Positions 1-28,725 of a stretch of DNA of 28,725 nt are shown piece by piece. Below the pieces are notes generated by a model. It made no database searches. It worked only from the letters and a program-made list of their open reading frames with translations, and had not been told where the DNA came from. Made by a program: the position numbers and the translations under genes. Each line of letters begins with the position of its first letter. The first letter of the stretch is position 1. The DNA comes from a virus: IMG/VR virus record IMGVR_UViG_3300007734_000547, positions 1 through 28,725 of that record. One strand, written 5' to 3'.

Positions 1-455
1 AAAATAATTTTCAATTTGAGGTAAATACAAAGTCGTTAAAATATGAGGTCGTTTATGACGATTTCGACGCTAATTTAATCGGCGTAACATTTGCTGACAA
101 TGTAAAAGAAAGAGTCGGAGTTAATTTGTTTTGTAATCCCGTTCCTCAGCCGTCAGGATTTGAGGTTATTATTAAAGATCAAGACGGAAATATTTTACAA
201 ATTTTTACAGAGAGCGGAGAATATGTCGTAAATTTAGAACCAATAGAAATGATAGGAAGATACATAAATGAAAACTTTACAGGAGACACTATAACATTAG
301 CTGACACTCCGATAACTGACTCTGAAGAGCTACATATCGACGGAGACTTACAAACTATCGGTTTACATTATACTATAATAGATAACGTTATAACTCTATC
401 AGTTGCCGTTACTGAGTCGTCTGTAATTAATTGTCCTTATAAAAAATCAATTTAA
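1..455 (+). CDS. Tail-completion-like protein, 3' part (gene continues from 28307)
   Basis: This is the distal part of a gene that starts at 28307 and crosses the circular junction; the reading frame begins at base 3 here and the two parts join in frame as a protein of about 248 residues. The first part of the joined protein (about 140 residues) sits where tail terminator or completion proteins sit, two genes after the capsid gene, and its mixed alpha/beta look fits that role, but I see no diagnostic motif. The last 110 residues look like a separate beta-rich module (DTPITDSEELHIDGD, then HYTIIDNVITLSVAV), similar in style to the small repeat domains in fibre and adhesin proteins. The gene ends 13 bp before the tail fibre gene. 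The role is inferred from position. A TTG at 126 could be mistaken for a start, but the frame is open upstream to the ATG at 28307. Confidence 0.75.
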   Translation, partial: NNFQFEVNTKSLKYEVVYDDFDANLIGVTFADNVKERVGVNLFCNPVPQPSGFEVIIKDQDGNILQIFTESGEYVVNLEPIEMIGRYINENFTGDTITLADTPITDSEELHIDGDLQTIGLHYTIIDNVITLSVAVTESSVINCPYKKSI

Positions 456-468
456 ACAAAAAAAACAA

Positions 469-2316
469 ATGAAAAAACTAATCCCATTTTTAATGTTGAT
501 TCCGTTTTTAGGAGTCGCTCAGCTACAAAAAACTAAACTCTCAACAATGGTAAACGCCCCGACGGGAACCGTTCACATAGTTGCGTCAAATCCTTTAAAC
601 GGAGTTCAAAACTATTCGACTACGGCTCAGCTAGGACTATTGACTAACAAAGATTCTTTGTCAATTAATGGAGTTGTAAAGTCTTTATTCGGAAAGCCGT
701 CCTTTACGGTTTCGGTTCCTACTGAGACTCAGACCTTACAGAGTGTAATTAATCCGGCTAACGCTATACAAAACAACCCTAATAAATACGACTGTTATAA
801 TAATTGGATAGATAACTCAATTATGGCTGTAAATGTTGGAAATGGCATTACACAAAATTACTCTTTTATTTCGTCGAGCGGAAATTTAATCCCTAGTCCG
901 GTAGGAAATTCGTCATGGCTTGCAATAGGCACAGACGCGGCAAATGAGAGTCAATTAACGCTACAGTCTAACACGTCCGGTTATAATGACATTATAACTA
1001 TAAATTCGTTAAACGGATTAAATATAAAAAAGTCTAATAACTCAGATACTTTATTTAACGTCGATAGAGTTAATAATATTGTAACGTATAAAGGTAATGA
1101 GATTTCAGTTAGCACAGCAAGTACAACAGTATTAACAGCGTCTACAGGAATAGCTCTAACAGGATCGGCCCCAAGCTATACGATAACAAACTCATTACCG
1201 AATATAACTCAGTCGCTAAGTATTAGCACTAATACAATTAGTTTGAGCGGAGGAGGAGGATCTATCACAATTCCTACAGGATCGACGACAGTCTTAACAG
1301 CTAGTACGAATATTACTGTTTCAGGTTCTGCTCCTAATTATACAATATCTGCGCCAACTCAAACGGCAGGATTACAACCAGCATTAACGGCAAGTACCAA
1401 TATTACAATTAACAGTAACACAATTTCGGCAGCTAGTCCAACTATAACGGCTGGTAGTAATATGAGTGTTACAACTAGCGGATTAAATTATACTGTTGCA
1501 GCAACTACTCAAACAGCAGGGTTAATCAGCTTATCAAGTTTATCAGCAACAGCACCATTAAGTTATAACAACTCAACAGGTAGTTTTACTATTACGCCTT
1601 CATTTACTAATACGGCTTTAAACGGTACAACAACGTTAACGGGGGCTATTAATCATTCGATGACTGCTAGTTCAGCAAGTTCAGCAACGGTTAATCTAGC
1701 TGCATGGACCGGTAATTATGGGCATATAACAGGAACGGTTACAATAACTAATTTTGGTACGGTTCAAGCAGGAGCGCAAAGAATTATAACATTCGATGGG
1801 GCTTTAACAGTTACAAGTAATACGGCTGCTATTATATTACCAGGCAATTCAAATATTGCAACAGCAGCAAATGACGTTATGATGTTAGTTAGTGAAGGTA
1901 GTGGCGTTTGGCGTTGTACTTCTTATATGCGAGCTGATGAAAGTTACACAAATTATACGCCCTCTTGGACTGGATTTAGTTCTACCCCAACAATAACGGC
2001 TGGAGATGCTCGATATAAAATGATAAGTAAAAATACTTGTCATGTTATTATATGGGTTACAACGGCAGGAACTTCTAATACAAACGCTTTAACGGTTACA
2101 TTACCATTTACAGCAGCATCAACTGGCGGAGGTGGTAACGGATTACAGCAGTCAGTAATGGGCGTTTTAAATAATGGAGTTCAAGTTAATGGCTCGGTTA
2201 GGTCTAGAGCAAGTAGCTCAAATATATTAGATTGTTATAATGGAATTGTAGGAGCAACATTTACAACCAGTGGCTCAAAAGGAGTGTTTTTAAATTACAT
2301 ATACCAAACCGAATAG
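469..2316 (+). CDS. Tail fibre / receptor-binding-type protein with N-terminal signal peptide
   Basis: A 615-residue Ser/Thr/Asn/Gly-rich protein, typical of a phage fibre. Residues 1-18 (MKKLIPFLMLIPFLGVAQ) form a Sec-type signal peptide of the flavobacterial sort, which is odd for a protein that should assemble in the cytoplasm. A TLQSV segment near residue 90 resembles fibre shaft starts. About residues 215-350 hold imperfect repeats built on TVLTASTxI...GSAPxYTI and ending TQTAGL, interrupted by Gly4. The C-terminal 130 residues are a compact Gly/Thr-rich domain with a WTGFSSTPTITAGDARYKM stretch, a likely receptor-binding tip. Codon style changes along the gene: the 5' part resembles the phage core, the part after about 1100 is closer to the esterase gene that follows 1 bp downstream. 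It probably binds the host surface. The alternative is a secreted adhesin or surface-modifying protein that is not part of the virion. Confidence 0.72.
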   Translation: MKKLIPFLMLIPFLGVAQLQKTKLSTMVNAPTGTVHIVASNPLNGVQNYSTTAQLGLLTNKDSLSINGVVKSLFGKPSFTVSVPTETQTLQSVINPANAIQNNPNKYDCYNNWIDNSIMAVNVGNGITQNYSFISSSGNLIPSPVGNSSWLAIGTDAANESQLTLQSNTSGYNDIITINSLNGLNIKKSNNSDTLFNVDRVNNIVTYKGNEISVSTASTTVLTASTGIALTGSAPSYTITNSLPNITQSLSISTNTISLSGGGGSITIPTGSTTVLTASTNITVSGSAPNYTISAPTQTAGLQPALTASTNITINSNTISAASPTITAGSNMSVTTSGLNYTVAATTQTAGLISLSSLSATAPLSYNNSTGSFTITPSFTNTALNGTTTLTGAINHSMTASSASSATVNLAAWTGNYGHITGTVTITNFGTVQAGAQRIITFDGALTVTSNTAAIILPGNSNIATAANDVMMLVSEGSGVWRCTSYMRADESYTNYTPSWTGFSSTPTITAGDARYKMISKNTCHVIIWVTTAGTSNTNALTVTLPFTAASTGGGGNGLQQSVMGVLNNGVQVNGSVRSRASSSNILDCYNGIVGATFTTSGSKGVFLNYIYQTE

Positions 2317-2317
2317 T

Positions 2318-2980
2318 ATGAAAAAGATATTTTTATTATTATTGATTTTACCATTTATCGGGATTTGTCAGATTCGTAAAAACGTTACTAATCAAAAGGT
2401 TAACCGTTTAATAGTTGATGGAAACAGTCTATTAGCTAGAGGTAATGGAAACCAGCCCAACGCATTTAGAAGTGTAATAGCTTTGTATGATTCTATGAAT
2501 ACAGCCCATAAACCTCCTATTTTATTTTATCCTATTTCCGGTAAAACAATTACGCAATTAACTAGTGATTTTACTGCTAAAATAAGCCCTAATTTAAAGC
2601 AAGGTGATATAGTTGTATGTAATGAAACTACCAACGATTTATACGCTACTAGAAGTGCTACATTAACCTATGCCCATATATTAACTTATAGGGATTCAGT
2701 ACGTGCGCATGGTGGTAAATTGGTTTATGTAACTATGCCAGCAGTTTATTGGTCGGACTATTTAACAGTAGATACGGATAGACTTGCTTTGAATTTATTA
2801 ATTACAAATAACTCCAGTCAGTTTGATGGGGTTGTTGACTTTGGAAGCCACGCTAATTTTAATGATGTTGCAGATACTCAAAACACTACATACTACGATG
2901 CTGATAGGGTACATTTTACAGATTTAGGTTATCGGGTGCAAGGTAAACAGATACAATTAATAGTTCAATCATTTTTTTAG
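2318..2980 (+). CDS. SGNH/GDSL-type esterase with N-terminal signal peptide
   Basis: A 220-residue protein with the SGNH hydrolase blocks in order: DGNSL at residues 34-38 (nucleophile Ser37), TTND at 104-107 (block III, with Asn106 as the oxyanion residue) and DRVHFT at 196-201 (Asp196 and His199 complete the triad). Family members remove O-acetyl or other ester groups from polysaccharides, so a tail-linked role in trimming host capsule or LPS is plausible. Residues 1-18 (MKKIFLLLLILPFIGICQ) form a hydrophobic signal peptide; the Cys is not in a proper lipobox because Ile is at -1. The gene follows the fibre gene by 1 bp and is probably translated with it. Only 2 of 16 Asp codons are GAC, against 8 of 13 in the small terminase gene, which suggests recent acquisition. 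The enzyme family is secure; the substrate is unknown. Confidence 0.82.
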   Translation: MKKIFLLLLILPFIGICQIRKNVTNQKVNRLIVDGNSLLARGNGNQPNAFRSVIALYDSMNTAHKPPILFYPISGKTITQLTSDFTAKISPNLKQGDIVVCNETTNDLYATRSATLTYAHILTYRDSVRAHGGKLVYVTMPAVYWSDYLTVDTDRLALNLLITNNSSQFDGVVDFGSHANFNDVADTQNTTYYDADRVHFTDLGYRVQGKQIQLIVQSFF

Positions 2981-3021
2981 ATTATGCCAACACAAAAGAC
3001 AATGTTTAATTTATAAAAAAA

Positions 3022-3315
3022 ATGGAAACAACAGAGAAAAAAGAACATTGGGGAGTATCATTATTATTTTATATTCCTCGTTTAATATCGTCAATTTTCA
3101 GCGCGTTAGCAATGGACGAAAAAGGGCTGAGTCTTAAAAAGATTTTAGCTTTAATGGGTACAATAGAGGGGATTAGAATTACTGAAAAACACGCCTGTAA
3201 GGAAAACGCTATTGCCTTTTTAATCATTTGGTTAATTTGGGCTGGAATATTGGTTGGAATTTATTCGTTAGGAGATATTTCTAATGCCATAAGTTCGTAT
3301 AAGGAAAAGAAATAA
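3022..3315 (+). CDS. Small membrane protein of the tail region
   Basis: A 97-residue protein with an aromatic amphipathic N-terminal stretch (HWGVSLLFYIPRLISSIF), a basic middle and one clear membrane segment at about residues 65-83 (AIAFLIIWLIWAGILVGIY). The C-terminus is charged. It lies between the esterase and the gp10-like gene. I do not recognise a named family. Its size and membrane segment would allow a holin-type role, but the better lysis candidates lie at 21913-23180. The ATG follows an A-rich leader (ttataaaaaaaatgg), usual for this genome. Its stop codon directly abuts the TTG start of the next gene. Confidence 0.6.
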   Translation: METTEKKEHWGVSLLFYIPRLISSIFSALAMDEKGLSLKKILALMGTIEGIRITEKHACKENAIAFLIIWLIWAGILVGIYSLGDISNAISSYKEKK

Positions 3316-3810
3316 TTGGATTTAAAAAAAATAGTTGAGCAAAGATTACAAAACGCTATTTCTAAAATTCAAGAGAACCTTGAAACAACAGGAACAAACG
3401 CAAGTAAGAGAACGAGCCAAAGTTTACGCTTAGAGTCGTCAGACTTTGGATTTATTATTTATGGCCGGAGAGCTTTCGCGACTGTTGAGACCGGACGAAT
3501 GGCCGGAGGTATCCCAAAAGGATTTAACGAAATAATTAAACAATGGATTATTGACAAGGGAGTGTCAGTAACTCAAATTCCCTATAAAAGAAAAGAGTCC
3601 GAGAATTGGCGTCCTAAATATACAACAGCGGAGAGGAGTTTAATCTTAGCGGCCGGAGCTATTTCGTTTACGATCAAAAAAAGCGGGACGTCTTTATTTA
3701 GAAAGGGAGGACGAAACGATATTTTTTCAAATGTATTTAACGAAGCACTCCCCGACATAAAAAAAGATATACAGATCGAAATAATTAAACAAATTAAACT
3801 AACTTTATAG
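3316..3810 (+). CDS. HK97 gp10-like head-tail or tail completion protein (TTG start)
   Basis: A 164-residue basic protein. The segment ATVETGRMAGGIPKGFNEI followed by IKQWIIDKGVS (about residues 56-86) matches the style of the HK97 gp10 neck/tail-completion family, in which an ETGR...P motif precedes a short IxxW helix. A role in joining tail to head is therefore likely, and the position just before the tape measure gene agrees. The start is TTG, directly after the upstream TAA (TAATTG). The first in-frame Met is around residue 62, inside the conserved part, so the TTG start is needed. The tape measure ATG follows its stop by 1 bp. Family assignment is by motif only. Confidence 0.65.
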   Translation: MDLKKIVEQRLQNAISKIQENLETTGTNASKRTSQSLRLESSDFGFIIYGRRAFATVETGRMAGGIPKGFNEIIKQWIIDKGVSVTQIPYKRKESENWRPKYTTAERSLILAAGAISFTIKKSGTSLFRKGGRNDIFSNVFNEALPDIKKDIQIEIIKQIKLTL

Positions 3811-3811
3811 C

Positions 3812-6697
3812 ATGGATAGCAAAGAGCAAATATTACTAGAGATCGTAGTCTCTAACGACGCGGCCACGCAAGCGATATATGAGAGTCAAAAATCTATAGA
3901 CAAATTAAAACAGTCTCAGTCAGAGCTAACGACCGAATTTAAAAAGGGATCGATCACTTCCGAGGAGTACAGCAAAAAAAGCACGGCCGTAAAAGTCGCC
4001 ATCGCTCAACAAAATGAAGTTATAAGATTAAACGAGAAAGAGCTTAAAAATAATATTAAAAGCCAACAGGATAACTCCGACTCTCTCGCGGCCCTTAGAG
4101 CTCAGTTAAGCAATAGTACAAAAGCTTACGATAATTTAAGCAAAGCGGAAAGAGAAAGCGCAAAAGGTCAGGATTTACAAAAAAATATTAGTGAGACTGT
4201 CGAAAAATTAAACGAAGCGGAACAAGCAACGGGCCGCTTTCAGCGTCAAGTAGGAAAATATCCGGAGCAAATGGGAGGAGCCGGAAAGGGCGTCCAACAA
4301 ATTACGGGATTTTTAGGAAAAATGGGAGATCAACTCGGAGTTACGGGATCTTTTGCCGGAGGTTTTTCTAATACATTAACTAAAGCCGCGTCTGTGATCG
4401 GAGGTTTCGGGGCTAAATCAGATTTAGCCGCTGAGTCGGCCGTTAATTTAACTAACAATATCTCCGGAGCCGGAGACGCTGTAAACGAGATAGAGGGTTT
4501 CGCAGGGAAAGCGAGCGGATCCTTAAACGGATTAAGCAAAGGAGCGGCTGTCGCAGGAGAGGCCACGGGAGGAGCTTTTAGCACGATCACAAAAGGAGCT
4601 TTAAATATGGGTAAAGCCTTTTTAAGTCCTCCTATTATAATAGTAACGGCTGTAGTATTAGCAATAATAGGAGCGATCAAATTATTAACTGAGGGGTTTA
4701 AAAAAAATGACTCCGCGAGTGAGAAGCTTTCCGAGTCTTTCGCGATATTCACTCCTATTTTAGACGCTATAGGATCTTTATTTACTGTAGTAGCTGAGGC
4801 TGTAGCGGATTTGGTTTTAGGTTTCTCGAAAGGGATCGCGGCCGCTGTCGATTTTGTAGCCGGTTTATTTGGAGTTGAGACGGGATTAAGCGCGGCCGCT
4901 GAGGAGGCCCGTAACTTAGTGAAAGCTCAGGACGACCTCGAGGAGTCGGAGCGTAATTTTACGGTAAACTCAGCGAAGCGAAATCTCGAGAGGACTAAAT
5001 TAATGGCCGAAGTCACGGATAAATTTAAAAACGACGCTAAGACTCGGATCGCATTATTAAAGGACGCCCTCGACTTAGATCGACAAAATTTAGTAGACGA
5101 GAAAAAAATCGCGGACGAAAAATTAAGGATTATTTTAAAAGTAGCCGAAAACGAAAACGATACTAGCGACGAGACAGCTAAAAAAATATCAGAAGCTCGA
5201 GCGGCTTCTTTAAACGCGGAAGCCAAATATTTCGACGGAGTAAAAGAGATTAATAAAAAACTCTCGAGCGCGGAGGAGGAGTTAGCCAATGAACAAAAGG
5301 CCCGTTTTGATGAACAAAAGGCCCGTTTTGAGACATGGAAAAAAAACAAAGACGATCAGATATCTAAAGAAAAATTATATCTCCATCAGTTAGAGGATTT
5401 AGTTACAGCCGAAATAAAAAACGACTTAGAGCGTCAAATTAAAGCCGAAAAAATAAGCACAGAGAGAGCTAACGCGGATTTAAAAGAGAAGTTAAAAACA
5501 GAAACAAATTTAACTAAAGACTCTCGGGCCGCTATTAACGATATAATCGTTTTAAATAACGAGAATTTAAGCGAAAAAATCGCGGAGCTTACGAGAAAGT
5601 CGAGCGAGGACGAGATTAAAAAAGAGATCGAGAAGCAACAACAAATTATTACGGCTAAAATTCAGTTAGCGACAAAAGGAAGCGACGAGGAGACTAATTT
5701 ATTAATCTCTAAATTAAAGCTTCAAAAATCTATAGAGCTGTCTAATGTAGATTTAACAGAAGTCGAGAAACTCGCTATCATTGACAAATACGACGCGCAG
5801 GAGATCGCATTAAGAGAGCAAAATTTAATTAATAAACAAAATTTAATTAGCGATTATTTAGACAAGGAATTTGAGTTAAAAATATTAAACGCTCAAAACT
5901 CCGGAGCCTTTGAGGACGAAACGGCCCGCCTCGAATTAGAAAGAGAAAGAGCTAAATCTGACGCCCTTATAAATATGGACGAGGAGACTAAGTCGGCCAT
6001 GTACGCGACGCAAGTCGATTACGAGATAGCAGTCGCTCAGAGTAAACAAAATATCGTAGACGCTGAAAATAGAGTTTTAGACGCTGAGATAAAAAATAGA
6101 GATACTTTCGTTATGAGTATGAAATCGATCTCCGGATCGTTAAACGTTTTATTAACTCAAATGTCAGAAGACAGTTACGAAGCGGCTCAGTTTGCTAAAT
6201 CTTTAGCTTTAGTCAACATAGGAATAGCTCTCGCTGAGGGTATCGCGGGCGTAGTAAAGACAGCCGCAAAGTCCACGACATGGTACGAAATGGCTGCGGC
6301 TATAGCGACGGGAGTCGTTTCTGTTACGTCGTCCATTTATAGCGCAAAAAAAGCGTTTGCTGAAACTCCGGAGCCTCGCAAGCCTAAGTTTGCAACAGGA
6401 GGACTAATTAACGGACGGGGAACGGGGACGAGCGACAGCATAGACGCGCGAGTTAGTAACGGAGAAAGTATTATTAACGCTAATAGTACGTCGATGTTTA
6501 CTCCTTTATTATCCTCTTTAAATCAGGCCGGAGGGGGCGTCGGTTTCGGGAGCCAACAAATAAACAGTCAATTACAAGGAGAGGAGATGTTAGCGAGGGC
6601 GTTCGCTAAAGGAGCCTCGATGTTACCTCCTCCCGTTTTAGATTTAAAAGAGTTTCATTTAGCGGACGATAGATTAACAACATTAAAAGGTTTATAA
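3812..6697 (+). CDS. Tape measure protein
   Basis: A 961-residue protein, the longest in the genome, with the usual tape measure build: Lys/Glu-rich coiled coils (about residues 15-140 and 370-790), a Gly/Ala-rich stretch at about 150-270, a hydrophobic segment at about 272-292 (SPPIIIVTAVVLAIIGAIKL), and a second Ala/Gly-rich hydrophobic zone at about 795-855. It sets tail length and probably takes part in DNA passage through the envelope. It lies between the gp10-like gene and the tail-tip genes, as in most siphophages. A perfect 21-bp tandem duplication at 5289-5330 adds one coiled-coil heptad. The start ATG is 1 bp after the previous TAG. Minus-strand open frames inside it are shadows. 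Confidence 0.92.
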   Translation: MDSKEQILLEIVVSNDAATQAIYESQKSIDKLKQSQSELTTEFKKGSITSEEYSKKSTAVKVAIAQQNEVIRLNEKELKNNIKSQQDNSDSLAALRAQLSNSTKAYDNLSKAERESAKGQDLQKNISETVEKLNEAEQATGRFQRQVGKYPEQMGGAGKGVQQITGFLGKMGDQLGVTGSFAGGFSNTLTKAASVIGGFGAKSDLAAESAVNLTNNISGAGDAVNEIEGFAGKASGSLNGLSKGAAVAGEATGGAFSTITKGALNMGKAFLSPPIIIVTAVVLAIIGAIKLLTEGFKKNDSASEKLSESFAIFTPILDAIGSLFTVVAEAVADLVLGFSKGIAAAVDFVAGLFGVETGLSAAAEEARNLVKAQDDLEESERNFTVNSAKRNLERTKLMAEVTDKFKNDAKTRIALLKDALDLDRQNLVDEKKIADEKLRIILKVAENENDTSDETAKKISEARAASLNAEAKYFDGVKEINKKLSSAEEELANEQKARFDEQKARFETWKKNKDDQISKEKLYLHQLEDLVTAEIKNDLERQIKAEKISTERANADLKEKLKTETNLTKDSRAAINDIIVLNNENLSEKIAELTRKSSEDEIKKEIEKQQQIITAKIQLATKGSDEETNLLISKLKLQKSIELSNVDLTEVEKLAIIDKYDAQEIALREQNLINKQNLISDYLDKEFELKILNAQNSGAFEDETARLELERERAKSDALINMDEETKSAMYATQVDYEIAVAQSKQNIVDAENRVLDAEIKNRDTFVMSMKSISGSLNVLLTQMSEDSYEAAQFAKSLALVNIGIALAEGIAGVVKTAAKSTTWYEMAAAIATGVVSVTSSIYSAKKAFAETPEPRKPKFATGGLINGRGTGTSDSIDARVSNGESIINANSTSMFTPLLSSLNQAGGGVGFGSQQINSQLQGEEMLARAFAKGASMLPPPVLDLKEFHLADDRLTTLKGL
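5289..5330 (+). repeat. 21-bp perfect tandem duplication in the tape measure gene
   Basis: The 21-base unit starting atgaacaaaaggcccg occurs twice in direct tandem at 5289-5309 and 5310-5330. It keeps frame and encodes NEQKARF then DEQKARF, one extra heptad in a predicted coiled coil. The absence of any mismatch suggests a young event. Confidence 0.95.
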
Positions 6698-6700
6698 AAA

Positions 6701-8113
6701 ATGAGAACAAAAAGCACTAGCTCGTCGATGACGGTTTATTATCCGGAAAATTTAGTTTTCTCAGGAGACTTAAATAGATTATATATAGAAAAAAATACAA
6801 CAGCGACGCACGTCGAAATATCTTTTATAATAGGAGGGTATACTTATAACGAAAATTTGTATTTTCTAACGACGGATATACAGTTTTCTATGTCAAACAT
6901 TTTAAAACTATTGTTTAACCGAAACTTCTCGTCTACTTTTGACACGACAAATAACTTTAATTTTACGATTAGACTTTATAATAACACGTCGTTATTAGAT
7001 ACGTTTAATTTGTCAATAGATACGGTTATTTTAGGAGGCCGGAGGATTTTTGATAAACTCGGAGTAGTGCCAAATATCGAAAAATTCGACTTTGATCCTG
7101 AGATTAATTTATCGATCGTTAATTATTTTTTCGAGTACCCGTCAGACGTTTACGCTGTACATATCGGATCCTCTGAGTTTATAGATAGATTTACAGGATT
7201 AAATTATATTAATTTAATGGATATTGTCGGAGGGTATACTTATTGGTTATCGTGGACGGTTTATAACTTTATGTTAAACTCGGGTTTCTCTTATATGTCG
7301 GGCTCGAATTTTTGGACGTCCTCAACTTTTGCCGGTTGCTCGACTACTTTCGGGGTAACTGTCGCAAATAAATTACAGTTTATTATCCCTGACGCAAGCT
7401 GTGGAAATACTCTATCTATAACGTACACGGGACGTAATTTCGTGGAGGGACAGCAATATATGACAGAGATTTACATAGATAATATAAATAATCCTAGCGG
7501 GGGAGATATGTCTTTAATAGTTGAGATCGGAGGCGTTCAAAGCGTCGCTATGGTAAGCACAGGCTTAAATACGGCTTTTGTAACAGCCGGAGCCGGAGGA
7601 GTTTTTAAACTTATCGGATACATGGACGCGGACACGGGAGGTTATGGCACGCACGCGTTTAGCTGTACGTCTATTAGAGTTACGGATTTAATAGAGCACA
7701 AAATAAATTTAGTACAGGAGTGCGACGGAATAGGGCCAAAAATCGGACTGAGATTTTTAAATCGTTTCGGTATGTGGAGAAATTATCACATGTTTTTTAA
7801 ATCTGAAAATATAAACTCGTCTAACGGAATTAGACTCCCGTTTTTAGATAATAATATAACGGAGTTTAATAATACTTTTGCGGAAATTAATAAAAATGAG
7901 TCTCAAAGTATCTCCGTTTTTCGTGAGGGATTAGACAAAGATCGAGCTAATGATTTAAGCGATATTATCTCCTCCGACTACGTACATTTATACGATGAGA
8001 TTAACAGCGTTTGGATCCCTGTAAAAGTTAATACAAATACTTTTAACATGATCGAGAAAGACGCGTTATTTGATGTAAATTTAAATTTATTATTACAGTC
8101 AGGATATGAGTAA
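6701..8113 (+). CDS. Tail-tip (distal-tail-like) protein
   Basis: A 470-residue beta-rich protein rich in Asn, Thr, Tyr and Phe, directly after the tape measure gene (3-bp gap). That position is normally held by the distal tail protein, which closes the tube and carries the baseplate. Residues 1-130 contain short beta strands (IYFTTDIQFSMSNILKLL-like composition); residues 195-320 have a Gly-rich jelly-roll-like character (for example GRNFVEGQQYMTEIYIDN), which could be a carbohydrate-binding insertion. No catalytic motif is evident. It overlaps the next gene by 8 bp (ATGAGTAA), so the two are probably translationally coupled. The assignment is from position and composition. Confidence 0.6.
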   Translation: MRTKSTSSSMTVYYPENLVFSGDLNRLYIEKNTTATHVEISFIIGGYTYNENLYFLTTDIQFSMSNILKLLFNRNFSSTFDTTNNFNFTIRLYNNTSLLDTFNLSIDTVILGGRRIFDKLGVVPNIEKFDFDPEINLSIVNYFFEYPSDVYAVHIGSSEFIDRFTGLNYINLMDIVGGYTYWLSWTVYNFMLNSGFSYMSGSNFWTSSTFAGCSTTFGVTVANKLQFIIPDASCGNTLSITYTGRNFVEGQQYMTEIYIDNINNPSGGDMSLIVEIGGVQSVAMVSTGLNTAFVTAGAGGVFKLIGYMDADTGGYGTHAFSCTSIRVTDLIEHKINLVQECDGIGPKIGLRFLNRFGMWRNYHMFFKSENINSSNGIRLPFLDNNITEFNNTFAEINKNESQSISVFREGLDKDRANDLSDIISSDYVHLYDEINSVWIPVKVNTNTFNMIEKDALFDVNLNLLLQSGYE

Positions 8114-9986
8114 ACTAAATTTTGTAATTGACGGGCAAAAAGTCGATATATCGGAGAGCGTAGACTTTACAAGAGTTTACAGAGGATTAGAAACTACAGA
8201 CGTTAAAAAAAATAACTATTCTCTGACGGTTAAATTTCCTTTTACTCCTGCTAACGACTTAGTTTTTAAGCGTACAAATTCACTGTCTTATAAATCGTCT
8301 TTCCCTTACGACGTCCATACGTGCGACGTTTCGAGTAACGGAGTAGTATTGATAAGTAAGGCTAAACTCGTTTTATTATCGACGACGGCTTTTTATGAGT
8401 GCGCGCTGACGTGGGATAACTCGGATTTGATCGGAGCTATTTTAAATAATCCTACTAAATTAGGCGTTTTTTTAGAGTCTTTCCCCGTTCTCGATTGGAA
8501 TTTAAATCACTCGTTAATGTCAAAAACATATACGACAGGGAAAGCGGACACTTACGGGTATTTGCTTTATAACGACGGAGGAGGAGACGTCGGGATTAGC
8601 TCGACAAAATATTATAGTTATCAGCACCCACTAATTAACTATAATTATTTATTAGGATTAATTTTCGATCAGTTAGGATTTACGCTGAGTATACCAACGG
8701 CAAAAAATGACTTTTTGCAGTCTTTACTAGTAAGGCCAAATAAGGAGCTAGATAATTATAATAATAACGTTTTCGAGTTTAACGTAGATTGTTTCGGACT
8801 TATATACATGTATAACAGCGCAGGAGCGTATTTGTTCCCTGTTGCGGAAAATACAGGGACGAGCCCTCGGACGCCTGCCATCGGAAATAATAGTTACTAT
8901 TTTAAATCATGGATCGACGCAACGGACGGAAAGGATAGTTTTTATTATCACTTTTCAGCTATACAACAAATTTACCGTTTTAAATCTTTTGCAAATAGCG
9001 CGAGTACTTTAGTGATCTCGAATTTTGTCGCAGGTGCCGGAGGCCGTGCGATATTAAAACAATGGAGCGCGATAACTCAGACGTGGTCTACTTTATTTAC
9101 GGTTACGGGAAACATGTCAGCTACTATAATTGCAGGGGAGGGGGATTGGTTCGGGTTTAGTACTTCGTTCGACGACGACACGTTTAAAGTAACTATAACA
9201 ACTTCTCCGGATCCTACGTATATTAACACTCCTAACGAGTTAAGGTTTCCCTCTTTATTCCACATTCCGACCTGTATCGACATGACTGTAGGAGAGTACG
9301 TTAAACAGGCTTTAGATATAACCTGTAGCGAATTGACTTACGATGTTAATAGTGATACTTACTCTTTCTCAGAGAGAACAAAGGAAAACGGCTCCGCTTA
9401 CGATATTACTAAAAATATAACAAGTATTAAGGATATAACATACGATACGAAATATATTTATAATAAATTAGCAAAAGAGAATTATTTTAAATACTTAAAC
9501 ACGTCTCCGATCGACGCTAATTTAATAAAATACGGATCTAACCCAAATTTAACAGCTACTTTAAACTTCATAGACTTATCTTTTAGTCCGTCAGATACTC
9601 AGTCAGGCGGCACATATGACGGAAACTGTGTCGCTATAGAGCACACTTTCGACAGCGGCCAAATATGGACGAGATACACGGAGCAACCTTTACACTTATT
9701 ATATAACGACGTCGCAAATAGCGAAGTATTTTTTAAAACTTCGCTTTTGTCTATGACTAATATATTCGATACTTTTTGGGCTCCTTATTGGGCCGATTTA
9801 GAGGCTCTCGTTTTGTCAGGGACGGCTCGTTTATTAAAAATAAATACAAATATAACAGACGTCGAATTTAAGCGCATAAACACGAAAGGGTTAGTATATG
9901 TTAAGACTTACGGGAAGTACTATGGTATTATCGAAGTAAATAAAAACGGAGATTTTGCTCAGTTTTTCCTTTTAGAATTATTTTAA
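8106..9986 (+). CDS. Tail-tip / baseplate hub-like protein
   Basis: A 626-residue protein and the last gene of the rightward arm. Residues 1-110 (VDISESVDFTRVYRGLE, then NNYSLTVKFPFTPANDLVF) look like a beta-sandwich hub N-terminus. The middle, about 150-390, is Tyr/Asn/Ser-rich and may be an inserted binding domain. The C-terminal half returns to short strands and ends with YGKYYGIIEVNKNGDFAQFF. The place two genes after the tape measure fits a tail-associated hub protein that the phage uses for adsorption. No peptidase or lysozyme motif was seen. Its stop codon overlaps the stop of the convergent glycosyltransferase gene. The function is inferred from position. Confidence 0.6.
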   Translation: MSKLNFVIDGQKVDISESVDFTRVYRGLETTDVKKNNYSLTVKFPFTPANDLVFKRTNSLSYKSSFPYDVHTCDVSSNGVVLISKAKLVLLSTTAFYECALTWDNSDLIGAILNNPTKLGVFLESFPVLDWNLNHSLMSKTYTTGKADTYGYLLYNDGGGDVGISSTKYYSYQHPLINYNYLLGLIFDQLGFTLSIPTAKNDFLQSLLVRPNKELDNYNNNVFEFNVDCFGLIYMYNSAGAYLFPVAENTGTSPRTPAIGNNSYYFKSWIDATDGKDSFYYHFSAIQQIYRFKSFANSASTLVISNFVAGAGGRAILKQWSAITQTWSTLFTVTGNMSATIIAGEGDWFGFSTSFDDDTFKVTITTSPDPTYINTPNELRFPSLFHIPTCIDMTVGEYVKQALDITCSELTYDVNSDTYSFSERTKENGSAYDITKNITSIKDITYDTKYIYNKLAKENYFKYLNTSPIDANLIKYGSNPNLTATLNFIDLSFSPSDTQSGGTYDGNCVAIEHTFDSGQIWTRYTEQPLHLLYNDVANSEVFFKTSLLSMTNIFDTFWAPYWADLEALVLSGTARLLKINTNITDVEFKRINTKGLVYVKTYGKYYGIIEVNKNGDFAQFFLLELF

Positions 9987-9996
9987 AAAAAATAAT
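9977..9996. terminator. Possible bidirectional AT-only terminator between convergent arms
   Basis: ATTATTTT at 9977-9984 pairs with AAAATAAT at 9989-9996 around an AAAA loop. Both convergent genes end inside the hairpin. The stem contains no G or C, so it is weak; the call rests mainly on position. Confidence 0.4.
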
Positions 9997-10666
9997 CTTT
10001 GTAGTCGTTTAAAACGGTCTCGTTATATTTCGTAACCGTTTTCGCGTTATCAGAATAGCCGTCTTTTTGATAACTAAAATGTCTTTTACTTATATAACAG
10101 TTTAAATTTAATCCGTACCAATGATCTACGGGCTGAGATCCTGGGTAGTTTAAAATTTTATCGTAAGCTCTTTCGCTGACTAAATACATTTGAAGTCCTG
10201 AGAATTTGTTAACCTTATCGAAATACAAATTTTCCGTTTTAAAGATCTGTCCGGAATAAATCCCGAATAAAATAACGTCGTAATCGTCCGGCAAATTTTG
10301 CATTAATGTATTAAAATACTCGAGAGCGTCTCCTCGAAATAAAATATCGTCCTCAAATATTAAGGCGTTTTTTTTAAATCGTTGAGCGGCTATCCTTACA
10401 GCGTTTTTATGAGCTTCTCTGACTCCGTGAGTCGTGTTTTCTAACTCTACTCCGTCAGATAAATAAATTCTCGAATTATCGTCTTTAAAAAACTTTTTTA
10501 TATTACTTTCTGACTCCGATCTCCTCTCTACTCGTTTAGGTAAATTAATTAATATTTTAATTATCTCTTCGTTTTTAGTTTCGTTTTCCATTTTATTAAC
10601 TAAATAATGTTTATAAATTATTGACTCAGCGGCCGGATTAAAAGCTACTAAAACTTTTTTAATCAT
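9983..10666 (-). CDS. Glycosyltransferase family 25-like protein
   Basis: A 227-residue protein resembling GT25 LPS-type glycosyltransferases: IKILINLPKRVERR at about 37-50 (the family's usual start, I-N-L-x-x-R-x-x-R), GVREAHKNAV at 81-90 and the metal-binding EDD motif in ALIFEDDILF (acidic residues 105-107). The motif layout suggests that the true domain begins near the internal Met26; the first 25 residues are extra and a downstream start is possible. GT25 enzymes transfer galactose or glucose from UDP-sugars. It is the last gene of the leftward operon and overlaps the preceding GT2-like gene by 8 bp. It may glycosylate virion proteins or change host surface sugars; the sequence does not decide between these. 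Confidence 0.78.
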   Translation of the reverse strand: MIKKVLVAFNPAAESIIYKHYLVNKMENETKNEEIIKILINLPKRVERRSESESNIKKFFKDDNSRIYLSDGVELENTTHGVREAHKNAVRIAAQRFKKNALIFEDDILFRGDALEYFNTLMQNLPDDYDVILFGIYSGQIFKTENLYFDKVNKFSGLQMYLVSERAYDKILNYPGSQPVDHWYGLNLNCYISKRHFSYQKDGYSDNAKTVTKYNETVLNDYKDYFF

Positions 10667-11357
10667 TTAAATTAAATTTATTATCGTTATATTTTTTATT
10701 CCAAATTCGAGCCTGTCCGTAAGTTAACGACTCTTTAACGTCAGCGTCTAAAGTCTTTAAAGTATTAGATCCGTTTTCTACGTGATTAACGATAGAAGTC
10801 GGAATTAAATAATGTTTAATCCCGTGCTCCTGTAATTGTTTAGCGTAAACGTCGTCGGAGCACCAAAAGGAAACGACCTCCGAAAGCCCTCCGATTTTTA
10901 GCCATAACTCACGCGTAAATACTAAGGCCCAACCTGAAACCTGACGCGCTATTTGATAGCCCTCAACAGGATTTTTACACGAAATAAATTCTCTCTGACT
11001 TGCTGAGGTTAAACTAATAGGAGACAGGCTTTCGATAGTATTTCCGACGTCTAATTTAACGATCTCAGAAAACCAATCGTCGTTAAAAATAACGTCATTA
11101 TTAAATACTCCTATTAACTCGCTGCCACATGTCATTATAGCATTATTTGAAAACTCATTATAATTAAATGGCTTATCAAAATGTAACGTCTTAACTCCTA
11201 ACTCCTCGTAATTAACGGACGGATTAGTTTCGACGATAATAATATTAAAAGCCGTGTTTAATTTCGACTCTTTAAGGGAGTTTATACAATTAATAGTTAA
11301 ATTGTAATGTTTGTCACTCTTTGCGAATGATAAAATAATAATGTCGATAATTTTCAT
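10659..11357 (-). CDS. Glycosyltransferase family 2-like protein
   Basis: A 232-residue GT-A-fold protein. It begins with IIDIIILSFAKS (first beta strand of the nucleotide-sugar fold), and VFNNDVIF at residues 84-91 takes the place of the DxD metal/nucleotide motif. WCSDDVYAKQL at about 164-174 resembles the region of the catalytic base. It should use a nucleotide-sugar donor in the cytoplasm. It lies 10 bp downstream of the lipoprotein gene and overlaps the GT25-like gene by 8 bp, so the two enzymes may act in sequence on one glycan. The NND variant in place of DxD is common in this family and need not mean loss of activity. Confidence 0.78.
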   Translation of the reverse strand: MKIIDIIILSFAKSDKHYNLTINCINSLKESKLNTAFNIIIVETNPSVNYEELGVKTLHFDKPFNYNEFSNNAIMTCGSELIGVFNNDVIFNDDWFSEIVKLDVGNTIESLSPISLTSASQREFISCKNPVEGYQIARQVSGWALVFTRELWLKIGGLSEVVSFWCSDDVYAKQLQEHGIKHYLIPTSIVNHVENGSNTLKTLDADVKESLTYGQARIWNKKYNDNKFNLND

Positions 11358-11367
11358 AGTGTTTTAT

Positions 11368-11568
11368 TTATTTTTTGTGATTTTTACAATTCCCTTTATG
11401 TCCTCCCCAACTCGCGCTCCCCGCTCTAAAATAAACGTATTCGCAACCGTCAAAAGTTAATATCTCGACGCGCTGTCCGTTTAAATATTCGTTTGTTTTT
11501 TCTGTTTTTAGCGTGTTATTACAGCCAATTAAAAAAGCCGTTACGCTTAATAAAATTATTTTTTTCAT
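11368..11568 (-). CDS. Small lipoprotein
   Basis: A 66-residue protein with an N-terminal lipoprotein signal: MKKIILLSVTAFLIGC, with lipobox LIGC and the lipidated Cys at residue 16. About 50 residues follow, with three more Cys (CEYVYF, a Gly-rich SASWGGHKGN stretch, then CKN) that could form a disulphide. It should be anchored in the inner or outer membrane. It sits in the glycosyltransferase block. Known phage lipoproteins of this size (Llp of T5, Cor of phi80-like phages) block receptors during infection, so superinfection exclusion is a reasonable guess, but there is no sequence similarity that I can point to. Confidence 0.7.
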   Translation of the reverse strand: MKKIILLSVTAFLIGCNNTLKTEKTNEYLNGQRVEILTFDGCEYVYFRAGSASWGGHKGNCKNHKK

Positions 11569-11573
11569 AGGTT

Positions 11574-11693
11574 TTACTTTTTAGATTTTTTTGATTTTTT
11601 ACGTTTTAACTTTGCTTTTTTAAAAGAGTCGATCTCTTTGTAAGCTGACAAAATTTGTTTATCAGTTTCTTTTTTGCTTTTTTCATTTTCCAT
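11574..11693 (-). CDS. Very small Lys-rich protein
   Basis: A 39-residue open frame that starts MENEKSKKETDKQ and ends in a run rich in Lys and Ser (KRKKSKKSKK). The ATG overlaps the stop of the upstream glycosyltransferase gene (TAATG), the coupling used elsewhere in this genome (11693, 20481, 20753, 23861). The start MENE/MENT is shared with two other early proteins here. The coupling and tight spacing support a real gene. The basic tail suggests nucleic-acid or membrane-surface contact; no function is assigned. Confidence 0.55.
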   Translation of the reverse strand: MENEKSKKETDKQILSAYKEIDSFKKAKLKRKKSKKSKK

Positions 11694-12286
11694 TATCTAA
11701 CTCTTTTATGTTTTAAATGTTGCTGAGTTTCCGTTGTTATTTGGTTGTAATGATATTCATAAAGGACCTTTAAAATGTCATATTCTTTTTTTATTTTAGG
11801 GGCTAAATCTTTACTAAACGCGCTATCCTCTCCGTATAAAATAGGTTGATAAGGAGTGTTAACACAAAACTCTCTCTTTATACACATAATATGATTAGGG
11901 AGTCTATGATAACTATCGTCTCTGTTAAAATCGTGCTTATGTTCAACGCTGTAATAACAAGGCTTAAAAGGAGATCCGTTTAGAGATACGTTAACTATAA
12001 AGTTAATAACGTCAGCTCCGTCGCAAATGTCAATAGCTTTTAATAATTCGGTTACATAGTCAGGAGATAATTTATCGTCATCGTCCACAAACGCGACATA
12101 ATCTCCCTGAGCCATGTTTACAAGGTCGTTTCGTTTAATTCCTAACATACGGGTTTTATTATCTACGACACAAATAACCTCAACGTCTAATTTATCATAA
12201 GTTTGATTATTTAACTCCTCCAAAATTAACGGGAGGAAAGTGTCTCGTCTGTTAAGTACAGAGCAAACTAAAATTGATAATTTCAT
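11693..12286 (-). CDS. Glycosyltransferase family 2 protein
   Basis: A 197-residue GT2 protein in the short single-domain form: MKLSILVCSVLNRRDTF at the N-terminus (nucleotide-sugar fold strand one, with the usual Arg after it), YDKLDVEVICVVDN at about 30-43, RNDLVNMAQGDYVAFVDDDD at 52-71 (the DxD site), and LYGEDSAFSKDL at about 155-166, where ED is the likely catalytic base. All key GT2 positions are present. It is the first gene of the distal block and has its own promoter candidate; the -7 box ends 4 bp before the ATG, so its mRNA may be leaderless. Likely partners are the two other glycosyltransferases downstream. Confidence 0.85.
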   Translation of the reverse strand: MKLSILVCSVLNRRDTFLPLILEELNNQTYDKLDVEVICVVDNKTRMLGIKRNDLVNMAQGDYVAFVDDDDKLSPDYVTELLKAIDICDGADVINFIVNVSLNGSPFKPCYYSVEHKHDFNRDDSYHRLPNHIMCIKREFCVNTPYQPILYGEDSAFSKDLAPKIKKEYDILKVLYEYHYNQITTETQQHLKHKRVR

Positions 12287-12290
12287 TTTA

Positions 12291-12319
12291 TAAATATAGT
12301 AATTAATTTAATTTTATTT
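12291..12319 (-). promoter_or_regulatory. Promoter candidate for the glycosyltransferase block (17-bp element plus -7 box)
   Basis: On the minus strand the element AAATAAAATTAAATTAA (12319-12303) is followed after 4 bp by TATATTTA (12298-12291), close to the Bacteroidetes -7 box TAnnTTTG; a second near-match, TATTTATA, lies at the 6-bp spacing used before the capsid gene. The ATG at 12286 begins 4 bp after the TATATTTA box. The element differs by one base from the copies at 23185 and 26412. Confidence 0.5.
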
Positions 12320-12322
12320 AAT

Positions 12323-12721
12323 TTATTCGATTATTTTTCCGTGTTTTATTACAAAATAGTATTTATTAGGATCCGCTCCCCACTCATGCCGTCCGACTCC
12401 GATACTAATTCCGTCGTGCTCTAAATAAAGATAACGCTCCCTGTCGTCAAAACTCGGATAACCTAACGTCATAATGTTTTTATTAACCGGTTTAAAACTT
12501 ATATGTCGAGAGTAGCCGTTAACCATTTTTTTAAACGAGGTTAAGTCAAACACATTTAAAAACTCGTTTTCCCAAAAGGATTTGTTTTTACTCTCTCCGT
12601 CAAACAATAGTAATCTATTGCACCAAAAAGACGTAATCTCTAGATAATTCTCCGTTTTCTCTCCTGACTTTGTTAAGTCGAACCACTTTTTTACGAGTGA
12701 CATTTGTAAATTATTTGCCAT
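12323..12721 (-). CDS. ASCH-like domain protein
   Basis: A 132-residue protein. KKWFDLTKSGEKTENYLEI at about 11-29 matches the opening of ASCH-type domains, where a short helix and SGxKxxEyR mark the ligand or RNA-binding cleft. A second block at about 104-128 (HDGISIGVGRHEWGADPNKY and YFVIKHGKI) closes the beta-barrel. ASCH proteins bind RNA or modified nucleosides; a related group are nucleases or amidohydrolases. Small proteins of this kind are frequent in Bacteroidetes phage early regions. The gene has 3 bp between it and the membrane protein upstream. The family is likely by motif pattern; the activity is open. Confidence 0.6.
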   Translation of the reverse strand: MANNLQMSLVKKWFDLTKSGEKTENYLEITSFWCNRLLLFDGESKNKSFWENEFLNVFDLTSFKKMVNGYSRHISFKPVNKNIMTLGYPSFDDRERYLYLEHDGISIGVGRHEWGADPNKYYFVIKHGKIIE

Positions 12722-12724
12722 AAA

Positions 12725-12970
12725 TTAAATGTTTAAAAGTTTAATAACGTGTTTTTTATTACTGAAAATTAATCCGAATAGTACTCCGTAATAAAACAGA
12801 GTATAAAATAAAATTAAAACCCTCGTCCCCTCTCCGAAAGTCCCTAAATTGATAATCCAAAAAAAAGGATTTGTAAATTTCCAAATAATAAACGATTTTA
12901 ATAAATAAACCGTAGCGTAAATTAACGCTGTAATCGATTGTCCGAATAGTATTAATTTTAATTTTTGCAT
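12725..12970 (-). CDS. Small membrane protein
   Basis: An 81-residue protein with two or three membrane segments: about 5-25 (KLILFGQSITALIYATVYLL), a short aromatic one around 29-45 (IWKFTNPFFWIINLG) and about 51-71 (VLILFYTLFYYGVLFGLIF). The C-terminus is short and basic. No family is recognised. The ATG lies at the end of one copy of the 48-bp direct repeat, so its leader is the same as that of the gene at 13032-13349. A role at the host inner membrane, such as exclusion, is possible but unsupported. Confidence 0.6.
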   Translation of the reverse strand: MQKLKLILFGQSITALIYATVYLLKSFIIWKFTNPFFWIINLGTFGEGTRVLILFYTLFYYGVLFGLIFSNKKHVIKLLNI

Positions 12971-13015
12971 TTTAGTTGGCGTTAGTTGTTATTTTTGGTT
13001 TCTAAAATTATCTCT
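12968..13015 (-). repeat. 48-bp direct repeat, copy 1
   Basis: Identical over 48 bp to 13347-13394. On the minus strand it holds the last codons of a gene (EIILETKNNN and stop), a short spacer and the ATG of the membrane protein gene. The coding part here is only a remnant; the full gene is attached to copy 2. Confidence 0.95.
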
Positions 13016-13031
13016 ACTCGGATTTTTTAAG

Positions 13032-13349
13032 CTATTTGTTATTTCGGGTTTTAAATATTTCGTGAAGTTGTTGTGATGTTTTAATTGTGCCTAAACTATC
13101 ACAAGAAAAATAGTACCATTTATCTTTAAATACTGTTTTATCACAGTTATCACTTAACCACTCAGCAAACTCAACCGCCTCATTAGCTTCTGATTTCGAT
13201 GCTTTTAGTTTAGCTATCTCATCCATCAACTGCTTTGTATTCTCAGTAAATATAAATTCAATATATTCTTTTTGCAGTCCGTTTAATGGGGTTCTAGCAT
13301 TTACCCATTCTATACAGTTTTTTATTTCCTCTTTAGTTAATTGTTTCAT
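13032..13349 (-). CDS. Cassette gene of unknown function
   Basis: A 105-residue protein, mostly helical, starting MKQLTKEEIKNCIEW, with a probable coiled coil at about 30-60 and an aromatic KDKWYYFSCDS segment near 76-86. I do not recognise a family. It lies inside a 379-bp segment bounded by 48-bp direct repeats, and copy 2 supplies its leader and ATG. All five Asp codons are GAT, unlike the GAC-rich phage core genes, which fits foreign origin. It looks like an accessory gene inserted between the 52-residue gene at 13361 and the membrane protein gene at 12725. Confidence 0.65.
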   Translation of the reverse strand: MKQLTKEEIKNCIEWVNARTPLNGLQKEYIEFIFTENTKQLMDEIAKLKASKSEANEAVEFAEWLSDNCDKTVFKDKWYYFSCDSLGTIKTSQQLHEIFKTRNNK

Positions 13350-13394
13350 TTTAGTTGGCGTTAGTTGTTATTTTTGGTTTCTAAAATTATCTCT
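13347..13394 (-). repeat. 48-bp direct repeat, copy 2
   Basis: The second copy of the 48-bp repeat. On the minus strand it comprises the true 3' end of the 52-residue gene, its stop at 13361-13363, and the leader and ATG of the cassette gene. Flanking bases differ from copy 1 on both sides. Confidence 0.95.
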
Positions 13395-13519
13395 TTAACT
13401 TTCTCATAATAAGACGTCACTAATCCGGTTTCTATCATTTTATCGCAAAGTCTTAGACAGGCGTTAAAATCTCCGTTAAAAATTTTTAGATAATAGTCGG
13501 CTTTCTGTTGAGGAGTCAT
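13361..13519 (-). CDS. Small helical protein of 52 residues
   Basis: An open frame too short for most gene finders: starts MTPQQKADYYLKIFNGD and ends YYEKVKEIILETKNNN. It has good codon style, tight spacing (4 bp after the stop of the upstream gene) and Lys/Tyr-rich amphipathic helices. Its last ten codons and stop lie in the 48-bp direct repeat, and the same 3' end is repeated at 12968-13015. That duplication is itself evidence that this frame ends here. No function is assigned. Confidence 0.6.
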   Translation of the reverse strand: MTPQQKADYYLKIFNGDFNACLRLCDKMIETGLVTSYYEKVKEIILETKNNN

Positions 13520-13523
13520 AGTG

Positions 13524-14378
13524 TTAATTTTTATTTAAAACGTCTTTTAGTTCAATTCCTTTATTAATTAAGTCTTTGAAATACTCATGTAAAGCTATAC
13601 GTTTACAAATGTGATCGAAAGTATTATTAACGTTTTTGGTTATTTGTTGTAACATGGCCCCGTAAATATTTTTTGAGACTCTCGATCCGGTTAACGCTTT
13701 TTTGTACTCACTTAATCCGGTTTCGTACATTTGTGACTTTTGTTCCTTTGTAAAATTAAAAACGTTTTTCTCCTTTAATCTTAAATAAAAAATAGAACAA
13801 AGGAGATCCGTCATAGTGTCCCTATTTCCGGAGACGTAATTAACTTTAAATTCGTTAAAATAATTACATACGGAATTTAACTCAATTTCCTCTTTTTGGG
13901 CCTCTGTTAATTCCGGCTTTTTATCAATGTCAAGTTTTTTATTCCATTCGGTTAACGCTTTCTTTTTTATTTCGGCGTCTGAGTAGCCTCTTATCCATTG
14001 AGACGCCGTTTTAAGGTTCACTCCGATATAATCCCCGTAGTCTCCGGAAAGTCCGTTTAAAAAGGCTAATTTAAGCTCGACGACTGTTAGCGTCCTATGT
14101 TTTTGATAAATTAAGTTTAAAATAGCCGCCGCGGAGATTTGGTTAATCTCTCTATCGTCGATCGCTTTCGTATGTCCTACATTAATTTGAGTCTCGATTA
14201 TAAGATCGTAAAGCATGATCTCAGCTTCTACGGGGGCCATTTCGAAGACTTTAATACTGTCTTTAGCTTTTACGTAGATTTGAAGTCCTGACGGTAGCTC
14301 GTTAATAACTTCTCTTTCTTTTAGAGTTAATCCGGTATTATTAACCGTTAGACTCGTGTTTTCGTTTAATTTGCTCAT
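13524..14378 (-). CDS. Replication-linked protein of unknown family
   Basis: A 284-residue, mostly helical protein. Residues about 50-110 include a helical stretch with RTLTVVELKLAFLNGLSG, followed by YIGVNLKTASQWIRGYSDAE. This pattern (a helix reading E-hydrophobic-K-L-A-F, then a short W-containing helix) occurs in proteins next to replisome organisers in Bacteroidetes phages, perhaps helicase-loader or helicase-inhibitor analogues. There is no Walker motif, so it is not a DnaC-type ATPase. The start overlaps the end of the upstream replisome-organiser-like gene by 38 bp in another frame, suggesting coupled expression. A replication role is inferred from the neighbour only. Confidence 0.6.
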   Translation of the reverse strand: MSKLNENTSLTVNNTGLTLKEREVINELPSGLQIYVKAKDSIKVFEMAPVEAEIMLYDLIIETQINVGHTKAIDDREINQISAAAILNLIYQKHRTLTVVELKLAFLNGLSGDYGDYIGVNLKTASQWIRGYSDAEIKKKALTEWNKKLDIDKKPELTEAQKEEIELNSVCNYFNEFKVNYVSGNRDTMTDLLCSIFYLRLKEKNVFNFTKEQKSQMYETGLSEYKKALTGSRVSKNIYGAMLQQITKNVNNTFDHICKRIALHEYFKDLINKGIELKDVLNKN

Positions 14379-15072
14379 GAGCTTCGTCTCTGTTTGTTAA
14401 AATTTTAGTAAATTTATTTTCTGTCGTCTGATTTGTTGAGACGTTTTTTAACCACTCTTTTTTGAAACCCGACCAACTTCCGGAAATACAGATTTTTAGT
14501 ATTTCGTTTATTTCGAGTCCGGAAAGATCAAACTCTCCTTTTAACAAATTAAAAGCGACTTCTGAATTAGTAGCTTTTTTATTTTTACGGACTAAAAGCC
14601 AACCGTCCGCGAGCTCTTCCTGTGCTCCTAATTTTAATAAAGAGTCTTTAAAAGAGAATTTAACTATATTATCTTTATCTTTATCTTTATCTTTATCTTT
14701 ATCTTTATCTTTATCTTTATAGCTGTGTTTTTGCTGTAGCTTTGCTGTAGCTTTGCCGCCTCGTGATCCCGCTTCCTGTCTCGTTTTGCGTTTCTCACTT
14801 AATAAATCGTACTGTATATCTAAAAACACAATTTCGACTTTATCGTGACGTTTTTCGTGTTTTAAAATCTCCAAATCGATAAGCTCGTTAATTAATTTTT
14901 CGTCGTTTCTGTATTTTTTGAGTAAATTTTTAAGCGTTAGCTCACAATCACATACCCAATAATAACCACAAATCGAAATAAAAAGTCCCTGTAACTCGAA
15001 AGACTCGAGACATATTTTCCCGTTTTGCCATTCCTGTACAGTAAAACGAAAGTAAGGTAATTCTTTAGCCAT
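14341..15072 (-). CDS. Replisome organiser-like protein (DUF4373-type N-terminus)
   Basis: A 243-residue protein. The N-terminal 100 residues (MAKELPYFRFTVQEWQNGKI, then LQGLFISICGYYW and LLKKYRNDEKLINELIDL) fit the winged-helix domain of Lin1244/DUF4373-type phage replication proteins. A basic linker (RKTRQEAGSRGGKATAKLQQ) leads into eight Lys-Asp pairs encoded by an (AAAGAT)8 tract, then a C-terminal helical domain (about 150-215). Proteins of this layout bind the phage origin and recruit helicase; in several phages the origin lies within the organiser gene. Upstream is a 120-bp leader with a 12-bp stem structure and one copy of the 17-bp AT-rich element. The family call is from the N-terminal pattern. 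Confidence 0.7.
   Translation of the reverse strand: MAKELPYFRFTVQEWQNGKICLESFELQGLFISICGYYWVCDCELTLKNLLKKYRNDEKLINELIDLEILKHEKRHDKVEIVFLDIQYDLLSEKRKTRQEAGSRGGKATAKLQQKHSYKDKDKDKDKDKDKDKDNIVKFSFKDSLLKLGAQEELADGWLLVRKNKKATNSEVAFNLLKGEFDLSGLEINEILKICISGSWSGFKKEWLKNVSTNQTTENKFTKILTNRDEAHEQIKRKHESNG
14669..14720 (-). repeat. (AAAGAT)8 hexamer microsatellite in the replisome organiser gene
   Basis: Eight uninterrupted AAAGAT units on the minus strand (14671-14718) plus partial units on both sides. The unit is a multiple of three, so it encodes Lys-Asp repeats and changes in copy number only alter linker length. A long plus-strand open frame of Ser-Leu repeats here is a shadow. Confidence 0.95.
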
Positions 15073-15084
15073 TTTGTTAATGTA

Positions 15085-15149
15085 TTAAGCAGGGACTCAG
15101 GGAAAGCGACTAACCCGATCGCGAGACGATCGTTTTCGTCCCTACTTAA
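15085..15149 (-). other. Structured leader or origin-like element before the replication gene
   Basis: The 12 bases at 15138-15149 pair with 15085-15096. As minus-strand RNA the stem UUAAGUAGGGAC / GUCCCUGCUUAA is complete with one G-U wobble; read as plus-strand RNA the same position is a C-A mismatch, so the structure favours minus-strand transcription. Inside lies CGATCG-TCTCG-CGATCG, a 6-bp hairpin, and a GC-richer stretch unlike nearby spacers. It ends 12 bp before the ATG of the replisome organiser gene. Confidence 0.6.
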
Positions 15150-15194
15150 TTTTTTTTAAATGTCTTTTTTTAATGTCGCTTTTGAGCTGTAAAC

Positions 15195-15211
15195 TTAATT
15201 TAATTTTATTT
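15195..15211 (-). promoter_or_regulatory. Copy of the 17-bp AT-rich element
   Basis: The minus strand reads AAATAAAATTAAATTAA, identical to the copy at 12303-12319 (19 bp shared with flanks). It lies 122 bp before the replisome organiser ATG. No good -7 box follows at 4-6 bp, so promoter activity here is uncertain. Confidence 0.4.
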
Positions 15212-15230
15212 AATATCCTAATTATTTAAT

Positions 15231-15641
15231 TTAAAACGGAGCGTCCGGATCGTCAATTATTACGCTTTTTTTAATCATGTAGTTTTCCGGCTTTCCTGTT
15301 TTGTCGTATTGATAAGATAGATATTTTTTAACGTTTTCCGTGTTTGTTAATATTTGGAGGTTTCCCTCGACGTACCCTAACTCCTCGATAATTCGATCTA
15401 TATGTAAACCTGTTTTTGTAATTCCTTTGCCGGCCATATAAGAGCTGTTAATTACAAACTGTTTAAAATATTCGAAAGATATGTTAAAAACTTTTTTTCG
15501 TCTTTTAGCGTTTCCTTTCATGACAGCGTAAGCGTATCGGACAGGGTTTCGGGATTTATAGTTTTTTACAGCGCACGAGTAACAAAGTCGGCCCTTTTTA
15601 GCCTCCTTTCTACAGCCTTTAATTTTACATTTATCTATCAT
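15231..15641 (-). CDS. HNH-type endonuclease-like protein
   Basis: A 136-residue basic protein. Residues 5-23 hold two Cys pairs (C5, C10, C20, C23), a probable zinc site. The segment TGLHIDRIIEELGYVEGNLQ (78-97) with following TNTENVKKY (99-107) matches the HNH/ββα-metal fold, with His80, Asp82, Asn94 and Asn103 as candidate active-site residues. It lies between the replisome organiser and the exonuclease genes, 3 bp downstream of the latter's stop, so it belongs to the replication/recombination operon. It may resolve or process DNA during recombination; a free-standing homing endonuclease is the alternative, but the tight operon position argues against that. Confidence 0.72.
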   Translation of the reverse strand: MIDKCKIKGCRKEAKKGRLCYSCAVKNYKSRNPVRYAYAVMKGNAKRRKKVFNISFEYFKQFVINSSYMAGKGITKTGLHIDRIIEELGYVEGNLQILTNTENVKKYLSYQYDKTGKPENYMIKKSVIIDDPDAPF

Positions 15642-15644
15642 GAT

Positions 15645-16295
15645 TTAAAAAGTTAAAATGTCGATTTTTTTCTTTATTTCGGCCCGTAAAATTTGAGCCT
15701 CAGCTTTTGCTATTATTACTAACTCGCTAATGGATTTAATAATAGGTTTAGCTGTGGTGCCGATGTTAATAAAACTTTCTCGAGTTAACTTCTTTACAAA
15801 TATTTTTTTAATCGCTCCCGGTCTGAAAGACACAAAATAATGAGCTTCTAAACTGTCATTTACTGTAAAATAGTGTATGCATTGATTAATATTGTCGGCC
15901 GGAATATCATTCGCTAGGATCGTTTTAATATGCTTTTTTGACTCAGGACATTTTATCTCTATCGAGTATTTTAAACACTCCGAAATTCCGTCCGGACTTA
16001 TTCCAAGTAATGAATTATCTTCGCGTTCTAACCAACCAACAGACTCGAAATTTATTCCGATGTATTTAATTGACTCTGAAAGGGCCAACGGCTCGAGATC
16101 TTGTCCTCTTTGCATAGCTGACGTAATAAATCCGTCCTCTTCTAATTCGAAGTCCTCCGTTAATTCGGACAGTAACTCTAAAAGTAAATTGTCAGTTTTT
16201 ACAAATAATCCGGCCGCTCGAGTGCCTCCTATTTTACCCCATTTTACACGGTGCCACTCTTCCGATCCTTGCGCTATTTCCTTATATATTCTCAT
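15645..16295 (-). CDS. YqaJ/lambda-exonuclease-type recombination nuclease
   Basis: A 216-residue protein with the motifs of the YqaJ viral recombinase family in order: GSEEWHRVKWGKIGGTRAA (10-28), RGQDLEPLA (63-71), ISPDGI with Asp102, EIKCP with Glu113 and Lys115 (the PD-(D/E)xK core), and QCIHYFTV (138-145). The length is typical. It should digest one strand of double-stranded DNA ends to give single-stranded tails for annealing during phage recombination and concatemer formation. The gene upstream (16303-16839) sits where an annealing or single-strand-binding partner would be expected. It ends 3 bp before the HNH gene. Confidence 0.88.
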   Translation of the reverse strand: MRIYKEIAQGSEEWHRVKWGKIGGTRAAGLFVKTDNLLLELLSELTEDFELEEDGFITSAMQRGQDLEPLALSESIKYIGINFESVGWLEREDNSLLGISPDGISECLKYSIEIKCPESKKHIKTILANDIPADNINQCIHYFTVNDSLEAHYFVSFRPGAIKKIFVKKLTRESFINIGTTAKPIIKSISELVIIAKAEAQILRAEIKKKIDILTF

Positions 16296-16302
16296 GATAT
16301 TT

Positions 16303-16839
16303 TTATTTTAATGTTAATTTTAGACTCTCTGTTTTTGCTATAACTGTTACTAATCTTTGCTCCTCTTTAGAAAGGGATAAAAAGTTTTTCTTTAACTCTT
16401 CTAAATCCTTAGACTCCTCTAAAACTTTTAAGGCGTTAGCGTCTGAGATCGTAGCCGGAGGATAATATTCTTTAAACCTTACGACAAATCCGTGTCTTCT
16501 GTCGGCCTGTGCAAACATTACGAAAGGGATCGTCGTCGAGAAGTCTTCTATAAATAGAGAATTATTCCCTAATTTTTTGGAGAGAAACTCCCCGCGGCCG
16601 ACGTTTAAAATAACCGGTTTATAAATTAACTTTTTAGTCTCATAATCTGTTAACCAAATAGCGGTCGAGGTTACTTCCTTTTGTAGCTTTTGATCGAAAG
16701 TCGGAGCATCATTAAATTTTGTGAGAGTAACGATCATTTCTTTTTTAAGTCCGTTAATTCCTGAGATTAAATCCTCTCCGGAGATATAACGAGGATCTAA
16801 ATTTTTTCTCCATGGGGTTTTATTTTCTGTGTTTTCCAT
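16303..16839 (-). CDS. Conserved-looking protein upstream of the exonuclease, possible recombination partner
   Basis: A 178-residue soluble protein. It starts MENTENKTPWRKNLDPRYI and has a beta-rich middle (EMIVTLTKFNDAPTFDQKLQ; STAIWLTDYETKKLIYKPVI; FVMFAQADRRHGFVVRFKEY), followed by a helical C-terminus that begins NALKVLEESKDLEEL. The beta-rich part with aromatic and basic residues could be an OB-like or annealing-type fold. No named family is recognised. The position 7 bp before the YqaJ-type nuclease gene suggests a single-strand DNA binding or annealing role. This is inference from context. Confidence 0.6.
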   Translation of the reverse strand: MENTENKTPWRKNLDPRYISGEDLISGINGLKKEMIVTLTKFNDAPTFDQKLQKEVTSTAIWLTDYETKKLIYKPVILNVGRGEFLSKKLGNNSLFIEDFSTTIPFVMFAQADRRHGFVVRFKEYYPPATISDANALKVLEESKDLEELKKNFLSLSKEEQRLVTVIAKTESLKLTLK

Positions 16840-16840
16840 T

Positions 16841-17041
16841 TCAGTAGTTATTGAAAAAGTTAGTTAATATTTCGATGTCTTTTGGGTTTACTTCGTGTCT
16901 GTTTAGGGCCTGAGAAACTCGACGTCTCGTTAATCCTACGGCCTGAGATATTGCTTCGTCCGTTATTCCTTTTAATCGTTTCTTAGTATACCAACTGTTA
17001 ACGAGTGTTTGATTCGCTTTCTTTAGTTTTATTTTTGGCAT
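16841..17041 (-). CDS. Small HTH DNA-binding protein
   Basis: A 66-residue basic protein. Residues about 26-48 (ITDEAISQAVGLTRRRVSQA) form a helix-turn-helix: the first helix TDEAISQAV, the turn Gly-Leu, and a recognition helix TRRRVSQAL. The basic N-terminus MPKIKLKKANQ may contact the minor groove. It is a plausible regulator or replication accessory factor; as the only small HTH gene in the early region it is also the best candidate for a phage transcription switch, though it lies in the middle of an operon. It abuts the next gene with 1 bp between them. Confidence 0.65.
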   Translation of the reverse strand: MPKIKLKKANQTLVNSWYTKKRLKGITDEAISQAVGLTRRRVSQALNRHEVNPKDIEILTNFFNNY

Positions 17042-17057
17042 GATCTTTAATTATTAA

Positions 17058-18236
17058 TTATTTTATTTTATCTATTTCCGAAAGGGCCCACGTCTTAAAC
17101 CCGTCAAATTTTACTTTAATATCTGACGCTTTAACGTTAGCGTCGTTTTGCTTTAACTCTATAAACGGAAGAGATAAGTCTTCGATCCATGTTTTAAGCT
17201 TTATTTTATCCGGAGCGAGGGCCGCCTGTTTTTCAGCTTCTAATTTTTTAGCCTCATTATATTTGGCCTCCGCTTTTGATTTTTCCTGAGCCGCTTTCTC
17301 AGCGTCCGCTTTATCTTTTGCCTCTTTAGCGAGACGATCGTTTTCCGCTTTTTGCTTTCTTATGACTTCGGCCTGACGATCTGTCTCCTCTTTCGCTAAT
17401 CTTTGAGACTCCGCCAAAGCTTTCTCCGCTTTTAATTTTATCTCAGCGGCTACTCTGTCGGCCTCTTCTTTTTGTTTTCTTAATTCAGCGTCCGCTTTGT
17501 CCTTTGCTTCATTTGCCTTTCTCTCGATCTCTTCGTTTTCCTTTTTTAGACGTTCGTTTTCGATACGCTGTTTTTCGGCTAACTCCTCCGCTAATCTTTT
17601 AGCCTCTAATCTCTCCCCCTCCGCTTTAATATCCGCCAACCGTTTCTCCTCCGCTAATCTTTCAGTCTCTTTTTTTGCGGCCTCCTCAGCTTCGGCTTTT
17701 GCTTTAGCGGCTATCTCCTCTAAATGTTTAACGTAAAATTCATTAAATAAAGCCTGAAAATTAAAGTCGTCTAACTTCAAAAGCTCCGCGTCTTGTAATT
17801 CCATACCGATAGTTAAAAACTTCTCTTTGCGAGCCGGTAGTTTTTCGCGCTGTGCCGCCTCGAATAAAATTCTCTCTTTCTCTTCCTTAATTCGATTAGA
17901 CTCAGCTTTTAAAGCGTTCTCGATCTCTTCGACTTCTCCTACGACTTCTTTCTCTTTCTCGATCCATTCTTTTTGCTCTTTAATAGCTAGATCTCTTCCG
18001 GCTTTGCAAATATGGACGGCCGCAACCCTTACGGACTTACAATGTTTTCGCGCCTCTTCGACTTTATTAAAACCGTCTACGTCGTCGATCCCGTTAATAG
18101 TCAGTCCGGAATAATCCGCTTTTAACTTCGCGAGAATTTGCTTTGTTATATTCTCTTTCTCGAGGGCTTGCTCTATTACTGTCAGAGAGACGATCTCTCC
18201 CGTGTTTTCCTGTTGTGTGTTTTCTGTGTTTTCCAT
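17058..18236 (-). CDS. Long charged-helix protein of the early operon
   Basis: A 392-residue protein. Residues 1-110 form a helical N-terminal domain (SLTVIEQALEKENITKQ; GFNKVEEARKHCKSVRVAA). About 110-340 is one long, almost unbroken Lys/Glu/Ala helix with repeats such as KEAKDKADAEKAA, either a coiled coil or a single charged helix. A compact C-terminal segment (KLKTWIEDLSLPFIEL...FDGFKTWALSEIDKI) follows. In other phages, proteins of this build (DUF1351-like) sit next to recombination genes, and this one precedes the HTH, partner and exonuclease genes. A scaffold or DNA-end-protecting role is a guess. It shares the MENTEN start with the protein at 16303. Plus-strand Ser-rich frames within it are shadows. 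Confidence 0.7.
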   Translation of the reverse strand: MENTENTQQENTGEIVSLTVIEQALEKENITKQILAKLKADYSGLTINGIDDVDGFNKVEEARKHCKSVRVAAVHICKAGRDLAIKEQKEWIEKEKEVVGEVEEIENALKAESNRIKEEKERILFEAAQREKLPARKEKFLTIGMELQDAELLKLDDFNFQALFNEFYVKHLEEIAAKAKAEAEEAAKKETERLAEEKRLADIKAEGERLEAKRLAEELAEKQRIENERLKKENEEIERKANEAKDKADAELRKQKEEADRVAAEIKLKAEKALAESQRLAKEETDRQAEVIRKQKAENDRLAKEAKDKADAEKAAQEKSKAEAKYNEAKKLEAEKQAALAPDKIKLKTWIEDLSLPFIELKQNDANVKASDIKVKFDGFKTWALSEIDKIK

Positions 18237-18238
18237 GG

Positions 18239-18451
18239 TTAAAATAGATTTTGATTTTTATTTGTGTTTTTGTATTTTTCTACGGGTTTAGTGATCTCAA
18301 GTAGTTTATGAGTCTCACTCATTAAGTCAAAATAGGTTACGTCGACTTTTATGTTATATCTAGCTGAGTATATTAATTTAGCCTCGATCTCTTTTATTAA
18401 CTCTTTTTGTCTTTCGACAAATTCGTTAACCGGTAAACTGTCGTTTCTCAT
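18239..18451 (-). CDS. Small early protein of unknown function
   Basis: A 70-residue helical protein (MRNDSLPVNEFVERQKELIK at the start, Lys/Asn-rich end). It lies in the tight early cluster, 2 bp before the charged-helix gene and 2 bp after the Cys-rich gene. Its codon style matches the phage core. I do not recognise it. Confidence 0.55.
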   Translation of the reverse strand: MRNDSLPVNEFVERQKELIKEIEAKLIYSARYNIKVDVTYFDLMSETHKLLEITKPVEKYKNTNKNQNLF

Positions 18452-18453
18452 AG

Positions 18454-18627
18454 TTATTTAATTTTGTGTCCGTTATCGTCGCAAAAAGGACATTTTTCTT
18501 TAATAGGGATAAAAATATTATAGTCATAGTCCCAAAAATTGTTATACAAATATCCGTCTGTACAGTCCGCATTATCGCAGGGCTCCGGATCGTTAAAAAT
18601 AGGCGTATTAAATTGTGTCTCTGTCAT
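18454..18627 (-). CDS. Small Cys-rich, possibly zinc-binding protein
   Basis: A 57-residue open frame, too short for routine calling, that starts MTETQFNTPIFNDPEPCDNA. Cys17 and Cys22 (CDNADC) and Cys46 and Cys49 (CPFC, then DDNGH) form a split zinc-ribbon-like pattern with an acidic aromatic middle (NNFWDYDYN). Spacing to both neighbours is 2-4 bp (TAACTATG downstream), so it is part of the early operon. The acidic aromatic surface would suit a DNA-mimic or a protein-binding inhibitor, but that is speculation. Confidence 0.6.
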   Translation of the reverse strand: MTETQFNTPIFNDPEPCDNADCTDGYLYNNFWDYDYNIFIPIKEKCPFCDDNGHKIK

Positions 18628-18631
18628 GGCT

Positions 18632-18796
18632 TTATTTATTAGACATTAAGTCGATTAATTTAAAATTATTAAACGGCGCCATATTTTTGTAAGTCAATAT
18701 AGCCCAATCGCGACGACCACAAAAAGACGTCATAATAGAAACTAATTCTTGAAATAATTTTTTTAATTCTGTTGAGGGTTTGTTAGTTGTTGTCAT
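18632..18796 (-). CDS. First small gene of the leftward early operon
   Basis: A 54-residue open frame starting MTTTNKPSTELKKLFQELVS and ending KLIDLMSNK, with SFCGRRDWAIL in the middle. It begins 35 bp downstream of the -7 box of a strong-looking leftward promoter and is followed after 4 bp by the Cys-rich gene. Being first in the early operon suggests host take-over or regulation; no family is recognised. Confidence 0.55.
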   Translation of the reverse strand: MTTTNKPSTELKKLFQELVSIMTSFCGRRDWAILTYKNMAPFNNFKLIDLMSNK

Positions 18797-18831
18797 GATA
18801 TCGCTTTTTTAATTTGTTACTGTTGTGTGTA

Positions 18832-18861
18832 CAAATGTAACGTTTATTTTGTTATCTCCAA
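18832..18861 (-). promoter_or_regulatory. Main leftward early promoter
   Basis: On the minus strand TTG (18861-18859) is followed by exactly 19 bp and then TACATTTG (18839-18832), a full match to the Bacteroidetes -33/-7 form TTG-N19-TAnnTTTG. The first early gene starts 35 bp further on. Transcription would cover the replication and recombination operon. Confidence 0.75.
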
Positions 18862-18862
18862 A

Positions 18863-18879
18863 AAATAAAATTAAATTAT
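18863..18879 (+). promoter_or_regulatory. Degenerate copy of the 17-bp AT-rich element beside the early promoter
   Basis: The plus strand reads AAATAAAATTAAATTAT, 16 of 17 bases identical to the copies at 12303 and 15195. It adjoins the -33 of the leftward promoter. It could be an operator that links early and late control. Because it is pure A/T, chance similarity is not excluded. Confidence 0.3.
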
Positions 18880-18923
18880 TTGTAAAGTATTGATTATCAA
18901 ACTAAGTATTTATATTTAGCAGA

Positions 18924-19058
18924 TCATTTTTTAAATTCAAATAGTGTTGAATCCACTTTTTTTTCAAGTGTAGAGTCTTTTAAATCGTTTGTTTCTTCCA
19001 ACAAAACAATAGACGGAGTTAAATTATTTTCATTTAAACCCTTTATCCAATGAACTTT
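18924..19058 (-). other. Open -1 frame extending the multiubiquitin-like gene
   Basis: Past the slippery stretch in the multiubiquitin-like gene the -1 frame is open for 44 codons: it reads KVHWIKGLNENNLTPSIV, then LLEETNDLKDSTLEKK and ends TLFEFKK before TGA at 18924-18926. It has no early ATG of its own in that frame. It would be expressed only by -1 frameshifting or is the remnant left by a one-base deletion. Confidence 0.4.
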
Positions 19059-19276
19059 TTTAAATCCACGTCGCAATGCTTCAGCTTAATATACAGACTG
19101 TAGCACTCTACCGGCATCTTTTCTGCCTTTTCGAGTATTTCTTGTCCTGATACGATGTGGTGTTCAAATACAAAGTCTTTTTCGTCGATCTTTACTTTGT
19201 ATGTTTTATCTTTTGGGATTTCTTTCCCTGCCTTTGAAAATTCAGCAATATCAATTGCTTGTTCTAAATTTTTCAT
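19043..19276 (-). CDS. Orphan multiubiquitin-type ubiquitin-like domain protein
   Basis: A 77-residue protein. Residues about 24-70 fit one domain of the multiubiquitin family: KTYKVKIDEKDFVFEHHIVS (first beta hairpin), GQEILEKAEKMPVECY (the helix, with the family's G-x-x-I-L pattern) and SLYIKLKHCDVDL (third strand). Family members are ubiquitin-like substrates in bacterial operons with E1, E2 and JAB partners, some of them antiphage systems. No such partner genes are present here. The frame stops early after DLKKFIG; GAT TTA AAA AAG just before the stop contains the slippery heptamer T TTA AAA, and the -1 frame stays open to 18924. It has no clear promoter. It may be a decoy or a decayed acquisition. 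Confidence 0.6.
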   Translation of the reverse strand: MKNLEQAIDIAEFSKAGKEIPKDKTYKVKIDEKDFVFEHHIVSGQEILEKAEKMPVECYSLYIKLKHCDVDLKKFIG

Positions 19277-19375
19277 TATGTTTATAATTAGAGGTTTTGT
19301 TAAAAATTAAATTTGTCATTCCATTACAGGAATAGTCATTCAGCACGTGATAAAAATCAGAGGTACAACAACTTA

Positions 19376-19397
19376 GATTTCTGTCTGACAGAAAATC
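19376..19397. promoter_or_regulatory. Palindrome, possible operator
   Basis: TTTCTGTC-T-GACAGAAA at 19378-19394 is a perfect 8-bp inverted repeat around one base; with one extra A it extends to GATTTCTGTC / GACAGAAAATC. It lies in a gene-free stretch between the small-RNA promoter and the multiubiquitin-like gene. The symmetry suits a dimeric repressor site. Confidence 0.4.
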
Positions 19398-19434
19398 ACT
19401 AATAAAATTCTTTAGGCGGGAAGGAGGTGGGATT

Positions 19435-19464
19435 TTATTATTCCAAAGAAATATTCTATCTTTG
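19435..19464 (+). promoter_or_regulatory. Promoter candidate for a small RNA
   Basis: TATCTTTG at 19457-19464 is a full match to the -7 box TAnnTTTG. TTA at 19435-19437, inside TTTTA, lies 19 bp upstream where TTG is expected, so the -33 is imperfect. A structured segment and a terminator follow immediately. Confidence 0.55.
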
Positions 19465-19467
19465 TAC

Positions 19468-19553
19468 TCGTAAACGAAAGGAGTGCGAATCCTGTTTACA
19501 AATTTGACTCTTATATCAAATAATAAAAAGCCAAGCCTCACCGCTTGGTTTTT
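19468..19553 (+). ncRNA. Candidate phage small RNA of about 85 nt
   Basis: Directly after the TATCTTTG box, GTAAAC (19470-19475) pairs with GTTTAC (19494-19499). AGGA (19479-19482) pairs with TCCT (19490-19493) and the 7-nt loop is GTGCGAA, with a GAA bulge on the 5' side. A 31-nt single-stranded A/T-rich stretch follows, then a terminator hairpin with a T-run ending at 19553. There is no plus-strand open frame in it. Promoter, structure and terminator in this order suggest a free-standing RNA. It is not a tRNA: there is no acceptor stem or anticodon arm. The target is unknown. Confidence 0.5.
19525..19553. terminator. Bidirectional intrinsic terminator
   Basis: CCAAGC (19531-19536) and GCTTGG (19543-19548) form a stem with loop CTCACC, flanked by AAAAAG on the left and TTTTT on the right. 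It can therefore end transcripts from both sides: the small RNA on the plus strand and the GIY-YIG fragment on the minus strand. Confidence 0.8.
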
Positions 19554-19693
19554 GCATTTTGAGCATTGCACTTGCTTTGTCTGCTTTTAATGTGATGGTA
19601 AAGCCTTTCTGTTATAGTTAGCTTTGTTCTGCCTATGTATCTAACTGTATTTGATACAGGACACACTAAGGCGTAAATTTTTAAAGTTTCCAT
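19538..19693 (-). CDS. Truncated GIY-YIG nuclease-like protein
   Basis: A 51-residue protein from the ATG at 19693 (an in-frame ATG at 19750 would add 19 unrelated-looking residues). IYALVCPVSNTVRYIGRT (residues 5-22) is the GIY-YIG opening, with Ile-Tyr in place of GIY and Tyr-Ile-Gly for YIG; TERLYHHIKSRQ holds the next conserved helix, with Arg and His. The family normally needs about 90 residues, including a metal-binding Glu and an Asn, and these are missing here. The stop codon lies inside the terminator hairpin. It is probably a decayed homing-type endonuclease or a fragment without nuclease activity. Confidence 0.6.
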   Translation of the reverse strand: METLKIYALVCPVSNTVRYIGRTKLTITERLYHHIKSRQSKCNAQNAKTKR

Positions 19694-19792
19694 TATAAAA
19701 AAATCCCTACTAAATAATGGCAGTCCAGCGTTACTGTGTAACTTAGGCATTATCTTTCGGGAAGTTTTAAAGTTCTTTTACTGACTGCGTGT

Positions 19793-19822
19793 TAAAGGTA
19801 CAAATAATCCGGAACATAGCAA
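19793..19822 (-). promoter_or_regulatory. Second leftward promoter candidate
   Basis: On the minus strand TTG (19822-19820) is followed by exactly 19 bp and TACCTTTA (19800-19793), one base off TAnnTTTG. It points at the GIY-YIG fragment and its transcript would end at the bidirectional terminator, about 240 bases later. Confidence 0.5.
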
Positions 19823-19829
19823 GTTTTCC

Positions 19830-19866
19830 AAATTAAATTAAGTTAAAATAATATTAGTTATATTTG
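19830..19866 (+). promoter_or_regulatory. Rightward promoter for the terminase operon
   Basis: TATATTTG at 19859-19866 is a full -7 box; the small terminase ATG follows after 4 bp, so the mRNA would be leaderless or nearly so. No TTG lies 19 bp upstream. AAATTAAATTAAGTTAA at 19830-19846 matches the 17-bp element at 16 of 17 bases, but is 12 bp from the box, not 6. Confidence 0.6.
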
Positions 19867-19870
19867 TGCT

Positions 19871-20341
19871 ATGACTACAGGACGACCGGAAAAATACACG
19901 GACGAGTTAGCTTTAAACATATTAACTCAAATCGCAACAACTCACAAAGGATTAAAGGCTATTTGTAAGGCTAACGACGTGGCTGTTAGCACGGTTTTAA
20001 TATGGTTAAGAGATAATAAGGAGTTTTCGTTATTATACGCGCGCGCTAAAGAGTCTCAGGCCGATCTTTTAGCTGACGAGATTTTAGCAATAGCTGACAG
20101 GGAAAGAGAGACGACGGAAACAACAACAACGGCCGACAGCTCAGGAGAGGAGACTAAAATCAAATCCGAGTTTACAACTAAAAAAGATAATATAGCTCGG
20201 GCCCGCTTACAGATAGATGCGCGAAAGTGGTTAGCGTCTAAACTTAAACCTAAAAAATACGGAGACACTCAACAGAGCGGATCCTCTGACGTCGCTCCGG
20301 TTTCTTTCGAAGACTTTATTAAAAAAATAGATAACGCGTAG
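19871..20341 (+). CDS. terS: Terminase small subunit
   Basis: A 156-residue protein: MTTGRPEKYTDELALNILTQ begins an N-terminal helix-turn-helix domain (about residues 8-52, with ICKANDVAVSTVLIWLRDN as the core). A coiled-coil oligomerisation segment follows (about 53-80, AKESQADLLADEILAIADRE), then an acidic Thr-rich linker and a C-terminal IDARKWLASKLKPKKYGD motif typical of phage small terminases of this group. It recognises the packaging site and loads the large subunit. Three genes downstream is the large terminase. The promoter box ends 4 bp before the ATG. GAC is used for 8 of 13 Asp codons, the usual core style. Confidence 0.85.
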   Translation: MTTGRPEKYTDELALNILTQIATTHKGLKAICKANDVAVSTVLIWLRDNKEFSLLYARAKESQADLLADEILAIADRERETTETTTTADSSGEETKIKSEFTTKKDNIARARLQIDARKWLASKLKPKKYGDTQQSGSSDVAPVSFEDFIKKIDNA

Positions 20342-20343
20342 CC

Positions 20344-20481
20344 ATGGCAAAATTAACAAAGGAGGAGTTATTGAATCAAAAGAAACTACTCGAGAAAAAA
20401 ATAAATATTATTAATGCAAAGCTCGAGATCCTCGAGAAGCCGGCCCCGATAGGATTTAAATATAAAAACAGAGTTATATAA
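20344..20481 (+). CDS. Small coiled-coil protein in the terminase operon
   Basis: A 45-residue open frame (starts MAKLTKEELLNQKKLLEKKI, ends PIGFKYKNRVI). About 30 residues are a Leu/Ile-heptad helix. It starts 2 bp after the small terminase stop and its stop overlaps the next ATG (TAATG), strong evidence for translation. It may bind one of the terminase proteins; the function is unknown. Confidence 0.65.
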   Translation: MAKLTKEELLNQKKLLEKKINIINAKLEILEKPAPIGFKYKNRVI

Positions 20482-20753
20482 TGGAAAAATCAAATCTCGA
20501 GATAGAGCCGTACACAATTACCGAAGCGTTAGCGGCTTTAAATAAAGCCTTACCTAAAAAGATTAAAAAGGAGCACCTTTATAATTTAATTTATAATAAG
20601 GTTAAACCGGATTTAATTCGAAAGCGTGACGGCTTTAATACTCACGGGGCGCGCGTCATGATACAATATAACGAGATCGTAAAAATATACGATCATGTTA
20701 TTTTAAGTAATAAAATTAGATACTCGACTAACGGACGAAAGAGAGCGGATTAA
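20481..20753 (+). CDS. Small basic protein between terminase genes
   Basis: A 90-residue protein, start-coupled to the gene before and after it (TAATG at both ends). EPYTITEALAALNKALPKKI and KKEHLYNLIYNKVKPDLIRK suggest a helical, excisionase- or MerR-like DNA-binding layout, and the C-terminus is basic (YSTNGRKRAD). Its place between small and large terminase suggests help in packaging-site recognition. No family is firmly recognised. Confidence 0.65.
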   Translation: MEKSNLEIEPYTITEALAALNKALPKKIKKEHLYNLIYNKVKPDLIRKRDGFNTHGARVMIQYNEIVKIYDHVILSNKIRYSTNGRKRAD

Positions 20754-21886
20754 TGGATATAGTCCCGATATACTTCAAACATTTTAAAAGCTGTGCAAAG
20801 GCCGGAGAGCGTTTCGTTATCCTGCGAGGCTCTTCTCGATCCGCTAAGACTTACAGTGTGTGTCAATGGTTTTATTATTTGGCTAAATCGGGCGTAAAAT
20901 TTGAATTAACAATAGTCGGAAAGTCGATCCCGTTTCTCAGGGACGGAGTCTATAACTCATTTAAACAGATAGCACCGGACGAAGAGTTTATTAAAAATCC
21001 TTTTTTCGTTCAAATAAATAACGCGACGATATTATTTAGATCATTTAAAGACGAAGACGACGCGAAGAGTGCGGAGCGTGATTTTCTTTACGTTAACGAG
21101 TGTAACGACGTAGACTATAAGATAATACAACAGTTAGTTATTAGGACTCGCTTAATGTCTTTTTTTGACTTTAACCCAACCAAAAAATTTTGGATCGATC
21201 AATATATAGGGCCGGCAAATATTTTACATACTACCTTTAAGGATAATAAATTTTTGTCAGCGGCACAGTTAGAAAACTTTGAACGTATAAAGGAAAGGGC
21301 GTTAAGGATCAACTCCTCCGCTTACGATCGTTATTTATACTCTGTTTATTATCTCGGGGAGTATGGAGATATGAGCGGAAATGTTTTCTCTCAGATAACT
21401 GAAATTAACGACGAGGAGTATATTTTAAGCGTCGGAGATAGGAAGTTATTTTGTCTCGACTTTGGTTTTTCAGAGGATCCCTGTGCGCTTGTTGAGTTGA
21501 CATTTAAAGACGGAAAATATATCGCTAAGGAGTTACTCTATAAAAACGGCCTTAACGATTTTAAATTAGCTGAGATAATAGTTAGCCATGCAAAAGACGA
21601 CGAGTTAATAGTCTGTGATTGGGGAGCCGGAGGAGACGCTCGGATTAGTAACCTATTCGAGTTAACGGGCCTTTCTTTTGCCCGAGCTGTAAAAGGAGAC
21701 GGATCTATTAAAAACGGAGTCGAGTTAATTAATTCGAAAGAGTTTCTTTTACACGGAGAAAATATAAATAGAGAGTTTAAAGGCTATGAATTTAAAGACG
21801 GATCTTTTGTCGATAAGGATAATCACACTATAGACGCGACGCGTTACGGTTTAGATTACGCTATGCGGTCTCACTATTTTGATTAA
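20753..21886 (+). CDS. terL: Terminase large subunit
   Basis: A 377-residue protein with both terminase domains. ATPase: Walker A GSSRSAKT (26-33), Walker B DFLYVNE (110-116) with catalytic Glu116, and the coupling motif SFFDFNP (136-142). Nuclease, RNase H-like: FCLDFGFSEDP with Asp236, IVCDWGAGG with Asp289 and HTIDATRYGL with Asp361. It cuts concatemers and drives DNA into the prohead. At 377 residues it is somewhat short but has every key residue. The ATG overlaps the previous stop. The last codons overlap the next promoter. Confidence 0.96.
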   Translation: MDIVPIYFKHFKSCAKAGERFVILRGSSRSAKTYSVCQWFYYLAKSGVKFELTIVGKSIPFLRDGVYNSFKQIAPDEEFIKNPFFVQINNATILFRSFKDEDDAKSAERDFLYVNECNDVDYKIIQQLVIRTRLMSFFDFNPTKKFWIDQYIGPANILHTTFKDNKFLSAAQLENFERIKERALRINSSAYDRYLYSVYYLGEYGDMSGNVFSQITEINDEEYILSVGDRKLFCLDFGFSEDPCALVELTFKDGKYIAKELLYKNGLNDFKLAEIIVSHAKDDELIVCDWGAGGDARISNLFELTGLSFARAVKGDGSIKNGVELINSKEFLLHGENINREFKGYEFKDGSFVDKDNHTIDATRYGLDYAMRSHYFD

Positions 21887-21908
21887 TAGATTTAATTATT
21901 TATTTTTG
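21879..21908 (+). promoter_or_regulatory. Promoter before the lysis-like genes
   Basis: TTG at 21879-21881 (within TTTTG), exactly 19 bp, then TATTTTTG at 21901-21908: a full match to the Bacteroidetes form. The next ATG (21913) is 4 bp from the box, so the mRNA is probably leaderless. The -33 lies at the end of the terL reading frame. Confidence 0.7.
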
Positions 21909-21912
21909 ACAC

Positions 21913-22188
21913 ATGGCTAAAGAATTATTTACTATAGAAAACGGGGTTAAATTATCGATTTTATCTTTGTTTTGTTGGGGTATAATCTCCGGAATTAACG
22001 ACGTAAAGACAGAGATCGCTTTAATTAAACAGGCTAAACAGTTTGAAGTATCAGATCTACAAAGACAGGTTAACGATTTAAAATACTGTTGTAATAACAG
22101 AAGAGAAGAGAGACGCGTTAACTACATAGACAGAAGCGCGATCGTTCCGAATAGTGTCGAATTAATGGACGATAATAATAACAACTAA
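21913..22188 (+). CDS. Small membrane-anchored protein, holin-like candidate
   Basis: A 91-residue protein with one N-terminal membrane segment at about 13-27 (KLSILSLFCWGIISGI), then a polar coiled coil (IALIKQAKQFEVSDLQRQVN), two Cys and a basic stretch NNRREERR. This layout occurs in small Bacteroidetes phage membrane proteins coded just before DUF5675-type genes. It may be a holin or an accessory lysis protein. It is first in its transcription unit, with its own promoter. The lysis role is inferred from the neighbours. Confidence 0.6.
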   Translation: MAKELFTIENGVKLSILSLFCWGIISGINDVKTEIALIKQAKQFEVSDLQRQVNDLKYCCNNRREERRVNYIDRSAIVPNSVELMDDNNNN

Positions 22189-22198
22189 AAATATAATA

Positions 22199-22645
22199 AT
22201 GTTAAAAAAAGTACTATTAACGAGATTTTTCGGAAACGATAAACAGACTTTAGGAGTCTTAACGGTTTCGGACGCTTCCGGCTTTGTGTGCAAAACTTTA
22301 GAGCTACCGGATAAAAATAACGAGTCTAAAGTTTCCTGTATTCCGTCAGGCGTTTACATTTGCAAGTATACTAAATCTCCTTTATTTTCAAAAAATGCGG
22401 GACACGACGTTTATACTTACGAGATCCAAGATGTTCCCAACAGAGGCGGGATCCGTATTCATTCCGCAAACTACGCGAGACAGTTATTAGGCTGTGTAGC
22501 GTTAGGAGACTCTCACAAAGATATTGATTTAGACGGACAACTCGACGTTATTCACTCAGGAGATACGGTTAAAAAATTCGAGGAGGCTTTAAATAAAGAA
22601 ACTTTTGAGCTAACTATTTACAATAACTTTACTAAAATTAAATAA
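22199..22645 (+). CDS. DUF5675-family protein, possible lysis enzyme
   Basis: A 148-residue protein that fits DUF5675: SCIPSGVYICKYTKSP (about 46-61), YEIQDVPNRGGIRIHSANYA (74-93) with His88, and QLLGCVALG (95-103) with Cys99. The Gly-Ile-x-Ile-His...Gly-Cys arrangement recalls Cys/His active sites in wall enzymes, and in many Bacteroidetes phages this gene occupies the endolysin position. No enzyme activity is established for the family as far as I know. It lies between two membrane proteins, consistent with a lysis cassette; no other endolysin was found in the genome. Confidence 0.75.
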   Translation: MLKKVLLTRFFGNDKQTLGVLTVSDASGFVCKTLELPDKNNESKVSCIPSGVYICKYTKSPLFSKNAGHDVYTYEIQDVPNRGGIRIHSANYARQLLGCVALGDSHKDIDLDGQLDVIHSGDTVKKFEEALNKETFELTIYNNFTKIK

Positions 22646-22646
22646 C

Positions 22647-23180
22647 ATGTCGTCAGGATCTAAAGCCTTATTAATGTACGCTTTAATAGCTACGTTAGTT
22701 ATTATTTATTTACAAACTTGCGGCCCTAAAAGCTTAAACGTTTACGCTCCCGATAGGACTCAAATAATTAAAGACTCTATTTTTAATTTACGCGCTGACA
22801 GTATAAAGGCCGGATTAAATAAGGACACAGCGTTAGAGAAAGTCCGCGTCGAGACTGTTATTAAATATAAATATTTGAGACAGGAGGTTATTAAAAACGT
22901 GCACGATACAGTTAACGTCCTCAGGTTTGTAGACGTGGCCGATAGTACTATAAACGTCGACACTTTAGAGATCCAAAATTTAAGGACGGTAAAAGATCAA
23001 TTAACTGTACAGTTACAGTCTAAAACAGAGGACGAGAAAAAACAGAGATCTAAAGCGGACAGCCTCGAGAAGTTAGGTAAAAAATACGGCTTAGGATTTA
23101 AACACGGATTTTTAACGGGGGCCCTAGTTGCTCAGGTTATAAACTCAGGAGCTCAGGCGGCTAAAATGTTTATAAAATAG
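22647..23180 (+). CDS. Spanin-like membrane protein
   Basis: A 177-residue protein with an N-terminal membrane segment at about 8-22 (LLMYALIATLVIIYL), a long charged helical region (about 40-148, Lys/Glu/Asp-rich with coiled-coil character) and a Gly/Ala-rich C-terminal segment (GFKHGFLTGALVAQVI). Orientation with the N-terminus inside and the coil in the periplasm resembles an inner-membrane spanin. It starts 1 bp after the DUF5675 gene. The lysis role is by layout and context; a tail or membrane-channel protein cannot be excluded. Confidence 0.55.
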   Translation: MSSGSKALLMYALIATLVIIYLQTCGPKSLNVYAPDRTQIIKDSIFNLRADSIKAGLNKDTALEKVRVETVIKYKYLRQEVIKNVHDTVNVLRFVDVADSTINVDTLEIQNLRTVKDQLTVQLQSKTEDEKKQRSKADSLEKLGKKYGLGFKHGFLTGALVAQVINSGAQAAKMFIK

Positions 23181-23184
23181 CCTC

Positions 23185-23215
23185 AAATAAAATTAAGTTA
23201 ATTAATTTATTTTTG
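23185..23215 (+). promoter_or_regulatory. Phage-type promoter before the probable tail tube gene
   Basis: AAATAAAATTAAGTTAA (23185-23201), 6 bp, then TATTTTTG (23208-23215). The position of a -33 TTG is occupied by AAT, so this is not the plain host form. The same 17-mer at the same spacing precedes the capsid gene. The ATG is 25 bp downstream. Confidence 0.65.
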
Positions 23216-23240
23216 CTTTAAACAATTAAAAAATATTAAA

Positions 23241-23861
23241 ATGTCATTTACAAATTTATGTGCTAAACTTTTATCCGCTGACATTAAGCCGTCATGTGAT
23301 AATCCAATAGTTAACGGTATCGAGCCGACGGGAGTTATTATTAACCGTGCGGACATTGATTTTCCAAACGTCGTATATAACGGGACGAGAAAGACAGTTA
23401 TCGAAAGCCTACCTTTAAAAGCAGGTAAAAAAGGCTATGCGATCTCTATTCCGTCAAATACTCCTTTTGCGGGGACAGATACTAATATGGTTGAGGGTGC
23501 AAACTCTAACCGATTTACGTCAAATGTGGGCTTTGTTATTTTAAATAACGACCCGGACGTTACGGAGAAAATTATCGCGGGTTTAGCTAACGGGACTTAT
23601 GTCGTAGTAGTTCAAAACAAATATAACAACAAAGATAAAGCGGTTACTCCGTCTGACTCTGTGCACGAAGTTTACGGTATGGAGAAAGGATTAAGAGCTA
23701 CAGCTTTGGCTAATGACAAATACTCGGCCGATACGGACGGAGGTTGGTCAGTTGTATTAACTGAGAAAGAGCACCCGACGCCTGCGTTTTGGCTATATGA
23801 TACTGACTACGCAACAACAGCGACAGCTTTCGAAGCGCTGACAGATACAGCGACGTCTTAA
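23241..23861 (+). CDS. Probable major tail tube protein
   Basis: A 206-residue beta-rich protein: NGIEPTGVIINRADIDF near residue 25, VIESLPLKAGKKGYAISIPS, FVILNNDPDVTEKIIAGLAN near 98-117, HEVYGMEKGLRA near 142, and GGWSVVLTEKEHPTPAFWLY near 167-186. This sequence style is that of abundant tail tube proteins in Bacteroidetes siphophages. It has its own promoter of the type otherwise seen only before the capsid gene, which supports a highly expressed virion protein. Its place before portal and capsid, far from the tape measure, is unusual. A capsid decoration protein is the alternative. Its stop overlaps the next start (TAATG). Confidence 0.68.
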   Translation: MSFTNLCAKLLSADIKPSCDNPIVNGIEPTGVIINRADIDFPNVVYNGTRKTVIESLPLKAGKKGYAISIPSNTPFAGTDTNMVEGANSNRFTSNVGFVILNNDPDVTEKIIAGLANGTYVVVVQNKYNNKDKAVTPSDSVHEVYGMEKGLRATALANDKYSADTDGGWSVVLTEKEHPTPAFWLYDTDYATTATAFEALTDTATS

Positions 23862-24214
23862 TGAATTACGACGAAATATATAACGATTTGAAAGCCTTGC
23901 GAGTCAAGGCTTTCGCGTTATCTAAAAAAGATAAAGAGTTTATTCGCGAAACCTCTAAAAGTTTTAATATTGATTTTAACGAAAGGGGCTCCTCCTGTGT
24001 TGACTGTTATCGCGATCAGATAATTATTTTATCTATAGCCGCAAAAAAACATTTAACTATTATAGAAAATGAGACGACCGGTTATAAAATGGTAAACGAT
24101 AAGTCGATTAAATGGAGAGAGCATGTTATTAATAATGAAACGATCACGGACGAAATAGCCGAAAAATTTATAAGTAATGTAAAAAATTGGTTTATCTTTA
24201 TAGAAAAAAAATAA
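23861..24214 (+). CDS. Small protein after the tail tube gene
   Basis: A 117-residue protein with a helical N-terminus (YNDLKALRVKAFALSKKDKE), two Cys in SCVDCYRDQ (about residues 45-53) and a Lys-rich C-terminus ending WFIFIEKK. It is start-coupled to the tail tube gene. The RGSSCVDCYRDQIIILSIAA segment may be a short conserved core. No family is recognised; a head-tail or assembly factor is possible given the neighbours. Confidence 0.6.
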   Translation: MNYDEIYNDLKALRVKAFALSKKDKEFIRETSKSFNIDFNERGSSCVDCYRDQIIILSIAAKKHLTIIENETTGYKMVNDKSIKWREHVINNETITDEIAEKFISNVKNWFIFIEKK

Positions 24215-24215
24215 C

Positions 24216-24317
24216 ATGTTTTTAATAGGATATATCGTCGGAGTTGGATCGTCTATTGTAGCCGCGTCTATTATTATTGTTTTAATTAAAATTTATTACA
24301 GAGTAAAAGGAAACTAA
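24216..24317 (+). CDS. Tiny single-pass membrane protein
   Basis: A 33-residue open frame: a short start MFLIGYIVGVGSSIVAASII continues hydrophobic to about residue 25 and ends with the basic tail YYRVKGN. It is tightly packed between two genes (1 bp on each side), with an ATG and a standard stop. A single membrane helix with an external basic tail could be an antiholin or a membrane effector. No function is assigned. Confidence 0.55.
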   Translation: MFLIGYIVGVGSSIVAASIIIVLIKIYYRVKGN

Positions 24318-24318
24318 A

Positions 24319-24861
24319 ATGCAATTAATCACGGCCCAAAATATTAAAGACAGACACGATGTCTCTTTTCATAAAAGCGACGACGTTATTAACTCGTCAA
24401 TCTCAGCTATCGAGAACGCTTATTTAAAGCCGATGCTGACTAAAGAGTGTTACGCTTATTTGTTAGGATCTGTGAACGCTAGTCCTGAGCGTCCGTTTAG
24501 CGTTTTTGTAATGAGCGGCGGCTTATATGACATGTCTCCGTTTAAAGTACATATTAACGGACTTATTGACGCTGTTTGTATGTTGGTTTATGCTGACTTA
24601 TTAATTAAACAAACTATCGTAACGCGTTACGGGGCCGTAAATAAAACAGACTCTCGATCCCAAAATAAAGAGTACAACGAATTAAATACACAGATAAGCC
24701 GTTACGCTAACACGGGAAAAAAATATATTGAGGACGTGAGAGCTTACATCGATAGTTTAGACTCAGCCGATCCGGATTTTTCAGACGAGAAAAACATAAT
24801 CGAGTTAATTCAAAAAAATGAATGTTTTACAGTTGACGGAATATTAAACGAATGGATTTAA
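24319..24861 (+). CDS. Head-tail connector-like protein (DUF6712-type)
   Basis: A 180-residue helical protein: MQLITAQNIKDRHDVSFHKS, then SAIENAYLKPMLTKECYAYL (about 28-48), a helical segment GLIDAVCMLVYADLLIKQTI (about 79-100), and SRYANTGKKYIEDVRAYIDS (about 126-147). This all-helical pattern with an early LKPMLTKE-type loop is that of DUF6712-like connector proteins next to portal genes in Bacteroidetes phages. It would sit under the portal ring. It precedes the portal gene by 4 bp. Confidence 0.65.
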   Translation: MQLITAQNIKDRHDVSFHKSDDVINSSISAIENAYLKPMLTKECYAYLLGSVNASPERPFSVFVMSGGLYDMSPFKVHINGLIDAVCMLVYADLLIKQTIVTRYGAVNKTDSRSQNKEYNELNTQISRYANTGKKYIEDVRAYIDSLDSADPDFSDEKNIIELIQKNECFTVDGILNEWI

Positions 24862-24865
24862 AATT

Positions 24866-25843
24866 ATGAAAATAGGAAAATTTAATATTAGTATAATTAA
24901 AAACGATCATAACGGATCGACTGTAAACGGAAACTCTAAAGCGTTGATCGTCGGAAATACATTCGGGACTTTAAATCTATTGACTAATTATAAATTTGCC
25001 GACGTTATATTATTTCAGATAATTAAAAAGATTACGTCCGCTATGTCGGGCGTGGTTTGGTCTTTCTCGGGTACGGATAACGTTATACTGTCGTTAAGAT
25101 TAAAAATGTTATTTGAGAAAAAATTTAGCTTAATCTTTAAAAAAATGTTTTTCGACGGAGTCGCTGTCTTCGCTGTAGACTTTGAGACTAACGATATTAT
25201 TTTATTAGAGACTAGCGATTATAAAATTATAGACGGTAAAATTGAAGTAGATAAAAAACTTTATAGCTATAAAATTTTTACTTTATATTCAGATACTTAC
25301 ATGATATTTGGTAGGACGGATTATTATACATGCAAAGATTTATTTTTACATATCGATAATTTATTAAACGCCATTAACGCGACGACTGAAAATTTAGGCG
25401 CTATGGGGGTTTTATCTCCTGAGTCTACGACCGGAGTTATGGGCAAATTAGGCCAAACTGAAAAAGAAGCTATACAAAAAGATTGGCGCGATAATTACGG
25501 GTTAAAGGTCGGAAAGTGGTCTATCATGATATCAAACACTCCGACAAAGTTTCAACAGATAAACTTACCTATAAAGGATTTGGAGTTAAGCGCGAAACTA
25601 AAGGACGCGATCCAAATTTTAGCCGGTTATTTAGAAGTACCTTATGAGTTAATAGCAACCTCAGGAAATAGTACCTTTGCAAATAGATTTGACGCGAGAG
25701 ACGGAGAGCTTCTCGGGATCACTTGCACAGCTTACGCAAATAAATTATTTGATTTAGCTAAAGAGATTTATTTCGCTAAAAACATGAGCGTTAATTATGT
25801 AATAGAAACAAAAAAACAAGTGCAACCCGCACCAATACAATAA
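24866..25843 (+). CDS. Portal protein
   Basis: A 325-residue protein located between connector and protease genes. The second half carries portal features: a helical crown-side segment PIKDLELSAKLKDAIQILAG (about 235-254), followed by YLEVPYELIATSGNSTFANR (about 255-274), the usual tunnel-loop/wing motif of HK97-type portals. An N-terminal stretch with KITSAMSGVVWSFSG also fits. At 325 residues it is short; many HK97-like portals have 380-450. A dodecamer would form the DNA channel at one capsid vertex. The C-terminus is Gln/Pro-rich. Confidence 0.82.
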   Translation: MKIGKFNISIIKNDHNGSTVNGNSKALIVGNTFGTLNLLTNYKFADVILFQIIKKITSAMSGVVWSFSGTDNVILSLRLKMLFEKKFSLIFKKMFFDGVAVFAVDFETNDIILLETSDYKIIDGKIEVDKKLYSYKIFTLYSDTYMIFGRTDYYTCKDLFLHIDNLLNAINATTENLGAMGVLSPESTTGVMGKLGQTEKEAIQKDWRDNYGLKVGKWSIMISNTPTKFQQINLPIKDLELSAKLKDAIQILAGYLEVPYELIATSGNSTFANRFDARDGELLGITCTAYANKLFDLAKEIYFAKNMSVNYVIETKKQVQPAPIQ

Positions 25844-25859
25844 ACAAAATAAAAACATT

Positions 25860-26417
25860 ATGAGGGAATTATTCAAAATAAATAACGCAACGACTTACAC
25901 TTTCTCAAAAGTAGGAGAGACAGCTAACGCTGTGCAATATATTGTAAAAGGAGACGTAGCTCATTACGGAGTGCGCAATAATAACTACGAGATAGATTTA
26001 GCCGGCTGTTTTTCAGATCATTTAAAAATGATTAAAGATAACGCTCAGACGATCCCGTTAGTGATTAATCACTGCGAGGACGAGAGTCACGTTATCGGTA
26101 AGTTTACAGAGTTTGAAGACGGGAATACTTATTTATGGGGCACAGCCGAAATAATAAAGACTCCTAATATTATTAACGAAGTGATCCCAAAAATAGAAGC
26201 CGGAATTTATCCGTGTTTTTCTACTTATGGGTGGGCTACTGACGGGAATTGGGATCCTACAAAAGAAGCTTTTATAGTTAACAAAGCTGTGTTAGGACAT
26301 ATTTCCTTAGTTTCTCAGGGCGCGGATCTTAAAGCTAAGGCCACACTCGAGGAGTTGAAAAACAAATTCGAAGTAAAAGAGCCTAAAAAATCTTTTTTTA
26401 CTTTCGGGTTTAAATAA
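25860..26417 (+). CDS. Prohead protease (HK97 type)
   Basis: A 185-residue serine protease of the HK97 prohead family: PLVINHCEDESHVIGKF with catalytic His71, YPCFSTYGWA with nucleophile Ser121, and VLGHISLVSQGADLKAK with His147 as the third residue. It cleaves the capsid delta domain and itself during maturation. The gene lies between portal and capsid. The stop codon lies within the 17-bp element of the capsid promoter, so the transcription signal overlaps this reading frame. Confidence 0.88.
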   Translation: MRELFKINNATTYTFSKVGETANAVQYIVKGDVAHYGVRNNNYEIDLAGCFSDHLKMIKDNAQTIPLVINHCEDESHVIGKFTEFEDGNTYLWGTAEIIKTPNIINEVIPKIEAGIYPCFSTYGWATDGNWDPTKEAFIVNKAVLGHISLVSQGADLKAKATLEELKNKFEVKEPKKSFFTFGFK

Positions 26418-26442
26418 AATTAAGTTAAACTATTTATTTTTA
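26412..26442 (+). promoter_or_regulatory. Phage-type promoter before the capsid gene
   Basis: AAATAAAATTAAGTTAA (26412-26428), 6 bp, then TATTTTTA (26435-26442), identical in element and spacing to 23185-23215. The -33 TTG of the host form is absent. The capsid ATG is 36 bp downstream. The element includes the protease stop codon. Confidence 0.65.
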
Positions 26443-26478
26443 TCACTTATAAAACAAACAATAAAAAATCATTTAACC

Positions 26479-27714
26479 ATGAAAAAAAATATTAAATTAG
26501 TAGGCTTGTTAACAGCTTTAAAAAACTCTTTAGCTCCTGAAACTAAAGACTCAGTTATGACAGCTTTCGACGAGGCTATTAAAGAAGCGGAGGCGGCTTC
26601 TAACGAATTAACTACCGACGAGTTAGTAGCTTTAATCGAGACTAAAATCGCGGCAAGTTCAGCAAATACAGCAACTAAAGCCGACGTAGCAACTTTAGCA
26701 AATATGTTGCAAGAGAGAAAAATCGTTAACGCGGCCCAGGATTATTTAAAATCAAAAAAATCTTTAACGGATTTTTATAACGTTATTAAAAACTCTACGC
26801 GCGACACTTTCCGCAAAAATTGGAACGCTGTTGTAAGTACAGAGATTAAAAACGACGTAGATCCTAACGGAGCTTTATTACCTGTTGAGATTGTACAATC
26901 TATTGTAGATCGTATCCAAAAAGCCGGATCTTTATTCGGTATGTTAAACCACACAGGATTAAAAGCGATCCGCGTTCCTGTTAACGCTATGGCCGAAGAC
27001 AGCGATACAAGTCGCGCAGGTCGTCACACTAAAGGCCAAACTAAAGCGGCTCAGGTTTGGGATTTAAGCCCTAAAACTATTTTAGCTCAGGCTATTTTTA
27101 AATTATTGCCTGTAGATTACGAGACAATGCGTCAAGTAGATAACGAGTCTATGTTAGTTACTTATATCACTAACGAGTTAACTAACGCTTGGATTAATGA
27201 AGTTGAGCGCGCGATCTTAGTAGGAGACGGACGTTCGTCTTCTGACGCTCGTCATATTTCGAGCTTTGAAAAATTAGCGGTTAGCGCAACTACTAACTAT
27301 ATTACAGTTATTCAAAATGCAGCTTCTCCTGCGGTTATTACTATGGAATTAGTAAAAGCGGCTGTCGACTCGATCATGACGGAGGGACGTTTAGTTTTAA
27401 TTTTAACTAAGCAAAACAAAACTATCTTAGCAAAACAAGTATTTGCAACAGGTGGAACGACTCAGTATTTAAGCGATCAACAGCTAGCGGATCAGTTAGG
27501 AGTGACTAAAATCATTACTAATAAATTTGTGACGTCAGCTAACGGAGCTTTAGCTATCGTTATGGACGTGGACGCTTACGACGTAGTTGGAGACACTAAA
27601 CCGGAGCAAATTAACCAATACGACATATACAAAAATCAAAACGTATTCGAATTGGTAGGTATGGCCGGAGGTGCTTTCGGTAAATTTGAAGCGGGAGCGG
27701 TTGTACGTCCTTAA
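26479..27714 (+). CDS. Major capsid protein (HK97 fold)
   Basis: A 411-residue protein. Residues 1-105 form a charged helical delta domain (LTTDELVALIETKIAASSAN; ADVATLANMLQERKIVNAAQ), likely removed by the protease upstream. The core begins with NGALLPVEIVQSIVDRIQKA (about 135), has the E-loop/P-domain region with LSPKTILAQAIFKLLPVDYE (about 195-214), NAWINEVERAILVGDGR (about 236-252) and ends EAGAVVRP. These are standard HK97 capsid blocks. It has its own promoter and a strong terminator downstream, consistent with high expression. AT-rich frequent codons dominate, and it uses more TTA/GCT than the accessory genes. Confidence 0.93.
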   Translation: MKKNIKLVGLLTALKNSLAPETKDSVMTAFDEAIKEAEAASNELTTDELVALIETKIAASSANTATKADVATLANMLQERKIVNAAQDYLKSKKSLTDFYNVIKNSTRDTFRKNWNAVVSTEIKNDVDPNGALLPVEIVQSIVDRIQKAGSLFGMLNHTGLKAIRVPVNAMAEDSDTSRAGRHTKGQTKAAQVWDLSPKTILAQAIFKLLPVDYETMRQVDNESMLVTYITNELTNAWINEVERAILVGDGRSSSDARHISSFEKLAVSATTNYITVIQNAASPAVITMELVKAAVDSIMTEGRLVLILTKQNKTILAKQVFATGGTTQYLSDQQLADQLGVTKIITNKFVTSANGALAIVMDVDAYDVVGDTKPEQINQYDIYKNQNVFELVGMAGGAFGKFEAGAVVRP

Positions 27715-27738
27715 TTAAACTTTTATATTAATTACTTT

Positions 27739-27770
27739 AAAAGGGTGGGTTATTTAGCCCGCCCTTTTTT
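27739..27770 (+). terminator. Intrinsic terminator after the capsid gene
   Basis: GGGTGGG (27743-27749) pairs with CCCGCCC (27758-27764) with one G-U pair and an 8-nt loop, preceded by AAAA and followed by T6. It ends or attenuates the capsid transcript; genes from 27781 onward need read-through or another promoter, which I could not see. Confidence 0.88.
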
Positions 27771-27780
27771 ACTTTAGATC

Positions 27781-28305
27781 ATGATAATAACTAAAAAAAC
27801 TAAATTATCCGAGTGCGCGCCATTTATAACGGAGGCCGATTTAAATACAATTTCCGAGAAAGTGCCGGAGGATTATTTAAATAAATATGACTCGATTTTA
27901 AGCGGGACGATCGGAAACTTTATCCGGTTACTTACAGGAGATCAGGAGTTTTTTAAAGAGTATTTTTTTAAGGAAGACAAAAATATAACCGTATTCGAAT
28001 ACGCGGCCCGATTAAAACACTTAAAACAGGAGATCGACAAAGTTATAAAGTATTTAAACTCCCTTAGTGTTAAACAGTCTCCGGAGGAGATCTCAGCGGC
28101 TAAAGGAGTATCGTTTCCTAAATTCGAAGAGAACATGTTAATATATTGTCAACAAAAATTTTATTTAAAATCATTTAGAGAAACTGAGGACGTATTATTA
28201 AGCGACTTTATACTACATAAGAAGTCAGATCTCGCAAATATGAATTACGAGCGCAACCTGAGAGCGATAAACGAAAGAAAAAACAAGTCTAAATCAAAAA
28301 AATAA
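27781..28305 (+). CDS. Post-capsid protein of unknown function
   Basis: A 174-residue, mostly helical protein. It starts MIITKKTKLSECAPFITEAD, and the C-terminal third has LIYCQQKFYLKSFRETEDVL, then a Lys/Arg/Asn-rich end. No domain is recognised. The position between capsid and the tail-completion-like gene suits a tail assembly chaperone or a head completion protein. It lies directly after the terminator (10 bp), so its expression is probably much lower than that of the capsid. A minus-strand frame inside it is a shadow. Confidence 0.65.
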   Translation: MIITKKTKLSECAPFITEADLNTISEKVPEDYLNKYDSILSGTIGNFIRLLTGDQEFFKEYFFKEDKNITVFEYAARLKHLKQEIDKVIKYLNSLSVKQSPEEISAAKGVSFPKFEENMLIYCQQKFYLKSFRETEDVLLSDFILHKKSDLANMNYERNLRAINERKNKSKSKK

Positions 28306-28306
28306 A

Positions 28307-28725
28307 ATGGACGTTAACAATAATATAAAATTAATAGCCGAAACGATTTCAGGTTATACGGTAATAGTGGACTCATCAAATGGGGCCAATGTTAAGCTAG
28401 ATAAAACAGCTATGCCGTGTATATTGATTTTTATTCAGGACTCCGGAGAATATAACTCCTCAAATTCTCATTATAGAGACTCCGTAAATATTAAAATTGC
28501 CGTATTAAATAAGATACATAAAGGATTTATTGAGTCGGACGTTGATACGATTAGAGCGACGTTAAAAAACGATATGGTTTTACTCTATCACAGATTAAAA
28601 AATAATTTTCAATTTGAGGTAAATACAAAGTCGTTAAAATATGAGGTCGTTTATGACGATTTCGACGCTAATTTAATCGGCGTAACATTTGCTGACAATG
28701 TAAAAGAAAGAGTCGGAGTTAATTT
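28307..28725 (+). CDS. Tail-completion-like protein, 5' part (gene continues at base 1)
   Basis: ATG at 28307 follows the previous stop by 1 bp. The frame is open to the end of the window and continues in register at base 128, giving a joined product of about 248 residues ending at 455. This part starts MDVNNNIKLIAETISGYTVI and includes LKNDMVLLYHRLKNNFQFEV and GVTFADNVKERVGVNL. It is probably a tail terminator or completion protein by position; evidence for the fused second module is given at the other end. Confidence 0.72.
   Translation, partial: MDVNNNIKLIAETISGYTVIVDSSNGANVKLDKTAMPCILIFIQDSGEYNSSNSHYRDSVNIKIAVLNKIHKGFIESDVDTIRATLKNDMVLLYHRLKNNFQFEVNTKSLKYEVVYDDFDANLIGVTFADNVKERVGVN
28599..28725 (+). 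repeat. Terminal copy of bases 1-127 (circular closure)
   Basis: All 127 bases are identical to 1-127. The length equals a common maximum assembler k-mer, so this is most simply the overlap of a circular contig rather than a natural terminal repeat. A gene runs in frame through it. Confidence 0.95.

Follow-up and report, generated by a model that had tools for sequence, protein, structure and literature searches.

The closest described systems to the locus analysed here are the bacterial ISG15-like (Bil) and Bub-type ubiquitin-like (UBL) systems, represented by structures of BilA (8u38 and 9d5b) and of BubA and multi-ubiquitin filament proteins (9ea8, 9d59 and 9cd2), which belong to the same β-grasp family. 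A passage of PMC11364771, citing Hor et al. 2024 on Bil, states that one UBL system attaches its UBL to the central tail fibre of the phage; for Bub operons, phage protection had not been shown at the time of PMC13373217. BubA-type proteins are multi-domain and complete, whereas the phage protein described here is a fragment of one multiubiquitin (MUB) domain. The comparison with BilA is equally uneven: BilA is matched by intact bacterial relatives of the phage protein, while the phage protein itself yielded no significant match in a single-sequence search of the PDB and lacks strands β4–β5 and the C-terminus.

Phage genome and host

The window, that is, the whole stretch of DNA analysed, comprises 28,725 bp and was taken as a complete phage genome, as the original prediction had claimed, since a direct terminal repeat of 127 bp was detected. 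TAnnTTTG promoter elements are enriched in it (51 versus 31.9 ± 5.8, a count matched by none of 100 shuffles), and many Bacteroides and Flavobacterium phages are found among the matches of its terminase, so that these sequence signals point to a probable host among the Bacteroidota. At 9983–12286 on the minus strand, a cluster of three genes is oriented against the tail genes and is conserved in related phages; two of these genes match glycosyltransferase family 2, one strongly and one weakly, and the third is similar.

Family assignment of the 77-codon open reading frame

An open reading frame (ORF) of 77 codons spans positions 19276–19043 on the minus strand and encodes MKNLEQAIDIAEFSKAGKEIPKDKTYKVKIDEKDFVFEHHIVSGQEILEKAEKMPVECYSLYIKLKHCDVDLKKFIG. 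Its start codon is intact and codons 1–69 contain no internal stop. The Pfam family Multi_ubiq (PF14452) was matched with E = 0.0096 and 16.5 bits over profile positions 1–40 of 69; as the gathering cut-off of 24.5 bits was not reached and positions 41–69 were unmatched, this match is marginal when taken alone. The protein found no matches in PHROGs, PADLOC or NCBIfam, nor in a first scan of genome contigs. A tblastn search of plasmids (E up to 10) returned ten places, six of them annotated as 'multiubiquitin domain-containing protein', with a best E of 5e-4. Among Bacteroidota genomes, the best relative (G1124) is 57% identical over residues 5–71 (E = 2e-21) and a second (G192) is 48% identical over the same 67 residues (E = 1e-18), the similarity including the K-F/L-K-G/H-C-D stretch that ends β3. 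Against a custom profile built from 40 related domains, with the phage sequence left out, the 77-residue protein scored 78.8 bits. Since these relatives and the 40-domain profile lift the match well above chance, the assignment of codons 1–69 (19276–19070, minus strand), N-terminal leader included, to the MUB family is secure at the level of sequence; the segment corresponds to the leader, β1, β2, helix α1 and β3 of domain 1. The multiubiquitin match of the original prediction is thus real homology, established through the relatives and the custom profile, and Pfam by itself would have left it below threshold.

Multiubiquitin operons of the Bacteroidota

The intact closest relatives each comprise two MUB domains and are 162–183 residues long. 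In the four loci read around them (L088 in G1124, L054 in G192, L089 in G593 and L090 in G494), a complete two-domain MUB gene is followed by one for a protein of 116–134 residues and then by one for a ThiF protein of 472–479 residues, with HTH and/or ImmA/IrrE genes alongside. The short protein, which has no Pfam match, was read as E2-like by eye and from its position. The ThiF (E1) domain was recognised by Pfam in the G1124 and G192 copies, and an N-terminal JAMM motif (HSHPFPGWQGMSxxD) was identified by eye. The arrangement amounts to a conserved three-gene Bacteroidota cassette of a two-domain MUB protein, an E2-like protein and a JAMM–ThiF fusion. By sequence, the G1124 protein matches Methylobacterium Ubl-BilA (8u38 and 9d5b), the multi-ubiquitin protein 9cd2 and Citrobacter BubA (9ea8). 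Single-domain MUB proteins of 95–112 residues, all ending in ...DQTEG, were also observed in Bacteroidota genomes (L071, L072, L074, L075 and L078).

The Bacteroidota proteins possess complete domains 1 and 2 and are encoded next to genes for an E2-like protein and an E1, whereas the phage carries 69 homologous codons and no partner. A profile search of the phage genome detected neither ThiF (PF00899) nor Prok-JAB (PF14464), and the description of the domain as an orphan accordingly holds with respect to the E1 and the JAB/JAMM protease.

Breakpoint and predicted structure

At the DNA level, the phage resembles the G1124 gene (73% over 105 bp, E = 3e-12) up to position 19070, the last base of codon 69, and the protein similarity to the relatives stops at residues 69–71. 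In a model of the intact Pontibacter domain, β1 spans residues 21–25, β2 28–32, the helix 39–45, β3 54–60, β4 65–68 and β5 81–88; the breakpoint, placed on this model, is the residue preceding β4. The phage ORF, which terminates in VDLKKFIG, lacks strands β4 and β5, the whole of domain 2 and the C-terminal end at which conjugation would take place, and no single-base change or indel and no alternative frame restores the domain. The claim that the domain is truncated and lacks its normal C-terminus was therefore confirmed. The last eight codons, together with the stop (19069–19043, minus strand), have no supported homology, as the VDLKKFIG end shows no significant similarity and raises the profile score by only 1.9 bits; they may be a VDL..GIERF remnant left after the loss of β4. 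A clean 27-nt in-frame deletion of β4, joining CD to VDL, was attractive by eye and was rejected, as shuffles do not support it (p = 0.50).

Alignments of the same five proteins were used for the AlphaFold2 models of the phage protein and of the Pontibacter domain. The latter reached a pLDDT of about 91 over its core and matched 8u38, 9cd2, 9ea8, 9d59 and 9d5b by fold. The 77 residues of the phage protein gave a poorly predicted fold, with a mean pLDDT of 55.8 and a value of about 37 over the last 18 residues. Loss of folding is suggested by this result, which, coming from a five-sequence model, does not prove that the phage protein is unfolded.

Codon usage, constraint and distribution among phages

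The synonymous codon score of codons 1–68 is lower than in any of 362 overlapping windows taken from genes of the phage itself, which suggests a foreign origin of the fragment; the G1124 gene likewise scores poorly under the phage codon table. Differences between the phage and G1124 over the three codon positions number 16, 13 and 39 and are thus concentrated at the third. Together with the 69 uninterrupted codons, this bias suggests that the segment was under constraint during most of its evolution, a period that may include time in the phage; part of the constraint may predate capture. The counts assigned to the phage branch (8/12/21, with 13 amino-acid changes in 63) are not clearly neutral.

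No MUB gene was found in related phage contigs, whose terminases are 57–59% identical. Since a counterpart of the leftward operon next to the terminase persists in a single one of these contigs (L013/L093), the lack of MUB carries weight chiefly for that contig and for two contigs of about 30 kb. Searches of IMG/VR with the 77-residue protein and two MUB alignments, and of GenBank phages, revealed no second copy of the fragment.

A complete Multi_ubiq domain was observed in an uncultured 485-kb phage (LR745208.1, L091), where positions 3563–4282 encode a coiled-coil-like protein of 239 residues. It scores 30.4 bits with Pfam, above the cut-off, and 45 bits with the custom profile, and ends in ...TLPRSQTGG, hence in Gly-Gly; an identical protein is present in IMG/VR (L092). 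The encoding gene is flanked by an ATP-grasp R2K gene immediately upstream and by a YpsA/SLOG gene downstream, and no ThiF was found in the 485-kb record. This protein is a better candidate than the fragment in the window for a working phage ubiquitin-like protein.

Surroundings of the fragment

Directly upstream of the MUB fragment, at 19538–19750 on the minus strand, lies a fragment of a GIY-YIG nuclease of 70 residues that stops mid-domain. It matches PF01541 with E = 1.6e-4 and 22.3 bits (cut-off 22.6) over profile positions 4–42 of 78, and is missing in four relatives. An intrinsic-terminator-like hairpin (19531–19548, minus strand) separates the two fragments. The minus strand contains no TAnnTTTG element from 19276 to 20347; promoters deviating from the consensus could exist. 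The nearest leftward promoter-like site, of Bacteroidota type (TACATTTG, 18863–18832, minus strand), is downstream and not upstream of the MUB fragment and faces the leftward operon. A Bacteroidota -7-like element (TATCTTTG, 19457–19464, plus strand) faces right, away from the fragment.

Origin of the fragment and alternative explanations

We consider it probable that the locus is a piece of a MUB gene that was captured and truncated, and most likely a non-functional relic. The phage would have acquired the 5' part of a BilA/BubA-like gene for a two-domain multiubiquitin protein from a Bacteroidota bacterium, and the captured gene would have been cut after codon 69 through deletion or illegitimate joining. 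Such an event would have retained the leader, β1–β2, helix α1 and β3 of domain 1, at the expense of β4–β5, domain 2 and the C-terminus, and would have left the piece in a variable intergenic stretch, beside the GIY-YIG fragment as a second cut-off gene.

Alternatively, the captured fragment might have been put to a different use as a small phage protein, with VDLKKFIG as its new C-terminus. The 77 open codons and the bias of the differences towards third positions are consistent with this proposal, which we regard as rather unlikely in view of the foreign codon usage, the weak fold prediction and the failure to find relatives in phages. Also unlikely is a decoy or dominant-negative role, in which the truncated domain would block conjugation in a host Bil/Bub-type system by binding its E1, its E2 or its MUB filaments. 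Its homology to domain 1 of UBLs encoded next to an E2-like protein and an E1, its open frame and intact start codon, the homology of the intact relatives to known UBL structures, and the tail-fibre conjugation stated in the passage of PMC11364771 that cites Hor et al. 2024 all speak for such a role; however, the domain lacks two of its five core strands and is poorly predicted as a fold, no consensus promoter is present and related phages lack the gene. That the phage expresses the half-domain as a viral dominant-negative UBL, which would poison the host system by binding E1/E2 or by capping MUB filaments, is decidedly unlikely.

Slippery heptamer and -1 frame

The original prediction had the domain end just past a slippery heptamer and offered a programmed frameshift or a lost base as the cause. 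A TTTAAAA heptamer does lie in frame (T TTA AAA) at 19064–19058 on the minus strand, overlapping AAAAAAG, but the homology stops at 19070 and the heptamer is 6 nt beyond that point. The -1 frame overlaps the 77-codon ORF and is open for 44 codons, to 18924, as had been stated; counted from a TTG, it extends over 50 codons (19076–18924, minus strand). In local shuffles, an open run of 44 codons arises with a probability of about 0.02 in one given frame and of 6% in any of three, and the codon score of the frame lies at the border between coding and off-frame windows.

The heptamer and this open run are what would favour a programmed -1 frameshift at TTTAAAA, yielding a product of 117 residues besides that of 77. 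We consider it very improbable, as the -1 tail is unlike any UBL half or second domain. Against a profile built for the C-terminal half that is missing, the tail scored -1.0 bits, a value reached by 34% of shuffles (p = 0.34); the full profile scored the -1-joined product no better than joined shuffles, and the Pfam match of that product still ended at residue 65. When aligned as DNA with two relatives, the tail did no better than chance (p about 0.6 with dinucleotide shuffles). A Smith–Waterman alignment of the tail segment LEETNDLKDSTLEK with LEEVVDLKNPGIEK of L061 gave p = 0.01 and was treated as chance, given that the other four relatives gave p of at least 0.10 and the profile nothing; the likeness of an LTP motif in the tail to LTPNQIL of domain 2 was not significant either. 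No significant stimulatory RNA fold was found downstream of the heptamer (z = -0.73), and no homologous or conserved -1-frame product was detected. TTTAAAA is, moreover, common in this AT-rich genome, with 72 copies in the window versus 52 expected from shuffles, and behind the other in-frame heptamers in phage genes the -1 frame stays open for no more than 10 codons, so that these copies are presumably unused. The -1 open frame is probably due to chance. Alignment with homologues shows that the homology does not continue across the slippery site, which contradicts the frameshift part of the prediction. Given the dissimilarity of the -1 tail to the missing half and the lack of a restoring frame, the truncation is explained by no programmed frameshift and by no loss of a base. 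A sequencing or assembly error, through which one lost base in the six-A run near the stop would conceal an intact gene, can practically be dismissed, as the homology ends before that run, in DNA and in all frames, and no single indel restores the domain.

Implications

The locus cautions that, in AT-rich phage genomes, a slippery heptamer near a stop codon speaks only weakly for frameshifting. An active fragment would constitute a viral antagonist of a ubiquitin-like system, of which a limited literature search found no description. If it is the captured relic that we favour, the fragment documents gene capture in a minor way. The finding suggests that parts of ubiquitin-like conjugation operons enter phage genomes from bacteria, in which some of these operons act against phages.
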